This document shows positions 1 to 64,000 of a stretch of DNA of 64,000 bases, in pieces (the stretch's first letter is position 1; the number at the start of each line of letters is the position of its first letter). This DNA is from Eutreptiella sp. 'Long Island Sound 2002'. Lineage: Eukaryota; Euglenozoa; Euglenophyceae; Eutreptiales; Eutreptiaceae. The stretch lies in contig OZ038394.1 of assembly GCA_964036045.1 (NCBI GenBank), positions 2,521,379 through 2,585,378 on the forward strand. Reading direction: 5' to 3'. The notes under the pieces were generated by a model. The model was not told the origin of the DNA. It searched no databases and was given only the letters and a program-made list of their open reading frames with translations. The position numbers and the translations under genes were made by a program.

Positions 1-1022
1 GATGATGAGTTGCGCAAGGCCGCAACCGTAAGTTTTAAGGATACGGCAGGGAACGATAGGCAGTCCCTTTTTTTTTTCTGTGTGCAGATGGTAAAGCACA
101 GGTGCTCATGGCGGGCTGCCAAAACTGGAAGGCAGAATCCCCTTGTGCCACTGTGTGTTGGGTCTGCATGCGTAACCGTGCTCTGTGCCTTGCTACCTTT
201 GGCACAGCAAGTGCGATAGACGGCAACTGGGAACCAGCCGTTGCCATAAATGCTATATATAGGACCATTACGAGTGATAGGCGAGTGCCTGATTATGGCC
301 TCCATGGGGTCCTTCGTGTCCTGTTGTGTGCAGTCAACGGGACACGGGACCTAGTTGTACAATTGACAGGGAAGGCACCGGCCACTGTGGCACGCACCAT
401 GCTGCAACCGGTTCTAGATGAGGCACGGCTTTCTGCACGAACTTGCACCCGTGCCTCATTAAATAATGACAAGGCAAACAGCAAGGGGAAGGTGAGGATG
501 GAGTGTGCTGCTGCAATCCATTTCATGAGGAATAGGGGTTGGGAGAAGATAATAGATGCTTGCCTAGAGTAGCCTAGTGTGCGGCAGCATCAAGTAGGGG
601 GAAAAAGTTGGGAGTCGGTGTGCAAAACGTGCTGGGAGAATTTTGCAAGCATGTGTGTATACGCGTGGCATTCCGCATGGTTCTCCGGGGCCGACTTGGG
701 GCGGCTCCGGAACCATAGCATAGCCATGGGCGCTACCCACAATGAGCTCCAGTGGGGCAAACTTCTGTGGACGCATCTTTGGATCGACCACATGTATTAT
801 TTTGCAAAGAAGTGGAGAATCTTGTCAAAGTTCTCCTGCTTTGCAATGGAGGGAAGTCACCGGAGGCTGAAGCGCATGTTGCGCAACAGCGGGGGCCTAA
901 GCCTCCTCCGGGGGAGACTACGGGTGCAAGTGGTTGTGGACAACCACACCATTGACGATAGCCTTTGGTTGCATGGCTGGGATGCGACCAAAAGGGCTCA
1001 ACATGGGCAATGGGGCCCATAA
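1..1022 (+). pseudogene. 3' part of transposase-like gene (E1 copy)
   Basis: From about position 60 one frame runs to 1022 with a single in-frame TAG at 570. It aligns by eye with the intact protein at 9110-10798: FLCADGKAQVLMAG, then DYGLHGVLRV, then LWIDHM, then EGSHRRLK near the C terminus. The spaced Asp, Asp and Glu suggest a DDE-type catalytic core, but I cannot assign the superfamily. The first 60 bases are in another frame, so there is a frameshift as well as the stop. A GTAAGT...TGTGCAG stretch at 29-96 looks like an intron, but the homologue codes straight through it. The copy at 44.5-45.9 kb is closer in sequence than the 9-kb one. Confidence 0.7.
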
Positions 1023-1127
1023 GTGTACAAACGTATGCAAGCCGCACAAGAAGACGGCTTCTAACCGACATGCAGCACCTTCAGACTCTACAGCGGCGGT
1101 TCCGGTGCCGCAAGAGACGGACATGAG

Positions 1128-1240
1128 ATGTAAAATCACGTGAATTCACGTGAAATTCGTACAAAATTCGTACGAAATTCGTACGAAATTCGTGTGAGTT
1201 TCGTACGAATTCACGTGAATTCACGGCTGTGAATCGGCTA
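1128..1240. repeat. TTCGTACGAA palindrome cluster (E1)
   Basis: At least six overlapping variants of TTCGTACGAA and ATTCACGTGAAT are packed between the transposase-like gene and the right end. The same motif recurs in E3 at 39285-39375, 41870-41990, 44045-44185 and 46140-46180. It is typical of subterminal transposase-binding arrays. Confidence 0.65.
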
Positions 1241-1789
1241 CAGGCTTGTCGGGTTCCGGCACCTCTCGCTTTGGGCACGGTGCGGACATGATGGATGCTT
1301 TTGGGGCGGGACTTTCATTGGATGATGCGTAACAAAGCTAGGGGAGGAATTTTGGCCCCTCAAAGCCCTTGAAACGAACGAAGAATATGGCATTTTCCCC
1401 CAAAAACCTCAAAATTTGGGTAAATTCACGTGAAATTCACGCAATTATTCAGACGGCCACTTAACGGCCGTTCACGAAGGGTACATGCACCGCTGTCCTC
1501 CTCACCCCCTTGTGTCGCAGCGGGGTGGCATGCCGGATGGGTCCATCGGAAGAAGAAAGGGGCCAAGGACAAGCAGGAGAAAGAATTTTGGTTGACGAAC
1601 CTCACAACGTATCAGGTGTACCACGTTCACGGGTTTGCGGTTCATGTGACCACTATTTTGCGCTGCCTGTTGTCCGCTACCGCCTGTTGCACCCTTTCAC
1701 AAGTCAAGGCCCCGAAGGGCAAGCCACATGCGCCACATGTGGTGCAGGACGTCCGCAACAAGAAGGATGGCTACTTGAAATACAAAAAG

Positions 1790-1957
1790 GTGTATTATGC
1801 GTTCTGCGTGTTTTATCCGTTCCCTTTTCCGTTGCCTCTGGATCTGCCTCCGGTTGTGTGTTATGCGTTTTGCGCGTTCTCGGCGCTCTGCGTGCTTCCT
1901 CTGATATTGCCTTTGGGGTTGCCTCCATGTGTCTTGCATGTTCTGCATGTTCTACAG
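1790..1957 (+). repeat. Introner-like intron copy 1
   Basis: GTGTATTATGCG at the donor and GTTCTACAG at the acceptor, with a body of repeated GCGTTCTGCGTG-type words and TTGCCTCTGG. It is 168 bp, phase 0, and happens to contain no stop codon, so the frame stays open if it is retained. Confidence 0.7.
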
Positions 1958-2905
1958 ATTCCGCGCGACCGGCTGTGGACGTGGATCCAAGATGAGGGAA
2001 CCACGGAGAGTTCGGATGAGGACGAGTCGGAAGAGGAGTTGGAAGAGGAGCCGGAGGAGGCAGAGGAGGCGGAGGAGGAGGAGGACGAGGAGGGCAGTGA
2101 TGCTGCCAGTGTGAAGGACGAGAACGAGCCCTCCCTCGCCCAACGCGCACCCCGAAGCACCCGCCTCGAGGTGGTTGCCCGCATGGCCGCAAAGGGGACC
2201 CCTGTCAAGGCGAAGCCAGAGGCAAAGCCACAGGCAAGGCCGGAGGCGGAGGAGCTGTCCAAGAAGAAGAAGGAAAAGAAGAAGAGTCCACCCAAGAAGA
2301 AGAGCAAGGGCAAGAAGGTGGAGGAGAAGCCCAAGCATGTGCGTTACGCAGTGGAAGGCGAACCGCACAGGACGATGCCCACAGGTGCAACCCGAGGGGA
2401 GAAGTACCAAGCCGGGGCCGCCTACGACAACGATGTGCAGGTCATGCAGCGCACCCTGGAGTCGGAATATGAAGTGTCACTCGGACGAGTATGCCAACAC
2501 TACAAAGTGTGTTTGGCCGAGGAAACACAAGCGCGCCGCGAATTGGGCCTGGCGCTGCTTCTGGTGACGGACGTGCGGGCGTACAGTGTGCAGATGGTCC
2601 TCCGCTGTGGCACGAAGAATGCACAAAGCAAAGCCGCTGCCAGAGAACTGTTTGAGGAGCGATACGCCAGCAGCTCACCCCGCCAAGTCGCAACCGGGTT
2701 GATCAAGGGGGTGATGTTGTGCACGAACTGTGTCGGAGTCCCGGACTGGCCTACGGAATTTGGTGACCCCGCAGCTGCAGGCCTGCCGTTGGCGAAATTG
2801 AAGGGGGAGCCTCTGTCGTCTGGATACCGACCACGGCGCAGCATGGACCAGCTAAGTGCGTTTGGTGCGGAGGACATTGTCGACATGCCCACTGACGCTT
2901 TGCAG

Positions 2906-3065
2906 GTGTACTGCATGTGTTGCGTGTTCCCTCTGTAACGCCTCTAGTGCAGCGTGTAGCGCGTTTTCGGCGTTCTGCGCGTGCTACGTGTTCCCGACGT
3001 TGCGCCTCTTCGTTGCCTTTGGGGGTGCCTTCCGGTGTTGCACGCGCTTTGCGTGGTCTGTACAG
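2906..3065 (+). repeat. Introner-like intron copy 2
   Basis: A 160-bp intron, GTGTACTGCATG...GGTCTGTACAG, phase 0 after TTGCAG. It has the same GCGTTCTGCGCG words as copy 1 plus a TTGCCTTTGG block. It contains an in-frame TAA, so splicing is required for the gene to continue. Confidence 0.7.
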
Positions 3066-3288
3066 GAGAAGCTGTTGCGCACGGTCCGCATGGCTGGCCT
3101 CATGGCCTACACCTTAACGGAGGACAGAGGTGTCGACCTCCCCGACACAGGGGCATGGACAATCGTGAGAACAAAGGATGCAAAGAGGCAGCGGGTGTGC
3201 ATTCCTGTGCTGGGCGTCGTCATACTCGTATCGCGGCTCATACGGATACCCATGCTGCTGCGGATACCCATACTCCTCCCAGCTTGTC

Positions 3289-3428
3289 TGCAGAACATGC
3301 AGAGCGCGCAAAACAGGTAAGACATGGGAAGGCAAATCCAGAGGCAGTCACAGAATCGAACGTGCAGACCGCGTAGAACGCGTAAGACGCCCAAAGCAGA
3401 CAGGAGGCAACTCCAGAGGCAAGTGAAA
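3289..3428 (-). repeat. Introner-like sequence in inverted orientation
   Basis: Read on the minus strand it shows the family words (GCCTCTGG, GCGTTCTACGCG, CTCTGCATGTTCTGCAG). On the plus strand, the transcribed strand here, it could use the donor GTAAGA at 3317 and an AG near 3399. It is therefore an inverted copy of the same repeat, apparently still serving as intron sequence. Confidence 0.55.
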
Positions 3429-3727
3429 AGTACGGGTACCAGCCGATGAAGACGGATCCGGAAATGCCTTCGAGCTCCGGGAGCCTGCCGTATGGGTCCG
3501 ACCCGTACAGGTACCAGCCCCAGGATTATCCGCCGCCACCCACGTGTCCTCCACCGCAAGGAATGCTGCAGCCACCGCCACCGCCGGGGATCCCACCAGC
3601 GCCACTACTCCCACCACCCCAGCCACCGCCGTAAGGACCTCCGCCACCACTGCCACCGTCCGGGGAGCAGCAAGGCAGGCCGGAGATGGGGCCGGAGACG
3701 GGACCCCCGCACACGGAAGGTGCACAG

Positions 3728-3908
3728 GTGCGCGTTGCACATTAGTACTATGCGTTCTAGGGGATTTGCGCGTAGCCTCCGGGTGTGCCTCTGGATGCGA
3801 GCCCCGTGTTCTCCGCGTTCTGCGCGTTCCACACGTTTTCGTTTTGGTGCCTCTCAGATTGCCTCTGGAGGTGGGTTGCATGTTTCACGCGTGTTCCGTG
3901 TCCTGCAG
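3728..3908 (+). repeat. Introner-like intron copy 4
   Basis: A 181-bp intron, GTGCGCGTTGCAC...GTGTCCTGCAG, phase 0 after GCACAG. Splicing joins EGAQ to HPIKTEPEEE. It has the family words GCGTTCTGCGCG and TTGCCTCTGG. Confidence 0.7.
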
Positions 3909-4481
3909 CACCCAATCAAAACGGAGCCGGAGGAGGAGTCAACCGCGCCAACGGATCCACCGCAGAAGCCGGAGGCAGCCAAGGAAGAGAGCGCTGGGGC
4001 GCCGAAGAGGGATGCGGAGATGGGAGAGGAGCCCCCGGAGGAAGCCGCAGCGGCGGGAGAGGAGATGGAGGAGAAGGACGAGATAGTGCAGATTTAGTAA
4101 GTCGGGCCAACCTAAGTTGGAGCAGCCCAGGCAGCATTTTTTCAAACACACAGTTTTCGGATGCGGATGAGTGGCCCGACCCCGATGAGGTCCGCGGCAG
4201 ACAAACCTCACAACCCCTCTTCTTTTCAAGGCCAGTGCCGTTGGCACAGCAAGCACATTCACAGCCAACCCCACAGTGGTGGCATCGGTAGGCGGCGCTT
4301 CCATTGGGGCACCGACGCCGGTATTTATTGCGTTGTGAATACTTTTTCGACGTTCGGATGAATGGTGGCGGCTGCGGCCACTGCTCTGCGTGGACCATGT
4401 AGGGTGCACGGACACCGTTTCAAGAAAGCAACAATTGACTTGTTCGTGTTGCCGCCCCCATTGCCCCATCCCCTGTCTTGC

Positions 4482-4640
4482 GTGTGTTTCGTGTAATACG
4501 CGCTCTACGTGTCTGCTGCTGTGTCTGCCTCTGGAGGTCGTGTTACGCGTTCTGCGTGTGCTCCGCGTTCTGCACTTTCCCCTTCTGCTGCCTCTCCCGT
4601 TGCCTGTGGAACTGCCACTGGTGTGTTGCGTGTTCTACAG
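4482..4640 (+). repeat. Introner-like intron in 5' UTR of piggyBac gene
   Basis: GTGTGTTTCGTG...GCGTGTTCTACAG ends 30 bp before the piggyBac ATG at 4671. The body carries GCGTTCTGCGTG and TGCCTCTGGAGG words, so it belongs to the same family as the introns in the upstream gene. No upstream coding exon is visible, so it is placed in the leader. Confidence 0.6.
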
Positions 4641-4670
4641 AGTCTCATTTCTCAACAATCTTTGTTTGTG

Positions 4671-6079
4671 ATGCCACCAAAATTTCAACCACCGCTGTAC
4701 GACCATACGCTCCCACGGGAGGACTGTGCGGCCGATATCCAGCACGGTATCCGGCCCGGGGAATCCTGGCTCGTGGGCTATACTGAGGACGAGGTGTGGG
4801 ACCATATCATGGCCCCCATAGAGAATCTACAATGCCAAGCCCTACGGGACCACGGAAGGCCAGACCTGCTACCTCTAGTACCTAGGTACAATGCATTTCT
4901 AATTCTATTGGGGATGGTGCGACCAATGCAGGTGGACGGGGTTGGGGACCGCAAAGGCCTATTATACAATCCCTATATGGCAAACATGCTAACGCGTTGC
5001 CAATATTACTTGCTGCAACGGTTGCTACGTACCAATGTGGTCTCGCTACTGGAAGACTGCAATGGCCAATGGGCGGGAGCGTGTTGCATGGGGGGTGGGG
5101 CCTGCGGCGATGAGTCCGTGGTGCCCCACAAGTGGATGCTAGCGGGCCCCTTGAAAATGTTCATTGCCCGGAAACCGCACCCAACCGGGATAAAGTTGTA
5201 TTGCCTGGCCGATGCAACATGGGGGTACGTGGTGGACATGTATTTGTACACCGGTGTACGTGGCCGGCTACGCCGCTACGGCGCTGCGGCGGGAAACTTT
5301 GATGCCAAAAACATCATGAAGTTGTGGGCATCATTGCTGCCCGAGGGGACGGTGCTATGTGCCTACTTCTTTTTCGGGTCCCACGGCCTTGCAAAGGAAT
5401 TGGCCGCCAACAAGCGGGCATTCCTCATGATGACGAAGAGGTCCACGTACGGCGTGACATGGGCCGGGGAGCAGGTGCAGGAGGGGCAGACGGCGGTGTG
5501 CACTGTTGCGGATTTCAAGTACAGTTTGTGCACGTACAAGAATCCGAAGGTCGGGCACAAACCCCCCCGCGTTGTGCCGATGTTGACGAATGTGTGGTTT
5601 GCCCGAAAGGGACCTCACCGGCGAAGCGGGCGGGAAGTGCACCCCGTGGTGGCGGCGTACCGCACACTGTCGCGCGGTGTCGCGGTGTGAACCAGATGGC
5701 CCTGCAGATGAGGCTGGTTGGCCGCCAGATGACATGGGCCCACGCGGTGCGTGCGTTCGTGCTCCGGTACGCGGTTGTGAATGTGTTCGCAACTTGCCGG
5801 CAATGGGGACTTTGCAAGGAGACCACTAGTATGTGGGAATGGCAATGGCAAGTGTTGCGGCGGCGGTACTTTGCCCACCCCCGCCGGCAAGAGGTACACG
5901 TGCCGGTGGCGACACAACGGCGGCGTGTGTGCCAATTTTGCAAGAGGGGAAGAACCGGCTATGAATGTACCGGTTGTGGAAAGGCGTTCCACGTGTTGTG
6001 CTTTGCACCGGGACATGGCTACGGAGGTGTGCAAGGCGCAAGGGACATGGAGGTAGACGAGGAGGACGAGGAGGTGTGA
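4671..6079 (+). pseudogene. piggyBac-family transposase, frameshifted and catalytically degenerate
   Basis: Family signatures are clear: GDESVVPHKW, then ARKPHPTGIKLYCLADATWGY (residues 166-186), YLYTG, and a C-terminal cysteine-rich domain, CQFCKRGRTGYECTGCGKAF. The first catalytic Asp is kept (Asp181 in CLADATWGY). The second site reads CAYFFFGS where the family has CDNWFTS, and the GVD site reads GVN (GVNQMALQ), so two of the catalytic Asp positions are lost. A frameshift near 5688 separates the DDE core from the C terminus. The frame closes at 6079, and the acidic codon repeat continues beyond the stop. The start at 4671 gives MPPKFQPP. About 470 codons is a little short for the family. 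Confidence 0.8.
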
Positions 6080-6262
6080 GAGGAGGACCATGAGGAGGAT
6101 GAAGAGGACGGGGAGGGCGAGGAGCACGAGGAGGACGAGGAGGATGAGGAGGACGAGGAAGGCGAGGAGGATGAGGGAGGCGAGGAGGACGAGGAAGGCG
6201 AGGACGACGAGGAGGATGAGGAGGACGAGGAGGATGAGGAGGACGGGGAGGATGAGGAGTAG
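6045..6262 (+). repeat. GAGGAC low-complexity tract
   Basis: Runs of GAGGAGGACGAGGAG encode Glu/Asp in the piggyBac frame and continue for about 180 bp past its TGA. The opposite readings (Arg- or Ser-rich) are shadows. Expansion of the tract may have moved the original stop. Confidence 0.75.
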
Positions 6263-6409
6263 TGTGGTGGAATGGGGGGCTTGAACGGGACGATCATGGA
6301 GGCGGAGCCTCCGCTATCCCTACCCATGGGACCAGTGCGAACCCTGGGGGACAACCGCGTACGCTGGATACCCAACTGTGAGGACGCGGCCCCTCCTCGA
6401 TGTGCGCCC

Positions 6410-6629
6410 GTGTGCAAAGCGACGTGCTGCGCGTTTTGCGCGTTCTGCGCGGTCCGGTATTCCAATTCTGCACGTGCCTCTGGAGGCACGTGTTCGGCGT
6501 GCTACGCGTTCTGTGCGTGTTACTTGGTCTGTACGTGTTGTACGCGTTGTGCGCGCTCTACGCGTTTTCAAAACCTTACGTGCAACACCGTGGGCCACAA
6601 AAGCGCGCCTCCGGCCAGAAAAGTACAGA
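6410..6629 (+). repeat. Introner-like sequence copy 6
   Basis: It begins GTGTGCAAAGCG and contains GCGTTTTGCGCGTTCTGCG and GTGCCTCTGGAGG. A candidate acceptor AAGTACAG lies at 6622-6629. The short open stretch before it (6272-6409) could be a small 3' exon. Splice ends are less certain than for the other copies. Confidence 0.5.
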
Positions 6630-6713
6630 TGGTAGCCAAAGGAATATGCACGTAGTGCGCATGCAGTGCACACGCAGTGTGCACACAGTGCGATATCTTG
6701 GCCTCGAAAACCT

Positions 6714-7190
6714 CGATTTTTGAGCCGTCCGAGGTGAAAAACTGCATGAGCAGGTTGTGTACCAATCCCTTGGGAGACCCCCCCCCCCCCCCGTGCCCCA
6801 TGCCCAAATAGGGTGAAAACCACGTAAATACGGCCTAAAACATGCTTTACATAGCTTGGATGGTCATGTTAGGTGATCATGGTATCAAAAAAACCAGTTT
6901 CGAAAACGTCGATTTTTGAGCTGCCCAGGGTGAAAAACTGCATAAGCAGGTTGTGTCCCGATCCCTTGGCAGGACCCCCCCCCCCCTTGGACCTAATACC
7001 CAAATAGGGTGAAAATCATGTAAATACGGCCTAAAACATGCTTTGCATACCTTGGATGGTCATATTGTGTGGTCACATGATATTGTGACCACACAAAGTT
7101 TGATTTTTGAGCTGCCCAGGGTGAAAACCTGCATTAGAAGGTTGTGTACCAATCCCTTGGGAGACCCGCCCCCCCCCCCCTAGACCTAAG
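6714..7190 (+). repeat. Tandem repeat, about 195-bp unit, 2.5 copies
   Basis: Units begin at about 6714, 6910 and 7104 with GATTTTTGAGC(C/T)G(T/C)CC. Each contains a CCAATCCCTTGGGAGACC-like word followed by a poly(C) tract, and the first two end in CGGCCTAAAACATGCTTT. The copies differ by substitutions and C-tract length. No coding is seen. Confidence 0.8.
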
Positions 7191-7796
7191 ACCCGGCCAA
7201 ATACTCCCCCTAGCCTGTAAGACCTGCTAATTATTTATTTCCATAGCCTACCCGCGGATTACTCCCCCCCCCCCCGACTGTAGACCCACCCGGAACCCCC
7301 CATTTATAAGACCCACCCCTTTTTTGAGCCCCTCCTCGGCATACCCGGGAAAATTTTGCGGAGCACAACGAAATGAAGCAAAATTGTCCTCAACCTCACC
7401 CCCAACCCAAAAAAATGACAAGTAACATTCATTGGATGCTTTGCGTGATGGGATGGTGTCATGTGACTTGGATTGACTTGGATCCTCTTCTTCCAAACCT
7501 TCTTCATCATGTGGATCTTGAATGTGTGCATCGTGCGGCAGGCAAGGGAGGGGGGGGGGTTTATGGGGTGGGTGATCCGGATCATTTTTGATCCAAACAC
7601 TAGGCAGTGGGGAGGGGGGGGGGTTTATGGGGTAGGTGATCCGTGAATCACTTTTGGATCATTCTTGGACCATTTTCGACCATTTTGCTCACTGTACTTT
7701 CAACTCTATGCCAATGGTCTTGTGGACTTGTGCATCATTTTTTGGAAGCCAAATTGTTCGAACAAGTGAATTTACATTTTTGGATCATTTATTATT
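7190..7796. other. Intergenic, poly(C) and (T)ATAAGACCCACC repeat words
   Basis: No gene is seen. The region has poly(C) tracts, ATAAGACCCACC words also found at 29.5 kb (inverted) and inside the MITE at 55.5 kb, and two direct copies of GGGGGTTTATGGGGTRGGTG about 67 bp apart (7550 and 7617). Short ORFs here have no recognisable features. Confidence 0.5.
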
Positions 7797-7970
7797 ATGA
7801 AAACGGGCTATTAATCCGTTTTCCACAATGAAAACGGGCTGTAAGCTGCCTGCGGTTAGGCAAGTGGCATCCGAGTTCCTTTGTCATAAGTGCTCCTGAG
7901 AGATCAATGCGTGGCGTCCTTTGCGATGGCAGCATTGTGTCTTTTGTGTGATGTGTAATGCTCCCTACCA
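7797..7970 (+). pseudogene. PHD-finger element (copy f), left half
   Basis: It opens with AAAACGGGCTATTAATCCG-type palindromes, then runs straight into the 3' part of the HTH+PHD gene. VRQVASEF, CHKCS, then VFCVMCNAPYH match the gene at 26481-27029. A TGA replaces CGA after CHKCS. The gene is interrupted after the His codon of CNAPYH by E2 and resumes at 14965. Confidence 0.7.
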
Positions 7971-7989
7971 TTGTAACTGCTAAGATCTG
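7971..7989 (+). repeat. E2 left TIR
   Basis: TTGTAACTGCTAAGATCTG, followed by TTCACATAG and the first ACGCGTACGTG motif. Confidence 0.85.
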
Positions 7990-8435
7990 TTCACATAGAC
8001 GCGTACGTGTTGAAATCTCAACACGTACGCGTTGGTTTTTTCTTTGTTGCAAATTTGTCATTTTTCATGGAAAATTCATGTGTGGGGTATCACCTTACCC
8101 GACTCAACCCCTCTTTGCACTTCCCCTATACCACTGGGTGCCACTGCAAACATTGCCGACCGTAGGTCGCCTTCTCCCTCTGCAGAGTGTCCCAAAAACG
8201 ATACTGAATTTCCCAAAACCTTGCTTTCAGATTGTCCTCTGACGCGTGCGTGTTGGAAGTGCAACGCGTACGCGTTGGGTGCGTGGCGCGTACGTGTTGG
8301 TGTTTCGACGCGTACGCGTTAGTAACTTAACACGTACACGTTGAAACAGCAACGCGTACGTGTTAGATTACCGACGCGTACGCGTTGATCTGCTGGTGCG
8401 TACGCAGTTCGTACGCACCGCCTACGTGTTATGTG
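7990..8435. repeat. ACGCGTACGCGT palindrome cluster 1 (E2)
   Basis: About ten copies of ACG(C/T)GTACG(C/T)GT(TG) in two groups (7999-8035 and 8241-8430), separated by 200 bp of non-repetitive DNA. Each motif contains three or four CpGs and is near-palindromic. Confidence 0.8.
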
Positions 8436-8700
8436 GTATGGCAGCTGGTTGGTCTAGAGGTATGTGCATGTTCCTTGCGTTTCGGAACCCTGGGTTCGAA
8501 CCCTTGCATACGCACTGTGTGTGCACCTTAGGATGAGGACACACAAGACCAGGAGGAGAGGGAAGATCGTGAGACGAGCAACCGCAAGACCAGGGGCCCA
8601 CAAAGGAGGTGGATCCAGCCGAAGAGGCGATGAGGAGATGCTTGCCGAAGACCTACCTAGTGGGGCAACCAACAAACACAGGCGCTGAAGACAGGCATTG
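8433..8700 (+). repeat. tRNA-derived SINE-like sequence
   Basis: A pol III A-box-like TGGCAGCTGGTTGG (8440-8453) and a B box GGTTCGAACCC (8493-8503) lie 40 bp apart, as in tRNA-derived SINEs. The downstream body is unique here. No cloverleaf with good acceptor pairing is seen, so this is not a functional tRNA. Confidence 0.55.
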
Positions 8701-8881
8701 AAATGTGATCACCAGCTGCCCTTGGTTTTTTTAGTAATAAGGCCTACCGAGGGCTGGTCTGTTGTGGCTGCCCCAGCGTGGGCTGGGCTGGTCTTGTTGG
8801 AGCCACCAACCCTGTGTCGGAGGCTGTTCGACGACGAGGTGGCTGGTGCTGGGCTGGAGCTATTGTTGGAGTTGGCCAGGC

Positions 8882-8942
8882 CAGGGTTCGAACCAAGGAG
8901 CCCTGCCGCCGGAGTCTACGCCCATAACCACTCATCCACAGA
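8882..8942 (-). repeat. tRNA-like SINE head (minus strand)
   Basis: On the minus strand TGGATGAGTGGTTATGGGCG (A box region) is followed by CTTGGTTCGAACCC (B box), resembling a Ser/Leu-type tRNA. The body probably extends towards 8700. It lies inside E2, next to the previous SINE. Confidence 0.55.
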
Positions 8943-9109
8943 CGAACGTTGCTCAGTTTGGTCGCTCCCTCCCTTGCAAAGCACATCACTGCACCAAAAC
9001 ACCATGTTGAATGCAATGTGCATTGAAGACGTAGTATACTTGCCCAAAGCAATTCAATGGAATCCCAAATCAAATATCATACACAAGAGCTGAAACACCA
9101 TACAGACTG

Positions 9110-10798
9110 CTAAGGCGCGTTGGCCTTCCAATACGTTTTGTGTTCCTTCACGTGTGGTTGTTGTGTCCATGCACGCACCCATACATCCCACCCCCTCTTT
9201 AACAAACCCCAATCCACATTATCATTTTTTACAACTTCCCTCCACCCTTTCACGAAAACTTGCCTCACCAGTCTACCTCTCCGTCCCCGTACCCCCCCTT
9301 TTACTTTCCTTGCCCCCCCCTTGAAGCTCCTAAACCGAATCTCTGTTTTCAGAGTCTTGTGCCTTTCTTCTGCCTTGAAGGCAGCAAAGGCGCCAAGGGC
9401 ATGCCACTGCTTAGCATACCCAAGCATGTGGTCAACCCAAAGGTGCACCCACAGGGTTTGCCCCAGCTGGCACCTTTTGTGATGCACTGCCATTTGGGGT
9501 AGCACATTTTTTAGGGTGTCAATCTCTTGGGCTCCTAACAGCCCCTCCTTTTTGGCAATGGTTGCACTTTTGTGCAGACAGTCCCACCACGAATCAAAAT
9601 TTTGCGCCCAAGTGTGACCCCCTTCCACGACATGTTGCAAGAGACCTTCATTGTTCAGCCCTACAATGAGGGGACCCCAGGCCTTTGTCGAAACAAATAG
9701 AATTGCTGCGCTGTGTTCACAACGGAGTGACGGTTTGTCACCCGCCTGCCTTGCGATGTCTTGCGGTGCAACACTGTGTGAGGCAACCCTGCAAGGATTT
9801 ACATGGGTCTGCACCCATGTAATAGCGCGTCTCTTCGTGAAGCGATGGTGCTGTACAAGAGCCCTCCAGCATCCATCAAGGCCACTGTGGGTTACACGTG
9901 TGACCCCATGCAATGCATAGTCAGGAGGCCTGTACTTGGGCACAATGCTACGTAGCACCTGCCCGTGCCAGGTCCAGTGTGACAGAATGGGTGCAAGTCC
10001 CTTTCCAAAGTCGCGATCGCAATGTGCCCTGCATTTGCCGCATACCCAGCACACTGGGTCCACACTGGTGCAGTTCCATCTTTTGATGCCTGCCATTGCC
10101 TGTTGTGCAACGACATCTGCAACCAGGAAAATATGGGGTTTTTCCATGTAACCCCCTTGTACCTCATACCTTGTGTTTAGGGCCTCTTGCAACTGCTCAT
10201 CCATTTTGCTAACCCTTGTGAGCGATCGCAGCACAGCACGTTTTTCAAAGCCGTGCAAAATGCACCAGCTACCAAGCGGGTTGCCCGATCCAAGCACTCC
10301 AAGCATAAAATGCTCGAAGTGCCGCTTGTGTAGTTGTGTACCATCCACACATAGGCGTACCCATAGGTCCGGGTACAAATTTCCCTTACGGGCGGCCATC
10401 ATGAGTCCCAGCTTCTCCCTCAAATTTGTACCGGCCCCCAGCAATGTGTGGTCCCCGTCCATTGCATTGTAGTCCACTACTGGTGGTGCACTAAGTTCCT
10501 CCTTCACACGTCTGATTTCATTAAGGGGGCATTTGATCCTGGACGTAGGGATGGAGCACTGGAGGGCCCCCCAGCTTTTGCCCTCTTTGCGGCAATCCCA
10601 CAGGAGGGCCTCGGCATGCCACATCTGGTTTTTGGGCATGGGCCCTTCCGTCGTTTTCAAAATGAGGGTGCCCACGTTTTCGCCAGCTTGCACTTGCCAG
10701 GTTGGGCCAAGAATTTCTGTGACTGCCGTTTGCAGTTCGGCCATCCGTTCCCATCTCTTAGTCCTTCCCAGCTGTTGGTACTCCTTGAACGGGGGCAT
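9110..10798 (-). CDS. Transposase-like protein of E2 (intact)
   Basis: An uninterrupted frame of 562 codons from ATG 10798. An upstream in-frame ATG at 10888 would add 30 residues encoded by poly(C)/poly(T) DNA, so I prefer 10798. Counted from 10888, visible motifs are LCVDGTQLHK (Asp182), FLVADVVAQQ (Asp258), a Cys cluster CWVCGKCRAHC (280-290), DYALHGVTRV, LWVHLWVDHM and KAEERHKTLK (Glu507/508). The last four are shared with the copies at 1-1022 and 44.5-45.9 kb. Two Asp and a late Glu in this spacing suggest an RNase H-like DDE transposase, and the basic C terminus could bind DNA. It is the last gene of E2 in the coding direction, bounded by palindrome clusters. I cannot assign a superfamily; KDZ or another cut-and-paste lineage is possible. 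Confidence 0.65.
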   Translation of the reverse strand: MPPFKEYQQLGRTKRWERMAELQTAVTEILGPTWQVQAGENVGTLILKTTEGPMPKNQMWHAEALLWDCRKEGKSWGALQCSIPTSRIKCPLNEIRRVKEELSAPPVVDYNAMDGDHTLLGAGTNLREKLGLMMAARKGNLYPDLWVRLCVDGTQLHKRHFEHFMLGVLGSGNPLGSWCILHGFEKRAVLRSLTRVSKMDEQLQEALNTRYEVQGGYMEKPHIFLVADVVAQQAMAGIKRWNCTSVDPVCWVCGKCRAHCDRDFGKGLAPILSHWTWHGQVLRSIVPKYRPPDYALHGVTRVTHSGLDGCWRALVQHHRFTKRRAITWVQTHVNPCRVASHSVAPQDIARQAGDKPSLRCEHSAAILFVSTKAWGPLIVGLNNEGLLQHVVEGGHTWAQNFDSWWDCLHKSATIAKKEGLLGAQEIDTLKNVLPQMAVHHKRCQLGQTLWVHLWVDHMLGYAKQWHALGAFAAFKAEERHKTLKTEIRFRSFKGGARKVKGGVRGRRGRLVRQVFVKGWREVVKNDNVDWGLLKRGWDVWVRAWTQQPHVKEHKTYWKANAP

Positions 10799-10889
10799 GT
10801 TCCTTGAGGTGAAAAAAAAAACCCTAGGGAAAGACAACAAGGGGGGGGGGTGCATGGACACAACAAGCTTCACACGTATAGGCAACATG

Positions 10890-11125
10890 CAACACGTACG
10901 TCTGCGCGTACGAGCCGCGTACGCGTTCCATTCTTAATGCGTACGTTCCACAACACCGAATCGTATGTTTCATGAACCCAACGCGTACGCGCCAGAACAG
11001 CGAATCGTACGCGTCATGACCCCAGCGCGTACGCGCCACCACAGCAACGCGTACAATGCAACACCGTAACGCGTACGCACCACGTACGCCAGCGCGTACG
11101 CGCCCCTGCCACAACGCGCGCGTGT
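10890..11125. repeat. ACGCGTACGCGT palindrome cluster 2 (E2)
   Basis: About ten variants of AACGCGTACGCG, roughly 20-30 bp apart, between the transposase-like gene and dioxygenase B. It covers the likely promoter of the former. Confidence 0.75.
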
Positions 11126-11173
11126 TGACGCACACTTCACCCATCAATCATTAGTGCACAATGCATGCACATG

Positions 11174-12293
11174 CTACCCGGCACATAGCCGGAACCCAAG
11201 ACTGCGCAGCAGTACGAGGTCCTCCCAGGACACCTTGCCGAGACCGACCTGGGTAAAAAACACCAGTGCGTAGCGCTCACCACGCCACGGCGCTGGCATG
11301 TGCAAAGCACCACTGCAAAAGACAACCCCATTCCGGGCATCCAATGCCACCCAATCCTCATCCACTCTGTCTTGGCCCTCTGGCCCTGCAACACATGCCA
11401 TTGTGTAGGGACGGGTTCCCTTTGTGGGGAACATGAGCCCCGCCTCTTCCACACAAAACTCCCCACCTGAAAAATCACCAACAGCCACAATGGCACTCAA
11501 GGGCAAGTGGTCCTGGTGCTTGTGCCCTGGCATAGTGCTTGAAGGGGAAATACCATGGTTCACTTGGACGGCAGTCCAAGTGAACCACGATGGCAACCGT
11601 GCGCGCCCGTAGGCGTTGATGGCCCGGCACACCTTCGGGAAGTTGCGTGTTGCAACCGCCACCCGGACATTGCCACGCTGCACCACCCCAAACATCGCGG
11701 AACGCAATCGTACTCCCCACCTGTCCTTGGACTACCACGCCCCCCCATCCAACCCCTCCAACAAACCCCGCCACCCCTGACCACCGAACACGCTTGGCCT
11801 GCTTGAGCTGCCCTCCCTGCACACCCCATGTCTGCACGTAACTGTGGCTGTCACCTTTGATCTGGTACAAAGTCCCCCCAATAAAAACTGCTGCAGGGTC
11901 CCTGCCAACGGCATGGCCCTTCATCCACATGGGAAAGCGGACCATCATGGGCTCAAGCCATGAGACCACACCACTGTCTTCCTTTACCTTTGCCTACAAC
12001 GTAACCTGATCAAAAAAACTATACTTGGCAACATCCCCAACATGGACGTTGTCCACCACATCCTCCTTACTCACCTGCACCAGCTGCCCTGCAATTGTCC
12101 CTATCGACTCAGGGTCCGGGGCAACCAAGGGAGCGCCTGGGGGGCTCTGAAGAAGCCCCTTCGGCTTCAGCGCCTTCCGGCCCGCATCCGGAGGCGTCGG
12201 GTGCACTTTTGCTTCAGAGGGCCAAGGGCGCCGCTCCTTGTACTTGAAGGGGGTGACGTTCAACTGCAAGAGGCAAGCGTAGAGACACGTCAA
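11174..12293 (-). pseudogene. 2OG-Fe(II) dioxygenase-like gene B of E2
   Basis: The N-terminal frame from 12293 crosses one TAG (at about 11996) into a stretch ending near 11650, then shifts to the frame ending at 11174. The last part has the hallmarks of a double-stranded beta-helix dioxygenase. FTWTAVQVNH precedes an HxD metal motif (KHQDHLPLS), followed by IVAVGDFSGGEF. A distal His (ALHMPAPWRG) is followed by an Arg and a beta strand (ERYALVFF), where the family binds 2-oxoglutarate. This GDxxGGE arrangement resembles algal and fungal hydroxylase-like proteins, some of which act on DNA or RNA bases; the substrate here is unknown. No ATG is seen at the 5' end (12291-12293 is TTG). A 13-bp-arm hairpin at 11557-11586 lies in the coding part. 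The gene is probably dead in this copy. Confidence 0.65.
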
Positions 12294-12302
12294 TTATGAA
12301 AC

Positions 12303-12545
12303 AACACGTGCGGGCAGCGCACGCAAGACGTACGCGTTGGTACATTAGCGCGTACGATCTACTTGGGCAACACGTACGTGCTGGTACGTCAACGCGTACG
12401 AGGCGATCGGGCAACGCGTACGTGTTGCTACCCCAACACGTACGATCTGTGTGGCCTACGCGTACGTGTTGGCAGGTCAACACGTACGCACCAAAAACGT
12501 AACGCGTACGAGGCACTTGCACAACACGTACGCGGTGCGTACGTG
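12303..12545. repeat. ACGCGTACGCGT palindrome cluster 3 (E2)
   Basis: Ten or so ACGCGTACG motifs at irregular spacing between dioxygenases A and B. Confidence 0.75.
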
Positions 12546-14623
12546 CCACATGCGCAAGAAATGCATACCTCCCCATAATTATCACAATGGTCCATGCACC
12601 CACATGAGTACGCCATTCCGCCCGTCGCCGTCGGCCGCTGCACCACCCAGTTCTGCTCCACCGCCTCCGCAACACTAGCGGGCGCCACATGCAGGGCATG
12701 CCCCATGGCTGCCCACTCCATCCATTCCGGCCCATCCTCATCCCGCCTCAACACGTAACCACACGTGGCAAACGTGAACACCAACGAACCTTTCTCAACC
12801 GTAAACCGTGTCCCGCCGTCAAAACTTGCCTTTGGGAGGTACCAACGGTGAAACCGGGCCAAGGGACATCGTGGCTCCTAGGGGCCGGGGGGGCACTTAA
12901 AAAAGAAAGTTGCACCTTGCACACCATGGCCCAAAATCACAACGTCACCACAATAGGGGATAGCTTGCCGTCGCCGAACAAGCAACGGAGCCGAAAAATG
13001 GGTAAAAGATTCCCAAGGGATAGCAACACCTTTGGCACCTTTCAGAAATTGAACCATAGGAGGAAGGGCATACAATTGGCGAGCAAGATGCACCTTTGAC
13101 ATGGTGGCAGCATGCTCCAAAGGGACAAACGGGATGAACAAAGTGTAGCGCCCCTTCTCCCCACCACCCGCCCCGCGATGAAAGGTGCAACCTTTTAAAA
13201 GAAGGATGTCACCCAATTCCATGGAACACACATCTCAACGATTGGACTCATGTTGCCCAACCTGATGTGAACCCACTCCAACTTGCAAAGCACACTCGGG
13301 AGGAACATTGTCCAAGGGAATAAAGACTTGGATGCAATCCTTCATCCAAGGTGGACCCATAAGGTTGTGATCCGAATGGACCAACTGATACCCATCCCAT
13401 GGGGCGCATGGGGTACAATGTAGCAATTTCATATCCACGGGTTTCAACGCACTCCACTCAACACCCTCAATGCGCGTCACCGCACCCAACACTTGCATGC
13501 GCAACTCCTCGGGCAACCATTTCGACGACCGTTTTGTTTGCTTCCGAATCACGTTGGCACTTGCATAAGTGTCATCTTCCAACGTAATCACCTCCCAATC
13601 ACGGGGGGCAATGTCAACGTTTAAAATGGCTTCGCCAATAACAGCATCAAACGAATGCCGTTCAATGAAATAACCGGCATGTGCAAACCCATGCACATTT
13701 TCAACGGGTGCGTCCGGAAGCAATTGGTTTGAGGGCAAGGGCATATCACAAAAAAATGGTGTGGGTGCACCGTAACCCAATGCAAAAACTTCTGCTGCGG
13801 TTGCATACACATACGGCGTTGAGCAATCGGGGTGGTAATTTACCGAAAGGGGTGGGGGCACGCATTGAATGGGGCCATGCTCATTCCATTCATCCGATGC
13901 ACAACCCATGTACCGCACAAAGGAGTCCGTGCGACAAATGCTATCCACCTCACTGGCAACGGGATTGGGGAAAAGGGTACCATCATTGAGCACCGCATAT
14001 TTGTGGGTAAGGGTCTTGGCAACTCTCTTACGCAAGGACGCATTCATAGTTGTGAAAAGTGCGTCACGCTCACCAACACTCAAACTAATGGAAACCATGA
14101 GCAAACGCTCACCCACAAACTCATACAAAGCAGCAGGGAGAAGGGTGTGGGGCATTGCATCAGCATTGGGCCATGCAAGAACGGAACGACTATCAACAAC
14201 AGCAATAACACCTAGTGCTTGCGCATTCACATCCAAAAGCAAAAGATCTTGCCATGAACTTGGCAATTCCGGGAGACCCTTAATGTCTTCCTCACCCAAC
14301 GCTAAACGAACAACAACAACACCATGAACACCGTGAGCAAGATCTCCTGCCTCACGAGTGTCCGTGAACCAACGCTCCACCGATTCATCCTCCTCCAACA
14401 ACCCAACCTCCAAGGCCCGCTTCACAATCTCCGCGGGCCTATTGCCTTCGGCCACCACCTCATCCTCCTCCTCCACCTCCTCCTCCAAATCCACGTCTCC
14501 CTCCACCACGTCTTGACCCACACTTGTCCTTGGCGCCCTCTTTGCCACGGCCCCGGCGTCGGCGGCAGGCATGGAGACCTTCCTCGCCACCTTCTTCTTC
14601 GCCGGTTTTTTCTTGCCGGGCAT
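12428..14623 (-). pseudogene. Phytanoyl-CoA-dioxygenase-like (2OG-Fe) gene A of E2
   Basis: One frame runs from ATG 14623 to about 12428 with only two in-frame stops (TGA at 13235, TAG at 12878). The N terminus MPGKKKPAKKKVARK looks like a nuclear localisation signal, followed by an acidic stretch. HSD at residues 416-418 is the HxD iron site. Then come IQVFIPLDN and ALQVGVGSHQ, the PhyH-type pattern, and after the TGA, GDILLLKGCTFHRGAG with the distal His and GRYTLFIPF with the 2OG-binding Arg. The TGA follows CGT and could come from CGA by CpG deamination. The last 40 codons run into cluster 3, so the true C terminus is uncertain. The substrate is unknown; nuclear targeting and the transposon setting favour DNA or chromatin. 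Confidence 0.7.
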
Positions 14624-14727
14624 GTGTGCGGAAAAGCACTAAGGAAAGGAAAACAGACATGAAGCAAAGTAAAAGTTTTTCTTTGTCACGTCAAAAGGAG
14701 CACAATTCAACCGCCAGTACTGCAGAC

Positions 14728-14932
14728 AGCGTACGGGCACCATAGGCAGCGCGCACGCGTTGCGATCTGAGTGCGTACGCGCTAAAATACCAACGCGCAC
14801 GCGCCAAAATACCAGCGCGTACGCACTCAGAACACAACGCGTACACACTCAGATCGCAACGCGTACGCGCTGGTTCGCTGGTTCATGCGCGTTACAAAAT
14901 CAGTGCGTACGATAACGCGTACGCATACATGT
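14728..14932. repeat. ACGCGTACGCGT palindrome cluster 4 (E2, right subterminal)
   Basis: About eight motifs (ACGCGTACGCGC, ATACCAACGCGCACGCG and variants), the last one 14 bp from the right TIR. It mirrors cluster 1. Confidence 0.8.
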
Positions 14933-14945
14933 GAACAAAATGAGG

Positions 14946-14964
14946 CAGATCTTAGCAGTTACAA
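14946..14964 (-). repeat. E2 right TIR
   Basis: Exact inverse of 7971-7989. Confidence 0.85.
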
Positions 14965-15500
14965 CGAAGCTTGTATGGGCCAGGGTGCCAAAGATGGCTC
15001 CATGCGTGGCCCTTGTTGCCCCAAGGAGTAGATCAGAATTATTGTACACTATTATTAATAATGTACACTCGGATCCAAAGGACAAATCAAAACAAACTAA
15101 CATTATACTATATTATTATAAACGCTAATCAAAGGTGTCCACTCGAAACTAGCCTGTATAGTGTATGTACAGTGGAGGCGTTTTTCCTCATGCCGGTGGT
15201 AGGGTTTCTTATCACGTCATCCAACATTTCACATGCGGTACTTTCTTTTGCCTTGCCTCTCCTCCATGTGTCAACTGGAACCTGCACCGGTCGCCGGGTG
15301 GTTTGCACAAGTGTCCCAACTAACGTCGGTCTGATTCCCCCGTTTTTCAGCCAAATAAAACGGGCTATAATATCCCGTTTTTAGGAAAAACGGGCTATTA
15401 ACCCGTTTTCCTCAATGAAAACGGGCTGTAAAAGGTGCTTCGCTCCGGGGGCGCCGAGTTTTCAGGCCGATAAATGTTAGATGGGAACGATTATGTAATC
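14965..15500 (+). pseudogene. PHD-finger element (copy f), right half
   Basis: The gene resumes with EAC, then GAKDGSMRGPCCPKE and TAG at 15029. The 3' UTR (ATTGTACACTATTATTAATAAT onwards) is nearly identical to 28950-29340 (+) and 26150-26500 (-). The element ends in AAAACGGG(C/T)TATTAACCCG palindromes at 15340-15430. A GATAAATGTTAGATGGG fragment at 15471 belongs to the copy-d repeat family. Confidence 0.7.
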
Positions 15501-15588
15501 AAATTTTAGTTTCCGACGTGGTTTATTATATTTGGGTTCCGACAAGACGAACCCCACTTCAGGAGCTCCAAGATACCCGTAAGCTCTC

Positions 15589-16211
15589 TCTGAGAGCCGG
15601 TTGTGAGGTTTCTTGCTTGGTTTGGAATGATGTTATTTGTCAATGTACGCTAAGAACATGTTCCCTAAAGGACAAGCACCGTGTGTTCATGCTGTTTCCT
15701 GGGAAAGTCTTAGTTGCAAACTAATTTTGTTCATTTCTTGAATTTCATGAATTTGCCGAACCCCGCCCATGTGGCGGGGGTCTTGCACAGCCCTCATTCG
15801 GACCGGCTCGCACAGGTGCAAATGCCGGCCCTCACTCGGACGGTGCAAGTTTCTTTTGTCTTTTGTCTTTTGCTTTTTATGTCCGCTATCGGTCTCACAA
15901 TTTCTTTGCAAAGAAATGCTATCGCCAACCCTCCTGGCGATAGCATTTCTTTGCAAAGAAACGCCAAGGGGTAGCATTTCTTCGCAAAGAAATGTTAGGC
16001 GATAGCATTTCTTCGCAAAGAAATGTTAGTGTGCATTTTATTCCCTCTGTGTTCACTAGAATAGCACAACAATGTCCAAGAGGTTGACTTTCAAATCTGT
16101 TGCACGACGGGTGGTGTTCACCAAACTTGCAAATACAGATGAGATTACTTTGCATGATGCCGCAAAGCATGTTGGTGTGCAGCCTAGGACGCTAAATGTA
16201 TATCACCAAAC
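15589..16211 (+). repeat. Long direct repeat, copy 1
   Basis: About 620 bp nearly identical to 23741-24357, with a few substitutions and small indels. It includes DNA upstream of the PHD element and the 5' part of that element. The two copies flank the DIRS-like retrotransposon. Confidence 0.8.
15878..16211 (+). pseudogene. HTH+PHD element (copy a), 5' part only
   Basis: It has the same left end as copy b (TATGTCCGCTATCGG), TTTCTTTGCAAAGAAA palindromes, then ATG 16072 and about 46 codons (MSKRLTFKSIARRVVF..., then the DAAKHVGVQPRTLNVYH helix-turn-helix-like segment). It is cut after CACCAAAC, where the DIRS-like element begins. The 3' remainder is not found on the far side of that element. 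Confidence 0.75.
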
Positions 16212-16277
16212 TCGTGTTTTGAGCTTGCTCAAAACGCTAGTTTAACTTAATACATCTACATTAGGCATTTGTCCGTT
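16208..16277 (+). repeat. Retrotransposon terminal direct repeat, left
   Basis: AAACTCG then GTTTTGAGCTTGCTCAAAAC (a short palindrome), then GCTAGTTTAACTTAATAC. Identical or nearly so to 23315-23384. Confidence 0.8.
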
Positions 16278-16292
16278 CGTTTCTCATTTGCC

Positions 16293-16970
16293 ATGTCCGG
16301 TCTCCATGGAAGCAGTGGTATGCAAGAGGATATCGTTGTGGTTTCGGATGATTCGGCGGTGGGTTCCGACACGGCAAAGGAGTTAGCCGAACTGAAAATG
16401 ATGTTGCGCAAGCAAGATGCCGAAATGGAGAAGTTGCGAACACAATTGGCGGCGACGGAAATTGAGAAGCGCAAAGAGGAAGTGGTCCCGGATTTGAGTT
16501 GGGAAGAAATTGAGCGATTTCTGAAAAAGGAGCGCGTGACGGTTTGGATGAAAGACATGTCTTAGGTCTTAAAAAATTACGTTGCTGCGGTGCCGAATCC
16601 AAGTAGACCTACCGACGTGGGGGGCAGATAGGGACAACAATTGAGTTTGGGCGATGCGTTGGCTTACAGGGTTTGGAAAGTTTTGAACGTTGCACATTCT
16701 GCTTATGTCAAAAGGTATTCTCATGGTGAGAAGTCAGGACCAAAAGGGGCATCGGAGACCTTTGAGCAGGCTATGGCGGCGGGCGGAGATTCGTGGCGTT
16801 ACAAGAGCATTCAATTCAAGCGCAAGGATGGCGCGGCCTATTGGTTATCCAAGGCCGGAGATTGGATTCCCGTAGACGCGTCGCTGAGTGAGGATTGCCG
16901 GAGGTGTGCTGCTGCCGGGAAAACGGAGAACTTGCGCCATTGGTGTTTCAGGTGCCCACTTTGGTCATGA
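16293..16970 (+). pseudogene. Gag-like region with coiled coil and Cys/His motif
   Basis: From ATG 16293 the frame gives a predicted coiled coil (LAELKMMLRKQDAEMEKLR), crosses TAG stops at 16563 and about 16628, and ends with CRRCAAAGKTENLRHWCFRC, a zinc-knuckle-like motif. The frame is the same as that of the downstream recombinase; several in-frame stops (TGA, TGA, TAG) separate them but no frameshift. This suggests an original Gag-recombinase continuous ORF. Confidence 0.55.
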
Positions 16971-17240
16971 AAGAACAACCCGTGGCGGTACCGGGACGCC
17001 GTCACGGGAATACCAGCGCCAGGAAAAGAGAGGCCGACGTTCCGGTGGTTGGCGATGGAGTTTGACTCGCACTGACGCAAGGAGAAACCCACTACGCCGG
17101 TGGGTATTGCAATTCGGAGCTGGAAGGCATCCACAGCGGCAGGGTATGCAACTCATCTTCGGGGATTGGCGGATGTCGAGGATGAATTGGGGGAAGAAGG
17201 ATGGTTACCCGAAATTTTGTAGCGGCGACTTGCGAGACAT

Positions 17241-18656
17241 GTGCAACACGGAGGCAGTGCGAGTGCAGCCAGAGGCATTATATCAGCGGTCCGTGCATGC
17301 GAGGATTTGCAGTGGGTTGCAGGAGTGGTGCAGCCGATCCTTTGGAGATTGGCTAAGGCAGGAGCGCAGTCTGGTGCCCAAGAGTATGCTAGTCCTGTTA
17401 TGCTACGGCACTTGGTTGAGGCAGCGAAGTCAGCAGACGATAGGGCGGTGGTGGCTATGGCATTGGTTTCGTATGTGTGTTTTTTGCGAGTGGCGGAGGC
17501 AGCTAGTGTTCGTGCTGGGGATGTCCGTGACAGTTGCTACGTGGTTTTCTGGAATAGTAAAACTGGGGATGAAGGATGGCAGCGGAGACTTGTGCCGGAG
17601 TGGCTGCGGCCTTATGTGGAGTGGCTTCTCGAATGGGCCGAGGACAGAGGGCTGGCCCGGGATGATCTCTTGTTCCCTGCAGGGGCAGCTCAATTGGAAA
17701 GGTCGCTGGCGGACCTGGTGCGCGGAACGGCTTGGACTCGTCAGAGGTGGCACTGCTTCCGCAGAGGCGGTGCAGCGGCTTGCTGGAAAAGGAGTCCGGT
17801 ATTACCGCATTTTAAGTGGTGGGGCCGGTGGGCAGCCACGGCCACGGCAATGGCTTATGCCCTGGGGTATCGGGATGAGGATGTTGTCGCCCCACCTTGC
17901 TTGCCGCAGGTTTGGAGTACGGAGCCGAGATCCCTGTTTGTGGAGCCCCAAAAAGTGTGCGGTGACATCATGTACGAGGGTCAACGACGCGACAAGAACA
18001 AGCCGGTTTGGGGACGTGGAGAAAGAAGGAGGGCAGCACCCAGCATGTTCAAGGGAAAGAGGTATGCCGGCGAACCACGGTCTGACGCGGCGGACCTGGG
18101 CAGCTCATCGGACGATTCCGACTCTGGGGTTTCGGCGGACGAAGGTGTTGTGCAGTGTCTAGGTGTCCGACAACCTCCAGGAGTTGTTCAAACGGCAGCG
18201 GGAAAGAGAGGCTCCGGGCGAGGCGGCGGTGCACGGGCCAGAAGTGTGGGTGACGGTGCCCAGCAGGGTACCGGTGCAGACCCCCGGCGTGCAGGGCAAC
18301 AAGCGGAACAATCCGGTGCAGGGTCAAGCAACCCGTCGACAAGAGGTGGTGGAGAGTTCAAGTTCACGGCGCCACCTTCGGCCAAGCCCAGGGCCGGGGA
18401 AGTCCGGGATCCATGGCGCTCTGCGCACGCTGCTCAAGGAGTCCCAGGAGCCAGGAAGAGACCGCTGGCTGGCCGAGCTGTATCAATGCTACCAAGGAGG
18501 ACGCGTGGCGAGGCGTTGGAGGTGGCGCAAAATTCTGGACGGGGAGCCGGTGCCCGAAGGGTGGAGAGACCTCAGCGGCGAGACCGGACGAGCGATGGCG
18601 AATCGGGATCCCAACGCAAACGATCCAGGACTCTACCCCGTGGCCCCGTCAAGTGA
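17241..18656 (+). pseudogene. Tyrosine recombinase of DIRS-like element
   Basis: The recombinase domain shows FLRVAEAASVRAGDV (first catalytic Arg), then WHCFRRGGAAAC (His-x-x-Arg), GRWAATAT (the GRW second-His/Trp region) and a Tyr in MAYALGY as candidate nucleophile. About 200 residues of Ser/Pro/Arg-rich tail follow to the stop at 18656, overlapping the RT frame by about 490 bp. It joins circular cDNA to the genome in this class. The frame is open from 17223 but lacks its own start; coding upstream is broken. Confidence 0.75.
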
Positions 18657-19371
18657 CAGCGGAGTACGCGCTGTTTTGGGTGATGAGGGAGCGGGGTCCG
18701 AGATGAAGGTTTCGGGTGTCCTGGAGGGTGTTGTTGGCCTCGGTCCGGGGCTACATTATAAGGGAGGCGTTTTCGTCACTATAATGGCCGAGCTAACTCG
18801 GCATTTTGTTTGGATGGCTGTGAAGCTGGTTTGTGCGGAAGCTCTTCTAGTGCACAGGCTCTGGATTTTTTTGCTTAGATTGACTAGTGTGTGTGAGGAC
18901 TTTAGGCTTGATGAGCCGATGGCTGTATGTCTCATGGCTGTGCGTTGTCTTTCACCGGAGGCTTGGAACTCCTTGAATCATCCTTCTACCTCCCCCAAGC
19001 CCAAACTGGCTAGGGTTACACCTGAGATTTTGGCGGCAGGCATAGGGGAGGTCGGGTGTTGCCAGATGACAGAGAGGGAGTGGGACGAGATAGTGCCCCC
19101 GAGATTTCTGCGGTTCATGGAGTTTTTTGATTTGCGTGAGATGCCCAAGGGTAACGGTAGGGTGAGGAAGCGAGTCCTGGGTATGACCGATGCGATTCGC
19201 AGGACGGGTGTGTTACACGACGAGGACTCCTCGATGACCCCAACGTGCTTCCCTTTCGTTATACCAAAAAATTCTGTGCGTGTGTTCCTTGATCATGAGT
19301 TGTGTAGGTATACACGAAGGCTTGCCTCTGAAGCCCCCAAAGTTCTCTTTGGCGTCGTGGGAGTTGATAGT
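18163..19371 (+). pseudogene. Reverse transcriptase, N-terminal part
   Basis: An open frame with FLRFMEFFDLREMPKGNGRV and TCFPFVIPKNSVRVFLDHEL, the first RT motifs (PFVIPK, R-x-F). A frameshift at about 19340 is needed to reach PPKFSLASWELIV, the next RT segment. The frame is then cut by the nested element at 19372. The first codon of the open frame is GTG, so the start is unclear; it overlaps the recombinase tail. Confidence 0.65.
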
Positions 19372-19552
19372 GGGATGCAGCGTTCTAGGGCGTGGTGCGG
19401 AACCCCCCCAATTTTGGGTGTTGTTAATATGGTTGGAACCCAGAATTTCACATGTTACATGGGTGCACTATGATGCAACAATGTGCCTTGCATGTTTCGT
19501 TTGCTCCATATCCCCCGTTTTGCACTTTTTTGCGATTTGATCTTTTTGTGCT

Positions 19553-19702
19553 CTAACTAGTTAGAACGGGGTTAGAACGGGGTTAGAGCACTAGTTATCG
19601 CGGGGGTTATCGCGCGATAACCTAGTTATCGCGGGGGTTATCGCGGGGGTTATCGCGCGATAACTAGTTATCGCGTGGGTTATCGCGTGTGTTATCGCGC
19701 TT
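19553..19702. repeat. TTATCGCGCGATAA palindrome cluster, left
   Basis: About ten TTATCGCG half-sites, two full TTATCGCGCGATAA palindromes, CTAACTAGTTAG and two GGGGTTAGA words, just upstream of the dioxygenase ATG. Confidence 0.8.
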
Positions 19703-19757
19703 CATTTTATGTTTCCCCTTTTCGCTTTAGCTCTCAAAGCCTTCGTATTCTTTGATA

Positions 19758-21875
19758 ATGGCCCTTGCTGCTGCCCACGCTTGGTGCGAGCACCATCAAA
19801 AGCTCCTTGGGGTCCGTCGCCTTGGCGGTCCTGAGGGGTTTACGATGGGTGACGCAAACGTGAGGCGCCCTGTGGCGACTCGCTTTGAACATGGTGTGGA
19901 CTTTGGACTCCTTGTCCATAAGTCCCCCTTCATGGCTGACAAGAGAGACCCCCTGGTTCTCAGCAACTACATCTTTGAGTTGCTAGAGGTAAATCCAGGG
20001 GTTGCTGGATTCCTCATCCAGCTGCATCCCGAGGACGTGGACGCGGTGTTGCGGTCCGTCACCGCCCATGCCGAGAAGGGTGCGGGGACGAAGACGACCC
20101 TTTATGTGGGTCAAGAGGAAGAGGAGGAAGTGCAGGAGGAAGCGAAGGAGGTGGAGGAGGTGGGGGCTGGGAAGGGGAAGCCCCACAACCCCCTCATGAT
20201 TAGTGCCCAGAAGGTAAGGATCCGACCGGGTAAGGGGAAGGGGAAGTCGGATGGTTGGTTCCCCCAACCCCTCACCCACAACACCCGCCGGGTATGCACT
20301 GACGACCCCGAAAACAGGCTCCCCATGCACTCCCTTTGCCCCACAAGGGAGTGGGAGCGTGAGTGGTATGGGGTCACCACTCCCAACATTGTTTCGGGGC
20401 AGGGGGTGATTCTTTTTCCATTTGGGGCAACACCCCCCCTTATTGGGGAGGCGGAGGAGGTGGTTGCCGCCGAGCCCTTGGGGGCCTTTAATAGGGACCC
20501 CAATGACCTTGTGCTCACGGTGGGGGGAAAGCTGGTGGTCAACCACCTCCTGGAACACGATTTTTTGAGTGATGTGCAGCTGCAAAGTCTTTTGGATGAT
20601 TTGGATAGGGTGCCTCTCTCAGAGAAGGCACCCATTTTCAATGAGAACCCCCCCATTGTCGGCAGGCCCCAAGATTCCGGGACCCGCCGCACGTTGTATG
20701 GCAACTATGGGGGTGCCAACCACCACAAGCACAACCCCCACAAGCTCCATGATCTGCCAGTCCTCAAAAGGGTGGCAGATCGTGCGCTTGAGACGGCGAA
20801 GAAGACTGTGGTTGGGGGGGTCGGATGGAGCTGCACCATCCTTGTCATGGCCGAAATTTCGAGCTATGACCACACCCCCCAGCACCTCCATCGCGACGCC
20901 CCCCCCTACACCATTCTTGAAGGCACATTGATTGTCAATTGCCTTATTATGCTAACCCATAATCATGAGGAGGAGGATGGGTCACATTTTCTTTTTGTGC
21001 CCTCCAGTAGTTCGGGGTTCCCTGACCCTTGGGTGGAGAGGGCTGTGCCATTCAAGAGGGGCACTGCCTTTTTTTTTAATGCCCTTGATGTCCACCGGGG
21101 GTCGGGGATTCCCAAGGCCTCCCCCACGGGGGTGAGGGACCCCCGCCTCATGGCATTTTTTGCCATTGAGCTTACTCAGGGGGGGAATCTTCGATTCCCC
21201 AACCTGCACGTGACGCAGTCCATTAAAAGGCCCCAGCTGGGGGGACCTGGTGGCCGGGTGGCCGAGACAGTCCAGTGTGATGGGGCGGTTAGGTGTAGGG
21301 GGAAGGTGGTAGCCAATTGCTACGGATGCAATCGGCTGATTTTGTGCGCCGCCCACAAAGATGGCCTTTGTGTGCCATGCCAGGAGGGGGAGGAGGCGGA
21401 GGGGGGGGAGGAGGAGGAGGTGGTGGAGGACCCCAATGGGGTCAGCGTTGAGCAATCTGCTCAGTGCTTGCTCCCGGTGGGAACAACCACCGGGCATTTT
21501 TTGTTGTGTGGGTGGGGGAATGGGAGGGCGGTGATTGCCCCCCTCACTAATGAGGAGGCTCGGGGGGTCGCAGGCCACCCCGATCAGTGCCCCTTGGCCA
21601 AGGTGTGCCATGGGGAGGCATTGCCCTGGCCCTCCGTGCAAGGGCATGTTGGGATTAAGGTGCCGCCGGGGTGCATTTTGGTGGTGAGGAGGGGATTGTA
21701 TGGAGGAGTGGCGAGGGTGGCCCCTGAGGTGGAGGGGGTGGCCCAGGTGGTGGAGTGGAGGCAGGTGGGGGAGTATGCGGCTGTCACGGACTTCGTGTGG
21801 CTGCGGAGGATGAACCTGGTGCTGGACGACGGCAAGAAGGAGGGCCAAGGCATGTGCCCATGTCACCAGGTGTGA
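19758..21875 (+). CDS. 2OG-Fe(II) dioxygenase-like protein, intact, sole gene of its element
   Basis: A 705-codon open frame from ATG 19758. Residues 355-470 carry a double-stranded beta-helix signature: QHLHRD (HxD iron motif, His378/Asp380), IVNCLIML and HFLFVPSSS strands, NALDVHRG (distal His446) and Arg463 in DPRLMAFFAI for 2-oxoglutarate. The N-terminal half is unassigned and has an acidic run near 119-135 followed by basic KGKGKSDG. Residues 507-541 hold a Cys/His cluster (CYGCNRLILCAAHKDGLCVPC) that could bind zinc. The pattern is similar to dioxygenase A of E2 (HRG, then RLMAFFAI versus RYTLFIPF), but the flanking sequence is unrelated. The product likely oxidises a macromolecular substrate; DNA or chromatin is inferred from context only. 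No introns are seen. Confidence 0.7.
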   Translation: MALAAAHAWCEHHQKLLGVRRLGGPEGFTMGDANVRRPVATRFEHGVDFGLLVHKSPFMADKRDPLVLSNYIFELLEVNPGVAGFLIQLHPEDVDAVLRSVTAHAEKGAGTKTTLYVGQEEEEEVQEEAKEVEEVGAGKGKPHNPLMISAQKVRIRPGKGKGKSDGWFPQPLTHNTRRVCTDDPENRLPMHSLCPTREWEREWYGVTTPNIVSGQGVILFPFGATPPLIGEAEEVVAAEPLGAFNRDPNDLVLTVGGKLVVNHLLEHDFLSDVQLQSLLDDLDRVPLSEKAPIFNENPPIVGRPQDSGTRRTLYGNYGGANHHKHNPHKLHDLPVLKRVADRALETAKKTVVGGVGWSCTILVMAEISSYDHTPQHLHRDAPPYTILEGTLIVNCLIMLTHNHEEEDGSHFLFVPSSSSGFPDPWVERAVPFKRGTAFFFNALDVHRGSGIPKASPTGVRDPRLMAFFAIELTQGGNLRFPNLHVTQSIKRPQLGGPGGRVAETVQCDGAVRCRGKVVANCYGCNRLILCAAHKDGLCVPCQEGEEAEGGEEEEVVEDPNGVSVEQSAQCLLPVGTTTGHFLLCGWGNGRAVIAPLTNEEARGVAGHPDQCPLAKVCHGEALPWPSVQGHVGIKVPPGCILVVRRGLYGGVARVAPEVEGVAQVVEWRQVGEYAAVTDFVWLRRMNLVLDDGKKEGQGMCPCHQV

Positions 21876-21892
21876 AAACTTCCCACAACACC

Positions 21893-21965
21893 CTGCTCTA
21901 ACCCCTGCTCTAACTAGTTATCGCGCTAGGTTATCACCCTAGAACGCCCTAGAACGCTGCATCCC
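21893..21965. repeat. Right subterminal repeats and TIR of nested element
   Basis: CTGCTCTAACCCCTGCTC, then CTAACTAGTTATCGCGCTAGG, then the right TIR at 21945-21965. Confidence 0.75.
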
Positions 21966-22613
21966 AAGGGCGGTGGATGGCAGAGCAAGACCCTTCCAAA
22001 GAGTTGTACGGGACACATGTGGATCTGTCGAATGCATTTTGGTCATTCAAATTGCCGCGGAAGGCCAGCAGAATTTTTAGATTTTATACCAAGCAGGGGG
22101 GGGGGGGGGTTGGTGTCACTGGATCGGTTGCCTTTCGGTTGGGCTTTCTCGCCTTTTATCTGTCAGGAGTTGCTGGGCAGGGTTGTCCGTGACATCGTGC
22201 CGGAGGGTGTTTATTTAGTGCATTATTTAGATGATTTTATATTATTATCTTGCGATCGTGATTTGTTGGAGGATGCGACGGAGAAGGTGGCGGTGCGGAT
22301 TGGGCAAGCAGGTTTTTTGGTGAGCTCTAAAAGTACCCTGAGCCCTGTGCAGGTGCTGCAGGCGCTGGGAAAGGTTGTAAATTTGCGAGAGCGGTTTATC
22401 CAGGTGCAACCGTTTGTCTTCCTGCAGCTTATGGTGGCGTGGATTCGATTGGCCACGTGTGGTTATTCCAAAAAGCGTTTGGATAAATTGTTAGGAACCT
22501 TGCAGTGGCATCTTCGGCCTCGTAAAGGATTCTCTGGGGTTCTTGCTGGGGCATATGCCTGGTCTCGGTTCGGAAGGTGCTGGAGGGATGGGTTACAGCG
22601 ATCACGCGTATAG
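21966..22613 (+). pseudogene. Reverse transcriptase, central and C-terminal part
   Basis: It resumes with HVDLSNAFWSFKLPR (RT motif A, catalytic Asp). A poly(G) tract at 22088 causes a frameshift. Then come FGWAFSPFICQEL and VHYLDDFILL, the YLDD catalytic box typical of DIRS-like and related RTs. The thumb and connection end at about 22613. Confidence 0.8.
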
Positions 22614-23197
22614 GACACAGATGGAGGCCCATTTCCTGCTACCGAGTAGAGAGGGTGAGGCATTTGGGAGGGTGGTGCCTGCAGGAGCGACAGGCGACAC
22701 CGTCTGATTTTTTGGGCAATCTGATTTTCGTAGATGCAGCTAAGGACGTGCGCCGGTATAGAGTAGGGGGTGTCCTGCCCTACTTGCGTGCGGTACGAAC
22801 CTGGTTGTGTCCGGAGGGGCCGTGTAATCAGCAAGTGGCCGGGCTCATGGGAATTGCCTGGTCGATTCGACTGGCAGTGCGCCTGGGTTGGAGATCCGTC
22901 ACAATTTTTGCAGACAGTTTGGTGGGTATTTCACAGACGGTCCGGTTGCGTGCGGCGTCTTACCTGAAAACCCAATTGCGTGTGTTACGCGCGCTTACAT
23001 GGGTTTTGCATAATTCTGGCCTGATAGCTAAGTTGATTTGGGTGCCGTCCATTTTGCACCAAGCTGATCCCATGAGCCGGGTAGACGCGGAGTTTGAGGG
23101 CAGTCTTTTTCGGGCGGAGGAGGATGCGTGGAACCGGTGGTATGTGGTCCAGCGACACCCGGATTTGTGTTGGGTCCAGGGATTGGCATATGTCTGA
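22577..23197 (+). pseudogene. RNase H domain of DIRS-like element
   Basis: IFVDAAKDVRRYRVGG (first Asp), NQQVAGLMGIAW (where a Glu is expected but not seen), FADSLVGISQ (Asp) and ILHQADPMSRVD (His/Asp with the ADPxSR motif). It is in a different frame from the RT, overlapping it. It ends at TGA 23197. Confidence 0.75.
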
Positions 23198-23314
23198 TGT
23201 CTGTGGGTCATCGAGGTGCGGGTGAAAGACGTCTGTAGGGTAAAGTTAACCGGAGAGCTTGAGGCAAGCATATGCGGTTTGAATCAGCCTTTGTTTCGTG
23301 CATGCCCTAGGGTT

Positions 23315-23384
23315 AAACTCGTGTTTTGAGCTTGCTCAAAACGCTAGTTTAACTTAATACATCTACATTAGGCATTTGTCCGTT
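23315..23384 (+). repeat. Retrotransposon terminal direct repeat, right
   Basis: Same sequence and orientation as 16208-16277. The 356 bp after it (23385-23740) hold poly(C) tracts and no recognisable gene; they could include the outer part of a split terminal repeat. Confidence 0.8.
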
Positions 23385-23740
23385 TGTTTTCCCTCCCCCC
23401 CACCCCCGGCCGCTTTTTCACGACAACCGGGGCTGAGGCACGACATTGTTTTGCCGAGTTGACCATGTCAGCCCCCACATCGACCACATGGGAGGGGGTC
23501 GTGGGCACTCGTACGACTGTACCCCCCCCCCCCGCGGCGACAGTGCAAGGGATGAGACAAGCGGTCCTGTATGTTGCGTGCTTTGATTCGAGAATGACAT
23601 GTGACCCGCCGCATGCGAGTGTAGAGTGTGTATGAACGTGTAGGGTAAGGTGGGGTCCCCTGCGGGGAGGCGGCGGAACACATGTGCAGAATCGATGGAC
23701 TATTAGCCACTGCGAGTGGCAACTGATTGGGCCGGAGAGC

Positions 23741-24357
23741 CTGAGAGCCTGTTGTGAGGTTTCTTGCTTTGTTTTGGAATGATGTTATTTGTACGCTAAG
23801 AACATGTTCCCTAAAGGACAAGCACCGTGTGTTCATGCTGTTTCCTGGGAAAGTCTTAGTTGCAAACTAATTTTGTTCATTTCTTGAATTTCATGAATTT
23901 GCCGAACCCCGCCCATGTGGCGGGGGTCTTGCACAGCCCTCATTCGGACCGGCTCGCACAGGTGCAAATGCCGGCCCTCACTCGGACGGTGCAAGTTTCT
24001 TTTGTCTTTTGTCTTTTGTTTTTTATGTCCGCTATCGGTCTCACAATTTCTTTGCAAAGAAATGCTATCGCCAACCCTCCTGGCGATAGCATTTCTTTGC
24101 AAAGAAACGCTAAGGGGTAGCATTTTTTCGCAAAGAAATGTTAGGCGATAGCATTTCTTCGCAAAGAAATGTTAGTGTGCATTTTATTCCCTCTGTGTTT
24201 ACTAGAATAGCACAACAATGTCCAAGAGGTTGACTTTCAAATCTATTGCACGACGGGTGGTGTTCACCAAACTTGCAAATACAGATGAGATTACTTTGCA
24301 TGATGCCGCAAAGCATGTTGGTGTGCAGCCTAGGACGCTAAATGTATATCACCAAAC
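23741..24357 (+). repeat. Long direct repeat, copy 2
   Basis: Counterpart of 15589-16211. Here the PHD gene continues uninterrupted. Confidence 0.8.
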
Positions 24358-25253
24358 AGGCAAACAAGTGAAATCCAAAGCAGTAATGCTCCTGAGCAAA
24401 CACAATGTGGCAAAAGCGGAGGAGCAACGCAAAGCAGAACCGTGCCCCAAACCAGAGATGAAAGCCGAACATTGCCCAAAACCACCACAGAATCCTTCAC
24501 CAATGAAAGTGAAACTTGAGTCTCCCCAAGAGATGGACAATCGTCAAGTAAGTATTTATACTATCTCTGATGATGATTTGCTGAGCTCACATTCTTGCGA
24601 TGTGTTGAATGCTTCTATGGTTTCCTCGGAGCATTCCTTCGGAGATGAAGCAAATGACTATGAAGAGTTTCCTCCGACTCAATTGTGTGAGAAGGGGGAT
24701 GTGTTTGCCTCACTTGCAGAAGGTATCAATGAATATCGTGATGCAACTTTTGCCGCCCCACCTAGTGAGGAGGGTGCAGCACACAATCAGGTGTTTGAAG
24801 ACATGCCTAACCCCTTCACAGCAGCAAAGCAGCCCAACAAGGCCCCATGTAGACCCAAGGTGGAACCAAGTGTATGCTATATGTGTGATGAGCCGATCCC
24901 TAGGAAACGTGACACTATTGCTCTTCAACCGGTGTCATGTGATGCATGCCGTGCAACCTACCACCTTCGGTGTGCCAAGTTGACTCGAGTGCCTCGTCAT
25001 GGGTCATGGATTTGTGAAAGCTGCACCATGACGCCGTAGTTCTTCCCTATTTATGGCTAAGAGGTAGTAGCCATGTGGTAGCCATTCCGCCTCCGAATGT
25101 GCGGGGTGCCACAACAAACAGTGCCGTTTCGCAACTCAACTTGACTTCTTTACCCCTCTTGATGTCAATGTCTTGGGAATGCGGGTTTTGCCATGGAGGG
25201 TCGGCGATAGCATTTCTTTGCAAAGAAACTGTGAGACTTCGATAGCGGATATA
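24024..25253 (+). mobile_element. HTH+PHD element (copy b), complete
   Basis: The ends are about 50-bp imperfect inverted repeats: T(G/A)TCCGCTATCG then TCTCACA, TTTCTTTGCAAAGAAA and GCTATCGCC (24024-24072 and 25203-25253). Outside, TA flanks both ends, consistent with a TA target duplication. It carries one gene and no transposase. Further GCAAAGAAA palindromes lie inside the left end (24080-24170) and just outside the right end (25254-25315), so the true right boundary may be further out. Confidence 0.65.
24218..25039 (+). CDS. HTH + PHD-finger protein (copy b), intact
   Basis: 273 codons from ATG 24218. Residues 25-50 (ITLHDAAKHVGVQPRTLNVY) look like a helix-turn-helix. A Lys/Pro-rich linker follows, then a conserved block (EYRDATFAAPP...DMPNPF). 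The C terminus is a C4HC3 PHD finger: CYMCDEPIP, CDACRATYHLRC, then WICESC. PHD fingers usually read histone H3 tails, and the HTH could bind DNA, perhaps the element's own palindromes. The HTH has a counterpart in copy d; the middle block and Cys/His pattern recur in copies c and d. No catalytic domain is seen, so it is not itself a transposase. No introns. Confidence 0.7.
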   Translation: MSKRLTFKSIARRVVFTKLANTDEITLHDAAKHVGVQPRTLNVYHQTGKQVKSKAVMLLSKHNVAKAEEQRKAEPCPKPEMKAEHCPKPPQNPSPMKVKLESPQEMDNRQVSIYTISDDDLLSSHSCDVLNASMVSSEHSFGDEANDYEEFPPTQLCEKGDVFASLAEGINEYRDATFAAPPSEEGAAHNQVFEDMPNPFTAAKQPNKAPCRPKVEPSVCYMCDEPIPRKRDTIALQPVSCDACRATYHLRCAKLTRVPRHGSWICESCTMTP

Positions 25254-25315
25254 GTGAAACGCTACCCGATAGCGTTTCTTTGCAAAGAAACGCTATGGGG
25301 TAGCGTTTCCTGTAT
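25254..25315. repeat. AAACGCTACC/GGTAGCGTTT inverted repeat
   Basis: AAACGCTACC ... GGTAGCGTTT surround GATAGCGTTTCTTTGCAAAG and its inverse. A second palindrome of the copy-b family adjoining its right end. Confidence 0.7.
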
Positions 25316-26060
25316 AAAGTGGAGTGGTCGGGTGAAGCTATGGTACCCGGCGCCTTGGGTTGGCAACACCAATGTGCCACACTCTGCTGAGCGTAAGGGG
25401 GAGCTTGCTTGTGTTTCGCGATTCCTGACATATGTTATGGCCTCGTCCCGCATGGGTGACCATGGGAGGACCCATAAAGGGCAGGCGAATGAGATATGTG
25501 CCCGTGGGGTGCGGATTTTTTTACCGCTGCATTCGACCCCCAAAGTCGTGATGTTAGCGGGTTGGGCTTTGTCACGGTGGCATCACGAACGGGCTCCCAA
25601 CCTCTCACTATACTCTTGGTTGAAAGTAGAGTGCACATAGTGCCGTAAACTAAAATGCGGCGACCAATGTAACTGCCCGTGAGTGTACCGGTCGAACATA
25701 TTGTTCACACAGACATCCGTGCACCATTTCCCAAGAATGAAACATTTAGGGATTCCGTTTTTTGCCAAGGCGCAATATGTGCGAGGGCTTGCTAAACACA
25801 CGTGCACGTGTACAAAAAATGAGACGGTGAGGTTGCTTTGATGATGTGTTCGGACATGTCCACACGGGGTTGAAACCCGTTCACATGGATGGCGCGGTGC
25901 ATATGTTCACACAAGGTCAAGGTATGTTGAGACAGGATTGGACCATGCTCAAATAGGATTGGTACACGCCCAAACAGGATCAGCTCAAACAGGATCAGCA
26001 TAACTGCCCGTGAGTGTACTGGTTGAACATATCGTTCACTCAGACACTCGGACCATGTTC
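25316..26060 (+). other. Unassigned region with a 110-codon open frame and paired repeats
   Basis: A frame open to the TAG at 25638 reads VKLWYPAPWVGNTNVPHSAE and on to a Trp-rich end; I do not recognise it. TAACTGCCCGTGAGTGTAC begins a 46-bp direct repeat at 25671 and 26001. Between them are AAACAGGAT(T/C) words, which recur at 28620-28700. Confidence 0.4.
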
Positions 26061-27176
26061 TATTATGAAAACGGCCTATTAAACCGTTTTCCTCAATGAA
26101 AACGGGTTAATAGCCCGTTTTCCCTAAAAACGGGTTATTATAGCCCGTTTTATTTGGCTGAAAAACGGGTTAACCAGACCAACGTTAGGTTCTTGGGACA
26201 CTTGTGCAAACCTCCCGGCGACCGGTGCAGGTTCCAGTTGACACATGGAGGAGAGGCAAGGCAAAAGAAAGTACCGCATGTGAAATGTTGGATGACGTGA
26301 TAAAAAACCCTACCACTGGCATGGGGAAAAACGCCTCCACTGTACATACACGAGACAGGATAGTTTCGAGTGGACACCTTTGATTAGCGTTTATAATAAT
26401 ATAGTATAATGTTAGTCTGTTTTGATTTGTCCTTTGGATCCGAGTGTACATTATTAATAATAGTGCACAATAATTATGATCTACTCCTTGGGGCAACAAG
26501 GGCCACGCATGGAGCCATCTTTGGCACCCTCGCCAATGCAAGCTTCATGGTACGGAGCATTACACATCACACAAAAGACATCATGCTGCCGTCGCAAAGG
26601 ACACCACACATTGATCTTTCGGGAGCACTTATGACAAATGAACTCGGATGCCACTTGCCTAACCGCAGGCGGACACTTTGGTCGCCGCATCTTTTGGAAA
26701 GGCATTGGCATATCTGAGAGATCTTGGGAAATGGGAGCATTAGCTGCGGTGGGAGGTGCATCCCTATACTCTTCGCGACTATCCTCCAAAGAGTGCTTCA
26801 GGGACGCCTGTGTGAAGGGTCGCTCGTCATAGTCCCACACCGACTCACTAGACTCACTTCTACCACCAGCAAGCAATTCAACAGAGCCACCTGATTGGGA
26901 GGATGTCACACTAAGCTTTGCAGGGCTCGAATCGGCCACGGGAGCAGGGTGAGGAGGAGCCTCCACCGGTTCACGGCTCAAATCGGCCACGGGAGCAGGG
27001 TGAGGAGGAGCCTCCACCCATAAGCCCATAAAATTTGGGGTTAACCCGTTTCTTTCCAGAAAAACGGGTTAATAGCCCGTTTTCATTGAGGAAAACGGGT
27101 TAACCCCTGCCAAAGCTGTGGTCAGGTTAACCCGTTTTTCAGCCAAATAAAACAGGCTATTAACCCGTTTTTTATT
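26061..27176 (-). mobile_element. PHD-finger element (copy c)
   Basis: About 1.1 kb flanked on both sides by arrays of AAAACGGGTTAATAGCCCG-type palindromes (26065-26170 and 27040-27176), with one PHD gene on the minus strand. The 3' non-coding part is shared with copies e and f. Confidence 0.65.
26481..27029 (-). CDS. PHD-type zinc-finger protein (copy c), lacks the HTH
   Basis: 182 codons from ATG 27029. It opens with two tandem copies of VEAPPHPAPVAD (a 51-bp DNA repeat at 26925-27015). The conserved block follows (WDYDERPFTQASLKHSLED, then EYRDAPPTAA and DMPMPF), then a Cys/His region: CHKCSRKINVWCPL, CVMCNAPYHEAC and GPCCPKE. Spacing resembles a PHD finger with an altered last pair. The N-terminal HTH of copy b is absent because the palindrome array starts immediately upstream, so the gene may be 5' truncated. 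Uninterrupted otherwise. Confidence 0.6.
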   Translation of the reverse strand: MGLWVEAPPHPAPVADLSREPVEAPPHPAPVADSSPAKLSVTSSQSGGSVELLAGGRSESSESVWDYDERPFTQASLKHSLEDSREEYRDAPPTAANAPISQDLSDMPMPFQKMRRPKCPPAVRQVASEFICHKCSRKINVWCPLRRQHDVFCVMCNAPYHEACIGEGAKDGSMRGPCCPKE

Positions 27177-27177
27177 A

Positions 27178-27283
27178 CATAATCGTTCCCATCTAACATT
27201 TATCGGCGTGAAAACTCGGCCCCCCAGGAGCGAAGCGAACGGGCCGAGTTTTCAGGCCGATAAATGTTAGATGGGTACGATTA
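27178..27283. repeat. Inverted repeat, CATCTAACATTTATCGGC arms
   Basis: Arms of about 40 bp (CCATCTAACATTTATCGGC ... GCCGATAAATGTTAGATGG) around a 25-bp GC-rich loop. A single arm of the same family lies at 15465-15500. Confidence 0.7.
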
Positions 27284-28623
27284 TTTAAAAGTGTTAGACA
27301 GAGAGGCGAGTTTTCAGGACGATAATCGTTAGATGAATATCAGCGGCATCTAGCGCCCAGCTCATTGTGGCAAGCCCCGAGTGTAAGGTTGCAAACAAGG
27401 GGAGGAAACGGCAGGGAGCAAGCACGGGCAACAAGACATGGGCAAATGCGTTACTGGCTTTGAGTATGAACTGCGTGATCACTGTACTTCCGGTGATGGG
27501 TACCGGTGTCTTTCAGCTGAAATGGAATGTGTGGCGTTCCCATAATGACATGGTTGCCAAGCAAAATGGATGGTCAATAGTCAAATTCCTCGCGACAACA
27601 AGGACCCACACCATCGTCCACTTTCATGGTAGAAGTGGATGAGGTAGCATGAAAGCAAGACTCATGGTAAGGTGCATTGCACACTTTGCACTGAATGCGG
27701 GCACCACCACGCAAGGGTCGCCAAACAAAAATCTCGCACGAACACTTGGAGCACGTATTCTCCCGTGGCACATGCCTTGGAGGATACCGTGGGTGACGCA
27801 TTCACTTGAATGGTTGTGGTACATTGGAGAAATCCTGATTGACTGCGGCTCCCTCGGGTGCCGGTGGGGCCTCCCAAGTCGCGGTCCTATAAATTTAACG
27901 GGCATCCTGGAGGGAACGCTTGAGGGAGGGCTGCGTGAGAGGCCGTTTGTCATAATCCCACTCACTATCATCCTCATTCAAAGACTCTGCGGAGTTCTCC
28001 TCCTCAAGGAGATCTACAGACACACCACTCAAAAATCCCAAGGATGAGTGAATAGAAGCAGGTCAAGCAAGCACATCTTTGCTCGGCGATTCCACCCCCA
28101 CAAGCACATACTCACGCAAAGATCCCAACGATTCACACAACGAGGACTGTGAATTACGAACTTCTTCAGCAAAAGGAGCAATTGCAGCCACAACCTCGGC
28201 ATTGTTTTCGGCAATGCCGAGGGAAGTTCCTTCCAAAAGGAAGTCTCCGTCCAAGAGGCCAGGGCCCTTGGCGTTAGATGACATAGTCTCATCTTCATTG
28301 AGTTTGCAGCCTTGATAAGAATATCAAGGGCAGCACGATGGTACACCGCCAACGTTTTTTGGGCAACACCCAAATATTTGGCTGCATCGGCCAAACTAAC
28401 CTCCGAGTTCGCAAGTTTTGTGAATACTGAAAATGAAATTGCAAAGGTGGCCCAAATGGTTCAACAACATTGTGGGTGGTGTTGCGTGCTTTTTTGAATT
28501 TGAGAGATAATTTCCCCCATCTAACAGTTTTAGCAATTTTCAGGCCGATAAATGTTAGATGGACCGCGAGATTCATCTAACGATTATCGTCCTGAAAACT
28601 CGCCTCCATCTAACACTTTTAAA
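27284..28623 (-). mobile_element. HTH+PHD element (copy d) with about 54-bp TIRs
   Basis: Left end 27284-27338 and right end 28571-28623 are inverted repeats (TTTAAAAGTGTTAGA, GAGTTTTCAGGACGATAATC, GTTAGATGAAT). Internal and adjacent palindromes are of the GATAAATGTTAGATGG type. It carries one decayed gene on the minus strand. Confidence 0.75.
27574..28430 (-). pseudogene. HTH + PHD-type gene (copy d), decayed
   Basis: FTKLANSEVSLADAAKYLG and TLAVYHR match the HTH region of copy b. After frameshifts come a middle segment (SLCESLGSLREYVLVG), the conserved block (WDYDKRPLTQPSLKRSLQD) and a C-terminal Cys/His region (CSKCSCEIFVW, CKVCNAPYHESC, GPCCREEFDY). It crosses several in-frame stops and at least one shift. 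It is the most diverged of the three subfamilies, yet keeps the same order. Confidence 0.65.
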
Positions 28624-28755
28624 CAGGATTGGACTATGTTCAAACAGGTGGACGATCCTGTGTGAACATACATGTCTAAACAGGCATGTGATCCTGTATG
28701 AACGTATGCGTTTTTGCAAAAAAAACTTGCTAAAATTTTAGAGTGGGCACTTACA
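28624..28755. other. AAACAGGAT repeat-word segment
   Basis: TTCAAACAGG, GATCCTGTGTGAACAT and GATCCTGTATGAACGT words in both orientations, as at 25920-26000. No gene. Confidence 0.4.
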
Positions 28756-29421
28756 AAAGTTTCCGCCTGCGGTTAGGCAAGTGGCATCCGAGTTCATTTG
28801 TCATAAGTGCTCCTGAGAGATCAATGTGTGGTGTCCTTTGCGACGGCAGCATGATGTCTTTTGTGTGATGTGTAATGCTCCCTACCATGAAGCTTGCATT
28901 GGCGAGGGTGCCAAAGATGGCTCCATGCGTGGCCCTTGTTGCCCCAAGCAGTAGATCATAATTATTGTACACTATTATTAATAATGTACACTCGGATCCA
29001 AAGGACAAATCAAAACAAACTAACATTATACTATATTATTATAAACGCTAATCAAAGGTGTCCACTCGAAACTATCCTGTCTCGTGTATGTACAGTGGAG
29101 GCGTTTTTCCCCATGCCGGTGGTAGGGTTTCTTATCACGTCATCCAACATTTCACATGCGGTACTTTCTTTTGCCTTGCCTCTCCTCCATGTGTCAACTG
29201 GAACCTGCACCGGTCGCCGGGTGGTTTGCACAAGTGTCCCAACTAACCTCGGTCTGATTTCCCCGTTTTTCAGCCAAATAAAACGGGCTATAATAACCCG
29301 TTTTTAGGAAAAACGGGCTATTAACCCGTTTTCCTCAATGAAAACGGGCTGTAAAAGGTGCTTACGCACCTTTTACAGCCCGTTTTCATTGAGGAAAACG
29401 GGTTAATAGCCTGTTTTTATA
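28756..29421 (+). mobile_element. PHD-finger element fragment (copy e)
   Basis: It begins within the gene, without its left palindrome array. The last 60 or so codons of the PHD gene (28765-28954, one TGA where copy c has CGA) are followed by the family 3' UTR and right-end palindromes. It provides the empty-site sequence for the E2 insertion in copy f (CCTACCATGAAGC at 28881). Confidence 0.7.
29309..29421. repeat. 113-bp near-perfect hairpin
   Basis: Arms of about 54 bp with one mismatch around a 4-nt TTAC loop at 29364-29367. Each arm contains two AAAACGGG(C/T) palindrome units. This looks like two right ends of the copy c/e/f family joined head to head. Confidence 0.8.
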
Positions 29422-29429
29422 ATAGAAAA

Positions 29430-29640
29430 ATAAAAATGGATAAAAGTTGCGTCACCGAAACCGGCATTCTTTGGAGGCTGAGAAAACAGGTCACAGTGTG
29501 CTCCGTATCAAAGAAGTATAAGACCCACTCTAAAAAGACCACTATATAAGACCCACCTGACATGGCTTAGGATAAAAAAAATTATAAGACCCGGGTCTAC
29601 AGTCGGGGGGGAGGGAGTAGCGGAAAAAAAAATTAAAAAT
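29430..29640. repeat. TATAAGACCCACC repeat words
   Basis: Three TATAAGACCC(A/G) words and GGTCTACAGTCGGGGGG, which is the inverse of a sequence at 7262-7285. Probably a decayed small element related to the MITE at 55.5 kb. Confidence 0.45.
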
Positions 29641-29891
29641 TATTCCATTGCACCGTGGATTAGCGGATGTTTTGAGGCAATTTATCTGCTAAATTGTTTT
29701 TGCCTCGATCGCCTCCACTATGCCCTAATAGGAAAATGCGCCGTGTCCCATGGTTTCTACGTTTTCCTCCTACGAATACTACAAACGCGGCATATGGCAA
29801 AGAACACATGACGAAAGCAAAAAGCATTGGATTGGAACCCATTACCCATAACCGCGGGCAATGTTGCCGTTGTGATTTGCGTCTCGAAATC

Positions 29892-30030
29892 TTAGGCATG
29901 TTCAAACTGATCGCTCAAATACTGAGGCAACGATGCACGGGGCTCCCAAGTGTCGTCCTCAAGCCCATATCCCTTCCACCTAACCAGAAACTTCGTCTTC
30001 TCCTTGGCTATGAGAGGTTTGGGTATGACC
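29892..30030 (-). pseudogene. Chromodomain relic
   Basis: On the minus strand, from about 30030 to the TAA at 29892, the frame reads [20 protein letters not shown] then [25 protein letters not shown] and DTWEP are the diagnostic chromodomain core. Such domains bind methylated histone H3 and occur at the C terminus of chromovirus (Ty3/gypsy) integrases as well as in host proteins. No integrase or RT is seen upstream on the minus strand (30030-30340), so the source is unresolved. Confidence 0.75.
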
Positions 30031-30345
30031 CCCTCTTGGTGTCCAAAAATGGAAAATAGGCGATGGGCCATTGGAAAATCCTAGTAACACATGCCGACAT
30101 TGGATCGGTGGTTGTCGCTCTTCCTTTTTGGATCGGCGGACTTAGCGGCAAGCAAACGGCACCCTAACGGAGGTGTTATAACACCAAAACACACTTGTTG
30201 GCCAAGACAGCATTTGTAGCGTGTTTTGCCTCTTGGTTTTCAGAGTAGTACACCATGTGTCGGATAAAGCCTGCTTGGCCGTTGTTGTTGTTGGGCCCAC
30301 ACACAGCGAGCATGGGCGCCAGACAAAGCACAGCATCACGGACAC

Positions 30346-31133
30346 TTGTGCCCAGCCTGTAGTTTTTGGGCGCCGTCTGAGCAGTTGATTGCCTGGGTGA
30401 CTATCCAGGGACATGATTTTCCGATTGTATATTCTACAGTCTGGGATGGGGCTGCCCTGGGCAGGACTGAAGCTATTTTACGGTATTCACCTAGGAGGGA
30501 CAGGAGGTTGCTAACCAACTTCTTTGCCCAATTTACCCTAGCTGATTTCGTGCTGCATGAGATTTTTTGTCCCCAGCGCCACACACCCATACCGGTCCCG
30601 TGTGCGGTCATCTCCCGTTTTAAAGACAATGTCCCCATGGCTCTGGTGCACTTCCCTGCAGATGTGCAAGAGACCATGCTTCAGGTTTTGTCCGCCTTCC
30701 TCAGTGGCCTATACCAGATTGGCCTAAAATGGGAGGACCACGGTCCAGTAGCGCAATTATGCGAGTGCGAGATCGACACTCGGTCGCCCATTTTTCTGCA
30801 GAGAAAAGGGATAGTATTGAGTGTGGATGGCACCCTCAGGCCTGACTTTGAGTGGCAGAGGTGGCTGCCTGTGTCGTCACCGAATGCCAGGCAGGTCCTG
30901 TCTTCCACGTTTCCGGCCCTGATGCACAAGAGCTTACTCTATTGTACTAGGATTTATTGCTAACGTTAGGTCGCTAGTGTGGGGGGCAGGGTGGCATAAC
31001 TACCCGCCTGACTGGTGGAAGAGCTCAGTCAAAGGTTTCCTACTGGAGCTCTCCCTGACGGACACAGTGTCATATGCGGACATAGATAGATGGTTTCGTG
31101 AAGGTAAAGAGTTCAAATGTCGGACAAACACAT
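30346..31133 (+). pseudogene. Unknown ORF fragment
   Basis: About 200 codons open to TAA 30961, then a frameshift near 30952 into a frame continuing RSLVWGAGWHNYPPDWW to 31133. Compositionally it looks like a real globular protein (balanced Trp, Cys, Leu), but I recognise no motif. The open frame has no ATG at its beginning (first codon TTG). It could be a piece of a mobile-element protein. Confidence 0.35.
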
Positions 31134-32301
31134 AGTGTGGAGTGTGTACGTGTGTATCATAGGCATGTGACAGGATGTGGGCTGGGCTGAACCATCAGCC
31201 TACACCCTGCAGACCCCAACTGTTGAGGGAGGGACAGTGTGGGGGGACAGTGGGAGGGATAGGGCGAGACGTACTGACGGTGCACTGTGGGACAGTTTTT
31301 TTGCTCCCAAGTAGGTGAATCAGCCCAGCCACATCAAATCCTGGAACACCCTAAGTGAACAACATGTTTGAAGCAACATTTTTGCAGTGCCACGAAAGGG
31401 TGGGCTGGGCAGGTTGTGTATGCAGTGGAAATTTTATGATGTACTCATGTGAAAATAAATTTCTGCACACAGTGGTACGGACAGTGCACACACTCTTGTT
31501 CAGACCCTACCATGAGCAATATTGTTATTGGCTGAGGAGTTGGTGCCTGCGTGCATTGCTGAACTAGTTGTACTACACACGGTCCACTGGTGCAGAAAGT
31601 CGCGGTGTTGTTGTTGGTCCCTCTCCCAGAGGTGCAGATTATTTGGCAATTGAGTGTGAGCAGGATGGGAAGCCTGTAACACATGACTGTGCATCGTTGG
31701 AGAAGATCCGTTTCGACATCCGTTCCCCATCACCCCCCTCCCCTTCACCATCACCTGCCCCAACGCCACCTTCCCCGAGGTCACCTCCACAAAAGCAACC
31801 ACCGCTCCGAAATCCCCACCTGCTGGAAAGCAGATTCTGATTCTGACTCCAATCCTGAATCTGATTGTCAGTCAACCCTTTGGTTGTGTGCCACCATCTC
31901 CGCTTCAAACCCTCTGAGGACGGTCTACACGTGTATCACGCAAGTTGCGGTACGTAAGCAACACCCTTGTCCAAGCAACACTAGGCGTTGGTTCCGTCAA
32001 TTTCTGGTCATTTACTGTGAAGGGGGGGGGGTAGTCCCCCTTGCCTTGCCTTGGTACTAATCCCAAAATGTGCCTCACAACATTCTGTACCAGGAAATGT
32101 TTCAGCAACTTGTTTTTGAATCATGTAGTTTTGTTTTAGTTGAAGAGGAAATTGTTGCGGGAAGGCAAAGCGCAGATGGAGTCTCAGAGGAGGAAACAAC
32201 CCAAGCCTAGGCATAGGGGTGACTTGGCATTGAGAAAGAACATGAGGGAGAATGTGGCAAGGGATACAGAACAGACATGCACGATAGATCAGAGGAAGGG
32301 C

Positions 32302-32346
<45 letters not shown>

Positions 32347-33484
32347 ATATTTTGCATGCATGTAATCTATCAAGAGGACACTCAGGGGGGATCCTTGCAC
32401 TGCGCGAGACTTAGACCAGATTCCCCTATGAAGAACCCCCATGCCAACCCCTTCCAAACAACCTCAAAATTAGGCCACCCCAGCTACTCCGACCACTTTG
32501 AGGCACTTTGGATATGGATTTTGGTGATTCGAGTATTTGCAATTGTGCTTGCACTCTCGTGCCTGCTTTTGGTGCCCATCTTGCCACCTGACGACGGGAT
32601 TGAGAAGTATCAAAGGATAAGTTAAAGTGAAGTGATGAACTGCAGCATGTTTTTTTGCGTTCCGCCATCTTTGTGCCCTGTTTGCACTTTGTGTTCTACA
32701 CTGAAAATGCCATTTGCAGAAAAAATCACATTACTTCAGAAATGCAGTTGGGGTTTAAAAACTCGCATTTGGTTCTGCTGCTTTTGGGTGACTCTTCAGA
32801 AAATACATTTCCGCTGTTTCAAACCTTCAGAGCTTTAAAGCCAACAAGCAACAGCACATGTGGGGTTTACTGAGAAGCAAACAAAAACGGTGAACCCTTC
32901 GCACACACAGCAAAGTCTAGGAAGTATTTCATGTATTTGACAAAAAAAATCCAAAGTGCTTCCAGTTATAAGGGATTCTCCAAGCCAGCGAGGAAAACTT
33001 GTAGGATTATTCTCCATCTGCAGCTTGGCTAAACTTGGGATGGGCACCGTTGCAGCATCCACGATGTTCTAACTACGTGGGACCACGAAAGGTACGGTAT
33101 GCAGCAATATCTTTAGATCAATCAATCGTTCCGAAACACATGGCTGGGAATTAGATTGTAATTTCAGCTGAACTCGTCTGAATACATGCCTCTCGTGTCT
33201 GTGTAACTTATGAACGAATGACTAAGGTTTCGTCAAGCACGGCCGAGAGCCTACATCTTAATACGGCTTTTACTTGCACCATAACTCGGGGTTCCGTGTG
33301 CATTTTTTGATTTCTAGCCTCCGAAGTTTGGGGAGTGGTGGGAGGAAGGGACGAAAACAGTGCCCAGTTGAAAATTTCACAGTTTTGTTGCCTTTTTGCC
33401 TTTGTGTTTATAAATGGCAGTTGCTTGCTTGATATATTGTTCTTGTTCATTGTTCTTGCTTCTGAGTGTCTGTTTTTTTTGTAA
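31134..33484. other. Intergenic with short repeats
   Basis: No convincing gene. 31720-31800 encodes a Ser/Pro-rich stretch on the plus strand (SPSPSPAPTPP) that might be an exon. A (GA)n microsatellite of about 40 bp lies at 32305-32344. 32900-33480 is AT-richer and is the presumed upstream region of the next gene; no clear TATA or initiator can be called. Confidence 0.45.
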
Positions 33485-36115
33485 ATGTGTTCTCTGAGCG
33501 CGTTGGCAGACTCCGACTCACTGAGCGAGCAGGAGTCTCTCCATGCTCAAGTTGTGCAGGAACTTGACAAACAAATCGACGCTGAGATGAATCAAATGCG
33601 CAGAAGCCGTATGCTGACGCCTATTGAGTCAGTGAATGGGGATGGATGTTCTGAAAGTGACCAGCAGTCTGGAAGAGCGACCATATTCCCATATTCCCAA
33701 TTGTCGGCCTTGTCAAGATCTTTGATGTCATCGCCTTCGCCTTCACCTGTGCACTCATCGGCTTCGCCTTCACCTTTGCAGACAGGCCGGTCAAGCCCTG
33801 GTGATCCCTGTCTGGGGCGCTCTTTTGATATAGCTGGTGCTGTGATGGAAGTTTCACGTGGAGTAAGTACGGACCCCCACTACGACACAGCGCTGCATGG
33901 CCTGGCCCGGCCCATGGAGCACTTGGGCCCCTTCGGGATCAACCCAAATGTCAATATCACGGTGGATGTGGTCGAGGACCAACAAGACCCCACCCGATCC
34001 CACTACAAGATCACTGGGCCCAAAGAACTGTGCGATCATTTGGCCACATGCAACTTGGCGCCTGAGGGCCGGCTGTCCACCATCTGTGCCGCAACCCTCG
34101 AAACCCTGAGCCGCAGGGGCAAGCACATCCCTTTGAATGCCGAGTACTACGCCTTTATGTACCCCCTGTCGGCTGTGTCCAAGGCCTCCAGCGACCAGCT
34201 CACTCAGTGCTTTGGCCCAGGCCGGTGGTGCGCCGCCAGCGGGCTGCTGTGCTTCGGGGGCTTCGTGTATTTTGGCAAAGACCGGGAAGTGCTCCGCATC
34301 AACGCCTTCAGCGACAATGACCAGTTTTGCGGGTTCTTTGTGTTTGATGGGCCCTATGACCTCCCGGTCTCGGTTGCCGAGGAGCTGCAGAGCAAAGGAA
34401 TCGCACAGCCCGTGACACTCGGGTATCTCCGTGCGCAGCTGGGATCCCGCTTCGCCTGGATCGGCCCAGAGGATTTCTCGAAGCACTTTGGAGGCTGCCC
34501 CGGGAACATCACCCACGGGGCTTTTGCGTACCTGTTTGACAACCCCAAGTTCAACCGCTACTTCCGCCTCACGGACGGGGTCTCCAGTGCTGTGGAGCTT
34601 CCTGAGGGCCTGGAAGCCATTGTGCATGGCGCCGGAGGCTTCGCGATGGGGTATCCTGCCACCACGAAGGACGGGATCAGTTACAGCCTGCAGAACGACA
34701 TCCCGTACCAGTTGCGCCTGGCCACCGCTCTCTTTGCGGCGCTGGGGCGCAGCCCAAATGACGGTGTTGTTAAGTCCGGGCGGGGACACTATGAGTTCAC
34801 TCCTGATGAGCCGGAGCCCCTCGGGCTGCGCTGCGTAACGCTCTCCACTCCTTTGGCCAAACTGACGGAACCCATTGTGTGGAGCGCTGCGAGCGCAGAG
34901 AAGTATCTGGGGCAGTGGTACACGGAGCCGGTCATCAAGGAATGCTTGGAAAAGGCCCAAGTCAGCAGCCTTGAGGATATATTTGGGCCTGGGGAGTACA
35001 AGATCTGCCCCAAGGACCTGTTCCAACTCGAGCAGAGCACCACCATCACCACTAGCCCGCTGCTGCCGCCGCACTTCTACCGGGCACTGCTTGCAATCAC
35101 CGGGGATGCCAGTCACATTCAGTACTTTTTCGATGTGAAGTCCGTGGCCCTGCACGACTTCCTGCTGCCTGGGACGCCGAAGCCTGCAATGGCCAGCAAT
35201 GCTGCGGCGCGGGCAGCGCTGGCAGCACTGCTGGAGCGAGTCACAACCTCCCCTGTGGACTATGGGTTTGCAGACCGTGTGCAGCTGCAAGAGACTCTTT
35301 CGCAGTCCCTAACAGAGCTATCCACAAACGTGCTCATCAGCCAGCTGGGGCATTTCCTGGTGGGTAACCACAATCAAATAGAAATTCCCACTCCTGAGCA
35401 GGTGCCCATTCTGTTCCTGGCGACAGCGGCCATTGATTTTGACGAGCCGGATCGCCATGCAGCCGCTCAGCGCGAGGAAGCCCGGTATTTCAAGATCACG
35501 AAGCGCTTGGAGAACGGTGAAGTTGAGGGAGACTGGAAGAGCCCTGAGGCCCGGCAGGACTTCAAGACTCGGCTTAAGACCATGTATGACATGCTTTTCA
35601 CGCGGTGCATGAAGGCAGGAGTGACACATCCAGGCTTCCTGCCTATAGGTTTGGGTGCATTCTTGCCACGGATCCAGTCCGATGACGTCAAAACTGTGTA
35701 CCATGAGGCCCAGTTCGAGTTGCTGGCCGAGCGTGATTACCGTTTCAAGTACTATTTCCTGAATCCAGGCCCTGGTCGGCGGCAGGCGCAGGATATCCTG
35801 CACAACTATCTGTTCAAGACCAACGTTGTGTTGCATACCAAGAACGGTAAATTCTTGGCCGCAGAGCTGGCCCGTGCCGGCTATTCGACGTGCTGCCTGA
35901 ACCCGTCGGACTGCATTGCAATGATGAATGGCTGCATGGGATATTGGTGGGAAGTTGGGAAGGGCAGCCGCTACGTCGGTGAGGAAGACATCGTCGCCAC
36001 GTCCACCTTTGGCCTGTCCTCCAAATCCATCTCAACAGCCTATGACTCGGCACGGGTGATTGAACATGTCCCCCTTAACCCCACCGTGATACGTGAGTTT
36101 TCTCTGTCCATCTGA
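33485..36115 (+). CDS. Large intronless orphan protein (876 codons)
   Basis: An uninterrupted frame from ATG 33485 to TGA 36115, more GC-rich than its surroundings and without introns. The N terminus is Ser/Pro-rich and likely disordered (SPSPSPVHSSASPSPLQ); from about residue 115 it looks globular. Noted segments are VNITVDVVEDQQDPTRSHYK, EYYAFMYPLSAV, YLGQWYTEPVIKECLEKA and, near the C terminus, CLNPSDCIAMMNGCMGYWWE followed by YVGEEDIVATSTFGL. That Asn-Pro-Ser-Asp/Trp-Trp-Glu/Gly-Glu-Glu-Asp ending has the look of a conserved catalytic or ligand-binding site, but I cannot name the family. No signal peptide or membrane segment is seen. A 478-codon antisense ORF inside it is a shadow. Confidence 0.75.
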   Translation: MCSLSALADSDSLSEQESLHAQVVQELDKQIDAEMNQMRRSRMLTPIESVNGDGCSESDQQSGRATIFPYSQLSALSRSLMSSPSPSPVHSSASPSPLQTGRSSPGDPCLGRSFDIAGAVMEVSRGVSTDPHYDTALHGLARPMEHLGPFGINPNVNITVDVVEDQQDPTRSHYKITGPKELCDHLATCNLAPEGRLSTICAATLETLSRRGKHIPLNAEYYAFMYPLSAVSKASSDQLTQCFGPGRWCAASGLLCFGGFVYFGKDREVLRINAFSDNDQFCGFFVFDGPYDLPVSVAEELQSKGIAQPVTLGYLRAQLGSRFAWIGPEDFSKHFGGCPGNITHGAFAYLFDNPKFNRYFRLTDGVSSAVELPEGLEAIVHGAGGFAMGYPATTKDGISYSLQNDIPYQLRLATALFAALGRSPNDGVVKSGRGHYEFTPDEPEPLGLRCVTLSTPLAKLTEPIVWSAASAEKYLGQWYTEPVIKECLEKAQVSSLEDIFGPGEYKICPKDLFQLEQSTTITTSPLLPPHFYRALLAITGDASHIQYFFDVKSVALHDFLLPGTPKPAMASNAAARAALAALLERVTTSPVDYGFADRVQLQETLSQSLTELSTNVLISQLGHFLVGNHNQIEIPTPEQVPILFLATAAIDFDEPDRHAAAQREEARYFKITKRLENGEVEGDWKSPEARQDFKTRLKTMYDMLFTRCMKAGVTHPGFLPIGLGAFLPRIQSDDVKTVYHEAQFELLAERDYRFKYYFLNPGPGRRQAQDILHNYLFKTNVVLHTKNGKFLAAELARAGYSTCCLNPSDCIAMMNGCMGYWWEVGKGSRYVGEEDIVATSTFGLSSKSISTAYDSARVIEHVPLNPTVIREFSLSI

Positions 36116-37950
36116 GCTCTGTCCTTGCCAAGGGGCGCCCGGCACGGGGAGTGCGGTCTCAAGGCTGAAAGTCGGAGAAATTGATGAAATGGCAGCACAA
36201 TGCCTGGGGTATGCGGGCTAATTTGGCTCAACATGGGGAATGTTACCAGGTCATGACTGAGGTGGAGGTTGATAGATTAATTCTAGATAGATAGATAGAT
36301 TGGTTCTTGATCCTCTGGACGGTTGTGCATGGCCGCTCCTGATTGGTGGATTGATTTGTCTGGTTGATTCCGTCAACAAGTGAGACCTCTGCCTCTGAAT
36401 ACAGGGGGGTACTTTAGTATGGGAAAATCTCTGTCTAGAAAGTAGTCTCTGTATTAAGGCCAATTCTGGCGCAATTTTTCTCACATTTTTATGATTGTGG
36501 TGCAGTTTTCCCTATACTTCCATTTTCGAGACAGAATTTTTCCTGACTAGCCCCCCTCCCCCCCCCGCCCGCATAGTTTTTCTGAACCCTCCCCCTTCAC
36601 CCTCAACCCAACAGGTGGCAACCAACCCACCTATCCACAAATTGATTATTCCCTCCTCACAAGGCGCACGTACGTACACCTGAAAGTACCAACCGGCATA
36701 TTTTATGGTAACCCCCAGCCCCCTGTAGTCCTCAACCTCGGATTCAAAACGGCGGAACACATGTCCACTCTGGGTTGGCTTGCTGTCCCACTGGGGCTCA
36801 TGCACATCTCACCCAAGAGCGCTGGGGATGCTACTTCTCTCACGTGCCACACATGCCTGCCAAATGCTGTCGTGTGACCATCATCATCAACTGCCACTGA
36901 GCGAGCAGACAGACTTCATAACAAAAAGAAGTTTGCGTGGTTTGCGTGCACTTGAAGGTGGTCGGCGGCTGGAGCCAACTGGTGTCTTTACGTTTCGGGC
37001 ACATTTGAGTTGCCCCTGCCAGAGCCTGAGATGAGCCCCAAGCTCTGCCATGCTGCACATGCCTATTCCCATTGGCTACACCACATGCTTCGCATCCGAT
37101 CAGGGTGGCTGGTGAATGAATTTGGGAGCTCTGGTGGTTGTCTTTGTTGCTCTGTTCAATGCTCAGCCACCATGCTCAACCCCCCCCCCCCCCAAATCAG
37201 GGGCCGATTTCCCCGATTGGCCTCAATTTTGTGCCCCAATTTGTTGGATTCCTGGCCCTGTTAATAATTGACAGTACTTAGTGTACTGTCAATTCGGATT
37301 CCGATTCGGATTCTGGAATTCTCAGGAAGGGGAGCAGAATCATAGCATTGCCAAGGTCCATAACTGAAGTGCTGGTCTGTTTGAGGTGTTTGACAAAACA
37401 CCCCTCAATTCCGAGTAGGGTCATGCCATGTTCCCCATCCAATCACCTCACCCTCAGACAGGGAATTCTCACTGCCTCCTTCACCTGTGCACAGTCGCTC
37501 CCCTGTGCACAGGACAAGTCCCCCAGTGCATTCCTGCTTGGCACCCACGATGTATGGGCCAAGGCAGCCCGTGATATTTTGGGGGCTGGGACATGTCTTC
37601 GAGCTGTACTTTACAAAAGACATTGTGGATGATAGTTTTGTTCCCCAGGCCGCGTCATGTTTGTGTTCCTTGTTACGTGTTTGTTTGTGTTCCTTGCAGG
37701 CAGTGACAGATCTTGCACCTTCTGCAAACACATCTTTCTGCTACAACCAGTGCAATTGCAACGACCACCGCAACTGCTATGACTAGTGTCAACGGTGATG
37801 CCAACAACCGTATTCCTGAATGGGCAAAATAACTTTGCAGATGGGATTGCTGTGTGTATGCATCTTGTTTGTTGTTGTGGCAGGCTTTGTTTGTGCAGGG
37901 AAAACAATCAGCAGGCTAGGCTGACTACTTTAAGGCAGGTGATGAAATGC
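36116..37950. other. Intergenic
   Basis: No gene recognised. It holds a short (GATA)n-like run at 36285-36300, poly(C) at 36550 and 37180-37195, and several GATTCCGATTCGGATTC-like words near 37295. ORFs below 110 codons show no domain. Confidence 0.4.
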
Positions 37951-37951
37951 C

Positions 37952-38640
37952 CCCAAGGGGGATTTGAACCAGCATACTTCATGTACCCCCCCCCCCCGTG
38001 TCCAGGAACCACCTTGCGCAAGAACCAACCCCTGGTTCCGCGGTCGAATTCTCGCATCACTTTTTTTACCAGGGTTGTGGGTTTTTCATGTTTCTGGTGG
38101 ATGTAGGACAGCTATTCAGGTGTGCAGGACAACATTTCATGTGTGTTACTACGGGTTCCCCCATCAGGGGGGACCCTATCAGTCACTCACAGGCGCACAT
38201 AACCCTTAAACCCCTCCCCGCTGCTCTCGACCCCTTCCCCGAAGCAACCAGCCCCTGACAAGAAACAAACAAAAGTCAGTTAAACACAGGGGGCCACTAA
38301 CAGCACCACTTTGCAAATTTTATTTTTCATTTTTGGCGAAATCCTTTGGTGTTCATTTGTCAACGTGGTTAACTGTGGGAAAGGAGAGGGCACGCATGTC
38401 CCGGCCCAACGCGCCGGAAAATTTTTTTTCCGCGGTACGGGGTTGCCCACGGCCGTGCGCAAGAACCAACCCCTGGTTCCGCGGTCAAATTTTTGGGGAA
38501 AAGTGTGCGCAAGAACCAACCCCTGGTTCCGCGGTCAAACATTGCCGGTTCCTGGACACGGGGGGGGGGGGGATGAGAGTAGTGCTGTTACCACTATGTC
38601 ACTGAGCTGCGTTCCTTGACCCTGATCACGGACCATGTAC
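37952..38640 (-). repeat. tRNA-like SINE split by a MITE
   Basis: On the minus strand the A-box side (CAGCTCAGTGACATAGTGG, about 38590-38615) and the B-box side (GGTTCAAATCCCC, about 37960-37972) would be adjacent if the element at 37985-38575 were removed, giving normal tRNA-like box spacing. Confidence 0.6.
37985..38575. mobile_element. MITE-like element with poly(C)/poly(G) termini
   Basis: Inverted ends: poly(C) then GTGTCCAGGAACC at the left, GGTTCCTGGACAC then poly(G) at the right. A GCGCAAGAACCAACCCCTGG unit is present three times (about 38011, 38458 and 38510). No coding. No clear target duplication. Confidence 0.65.
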
Positions 38641-39284
38641 AAACCGGAGGCTGAACAATTTTTTTTGAAATTGAGGGAATGTGGGTTTCCATGTGACTCT
38701 AACTGTGCAACAAGCAAAAGAAAGGTGTGTTTGGGGATTGGGACCGAGATGCAGGTCAGCGGGAAGCTGTGTTGTCAACAACTGTGCTGAAAACCTGCTG
38801 AGAGTGGTCCCTTGATTTGTGGCCCCAATTTGTTCGAAAAGTTTACCTAATTTTTCTTGGGGGGGGGGGGTGCATGTTGCTTTGTGTGTTTCTAGGATTG
38901 AGGTTATCACCGAGCTGGTGGATCCAGTCTTGGTTTATAACCCTCTTTAGTGTCTAGGGTGGACCTACCAAGCTTGGCAAGCAATAGCAAGCAAGGAGCA
39001 AGCACCTGCGAAATGGGCAAAAATCAGAACTCCGTTGTGGTGGTCCGGACTTAGCCTTGAATGTACCCTTCGTGAACCAATCGTTTGAATGGGCAGTTCA
39101 CGGACGCAAGAATTTGTCAATTTCTTGCCTTGTTTTGCGCGCAACTTGGTGCCATCGTGCGCGTTTGTCGTGCTATTTCACCCAAACGGTGCTACTGTAA
39201 ATGTACTCGAATTTGATGTTTTAACTAGCCGGTAGGTTACGAATATCCATTGCTGTTAGGATGAACTCACTGCAAATCCTCTAA

Positions 39285-39375
39285 AATTCACGTAGAATTT
39301 GCACGTAATTCACGTATGTGAATCTCGTAGGAAATTCATACGAACTTCGTATGAATCTCGTATGAATTTGTACTA
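39285..39375. repeat. TTCGTACGAA-type cluster 1 (E3)
   Basis: ATTCACGTAGAATTTGCACG, TTCATACGAACTTCGTATG and similar variants. Confidence 0.6.
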
Positions 39376-39377
39376 AT

Positions 39378-41865
39378 TTGCATTGTTTCCCTCTCATTCT
39401 TAGCTTTGATCATACTCTGCTTTCTTTTGTGACAATATCGCAAACCCCCAACCAACTTGCATCCCTCCAATCTCGCTCGGACCCCTCCGCCAACACGCTC
39501 CTGGGTTACCATGGCCTCCCCATGGTGCACCACGACATGGAGGAGGTCACCTATGCCTCGGACGCCCTCAATGTTGAGGTGGTGGTGGACTAGGCAACAT
39601 CCCTCGACCCAGCCCCCCATGTTATTCACATTGATTTGTGTAACTCCGTCCGCAACTCATATTTTGGGGTGGAGGGCTGGTCGACGGGTCCTTGAGGGAA
39701 TTCTATCTTTAGGTTCCCACTGTGCGCTTCATGCGCCTCCTCCCCTCCCCTGCCACCGTCGACCAGCTGTTGAAGGGGCTAGGTTCCAACTCCATGGAGA
39801 AGACCAAGGACGCCCGTGTCCAAGTGTGCCGCCCGTACATAGCCCCCCCTATTGCGACATGGTAGCTCTTCAGGATATCAGTGGCATCTGCTCTTTTTTC
39901 CCCTTATCCTAGCACCTTGCCAACCCCAAGTGGTGGGAGGATTTGGGCATCGCCCCTTTCCATCCCACCATCCACCCCAACACTCATACCCCCGACATCA
40001 CCCACCCCAGGTGGTGCTGCACCATTGCCGTGCAATGATACCTCGGAGCTTCTTGCCCCCCCCCCCCCCTTCATTCCGAGTCAGCCCTCCCCTCCGCACC
40101 AAACCCCTATCCGACCCCCCCCCCCCCTTGGGGTGACGCCGTAGTATCATAGTGGGCATGCACCCGGCTTGGAGACTCCCGGGGTAGGTTCAAACCCCAG
40201 AAGCTTGTAGTGGGTCGCTTTAGTGTCATGGTCCCTGGATATCTTCCTCCCTTCGGGCGCTTACAAATCCCATCTAATGGAGTAGGGTAAGTTTTGGCGA
40301 AGTTTTTCAGCTATCCGTGAAAGAGCGTAGTGGTGGTTGTGCAGGTGAGGCTGTGTGGTGCCACAACTCACATCATTTCTCTGTTCCCTCCTCGGTTGTT
40401 GTGCGGTCTCTGTATGCACTTCGCTTGGGCGCTATCTATAAGAGAGGAAGTGTGTACCCTACCCTCTCCGTGTTACTCACGTTCTGTCAAGGGAAGGAGC
40501 ATACGTGAAATGCACTAGGCACACGCAACAGAGTGCTCTCGGGGTTGGAAGCCTGGTCCGCCTCCCACAGAGGTGATGGGACTGGCCCTGCCTTTGGTCT
40601 TTGGCAAGTGATAAAACCACAAAAGGGCAAAATGATTTTGGGGGCGGGTGGCTCGGGGAACGGTTACTACGGTGACGGCAGTGTAGCATACCGGACACAT
40701 ACACCCGAGGAAACGAAAAAGCCAATGACCTGGTTGAGGCCAGACGCCTCCAAAATCCCCTAAATTTTGAGCAACCCTTTCTCATCCCTCGGACACCAGA
40801 AGACATCGTAGAACAGATAGGGGACACCCAAGCTTGGCTGTAATTGGCCAAACAGCTTGATTTCGACTCTTTGTCTGCTTCTGTGCAATTCAATTCATCA
40901 AACACGATCTCCATGTCATCCGCAGAAGACCCAGCCCCTAGCGTGCTGAACTCCCTTGTGGGGGATGATTCCTTGCAGCTGGATGCATTGGGTCTGAGTG
41001 AAATGCATAGCCCGGTAGACCACTCGCCCATGTTTAGACTAGACGCTAATCCGGAACGAGGCATACCCATTCAAAGGACGCCCCCACTGCGCGCTTTGGG
41101 GCTGGAATCCATGCCCACACCACAGTGTACCACCTCCCCCACCTCATCGGTCCTCTGTCTTTGAGAGGTCTACTAGGTACGGGTGCAAGCGGGGACGGCA
41201 CTGGGGGAGGCGGGGGAGGTGTGCTGGGACACCATTGAGCTACAAAGGGGGGGCATGTAGCTCATGGTGGCCACTTGGAGGCACCATGGGCTGCCTTCAC
41301 GTGAGGGGGTGAAGGATGGGATGGAGGGGGGCCTTTTTAACCTCTAGACCCCCGACCCCAAGCACCGCCACCACGAACCTAACGCCACCAACCTTGACGC
41401 AACCCCCCCCCCCCCTGATGCGTTGGACGTTGATGGGGAGCTGGGCACCTGGGATGTCCCCATCATTGACCACATCCTCTGGCTAGGGAAGGGACTGTGG
41501 TCGGGGGATGCTGCCGAGGCCCTCTTCGCGGACACGGAGGGGGTGCCCTCGGTGGGCCCCTCCACTTGCCCCTACCACCCAACCTTCATGGCCCGGTTGG
41601 CCCCAGCCGAGGACCTAGCTATGCTGGAGGTGTGGGGGCACTCCGTTGTCTTCGTCGGAGGAGTGCACTAGCTGGAAGTGGTGAAGGATGGCACAGTGGA
41701 CGAGGCGACGGCCATCAACTTTGCCATCTCTGGCATCGCCCCCCCCACCCCACCCCACCCCCCGCCTGACCAACCACCACTCTAGCATGGCGCAAAGTGA
41801 AGCAGGCCCGCACCCGAGGATGGTCAATTGTTTGCCCTTGCGAAGGCCAGGTATTTCCGTCGTCA
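39378..41865 (+). other. E3 module A: decayed coding remnants
   Basis: Short open pieces on the plus strand: a 63-codon stretch with MEEVTYASDALNVEVVVD (39534-39593; faintly like LEDDTYASANVIR in dioxygenase A of E2), a Ser/Leu-rich stretch SMSSAEDPAPSVLNSLVGDD (40913-40972) to TGA 41164, and a stretch WDVPIIDHILWLGKGLWSGD (about 41450) to TAG 41671. Poly(C) tracts interrupt it. This position matches dioxygenase A in E2, but I cannot demonstrate a dioxygenase motif. Confidence 0.35.
40141..40215 (+). repeat. tRNA-like SINE head
   Basis: TATCATAGTGGGCATG (A-box side) and GGTTCAAACCCC (40187-40198, B box) at tRNA-like spacing. Confidence 0.5.
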
Positions 41866-41869
41866 AACC

Positions 41870-41990
41870 ATGCACATTTGCATATATTTGCATAAATTCA
41901 TACGAAGTTCATACGAACCTCGTAGCAACAAATATAGTTCGCATCGGTACGAACTTTGTCAGAAATTCGTACCCATTTAAGTAAATTTAC
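41870..41990. repeat. TTCGTACGAA-type cluster 2 (E3)
   Basis: TTCATACGAAGTTCATACG, GGTACGAACTTTG and AAATTCGTACCC variants. Confidence 0.6.
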
Positions 41991-41999
41991 AAGAAATGC

Positions 42000-44040
42000 G
42001 ATTGTTTCCGACATTGATGTTCCCGTTGCACTCTCCAAGCCTCCCTCCAACACCTAGGCTTATCTTCTAGGTGCAGTTCCATGCTTGGACCGTTATTGCG
42101 ATCCCTACGTTCGCTGCGCTCAGAGCAATAAGCATGGTAGCTGTGCTCACTGCGGGCCTCGCTGGGGGCCTGCCCGTGCACTCGCTCGGCGGGCTCCGCC
42201 AACACCTGCACACGCAGCGGGGTGTAGTGGCACCAAAAGATCACGCCCGGCCTTGATGGACGGCAGAGTCACGTCTCTACATTGTGGGAGCTGGCAATGG
42301 AGGCCCAAGGGGTGCAGGGGCACTGCACATTCCGTTCCTTTGCCCCATCTTTGTGAAGGGGGGCTCCGGGTTGCCGGAGGGGGACATTTTGGTGGGCATG
42401 CTTGCCTATAGAGTGGTCAGCGGGTAGTGGCGGGTGCAGACGGAGGTGACAGGGGGGGAGGGGGGATTGGCTACAAGGCTTGTGAAGTTGGCATTGGTGG
42501 TTGGTGGGAGGAGCGGAGTGCCGAGTGGGGCGACGTGGCGTGGCTGGCCATGCACGTCCATGTGGGTAGGGCGACGAGGGGGAGGCCGGTGGGGGTTGAC
42601 GTCGTTGACGTCTACGAGGAGGACGCGGGAGACGACCGTGACATTCGGTCATCGACCTCCCGCGCCTCCAAGCCCTCCCAGGGGGCAAGGAGGAGCCCCC
42701 CAGCCCCACCCCCGACACACATGCACCCCCCCCCCCTCCAAGGCCCCTTGCACGGGCAGCTCCGTAGGAGTCGTTGTTGTTGTTGTTGCTGCCACTGCGA
42801 GACGCGAGCTGGTCACGGAGGATGTGGCCCATTGGCTGTAGTAGCAGCAGCAGTCGGACCCTTGGCGGGTGCGGGCACTGTCCGCGGAGGCGGCCCAGAG
42901 GGACCTGAACCGACGACTTACCCGGGCAGCAAAGACGGAGAGGGACAAGTTGCGGGAGGAGAGTGATGGGTTGCAGGCTAAGGTGAGCACCTTGGAGCGC
43001 GAAGCGCGCCGGTCCAAGGGCTGCAAGGCGCCAGCGGCAGGGGACGGAGAGCCCGAGAGTCCGAGGGGACGGTAGGCCGGGGTTGGGGGGGTTTGGGGCG
43101 GTGGTGGCACCCACCCCTACCGGCACCCACTTCCTCTTGGCAGGTGCCCAAGCGTGGCACGCGCTAGCGGAGGCGGCGCACAAGCGGCCGTCCACGGTGG
43201 CGGCCAGCTTGTGGTTGATGCCGGTGGAGCAGGGCACCGGGGTCTAGGTGGAGACCATTGCTCCGGAGACGGGCAAGGTCGAGCACGGGCATACCCCAAT
43301 TGCGGAGTAGTACCAGCTAGCCGACCTCACCGCGGCGGTGTTGGACGCCGAATTCACAACTGGGGCGGATGACCACGGCTCTCAACGCTACCTCGGGGGA
43401 ACGGGGTCCGAGGGCGGTGTAGCTGCCCTCTGCTTCTGTGGTGTATTGCCTCTGTGACCCGGTGACTTTGTGATCTCATGACCTAAATTGTGTCTCTCAA
43501 GGGGTCAACCCCCATCCCCCGAACAGTAGGGCTAATTGTTTCATGAGCACTCATGCAGGGGGCCATTCATTCTGCGTCTCATGCTTATGAGACATAGCAT
43601 ACCCCGCTTGTGTGTGCGCCACCTTGCGACTTCTGCCCTTGTGACCCAATGACCTTGTGACCTTGTGACCGCATGACTGAATGGGGTAGGGCACATTTCT
43701 TGGAACCCCCCCCCCCCGTGCAGTGCAAATACAAGGGTGATGTACGTGCTTCCTATGTGGGTGGACTAATTTACATGCGAAGTGCAGTAGAGTGGAAAAA
43801 GTGGGCGTGCCGATGATCTTTTTGATTGTGCCTGTATTCAGCACCTATGTCTGTTGCTTGAGCTTCTTTGCGCTCACTAGTACCCGACCTGGAAATGATC
43901 ACCGTTCTCCCACCACCGCAATGCCTCTGCCGATAATACCTGTATTAAGACCACAGTAGGAATTGAAACCGGGTCCATTCACGCGACGGTCCCAGGGGCA
44001 TAACTGGAGACCACCGGCAGCCACGCTAGGGTTTCATGCA
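42000..44040 (+). other. E3 module B: decayed coding remnants
   Basis: GC-rich DNA with broken frames. The clearest piece is 42869-43075, which encodes a coiled coil (LNRRLTRAAKTERDKLREES) and ends at TAG. A Gly-rich 42427-42700 piece has no recognisable fold. Poly(C) at 42727 and 43706. A tRNA-like B box on the minus strand lies at about 43965 (GGTTTCAATTCC). Confidence 0.3.
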
Positions 44041-44044
44041 AAAA

Positions 44045-44185
44045 ACGGCTAGATTCGCATAAATTCGCACAAATTTCATACGAATTTCTTGCAAACTTTT
44101 CGCTCAGAGCAAAGTGAACTGGAGGGATTCATGCTAAATTCGTCCGAAGTTCGCACGAAGTTTGTGCGACTTTCAACGAATTCGG
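44045..44185. repeat. TTCGTACGAA-type cluster 3 (E3)
   Basis: ATTCGCATAAATTCGCAC, TTCATACGAATTTC, TTCGTCCGAAGTTCGCACG. Confidence 0.6.
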
Positions 44186-44499
44186 TGGTTTTCTTCAATG
44201 TGGCCGTAGAAAATTGCTCATGGCGTCCGTTTAGGTCTTGCCTAACACCACCCGTCCGGCCCCTTTGTATACTCACAGGTTTTCCTCCACACACACGGTG
44301 ACGGGGCACGGCCCAAGCAGGCCTTCCATTTGTTAAGCGACCGCTCGAGAAGGAAGCGCATACAAGACCTCAGCAAGTTGTTAGCAAGGAGGTCGCTGCA
44401 TCTTACACCGCCAAGTACCTGCCCGATACCGGGCAAATGGTCCTAGCCCCGGAGACAAGGTTTACACAAACCGTGGACCCTGACCCAACATGGAGGACA

Positions 44500-45906
44500 G
44501 CTTGGTGATGGCCGTTTAGCGGATCCGCTCCTTGCACCTCTCTGGGACGGAGGCGTTGTACCCGGTGGGGCAGATGACGTACCGTGTGGTATGGGAAGAG
44601 GTGTATGGCATGCTCCGAAAGCTGGCATCACCAGAGTCCTGGGCGTTCACCGCCTATACGGGTGACAACACGGCCATCCATGCAACGGCCTGCTACCTCC
44701 CGCCCGCATCGAGTAGCCTTACAAATGTCGACCACCCCCACCATCGGACATCATGCTGCTTGGAGACCGACGGCTGCATTGGCTACCTATTGCTGTGGAT
44801 GGTACATCGAGGCATAAGGCCTCGTACGTCCTTTGCACACAGAGTGGCACTATCAGCCCCTACCAACTATCCAGCCGGTGGCTACAAGGGGGCAGTGAAA
44901 AATTGGAGAACCCGTACGCGGCCTCCCAAGAAACAAATTTTGATGATGAGTTGCGCAAGGCCGCAACCGTAAGTTTCAGGGACAAAGGAGGAGTGATAGG
45001 TCGTCGCTTTTCTTGTTGTGTGCAGATGGGAAAGCACAGGTGCTCAGGGGGGGCTGCGAAAACTGGAAGGCAGAATCGCTTGGAGCAACGGTGTGTTGGA
45101 TGCCGCAAGTGCAATGGAGGTGGATTGGCAACCCGTTGTAGCCATAGGTTCTATATTTAGGACTATTACGGGGCATACACGGATACACGATTGCCTGATT
45201 ATGGCCTCCACGGGGTCCTCCGTGTCCTATTATGCGGCATCAATGGGACACGGGACGTGGTTGTACAATTGACAGGGAAGGCACCCGCCACTGTTGCACA
45301 AACCATCTTGCAACCAATTTTGGATGAGGGACGGCTTGCTGCAAAAACTTGCACCCGTGCCTCCTTGCACAATGAGAAGGCGGACAACAAAGGGAAGGTA
45401 AGGATGGAGTGTGTTGCTGCCGTACACTTCATGTGGAACAAGGGATGGGAAAAGGTGGTTGATGCTTGCCTGCAACACCCCAATCTAGGGCAACATCAAG
45501 TAGCAAGGAAAAGTTGGGGGTCGGTGTGCAAAACCTGGTAGGAGAATTCTGCAAGCATGTGTGTGTTCGCTGGGCGTTCCGCATGGTTCTCCGGGGCCGA
45601 CTTGGGGCGGCTCCGGAGACATAGCGTAGCCATGGGCACTGCCCATGATGTGCTCTACTGGGGCAAAATTCTGTGGGCGCATCTTTGGATCGACCACATG
45701 TATTTTTTTTGCAAAGAAGTAGAATCTTGTCAAAGTTCTCTTGCTTTGCCATGAAGCGGAGTCAACGAAGGTTGAAGCGCATGTTGTGCAACAGCGGGGG
45801 CCTAAGCCTCCTCCAAGGGAGGCTAGGGGTGCAAGTGGTTGTGGACAACCACACCATTGATGATAGCCTGGCAGCGCATGGGTGGGATGCGACCAAAAGG
45901 GCATAG
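44500..45906 (+). pseudogene. Transposase-like gene (E3 copy)
   Basis: Homologous to 1-1022 and 9110-10798. IAVDGTSRHK at 44795 corresponds to CVDGTQLHK, CADGKAQVL at 45020 to the second Asp, then DYGLHGVLRV, LWIDHM and a C-terminal KRSQRRLK. The Glu of the last motif (EGSHRRLK in E1) is Lys here. At least three frame changes and an in-frame TAG at 45539, where E1 has TGG, make it non-functional. It fixes the 5' half of the E1/E3 protein that is missing at the start of the window. Confidence 0.7.
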
Positions 45907-46139
45907 CATGGGCAAGGACCCATCAGTGTACAAAGGTTAGTGAGCTGTACGAGAAGACGGCTTCTAACCAACATGCAACACCTTCAGACCTTAGAGAGGC
46001 AGTTCCGATGCTGCAAGAAAAGGATGTGAGAGCGTAACACGGACAAGGGCCATGGTTGTCAGTGGCTGGGGTGCATGCAAGGGTGCACGGGGTGCGTAGT
46101 CCGGGTGTTTGAGCAACGATGGGGCGGGGTTGGACTGAA

Positions 46140-46180
46140 ATGCAGGCAAATTTGTACGATATTCGTACGAATTCGTCGGC
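46140..46180. repeat. TTCGTACGAA-type cluster 4 (E3)
   Basis: TTGTACGATATTCGTACGAA followed by TTCGTCGG, at the same place as the cluster after the E1 gene. Confidence 0.6.
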
Positions 46181-46447
46181 ATTCATGCCTACGCCTTCCC
46201 TACAGGATTGCCGGGTTTTGCCACTTTTCGTTTTGGGCACCGTTTGGCCGTGGTGGGTCCATTTGGGGCGGGACGTTCGCTGGACGATGGGGAGTCAAAA
46301 TAGGGCACGGTTTTTTACCCCTCAAGTACGTCATATTCAAACCAAAATGTAGTGTTTTATCCAAATAACGCTTTAAAAGGGTCAAATTCGCGTGAACATG
46401 AACGCGCCATTCAAACAACCGCTTAACCCCCGTTCACGAAGGGTACA

Positions 46448-47330
46448 AAGAGCACCCTTTTGCATATTTTTTCAAGTTCCACCTTTCCGTGTTGTATGTG
46501 ACTACAATGGAATGCGTTGGGCACCCTTGTGGTGTAAATACTGATGAAGGGGATCACTTGCAAGCCATTTTCTCGCTGCCAATACCCTTCAATGCCTCTT
46601 TTTGGCGTCGCTGACCGGTGAAGCTTGGAAAGCACCCTTTTTGCGTACTTTTTCAAGTTTCACCTTCCCGTGCTATGTTTGACATTCGCTGGGTACTCTT
46701 GTGGTGATAAATCATGATGAAGGGGATCATCTGCAACATAGTTCCATGCTGTCAACACCTTTCAATGCCCTATTGGTGCCACCGGCGTGCATGGTGCACG
46801 TGCTAGGGTAGGGTTGCAGGACTCACCTTTTAGTCCAAAGGGGGTCAAAAACGATTTTTTCCAAAGTTGTTCCCAACCCACTTGGGGTGCGCAAACCAGT
46901 GGTTTAAGGCTATTTTTGAGCCATGTTTGACGCATATTAGCCCATGCAAGTTCCCAAAAACCTGAAGCAATTTTAGGACTTACGATATGTACGGGGTGGT
47001 TTGGTGGGAATGGGTTGTATTGAATGCCATACATTGCGGTGGGCATCCTTGTGGTGATAAATAATGATGAAGGGGATCATTTGCAAGCTATTTCCATGTA
47101 ATCAACACCCTTCAATGCCCCATGGGGGTGGTGTAGCCCGGACAGTGCACGTGGCAGGGTAGGGTTGCGGGGTCACTTGTGGGTCCCAAAGTGCTCAACA
47201 ATGATTTTTTCCAAAGTTGTTCCCAAACCACTTGGGGAGCGCAAACAAGTGTCTTACAGCTATTTTGAACCATTTTGGGCCCACATGAGCCCATGCAAGT
47301 TCAAAAAAAGCCTTTCAAATGGGCTATTAT
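46448..47330 (+). repeat. Diverged tandem repeats, 170-350 bp units
   Basis: The word TGATGAAGGGGATCA, preceded by CACCCTTGTGGTG or a close variant, occurs at 46541, 46717 and 47065. The longer second and third units also share TTTTTTCCAAAGTTGTTCCC. No coding. Confidence 0.7.
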
Positions 47331-47339
47331 GGGACTAAC

Positions 47340-47580
47340 CGTGCAGCAAAGGGGGAGCGTGGAGGGGTGGTAGGTGAGGGGTGCGGGAGGAGTGATGGGG
47401 GGCATGTCTCTTGAGTGAGTAGAGCCATTTTCGACCCATATGAGCGCATACAAGCTCCAAAAAGGCCTTGAAATGGCAAATTTTGGGAATGACAGTGCGG
47501 CAAAGGGTTTTCTAGGGGGACTGTGTGGGGAGGGGTGATAGGGGAGGGATGCGGGAGGAGTGCTGGGGACATGTCTCTCA
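47340..47580 (+). repeat. Direct repeat pair
   Basis: GATGCGGGAGGAGTG(A/C)TGGGG followed by CATGTCTCT at about 47380 and 47550, with the sequence between them also related to the previous array. Confidence 0.55.
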
Positions 47581-47599
47581 AGCAAGCGAAGTGAGCGAG

Positions 47600-48900
47600 G
47601 AAGGTTTTCGAGGGCGGTAAAAGGGGGTAAGTGTAGCCACACTTGTGGCCAGGTAGAAGCATGCCGCAGCACAAGAAAATTTTCCAAGGGACCGCACATG
47701 CTTGGTTGTGTGACACGGCAGCTGATCTGTGCCACTATGTTCCTCTTGTGACCGCCCCGCCCGACACTGTTTCCAAAGAGGAGGGTCACCCCCGCCCCCC
47801 TTTCCAGACCCCCTCCCCCGGACCCTCCTGCGTTCTACCGCCTTCCTTGTCGTGGGGTGTGCTGCTCGGGCAAAGGAAAGCGTCAATGTGCCAAAGTACC
47901 TCCGGGGGAATGGAGGGGCATCCGTAATGTTCTGGGGGATTGATTTTGCCGTTTGTCCTGTGGGATGCCGCTGTCGTGGCAAGGAACGGGCACGGGAGGG
48001 GCATAACGGAACGCAGTTGGCACTGAACGATGGCGGTGTTGACGGTGTGGGAACAGGGGACGCTGCGCGAGCAACACGGATGGGGATGGTATGAGGAGCT
48101 CTATACTGTTGGGGAAAGGCGGTGCGTCCCGGGATGGGCTGGCCGCAAGCAGGAGGCATGGAGGCCTCGTCAGTGGCCCGAACACCAGAATCCTGCAGTC
48201 CCAACCCAAACGTGCTCGGTCCCATCCCCCACACCGGCGTTGCCCTGTCAGGAAGACGCTTCGCAGTCCGTTGCCCCCATCTCCCCCCATCCAAACCGGG
48301 GTCTTGAAGTTCCCCTTTGTTATTGAGTTGGGTAGTGTTGGGAGTAAGTGGGTTTCCTACATTCTTGGTGTCCCTCAACATGCATCCTTATCCAGCTCCG
48401 TAGCTGATATTTCCTCCCCCACCAGCTCGGTCCCAATATTCAGTCTTGATACGGCTCATGCCATAGACCACACTACATGATCACTTCTATTGCCTTCGGC
48501 AAGTCCACCTTGCACAGAGTTTGCCCCGAGCAGTGCATCACCAATTTGTCCCGGCATTGTTGCCTATCCATGTACATATGGGCTGGTACGTGGGTCTCAT
48601 TGATGCTGCACAGCTCCCCATGGGTTTATGTGCGGTTCCCTTGGCACCAAATGATCATGCAAGCTTGGTCCAAGGGTCCTTGTTGGTTGTCGGAGGTCAC
48701 CCAAACATCAGGATTTTTTTACCAATGCATGCTGGGCTGCATCCTCATTGCGGTAAGGGGGTCAGTTGGGTGTACCTGGAGATAGAGCTTGGGACCCGCC
48801 ATCAACCAAAGTCCAATCGACACATGGTGCTGGCCATAAGCCAACAAAGTTTTGCCCACTGCAGTGCAAATCAACAAAAAACGGCACTTTAGGGGCCAAT
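47600..48900 (+). pseudogene. Decayed coding region, unknown
   Basis: Successive plus-strand frames look protein-like but are broken: KYLRGNGGASVMFWGIDFA (47895), a stretch ending GWYEELYTVGE (48090), FVIELGSVGSKWVSYILGV (48316), and VHMGWYVGLIDAAQLPMGLC to HCGKGVSWVYLEIELG (48560-48800). No family recognised. It may be an additional module of a transposon like E3. Confidence 0.35.
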
Positions 48901-50727
48901 CAAATTTTACATCACCTGACCTTTTTAACTTTTGTATTTCAACGGCCTTTTGGACCAGAATTTAGCGCGTGGTGCAAGTCTGCCAGGTTATGCAGAGTTC
49001 CCAGCACGGTGCAACGTCGATCCCAAGTCATGGTAAAGGGCAAGGGCAAGTCCAGGGGATCAGGACGTATGGGAGTAGGACAGGAAGTGGTGAGGATGGA
49101 GAAAGTCTGAGTAGAGAGGGAGGATATGGCAGTGGTGAGAGGCCGATGGGTGCTGCTAGATAGAGGCAATACAATACACAGGCTTCGTGCCCCCCCACAC
49201 ACACATACACACACAAGTGCCTAGACACAAAGGGTGGGGGGGTACCAACTTGAACAAAAGGTTGTTTCAAGAGATCCTCCATCGAGTCCATGAACTGTCT
49301 CTCATTGATGGTTCTCAAGTAGACCGTTCCAAGACTGAAATTTAATGATGGGTATCCAAAGCCCAAGGCTGATGCTCCAAAATATGCACACTCTCTCTCA
49401 TGATGGGTATCCAAATACAAGACCATGTCCATTCAATGGCAAAAATAGAAAATTCACATTAAAGCTCCAGTTTTTGAGTATGTGGGCCACCATTTGGCAC
49501 ATCTTGATTTTCTAGGCCATGACATACTAAAAATATGTCACAAGTCACTACAAATTTCACATGCGATCACTACCTCCCACTAGATGCTTGTGAAAGACTG
49601 CAACTCCTATCCACAGTGCTTTCCTCTAAATGGTGCTACAAAGAGGGCGTCTTGCTCTGTGGGGTGCATGCAGCGAATGCGGGGCATCGTTTAGGCACTT
49701 TTTGTACCCCAGGACAAAGTGCACACATTATCCTCCTCTTCAACCTGCTCATTGTTGGTGGGAGCAGAATTTTAATTAAGGCTAAGGAAGTTTTTCATTA
49801 AGCCTGCCACTCGTAACCCCCCTGCCATGATTCGCCCCCCCCCCCCTCTTTTTTAAAGCTATGGTTTTCTGGGCTCCAAAGCTGCGTTGTTGAATTGAAG
49901 CATGACTGATTTTCTGATGCTATGTATGTTGTTTGTCCATCACCATATTTTGCGGGTGCGTGCTTTACGTGAGGTTTATGGCCATATGGGAGCATTCAGT
50001 GGGGACAGGTTCTAGGGAGAATGGCGCTGCGTGCGGTGCAAAGTTTCCCGCAAAGCCCTTTTCATCCTGCTTTCATCCTGATCCGCCCTATCTATAATGT
50101 GCCACTTCTGTTGATCTGCTTTTGCCAAGTTATGAATACAATCATAGATATTATGCTCTCTGGTTTATGCCTCACAAGGTGTGGCTGCAACCAAACCGCA
50201 AGTAGAGTGCTTCTACAAAGAAGGTAGAACCAACCCTCGTGGGAGTCTGGCCTAACTCTGCGCAAACAATTCCGGATTGCATGGTCCAGTGTGGGGGGGC
50301 AAAGGATCGACCGCAAGCCATTTTTCAGTGGCCCTGATACCCGACCCCGGGGGGAGGGGGGGAGGGGGGGGGGGGGGGGCTGCCTGCCTTTTTGAAATTG
50401 TGGGTGCCTTCGCCAACCCCCCCCCCCCAGTCTGCCCCCGAACAGCCAATCAAAAACAACTCCAGCCATCACAAAGCAAATGTAAAATGAATCAATAAAA
50501 TTTTCGCTGTGCATAGCCATGCCATTTTGAGCAGACGGGGGAGGGGGGTCTGCGAAGAGGCAGGCACTTTTTGAGGGCAGGCAATGCTTTTGTCCTAAGC
50601 TTACCCTGGGAGTGAAGAGCTAGCTCAGTCTAAATGTCAGTACCCAGCCCTCCTACTGTGCACAGCCCTCTGTGGCTACAATGAGAAGGGTGGGTGGGGG
50701 GCGTGCCCAGCAACACACGGCATTGCC
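48901..50727. other. Intergenic with simple repeats
   Basis: No gene recognised. A (CA)n run at 49190-49215, poly(C) at 49832, poly(G) at 50341-50380 and poly(C) at 50418. The last 150 bp before the next ORF (from 50580) are presumed leader of the dehydrogenase gene. Confidence 0.4.
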
Positions 50728-51489
50728 ATGCATTTGCTTTTGAAGAACAAAATGCGGTTGAAAGACAAGGTTGCATTGATAACCGGAGCCGCCCATCGAG
50801 TGGGCAAAGCCATCGCTGTTGGATTGGCGCATCGCGGTTCCAATATTGTTTTGAATTATCACTCCTCCGGCGAGGCTGCTCAGCAAACTCAAACTGAGTT
50901 GGAGGCTTTGGGGGTAAAGGTGCTTCCAATTCAGGCAGACATTACGAATCAGTTGGCTGTGGAGGCGATGGTGGCAAAGGCTGTGGATCATTTTGGCCAC
51001 ATTGATATTTTGGTCAACAGTGCGGGCAATTACAAGGAAACACCTTTCCCAGAATCGAGCGTTGCTGATTGGGATGCGGTCATGGACACCAATTTGCGGG
51101 CTGCATTCGTGTGTGCCCGCACCGTGACCCCACACCTGCTCAAGCGCGAGGAAGGTCTGATTGTCAATATTGCTGATCTGTCTGCATTTGGGCCATGTTG
51201 GCCCAATTTTCTGGCACACTCGGTTTCAAAAGCTGGTTTGCTCTCGCTGACACAGTTTTTGGCTGTGGAGTTGAGTCCAACGATCCGGGTTAATGCTGTC
51301 GCTCCCGGTCCTGTAATTCCGATGTCTGATGATGACGTTGATGCAGTCGCTCAGAAGACGTTGGTCAAACGGTGGGGAAGTGGCAGTCACGTGGCGCAGG
51401 CTGTTGTCTTCCTGGCTGAGAATGATTACATTTGTGGTGAGGTCATCCGTGTGGACGGTGGCCAACTGCTGGGGCCGCGGAAATTGTGA
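50728..51489 (+). CDS. Short-chain dehydrogenase/reductase, bacterial type
   Basis: 253 codons from ATG 50728; the ATG at 50752 (MRLKDKVALITG) is the more usual family start and gives 245. Classical SDR fold: TGAAHRVGKAIA for the NADP/NAD dinucleotide (TGxxxRxG), as in pteridine-reductase-like enzymes, then DITN, NSAG, TNLRAAF, and IADLSAFG with the catalytic Ser152. The active-site motif reads H164-SVSK168 where most members have YxxxK; one T-to-C change would explain it. IRVNAVAPGPV and GEVIRVDGGQLLG complete the C terminus. It is intronless and less GC-biased than nearby genes, so recent transfer from bacteria, or a contaminant-like insert, is plausible. The substrate is not predictable. 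Confidence 0.85.
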   Translation: MHLLLKNKMRLKDKVALITGAAHRVGKAIAVGLAHRGSNIVLNYHSSGEAAQQTQTELEALGVKVLPIQADITNQLAVEAMVAKAVDHFGHIDILVNSAGNYKETPFPESSVADWDAVMDTNLRAAFVCARTVTPHLLKREEGLIVNIADLSAFGPCWPNFLAHSVSKAGLLSLTQFLAVELSPTIRVNAVAPGPVIPMSDDDVDAVAQKTLVKRWGSGSHVAQAVVFLAENDYICGEVIRVDGGQLLGPRKL

Positions 51490-52560
51490 GGTTTCCTAAC
51501 AATTCCTGGGCAGATGGTGAAAGACTCGATGTGCAGTTCGTTGAGGAGACTCAGGACAAAACGGGGGCGGGGCGTTCCATTCCTACTTGGTGTCCTCATG
51601 CCACTCTTTGGTGTGGTTGCATTGAGCACACAAATCAATGTGTGTCCTGTGCCACATTGACAGGCATCTGAGTTGCAAGCCCAAGCTGCAGACACCTCCA
51701 GTAAGTCTTGCAACCCCCAGTGGAAGTACAGCTAGGCCATCAACCCCAAACCGCCAAAGGCAAAAAGACATAGGAACCAAGGCATCAAGAGCAAGACACC
51801 GGTCCACCAATTGGGTTTTGAGTCCCTGCAACAAGCAAAACAAATTGTAGCACAGCCAGAACACTCTTGGTGTGCAACTGCGGGAATGCCGTGCACGCAG
51901 TGCAAGCTTTTGTACGCCGGCAACTACTTGAAACCTAGTTATGGCCCTTTTTCACAAGTTTGTTGTCCCATAACAGGTTTTTTTGCGCTTCTTGTGCATT
52001 GAGGATGTGGCACATTTGAAATGCCACCCATTTTCACCCATTTTCAGCCATTTTAGCCCATTTTCACCCGGTTTTGCTACACGTTCTTTGTTATAGGTGG
52101 ATGGTGGATTATGATGATGGGGAATCACCGGACGTCAGGCAAATTTACAACACAACAAATTGGCAGGTGGGTTGTTACACACTCCAAAACGGATTCCAAC
52201 CTTCATGGCCATTGCCTTGCTATCTCTAGGAAACAATGTCCTTTGTGAATTCTCTTTATGAGCGAGCACTTGAACCCTTCATCTGCACTCTCAGATCATC
52301 GCGAATCAGTAGCATGGCTTATCAGTAACGGCCCACATAGTGCTGCATCATCTTGCTACAAGTTGGGTCCCAATCGGGTCAAGGCAGAATGCTGATGTCC
52401 CTGGAAGGCTGCCGCCATCTTCCAATACACTCACGCAATAGCAAATTGCGCTTGGCCACGGCCACCAACCACCAAGGATATGAAGACCCTTGTGACGCCT
52501 GCATAAATGCAGGGTGGTTTCCTCCAGGGACCAGATTTTTTTTTGTTGCTAAGGACCGCC
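51490..52560. other. Intergenic
   Basis: No gene recognised. 52010-52080 contains three ATTTTCACCC-type direct words. Confidence 0.4.
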
Positions 52561-52574
52561 CTTAAGGACCGCCC

Positions 52575-52805
52575 CAAGGGACCACCCACTGCCAACCGCC
52601 AACTCCCATCAACCGCCAACCGCCACCAGCCGCCAACCACAAACCGCCGCCAACCGCCAGCGGCAACCAACCGCCAACTGCCAACCGCCACCAACCACCA
52701 ATCACCAACCACCAACCGCCGCCAACCACCACCAACCGTCACCAACCGCCAGTTGCCAACCGCCAACCGCCGCCAACCGCCAACCGCCAACCGCCACCAA
52801 CCATG
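52575..52805. repeat. AACCGCC minisatellite
   Basis: About 230 bp of CCAACCGCCA-type units of 10-13 bp in irregular order. It encodes Asn/Arg/Gln/Pro on one strand and Gly/Trp/Arg on the other; both look spurious. Confidence 0.8.
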
Positions 52806-53010
52806 GTTGAGCACATGGAGTGCCCGCGGGCTTTTTTGGGAAAACTGGTTCCGGAACACTTTTTTTTTTCCGTTAAGGACCGCCCTGGTTTCCACCCTTC
52901 CTCCCTGACTAGGTTTCATCGTGTGGGCACTGCACGCAGTGCGCACGCACTGCAACAACTTGCCCTGCCAATCGGTCCTTGAATTATTTAACTTGCGATG
53001 TTCTGCTTAG

Positions 53011-53039
53011 GTCATCCGTGTGGACGGTGGCCAACTGCA
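53011..53039 (+). repeat. 29-bp duplicate of the dehydrogenase 3' coding end
   Basis: Identical to 51441-51469, the codons for VIRVDGGQL. It is preceded by CTTAG, a possible splice acceptor, and is followed by a different sequence with a stop 30 bp on. Confidence 0.8.
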
Positions 53040-53190
53040 GTGGACGCCGGACCTCCTCCAAGGCTGAATTTGCTGTGGTCTTGGAGCTCGGATTTCACAG
53101 GCCCTGCACTCCAGAATTCGGATCTGGTGGTTGGCTTTGTTATAGTGAGCCCACACAAAGTCAGCACGCGCCGCCAAACTGCAGCATGTG

Positions 53191-53192
<2 letters not shown>

Positions 53193-53229
<37 letters not shown>

Positions 53230-53285
53230 CCCGCAATTGTGTGTGTGTTTCAGTACGTATGTGTGTGTGTGTGTGTGTGCACGTG
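53193..53285. repeat. (GT)n microsatellites
   Basis: Two pure GT runs (about 53197-53225 and 53262-53279) with CGTGCATGC words after them. Confidence 0.85.
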
Positions 53286-53299
53286 CATGCACACGCACG

Positions 53300-55460
53300 C
53301 GTGCATGCGTGCGTGGGGAGCTGGGTGAGCCACACTGACAGAGGTCAAATTGCTCACACATTGTTCTTTATCGTGCCCTGTTGTGACATTCCTGGTCTGG
53401 GTGAGTTTCAGCAGAGCTCAGGTGTGCCTGTGTCTTGTTGCACTATGGGCGCGGCCTTGTCTAAGCACGGGATCCCAGTAGTACCTAGGCTATGCTTGTG
53501 CAAGGGGCAGGGTACCCTCCAAAAATGGTGTTTTCCTGCTTTTCCTTTTGCCAATTTCCCGCGATAGTTTCCTACAGAGTGTATACTGTTTATAGTCTTG
53601 GATTTTCAATGAACTTCAGAGGTCTTTTAGTTCGGTTGAACTTACTCGGCCACGCCTACATCCCGTTCCCACAAGCTCCCACACGTATCAATACATGTTC
53701 CTTATCGGTCACTATACGCCCGTCTGCGATCAACCAAGCGGGTGTTTTTTTGCGGGCTTTGGAGCCTTCAACGTCGACACGGGGCCTATGGGTCCCGTAC
53801 ATGAAACCTTTTTCCTCTCCTTCCCCTCCCCACCCCCGCCGGGCCAACTAGAGGCGACTACCAATGTCCCATGCACAACGGTTGTACCACTGATATTGGG
53901 CCACGTCTGAGCTAGCCCCATCCGGGGCGCTGCAGTGCACAACATTGCATGCATGATTGGGAACACTGCACATGCATGAGCAGTGTGTGCAGTCATGTGC
54001 AGCGGGTCTCGACCCTAGACAATACAACCGGACAATGAGTTGCTGTGATGCTGCTGTGGCATTGATTCCACCTTGAACGGCTGCGGAGAGTCATCGAAAA
54101 CGTCGTGATATGGTTTACCTTTCCCTCGAGTTCCTTTGATGAATTCAGCTAGCCGAACTCGCCGGCTAGAAAAATGGAGGCATGGCTACATGTGTCAGCA
54201 CGGGTCGCACAGTAGCTAAGTGCATACTGCCACCGTGCTCTGTCTTCTATTTTTGTTGTTGCTGCCTCCGTACTCTCCTCACCGTGGGATATATCTTCTC
54301 TGTTACTCTTTTGTGTTGTGTGTCCATCCCAACCGGTGACTATACCGTTTGCGGCAAAAGGCCCCATCCAGCGAACCCTGACCCTAAGGGCTAAAAGGAG
54401 TGGTGACGTGAGCATAAATGAATGGAGAGAGCAAAACGAGTCTAAGCTTTTGGACCGCCGCCGCTCGGCTTGGACCGGAATGGTCAAGGCCGCCTCCTTT
54501 TCTACCTCACGCCTGTCACACTAGGCGCTGTTAATAGTGCTCTTTGTCACCCAAGTTTTGTTACCCTCCCCCCCTTGTGTCGTTCCCCACCCCTTGTCGT
54601 TCCCCGCGGGGGGGTGGGAATCGAAATTTTCAAACGTGGGGAACCTCCCTGTAATGCCATGCTGGATAACAAATTTCAAATGTAGGTGGTGTTTGTGTTG
54701 TTTGGGCCGTGGAGGTTGGGATTCGGCTGCATGTGCGGAATATTGTCCGCCGGCGTTTCAGCAAATGGGACCAAGAACCTGGCGCATTCCCACTGCGGAA
54801 TTGCCGGTTTGACTTCAGCTGTGTTGTTCGCATTTTGCACACGCGGGACCCTATAGTATTCTTCGCTCATGTTTGTACCCCCCCCCCCCCCCCTCCGTGT
54901 CGTTCCCCACCCCAGGGAAGACGGTCCCCCACCACCCCCTGGGGGATGGTCACCAAGTGACGGTCCCCCACCCCAACCGTACACGCACATTTGCAGGCAC
55001 AGAAATTGCAGCATAAAACGAAAGAACTCAGCATAGGATGCGTTCAAAGGGCTGCCAATGTACGGAGACCTACTCCTTGACCGGCTCGGTGTAAAATTTC
55101 TTGGTCGTGCTCCACTTCACCTTGAACTCTTGCACATGCTCACCACTTTCCACTGGAATGCTTTGGGCAGCACTCTTGGGTGGTGGTTTTGCCTTCTTGG
55201 TAGGAGGCTTGGCAGGCGCAAGCACAATGAGCCGCAACGAAAAATTTTGGGTTGACCAAGTGACGGTCCTCAACCCGGTTTCCTGAAGCCCGCTGACGGG
55301 GCACATGGACATTAGAACTCGTGGTTTGGTTGCATATTAGTAGGGCATAGTTGTTGAACCTTGCAGTTTGAGCATGGTTTGAAAGATTTGGGCGTCACAC
55401 ACCATCACAGTGCATTGTGCTGACAGGGAGGAAAGGCCGCGCGAGGCGGAGATTCAAACA
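53300..55460. other. Intergenic
   Basis: No gene recognised. GTCGTTCCCCACCCC occurs at 54576-54610 and 54898-54913, with poly(C) at 54878. 55060-55320 (minus) has an 80-codon open frame rich in Lys/Pro that I cannot identify. Confidence 0.4.
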
Positions 55461-55468
55461 TTGTTGTG

Positions 55469-55894
55469 GTGCGGACCAGGCATCGTTTATAAGAGCTATT
55501 TTGCAAGGGGGGGCGGGGGGTCTGGGTGGGTGGGTCTTCAGCCGGGTGGGTGGCGGACTTTTTTTTTATAACATCTTAAACCTGTGGACCTTTTGTTGCA
55601 CAAAGCTATCAGAGCTGGTTCATAGCCCAGTTGTCAAGGTACTTGACTGCAATTCCAATGACCACTGGTTCAAATCCTGGTAATGTAAAGTTTTTGGTGT
55701 GTCACCCTTTGGGGTTGCCTAACCCGGGAGAGCGCCTTGGCTTCAATTTGGTTCACAAAAAATGCTCCCCACTGATTTATAAGAGGGGGGGGGGTCTGGG
55801 TGGGTTAAAAGTCGGGTGGATGGGTCCAAAGTTGGGTGGGTGGGTCTTGTCCAAAATACCCCCACCCCTCTTACAAACGATGCCTGGTGCGGAC
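55469..55894. mobile_element. hAT-like MITE with 8-bp target duplication
   Basis: GTGCGGAC flanks both sides (55469-55476, 55887-55894). The TIRs are CAGGCATCGTTTATAAGAG with one mismatch (55477-55495, 55868-55886). The 410-bp interior is poly(G)-rich with GGGTGGGTGGGTC(T/C) words. An 8-bp duplication and CAG-type ends fit hAT. No coding. Confidence 0.85.
55615..55690 (+). repeat. tRNA-like sequence inside the MITE
   Basis: TAGCCCAGTTGTC (A box, 55623-55635) and GGTTCAAATCC (B box, 55667-55677) at tRNA spacing. Either a SINE nested in the MITE or part of the MITE family. Confidence 0.6.
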
Positions 55895-57131
55895 AGAGCT
55901 GTAGACTGCTGCTGTATGATAGCGAACGCTATGTTGTTTGTTGAATCATCATGGGCGTCACACACACAACATCAATCAATCAATGAGACTTGCTATTGAT
56001 TCACACAATGCACAGGGTATTGGTGGGGGTACGAGTACGCCCAATGGTACACTGTCAATCAATGGTACACTCTCAGGCAACATGCGAACCCAAGTTTGTT
56101 CGGCCCTATGATTGCCGACCCCTCACCAATGCATATGAACACACGGTGCCACTGCACTGCACTGCCATTCCCACGATTCTGCTCCCCGCATGGGGCGGGA
56201 CTTTGGACTGGCGGATGCACCAGAAAAAACTGGACACGCGGTGCCACTGCACCAAGAATCACCCAGATGGCATGTGGGCAGCTCACTTGCAGGCACCCTA
56301 ATAGAAGCAGGGTTTACAACCAATATCTGACTTGCAACTCAGACCATCTAGAGTACGAATTTTCCACGGACAGCTCATTGAGCGGATGTGAACACTCAGC
56401 CAACTCATTGAAGTCAGCCTCCACACACTCCTGTTGTTCATCAGATTCAGGATGGTCCTCGGTGAGCGTAGATGTCTCTGTGCTGTGGAGATGCCATCAG
56501 TAGCTCCCCACATGCTTTCTGCAGACACAACACACCACTGCAAAAAGGGATGGGGAGTGCTCAGTCTCTTTTGGGTTGTGGGGCAGGTAGTCAATATTGT
56601 GCCATGACGACAACAATCCATTGAGCTGTCACCACACACAAATTGTTCTGCACGACGACAGGTCTATGGTGTTAGGATGCCTAGCCAATCATGGGGGGTT
56701 ATATCCTCCCTATACGGCCGGACAATTGCAGTTGGTGCCTGATTGGCCAACAGTGGCCATCCCCTGCAAAACATTACACCAGCTCAACCGGCAACACCGG
56801 CATTGCGGCAGAGGGAAGGTGGTGCTGCCAAAAAAAAAACCCAACACATGTGGTCGTGGTATGATTGTGTTTGGAGCCCCTTACCTAATGGGACGCTTTT
56901 CTTCGAAGTGATGTTGCGTGTCTTTTTTCGTAGTCTCTTTGTTCGGCGGCTAGGTTCACCGTGTTTCGGTAGTGAACGAAAACGCTTATAGAGATAGACA
57001 ACGACAAAACTAAAGAACAATACAATAGGCAGGAAACATTGTTGACCAGATGTGCTTTGGAAGGGCCGTTGCGGCAAGTCATGACCTCGTTCGCTTTCTG
57101 AGTGCCAGAGTGCAGGTCCATGCAGCGGGTT
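55895..57131. other. Intergenic
   Basis: No gene recognised. Two GGTACACT words at 56044 and 56063. A minus-strand frame at 56880-57070 could encode one hydrophobic segment (FLPIVLFFSFVVVYLY), possibly an exon linked to the next feature. Confidence 0.35.
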
Positions 57132-57467
57132 CTAGAGCGGAGGTCTGCGGAGCGGTTCTGTGCGGGGCAGCTGTCGTTCCCGTTGGCGCTCTTGAACTCG
57201 TTCTAGTTGCGGCTGCGGACTGGGTTGCGGGTCACGATAAACTGCTCCAGCTTGGGTGCCGTCTTTTCGTTGTGGGCGGGTCTGGTCATATTTTAGCTGT
57301 GTTGAAGATATAGTTACTTCACAGAGACAGAGGTGCAGGCTGGCGAGTAAGTGCGCTGTTTCGTAACACTCTGTAATCGAATCTCGTAGTTGGGCTGCGA
57401 ATTGCGTGATCGACTTCTCCAGATGCTCCGCGAACAGGGGCTGCGGGCCCAAATCCAACGAATTCAT
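57132..57467 (-). CDS. Possible exon, unknown protein
   Basis: From ATG 57467 the frame reads MNSLDLGPQPLFAEHLEKS, then an amphipathic helix-rich stretch (ITQFAAQLRDSITECYETAH) and an Arg/Gln-rich end (LERVQERQRERQ). 111 codons to the stop at 57132. Composition is plausible for a host gene exon; no domain recognised. Confidence 0.3.
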   Translation of the reverse strand: MNSLDLGPQPLFAEHLEKSITQFAAQLRDSITECYETAHLLASLHLCLCEVTISSTQLKYDQTRPQRKDGTQAGAVYRDPQPSPQPQLERVQERQRERQLPRTEPLRRPPL

Positions 57468-57515
57468 GGTGTAAAGAGGGAATCGAAAAACAAAGAGACA
57501 CTCAGAAAGTGACAA

Positions 57516-59600
57516 AGAAACCAGTCTTCGAGTACTGCAGCAGTCCTCATGGACAAATAAGTTGAAACGCTTTTTTGCCCATCAACTCAGAGCTCCCACC
57601 TAGGAAGGTGTCCAATGTTTTTCACGACATACAGCCAGACAATTCATTTTTTATACTTAGCATACAGTGGGAGCTTAGTGTGAACCGATGGAGGTAGGTT
57701 TACCATCGTTGTAGTTCGCCTTTTCGGGACCTCTCTGAAAGGTTTTCGTTGGCCCTTGGTCACATAGCCATACAATAAGGTTCGTGCTTAGACGACGTGA
57801 TGAGAAAGATAGCAGGGTGGCGATTCCTCACCCTCTAGGAAGAGTTTGGAGTGGAGGAGGCTACCTCGGAACCCGTTTCTGCCTTTGTGCTCCCTGAGGG
57901 ACGCCTAACTCTGTTCTGGTTGACTACTTGTCCCAAAACAATCTAGGAGAGATGCTGAGGCTCGCTGAGACGCTTGCTTCGCAGAAGAAGCCTAGGGACT
58001 GAACCCTTCCTATACCTGCCTATGTATGTGTAAGTGTGCTGAGGCTGAGGACCTAAGAGCAAGCTGCAGAAGTGGTGTCTTAATTATACCCAAGTCTGCA
58101 CCCTTGCTCAACCCGGCGGATGTCTTTACACGGTGTAATGGGGTACGCCCCACGTCTCTCTGCCCCTAGGTGCCCAAGGTTTGTGTTGGCACCAGAAAGC
58201 CTTGGGGGAATACCCAGCGCTAACGCCAAGGTATTGGTTTTGTCTATCTACCTACCTACTACAGGGGAGGGGTGGCCAAGACCTACGAGGCATGAAAACT
58301 CCTGTTTGATATGGGGCCAAAACCTGGACTACCACTGCCATTGCCCACCAAAAACCCTGATAAAATTTCAGCAAACAGGCGGGACAGTGACACACTCACT
58401 ACAGGTCCTACACACTGTACCCTGGCACCAGCCCTCGAAGGATGAGCGAACACTGCCCTGCTCTAGCCCTCACGCAGGCCTGCCACACCTACACGCTACT
58501 TGGTGGCGTTCATGAAGAAGACTCAGGCCCTAGTGGCCCACTTGTGAAATTGCAAGCAAACACAGCGCTACTAAGCAGCTGTGGTCTAACACGGACGTCA
58601 GTACACGTTTCCCTGCTAGGGCTTGGAGGGAAGGAGTGCTCTGTTGGCGTGCACAGCGTGAGTACGTGTTGTCGTTGAAGAATACGTTCTGTTTCCCCTT
58701 TGTGATTGTGTGATCTGCGCCCCTGTTTAGCGGGGCTTTGCAGTGACACAAATTCAACGTGCACCTTTCCCACCTGAGAGAGGCACATGTAGGACAGTTT
58801 GGGACAGAGGAACCTAACCAGCCTCGCCGTATTATACGGGTCTCCGACTTGAAAATGATACGCTATTCCCAAACTGCCCTATCAAGCAAGCAAGCTTATG
58901 GAGCTCCGCCCGTTCTCTTAAAGAACGTAGGGCGGAGCCCCGGGGTAACCTAAACAAGGGTTTTACTGAGCGCACCACGCGTGGCCTACTCTTTAATGCG
59001 CCATATGCATGAACAAGGTCGGGTACCGGGTGCACGATCTGACCCAATCTCCTAATCTCTTGTCCCATCCAATCAATCTCCAAATCCTAAACACACCACA
59101 ACGGTTGAAACTCAACCAGAGGGTGCCCCCTCCTGGCTTACGCACCTTACCTACCGCTAGAGAACGAGAGCAACAAGAAGGAGAAGCGGACACAACAAAA
59201 CGAAGCGAGTATGCCCTCCTGTGTATGTTCGAATCACCCTGAGATCTTCTAATCTAACCCTCTATCTTATGTGTTGCTACTGCACGCGGGTGTGTATGCC
59301 TAATCATTGAACACATGAGGTAGGCACTATGCAAGCAAAACCCGAAACCACGAAGCACCTGTTGTTTTATTCTCTTTTTTTTTTGAATTCTTGAATTTTC
59401 GATTATTGAAGTTTCCTAGAATCTCTACCCTCATAATTTTGTGTGTGTTTCGTCATTTCTTTATAACTACGTGACATACAGTTACAATCTTATTTTGTTT
59501 GGGTTTTCCGGCCGCGAATTAGGATGCGCTCCAAAGGGAATGGGGATACTATTCTATAATTATTGTCTTTGCACCATAAGTTGAACTATTACAATCAACA
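57516..59600. other. Intergenic, unlike the rest in composition
   Basis: No gene recognised. A hairpin at 58903-58937 (CTCCGCCC ... GGGCGGAG with an inner GTTCT/AGAAC stem). The sequence looks lower in CpG than the transposons. ORFs up to 131 codons here show no family features. Confidence 0.35.
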
Positions 59601-59773
59601 CTAAAAGCACCACCATCGGGGATGGGATTTGCTATGACAATGGTTCGTAGACCAACTGTTGTTGCCACTTGTTGTGTGTGCTATGCTAGGCAGGTTTTGA
59701 AGGTTGGCCTAATCCCTCCTTCACTTATGGACCCCACCCCCTCGCACCGCTTCGCCGATTTCAATGGTTCAAG

Positions 59774-60202
59774 GTGGCAGAGGGTTGGTCACGTCAGTGC
59801 GCTGTGTCTGGCAAGCTCAGGCCGAATCACGCTGATACACTTTCTGGTTGTGTGGCAGTCTCAGAGCACGGCGGGAACACATGCAAACAGCTTTGCGACG
59901 CGGTTGACGGCTTTCATGAGCACCTTGTGGCTGTCAAGCAATGCAACAACAACCCCAACATGCATGGTGTCCGGCAAATCGAACTGCAGCACAGCACAAC
60001 GTCAATGCCCGCACCAGACCCACGCGTTAAGCTAGGAGCGGTGACATTATATTGGAAGGAATATTTAGGCATTGGTTGCAATGTGCCGAAATTGCACACG
60101 CGCCCAACTGAACCCCAACCCATCGTGCGAGCGCTTTATGTGGGAATGCCTCGCATTCAATACCGTTTTTGCCTCATTAACCGAATCTGTTGTTCTTGTT
60201 GA
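59774..60202 (+). CDS. Unknown ORF (possible fragment)
   Basis: 142 codons from ATG 59774 with a fairly regular composition (CKQLCDAVDGFHEHLVAV; LQHSTTSMPAPDPRVKL; VTLYWKEYLGIGCNVPKL). No family recognised. An overlapping frame (59622-60035) is also open, so the choice is weak. Confidence 0.3.
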   Translation: MAEGWSRQCAVSGKLRPNHADTLSGCVAVSEHGGNTCKQLCDAVDGFHEHLVAVKQCNNNPNMHGVRQIELQHSTTSMPAPDPRVKLGAVTLYWKEYLGIGCNVPKLHTRPTEPQPIVRALYVGMPRIQYRFCLINRICCSC

Positions 60203-60564
60203 TGAGCAATGATTATCGTGGAATGAAGCCTAGGATGATTGTAACGCAGCTCAGCATGGAAAAAATGCACTTTCAGACATACTAAACCATCATGAATTAC
60301 TGACAACAAAAATGGGACAAGTTGGCCTGAAAAAGAATCAAAGCCTTGATTCAGTGCTTGGTAGTCCTACCAACTCCAAGTAGATTTCTTGCAGCAAAAC
60401 AATATTTTGTGCTAAAAAATTGAACAGATGACCACCAAGCGAAATGGTGTGGAATGCATGCACTCATTGTGCGATGGATCATGGATGACAAATCAGCGGA
60501 GAGCAATGCCGACGGTAACGTTTGGAACCTGGTAGTTTTGAAAATGAACGGTTTGAAACGATTC

Positions 60565-60930
60565 TTGTTACAAAAATAACCGGTTTTGCCGATTAATAGT
60601 TTTCAAAATCACCCGTTTTTCCGATTAATTGCCCTTTACTAACCAAAATCTTGCCATCGGCAGAAGATTGCCCATACAAGTCGGAGCACAGTGATCAAAA
60701 CTACGGTAGAAGTCGTAAATTTCACCATCGGCCATCGTTTATTGCTACTAAAACTTCTGTTTAGTGCAAAAACTAGACAAAAAGTACTGCCGAAAACACC
60801 CCGAAAAGTTTGGAACCATTCCGATTAATTGGTTTAAATCAGTTTTCAAAATAACCGGTTTTGCCAATTGGATTGAAAATAGCCTCCAATTATTGCCGAT
60901 AACCCGTTTTTCCGATTAATTTGTAAAACG
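60565..60930. repeat. CCGGTTTTGCCGATTAAT repeat pair
   Basis: TTTCAAAAT(A/C)ACC, CCGGTTTTGCC and CCCGTTTTTCCGATTAAT occur at 60575-60635 and 60843-60925. No gene between 60203 and 61700. Confidence 0.6.
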
Positions 60931-61701
60931 CCTTCCGAACCCTAGCCGACGGTCAGCAGGTGGCAACTTTGCAGAACAAACAGAAGTAGTGAGAAAATAT
61001 TCTGCCAAATTTCTTGCAGTTCGTGGGTTATTGAATCAACCACATGAAGACACATACATACCTCAAAACAACACACATTACACATGTCTCTTACACATGG
61101 TTGCATATAACATACCATATGATAACATAACATAACATGGTGCGTGGGTCTGCGTTGGGGTTGGTTGGTAGAGCTGGATCCTACGACTAATTTTCTGTCA
61201 TACTGTTGTACTAGACGTAGTACATCTTCTAACACAACTCTTACGTCTTGTGGAACAGTATAAGTTGTTCTAGAAATAGCAGTTCCATTGTTCCGCTAGA
61301 TGTATTTTATCTACCACTCCACTTTCGTTGTGCGCATCCAATGCCGTGGGAGGTTTTTTCGCGTAGCAATTGGCGCGAACAAAAGCAACACCCGTAGCCA
61401 AAGACTACAAGGTCTCTTATGGTATCTCCGAGCCTTTATAAACATCACTCGTGTTGGTGCCAAAGGAAAAGCGTGTTGAGCCTTTCCCCGGCAAAAATGA
61501 GCGCACTCCCGCCGCCAAATGTGCCCATGCCACATGTCAACAAGTAATTAACATTGTGCCATTCTTCACCGTAGAGGATGATTTAACAGCCCCAAACTGA
61601 CGAACCACATTTCAAACTTGGTCAGGTGGAATCACTACCTCATGATGCAAAAAAAAAAAAATTGAAGGCGGGAAAACCGCTAATTTTGGCGGGAAAATCC
61701 T

Positions 61702-62837
61702 TTAATTTGTGGCTACGTCAGTGATAACAAAGTGATCCAAGTCCCACAAAATCTCCGCCAATTGTGAATAGTTACAATTCTCATCCGCAATAGCGAGTAC
61801 ATCAAATTTGTTCCAAAGGACCACTTGTTGACATACATCCATGAAAGTTCGGCATTTCGTCAACACCACTCTTACATCACGCGATGTCATTTGTGGTTTG
61901 TACTTCTTTACTTTGCGGGAAACGGTTTACAACAAGGACACCGGTCTCTGGCACGAATGCATATGAGATTCCATTGTGTGTCCGAACATCATATTGACTC
62001 GTAAAAAGTTCAAAGTTATCTCGGGTAAGGAAAAAGTCAAAAGCACTCCATCGTTGTAGCAATCCAAAAGGCACTTTAGTCGGCAAATGTATGCTTTTAA
62101 AGATAAGAGCTTCTTCGGTCTCACCTTCGAAAATTGAACATCTTGTTTCACACAGCAAGTCAGTGAGCAGTTTCAACATATCAAAACAAGTTGCTTTAGC
62201 CCTATGCACATTCAATCGCAAATGAATATCATCTTCTATTTGCATGGCTTGCGGCAACAACTTGGATTCATGGTTGCAAAAGTGAATGACTTCCACATGA
62301 AGTGCGGTTCAAGTGGGCGTAGTAGACAACAATACAAACATGTACATGTCACAAGCATCATCCGGTACGTATGTGGTTGGCTTCCCCACCACACCCAACT
62401 CATTTTGCACACATGCCAAGCCTTGTGTAATCACCACTTTTTGTGTATATTTTCATACCATCAAAAGTATGAGTCTACGATCAACGGAGTATGACGATTT
62501 GCCATCAATGGTGAGTGCCATCTCACAAGCCTCACTTTTGTGATATCTTCCTTTCACATCTCCGCCGCTTGCTCAAAAAATTGTTTAAAAAAGGTTCCGC
62601 ATTTCCAAGTTGGCCAAATTTTTTCATCCGTTTATACTGATGTAATTGTAATATATGGTGGATAAAACCATAGTGTTTTTTCATGAGCGCTACAATATTC
62701 ATACCGATGCATCCCATTTTTGGTTCGAAGCCCAATGTCCATCCTACAACATTAGTGCCGTTGGTAAAAGGTTCCACGTCCGGGACTGGAATATCTAACA
62801 CCGTTGAGACTTTAGCGAACATTTCATGAGACGGCAT
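61702..62837 (-). pseudogene. Decayed gene, unknown family
   Basis: Minus-strand pieces in gene order: ATG 62837 (MPSHEMFAKVSTVLDIPVPD ... NIVALMKKHYGFIHH) to about 62532; a stop-containing stretch (NELGVVGKPTTYVPDDACDM) at about 62370; a long piece 62296-61877 (KATCFDMLKLLTDLLCETRC ... HNGISYAFVPETGVLVVNRF); and 61890-61702 (FMDVCQQVVLWNKFDVLAI). The pieces seem to belong to one protein of roughly 330 residues or more. Stops and shifts lie between them, some of which could be introns. No domain recognised. Confidence 0.4.
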
Positions 62838-64000
62838 GTAAGCATCATGCTAAAAGACCAATTCCTCACCATTCTGACACAAATCTATCATGTCCGAATT
62901 GTTGGCACTTGGTAAAATGTGTTTGTAGGGCGGGGGTGGCAGTTGAAAACGAGATTGCAGGTGTTGACGCTAGATGAAATGCGTTCGAGAGACATGGGGT
63001 GAGGTGAAAAAGGAGTTTGAAGTTTGTCACCACGTGAAATGTATTTTGAGGGCTTTGGGGTGTTGGCAGTGGGAGAAATGTGTGTCGAGAGCATGGGGGC
63101 AGGTGAGAAGAGGGTTTGAGGTTGTCGCCCAGAGTGAAATTTGAGGTATGTGCAAACCTCATTTGAATGGTGGCAATGGGTGAACAATGTTTTTCCAGCA
63201 TGCACACATGTGAAAAGTGGGTTTGAGGTGTTGGCACTAGGAGGAATGTGTTTTGGGGGCATGGGAACAATTGAATAGTGAGGTGCCCACATGCAGTGAA
63301 AGATGTTTCCAGGCCGACGGGGCAACTACAAATGGTATTTGAGCCTAGACATACACCAAAATCTGTTCTGCTGGCATGCAATGGTTGCAAATTGGGGTTT
63401 AATGAGTAACTTCTGCTGTGCGGACATGGGGAGCAAAAAGGAGGCTGGCACCTAGAAAAAATGTGGTTGTTGTTTGTGATGAGCTTAATTGTTTACAGCA
63501 CAGTGCACCCTTGGGATCTTTTGCTGTCATGTTACACCCTGTTACACCGTTGTACTATGTTGGTTTCTTCTGGGAATTCGGTTCACATTTCCTAGCTATG
63601 AAACAGTTCTTACTTATGAAATGGCTAGATCGCAGAAGTTCGGTCTGAAGCCAATTTTTTGTCATGGCCTCTCAGCAGGTCTTACCTGAATCTGCTCACG
63701 ATCTGGGAGAGGCATCACTGTTTCGGTCAAAAATGGCAACGATCTGTGAGAGGCATCACTGTTTCGGTCAAAAAATGGCACACCATTGTGCATGGAGTGG
63801 TACCCACACCCGCATTCGAGCAATACACAACTTGCCCCGGGCAGCTCAAAAATCGAAACATATTCCTGAATTTCATGACCCAAACTGACCATCCAAGCTG
63901 TACAGCATGTTTTGGGCAGTATTTGTGTTGCTTTTTTTTTCAGGTTTGGGGTGTGCGTGTCACCTGGGTGTGCGCTGCTCGTGAGAGATTCTCTGCGTAC
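62838..64000. other. Intergenic
   Basis: 62900-63330 (minus) has open but repetitive frames (CLxxHTFLP(L/P)xTPQ-like units) that seem to reflect a degenerate repeat rather than a gene. 63697-63775 holds two copies of ACGATCTG(G/T)GAGAGGCATC, 42 bp apart. Confidence 0.4.

Follow-up and report, generated by a model that had tools for sequence, protein, structure and literature searches.

A transposon occupies positions 7972-14963 of the window, by which we mean the whole 64,000-nucleotide stretch of Eutreptiella DNA analysed here. It is bounded by perfect 18-bp terminal inverted repeats (TIRs), TGTAAC...GTTACA, at 7972..7989 on the forward strand and 14946..14963 on the reverse strand, and by 2-bp target-site duplications. 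A first-pass annotation of this DNA had described the repeats as perfect and 19 bp long; they are indeed perfect, and the 19th base belongs to the target duplication. The left duplication is AT (7970..7971); the right one is AC (14964..14965) and differs by one base both from it and from the empty site. The two duplications are identical in eight of the nine other copies with both ends read, the exception being a short copy, L033. The insertion lies inside a repeat whose empty form is found at 28.88 kb in the same window, matching the flanks over 124 nt at 95% and 300 nt at 96% identity; this empty site, already pointed out in the annotation, is real and can also be read directly in the sequence. 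Inverted repeats of 18 bp, 2-bp target duplications and an empty site are what is expected of a cut-and-paste DNA transposon, and the segment is a genuine one.

The element carries one intact transposase-like gene, as had been proposed, an open reading frame of 562 amino acids on the reverse strand (9110..10798) that is 96% identical to the database protein P0002, which has 79 member sequences. Its candidate motifs begin at residues 150 (CVDGT), 224 (FLVAD), 250 (CxxC) and 473 (AFKAEERH), and in an alignment of P0002-P0007 the D, D, CxxC and E can be seen, some rows being partial or changed. The putative D...D...CxxC...E reading comes from inspection of these motifs. The frame has no significant match in Pfam, NCBIfam or PDB, and the window frame, P0002, P0006 and P0007 gave no Pfam match at an E limit of 10. 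Pfam includes a KDZ model, and membership of the KDZ group was rejected because no Pfam model matched.

On the same strand lies an oxygenase-like gene, in which two separate dioxygenase genes had been seen. These are probably the exons of one gene, both broken in the window copy: exon 1 (12569..14623, 685 codons) has stops at 13235 and 12878, and exon 2 (11174..12263) is interrupted by stops at 11994 and 11732 and by a deletion junction near 11765. A predicted GT-AG intron of 305 bp (12264..12568, reverse strand) holds the array that separates the two, and the joined exons keep their frame, which argues for one gene with two exons; in the copy L057 the joined exons are in frame over 1097 codons. 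Exon 2 lacks an early ATG of its own. The possibility that a homopolymer frameshift disrupts this exon in the window copy was rejected, since relatives reveal the deletion junction there. The predicted product is probably about 1300 amino acids long, with a coiled coil lying between two oxygenase signatures of 2OG-Fe(II) type. Exon 1 comprises an acidic N-terminus, a candidate PhyH-like domain (YQLVHSDHN...CTFHRGAGGG) and a Cys-rich end; exon 2 comprises an unassigned N-terminal domain, the coiled coil, which is deleted in the window copy, and an HxD...GDFSGGEF...H...R domain.

The non-coding parts of the element are filled with arrays, and these belong to it. Exact CGTACG occurs 36 times in the element; 300 shuffles gave 0.95 on average and never more than 5. 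Six exact cores lie in the 5'-end array (14730..14932) and nine in the 3'-end array (7999..8440), both on a 22/11-bp lattice, with eleven in the intron and ten in the array between the oxygenase-like gene and the transposase (10895..11136); the coding stretches have none. The arrays that the annotation had reported, one at each end and one in each gap, are thus borne out, and their confinement to non-coding DNA (36/36 cores) is that of arrays of the VANDAL/VANC type. Its repeated 12-mer, ACGCGTACGCGT, fared less well, with exact occurrences at 8264, 8308 and 8374 only; the constant feature is the CGTACG core, placed on the 22/11-bp lattice. All 116 pairs of cores within 150 bp of each other are spaced at 0, 1, 11 or 12 modulo 22. 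A pyrimidine tract with CCCTAG stands between the intergenic array and the transposase ATG.

A first look gave 427 candidate copies, of which 40 were scored, the window copy included. The left ends of the other 39 are 97-98% identical, and five of these 39 have the full form of 7542 bp. Four full-length copies, each on a different chromosome, share 99.05-99.59% identity, and the family is young, high-copy and recently active. The window copy, which had been called complete, is a deletion derivative that lacks 550 bp of the full form, with its transposase intact and its oxygenase-like gene broken. The annotation had allowed that the dioxygenase genes might be present by accident, should other copies lack them. 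In fact the oxygenase-like gene is a component of the family: all frames are open in four of the five full-length copies save for one TGA common to the family, the database counterpart of exon 1 is an open protein of 731 amino acids with 52 member sequences, several parts of the gene have N/S values below neutral, and copies without these genes are deletion derivatives such as L033.

Both halves of this arrangement have precedents. VANDALs belong to a different group of transposons from the present element. In Arabidopsis they combine tandem arrays of short motifs in non-coding regions with an anti-silencing protein, VANC (PMC10398659, from the available part of the text); the element shares with them the non-coding short-motif arrays and a second element-encoded protein, in a layout that suggests self-recognition, and differs in that its second protein is oxygenase-like, whereas the available text does not describe VANC as an oxygenase. 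Fungal DNA transposons carry TET/JBP dioxygenases, mostly with open frames, that are thought to counter silencing by methylation (Kojima 2025, PMC12730594, from the part available). Like them, the element has a gene of 2OG-oxygenase type beside its transposase; unlike them, as far as that part goes, its oxygenase-like parts have no TET/JBP model match, a single probable gene holds both domains, and its transposase has no Pfam match. Orchid Ty3/Gypsy elements with an AlkB-type m6A demethylase domain (PMC9289625, from the part available) are likewise mobile elements that acquired a 2OG-type demethylase, but they are retrotransposons and their AlkB-type domain is a recognised one. The layout thus resembles VANDAL/VANC and the concept resembles the TET-carrying transposons of fungi, an analogy from which a function may be proposed.

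Our preferred reading is that this is an autonomous transposon with a putative self-recognising oxygenase, probably anti-silencing, which would act via the element's CGTACG arrays; we give it a probability of roughly 40%. A protein of the element would bind the arrays cooperatively on one face of the DNA, the helically phased palindromes that fill the main non-coding parts (both ends, intron and intergenic gap) offering the sites, and this binding would direct the oxygenase to the element's own copies. By analogy, the most likely purpose would be to undo or evade CpG-based silencing of promoters and ends, in parallel with the action of VANC proteins on VANDAL arrays. A more specific version is, in our judgement, unlikely: a putative single spliced two-domain oxygenase would dock in register on the helically phased CGTACG lattice present in every full copy's main non-coding segments, and would oxidise methylated CpGs there, the stop between the domains limiting the amount of full enzyme. 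If true, the enzyme would be a DNA demethylase that a transposon carries and directs to itself, and it would fall outside the TET/JBP sequence families known so far. Fungal DNA transposons have already been reported to carry oxygenases, and plant VANDALs to carry self-targeting arrays; a combination of the two would join enzyme and address in one mobile unit, and the element could supply a natural module for acting on DNA at a short palindrome of choice. The idea is directly testable, because the full-length copies are diverged by about 1% or less and the 52-member exon-1 cluster suggests many open copies.

The arrays could instead serve the transposase alone, as in En/Spm, with the oxygenase-like protein acting elsewhere, for example on host chromatin proteins or on RNA. 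CACTA elements are well known for subterminal repeats to which a transposon protein binds, and En/Spm, a CACTA element with TnpA, shares with the present element short repeated motifs near the ends and target duplications of 2-3 bp. The 1.7-kb derivative L033 fits such a role: it has lost both genes, is 99.3-99.9% identical to the full form and retains its TIRs (with one terminal base changed), the entire 3'-end array with its 10 cores, and 4 cores of the 5'-end array, which is partly lost. Unlike En/Spm, however, the element ends in TG...CA, has no Pfam transposase match and carries arrays internally as well, and those in the intron and the intergenic gap keep to the same lattice at places where transposition would presumably need none. 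We consider this explanation somewhat unlikely.

The gene, captured by the transposon, could also encode a single working oxygenase, exon 1 with its PhyH-like signature; the second domain would then be a relic in decay downstream of a fixed stop, and the arrays would act as promoter or splicing elements. Exon 1 is open in all five full-length copies, and a TGA stands in the linker of all seven copies that retain the linker; in five of them it ends the frame before the second domain is reached, L060 and L076 being additionally shifted. The second domain may therefore not be made in the amplified lineage, which also counts against the self-recognising oxygenase proposed above. Against decay, 7/7 copies have an open frame of 210 or 234 codons for this domain, and its N/S is the lowest among the parts tested on nine copies: in tests that involve few changes, ignore relatedness, were several in number and use hand-set limits for the 'core', the second oxygenase core has 14 synonymous and 12 non-synonymous changes (ratio 0.32, p=0.003), exon 1 has 28 and 48, with 3 stops counted among the latter (ratio 0.60, p=0.02), and the transposase is not significantly constrained (ratio 0.71, p=0.12). 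Earlier counts on 5 and 6 copies gave 0.46 and 0.58 for exon 1 and 0.44 and 0.41 for the second oxygenase part. We consider a lone working domain in exon 1 a rather improbable account.

The putative oxygenase assignment itself draws on motifs, on mild purifying selection and on a sub-threshold match of PhyH type. An HxD and a distal H can be found by eye in both domains; the HxD of P0065, a distant relative, is imperfect, and P0024 has a residue other than Arg at the position of the 2OG-binding Arg. When exon-1 profiles were searched against PDB, FtmOx1 (verruculogen synthase), which we take to be a PhyH-type 2OG-Fe(II) oxygenase, was the sole enzyme listed (for 10 of 13 sequences), at non-significant E-values of 0.72-1.0 and outscored by an unrelated antibody chain (0.0052), and its histidine was aligned with the distal histidine of exon 1. 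The PhyH models of Pfam do not match exon 1, and the label 'PhyH-like' that the annotation gave it is reduced to this sub-threshold match. A match of exon 1 to 53BP1-Tudor (Pfam E 0.0096-0.046, below the cut-off, and weak in PDB too) was dismissed as chance. Membership of the TET/JBP or AlkB groups, which the annotation had cited as oxidising methylated bases, is unsupported: Pfam gives no such match, the Tet_JBP model failing to match the second domain at an E limit of 10 (HMMER filters nevertheless discard most matches above about 0.1), and no TET appeared in the PDB profile search. A TET/JBP-type second domain is still compatible with the absent match, because PMC12730594, in its available part, describes a TET/JBP type that only structure brought to light. 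No curated family matched either oxygenase-like domain in searches of Pfam, PHROGs, NCBIfam and PDB; an IMG/VR scan gave nothing for P0065, and tblastn gave nothing for P0025 in phages. Compared with each other by profile, the two domains show no detectable homology (probability 0.4%). AlphaFold models of the two, from shallow alignments, reached mean pLDDT values of 27.6 and 33.0, too low for a double-stranded beta-helix to be recognised. That the signatures arose by chance, the second gene encoding a non-enzymatic array-binding accessory protein (acidic, Cys-rich, coiled-coil) of VANC or TnpA type, would agree with the lack of a significant oxygenase match in the family searches and these models, but is very unlikely in view of two separate HxD...H motif sets, the distal histidine of exon 1 aligned with a histidine of FtmOx1, and the core of the second motif-bearing domain being the most constrained part.

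The pattern of C>T change bears on the silencing proposed for the self-recognising oxygenase. Protection of array CpGs from C>T was hinted at by six copies and was not upheld with 30 left ends, a sample biased to the copies most like the left end of the window copy, or with nine copies, for which other array limits were used; C>T at array CpGs is not clearly lower than at coding CpGs, which counts against the proposal. In its favour, C>T change is in excess at the coding CpGs (odds ratio 3.29, p=3e-7), the pattern that CpG methylation by the host would be expected to leave.

The transposon at 7972-14963 contains 36 copies of the palindrome CGTACG, where the average over 300 shuffles was 0.95 and the highest count 5. 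They are divided among the 5' end (6), the predicted intron (11), the gap before the transposase-like ORF (10) and the 3' region (9), which agrees with the arrays first described at both ends and in both gaps; exon 1, exon 2 and the transposase have none. Since only about one site would be expected, the absence from coding sequence is unsurprising in itself; what is surprising is the filling of the non-coding parts. Of 116 pairs of sites within 150 bp of each other, 78 are spaced by multiples of 22, 9 by 22n+1, 23 by 22n+11 and 6 by 22n+12, and such spacing by one or two helical turns would fit the need of cooperative binding on one DNA face. Eight other long copies in the host genome have 36-39 sites each. 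The arrays have a CpG observed/expected ratio of 1.5-1.9; the transposase has 0.5 and the window as a whole 0.71. The end arrays alone could serve the transposase; those in the intron and the gap would call for some role beyond this.

The first-pass annotation described two dioxygenase genes. The oxygenase-like stretches are indeed present, on the minus strand upstream of the transposase-like ORF, and are probably exons of one gene with an array in its predicted intron. We base this on good 5' (GGGGAG/GTATGC) and 3' (CCTCTTGCAG/TTGAAC) splice sites between them, both found in the window copy and in copies L036 and L057-L060; on the joined exons of L057, which give a single frame of 1097 codons, one TGA and 210 codons more, up to the stop codon that closes the second oxygenase-like part; and on the lack of an early in-frame ATG in exon 2 itself. 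The search of the host for further copies, suggested at first pass, did find them, with all four frames (752, 422, 210 and 679 codons, stop to stop) open in L057, L058, L059 and L074. Exon 2 of the full form includes a coiled coil that is absent from the window copy. The latter is interrupted by stops at 13235 and 12878 in exon 1, and at 11994 and 11732 in exon 2, where a deletion junction also lies. All seven copies that have the linker carry its TGA: in L057, L058, L059, L074 and L075 it separates the frames of 422 and 210 codons, and in L060 and L076 there is an additional frame shift in exon 2. In the database relatives P0052 and P0066, reading continues beyond this site.

The linker TGA, at about 3930-3946 of the L057 element on the gene strand, lies between the coiled coil and the second oxygenase-like domain, inside a perfect 7-bp inverted repeat (TGGGAGT-TG-ACTCCCA) that occupies the same place in L058, L059, L060, L074, L075 and L076. 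The base following it is C, and C directly after a stop is a context known for leaky stops.

Exon 1 contains the motifs YQLVHSDHN and CTFHRGAGGG, and the second domain HKHQDH, GDFSGGEF and GALHMPAPWRGER, all of which, from established knowledge, we take to be 2OG-Fe(II) signatures. When five exon-1 relatives were combined into a profile, a PDB search listed 13 sequences, ten of them FtmOx1/verruculogen synthase (E 0.72-1.0, with the distal His in register) and three antibody chains, one of which was the top scorer (E 0.0052). A profile of six second-domain relatives returned a single unrelated PDB sequence (E 2.5), and Pfam searches of the oxygenase-like parts gave no oxygenase family. Structure prediction by AlphaFold, also suggested at first pass, gave mean pLDDT values of 27.6 and 33.0 for the two domains, too low to support or counter an oxygenase fold.

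Substitution counts favour constraint on the oxygenase-like parts, including the part beyond the TGA; they come from nine copies with few changes, with uncorrected p values, relatedness ignored and core limits set by hand. The ratio is 0.32 for the second oxygenase core (S14/N12, p=0.003), 0.45 for the whole second part (S14/N16 and one stop, p=0.023), 0.60 for exon 1 (S28/N45 and 3 stops, p=0.023), 0.53 for its PhyH part (S7/N10 and 1 stop, p=0.15), 0.84 for the N-terminal part of exon 2 (p=0.33) and 0.71 for the transposase (p=0.12). Without the window copy it is 0.37 for the second core (S9/N9, p=0.031), 0.52 for exon 1 (S24/N35 and 1 stop, p=0.012) and 0.34 for the PhyH part (S6/N6, p=0.058). 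The database protein P0065 (559 aa, 19 member sequences) has, behind an unrelated N-terminal half, a remote version of the second domain (31% over 44% of the query), and may belong to another mobile element with such a domain.

The one intact transposase-like gene reported earlier is borne out as a 562-aa ORF at 10798-9110 on the minus strand. Among its database relatives are P0002, 96% identical (79 member sequences), and the remoter P0006 (38%) and P0007 (43%), which are on 2-kb contigs. The ORF had no significant match to any model in Pfam, NCBIfam and PDB searches; by inspection, CVDG, FLVAD, CxxC and a late E in the alignment would form a D-D-E pattern.

According to passages of PMC10398659, VANC proteins of VANDAL elements bind non-coding tandem motifs and bring about methylation loss, and parts of PMC12730594 describe TET/JBP genes carried by many DNA transposon lineages in fungi. 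The element appears to unite these two layouts. The searches did not place its oxygenase-like parts in TET/JBP, and the lack of a match to sequence models need not rule that family out, since a divergent type in PMC12730594 likewise revealed its resemblance under structure-based comparison alone (HHpred E 1.4 to CMD1). Searches of open-access papers listed nothing closer to such an element.

C>T counts in nine copies, six copies and 30 left ends make it likely that the element carries CpG methylation and do not, taken together, show special protection of the arrays. Among nine copies, coding changes number 35/4302 at CpG against 54/21716 at other C/G (odds ratio 3.29, p=3e-7; singletons 2.48, p=0.001) and array changes 23/2862 against 17/3733 (1.77, p=0.08; singletons 1.61, p=0.26). 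In six copies the counts are 26/2923 against 48/14760 (coding) and 21/1986 against 32/2871 (array). At 30 left ends the excess over all sites is 1.9-fold for coding sequence (p=0.16) and 1.0-fold for the array (p=1); singletons give 4.5-fold (p=0.007) and 2.7-fold (p=0.18), respectively.

Both termini of the element are perfect 18-bp inverted repeats (TGTAACTGCTAAGATCTG). The empty-site homologue noticed earlier at 28.88 kb is real: the flanking sequence stands there without the element as CTACCATGAAGC, and the filled site reads CTACCAT[element]ACGAAGC. The 2-bp target duplication of the window copy reads AT to the left of the element and AC to its right, which implies a change of one base. 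In eight of nine other copies with both ends read, the two sides are identical (L057 CA, L058 AT, L059 GA, L060 AT, L036 AC, L074 TT, L075 TT, L076 CA); the exception, L033, is flanked by GT at its left end and TA at its right end, and its terminal base on the right is altered. The repeat that harbours the element is present three times in the window (26193-26682, 28753-29242, and 7848-7971 with 14966-15319), once inverted, and the two copies besides the filled one lack the element.

In the host genome (2.28 Gb, 2205 contigs, longest seen 201 Mb), the left 490 bp gave 427 first-look candidates, of which 40 were scored as a best-hit sample: the window copy and 39 others at 97-98% identity at this end. 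The right end was sought in all 39 over stretches that differed: within about 7290 bp of the left end in 6, 6700-8200 bp in 20, and only 7300-7700 bp in 13, where shorter forms would escape. It was not found in the stretch examined for 30. The full 7542-bp form was seen in five (L057-L060, L074), and L036 (6990 bp), L075 (6852 bp) and L076 (6772 bp) have both ends in shorter form. L033, a 1734-bp deletion derivative 99.3-99.9% identical to the full form, keeps the TIRs, with one terminal base changed, as well as cores of both end arrays (10 at the 3' end, 4 at the 5' end). The copies L057-L060 lie on four chromosomes and share 99.05-99.59% identity pairwise, and L074 is 99.3% identical to L057; movement of the family is recent. 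The window copy shares 97.3-97.9% identity with L057-L060 and L036 and, at 6992 bp, is 550 bp short of the full form, so it is not the complete transposon it was first called.

A different array, of 11-bp period and with the palindrome core TTCGTACGAA, lies at 1150-1210, just past a repeat (70-1128) with a second copy at 45008-46031 (80-88%); a similar motif is near 46164. Another transposon family of the host may use the same lattice idea. The window also contains an ORF at 4497-5687 matching DDE_Tnp_1_7 (PF13843, E 1.2e-10), a piggyBac-type transposase; an ORF at 21930-22610 matching the reverse transcriptase RVT_1 (E 4.6e-10), part of a retroelement; and a eukaryotic 18S rRNA fragment at 36219-36533 (model positions 1191-1488 of 1831), perhaps a pseudogene piece.
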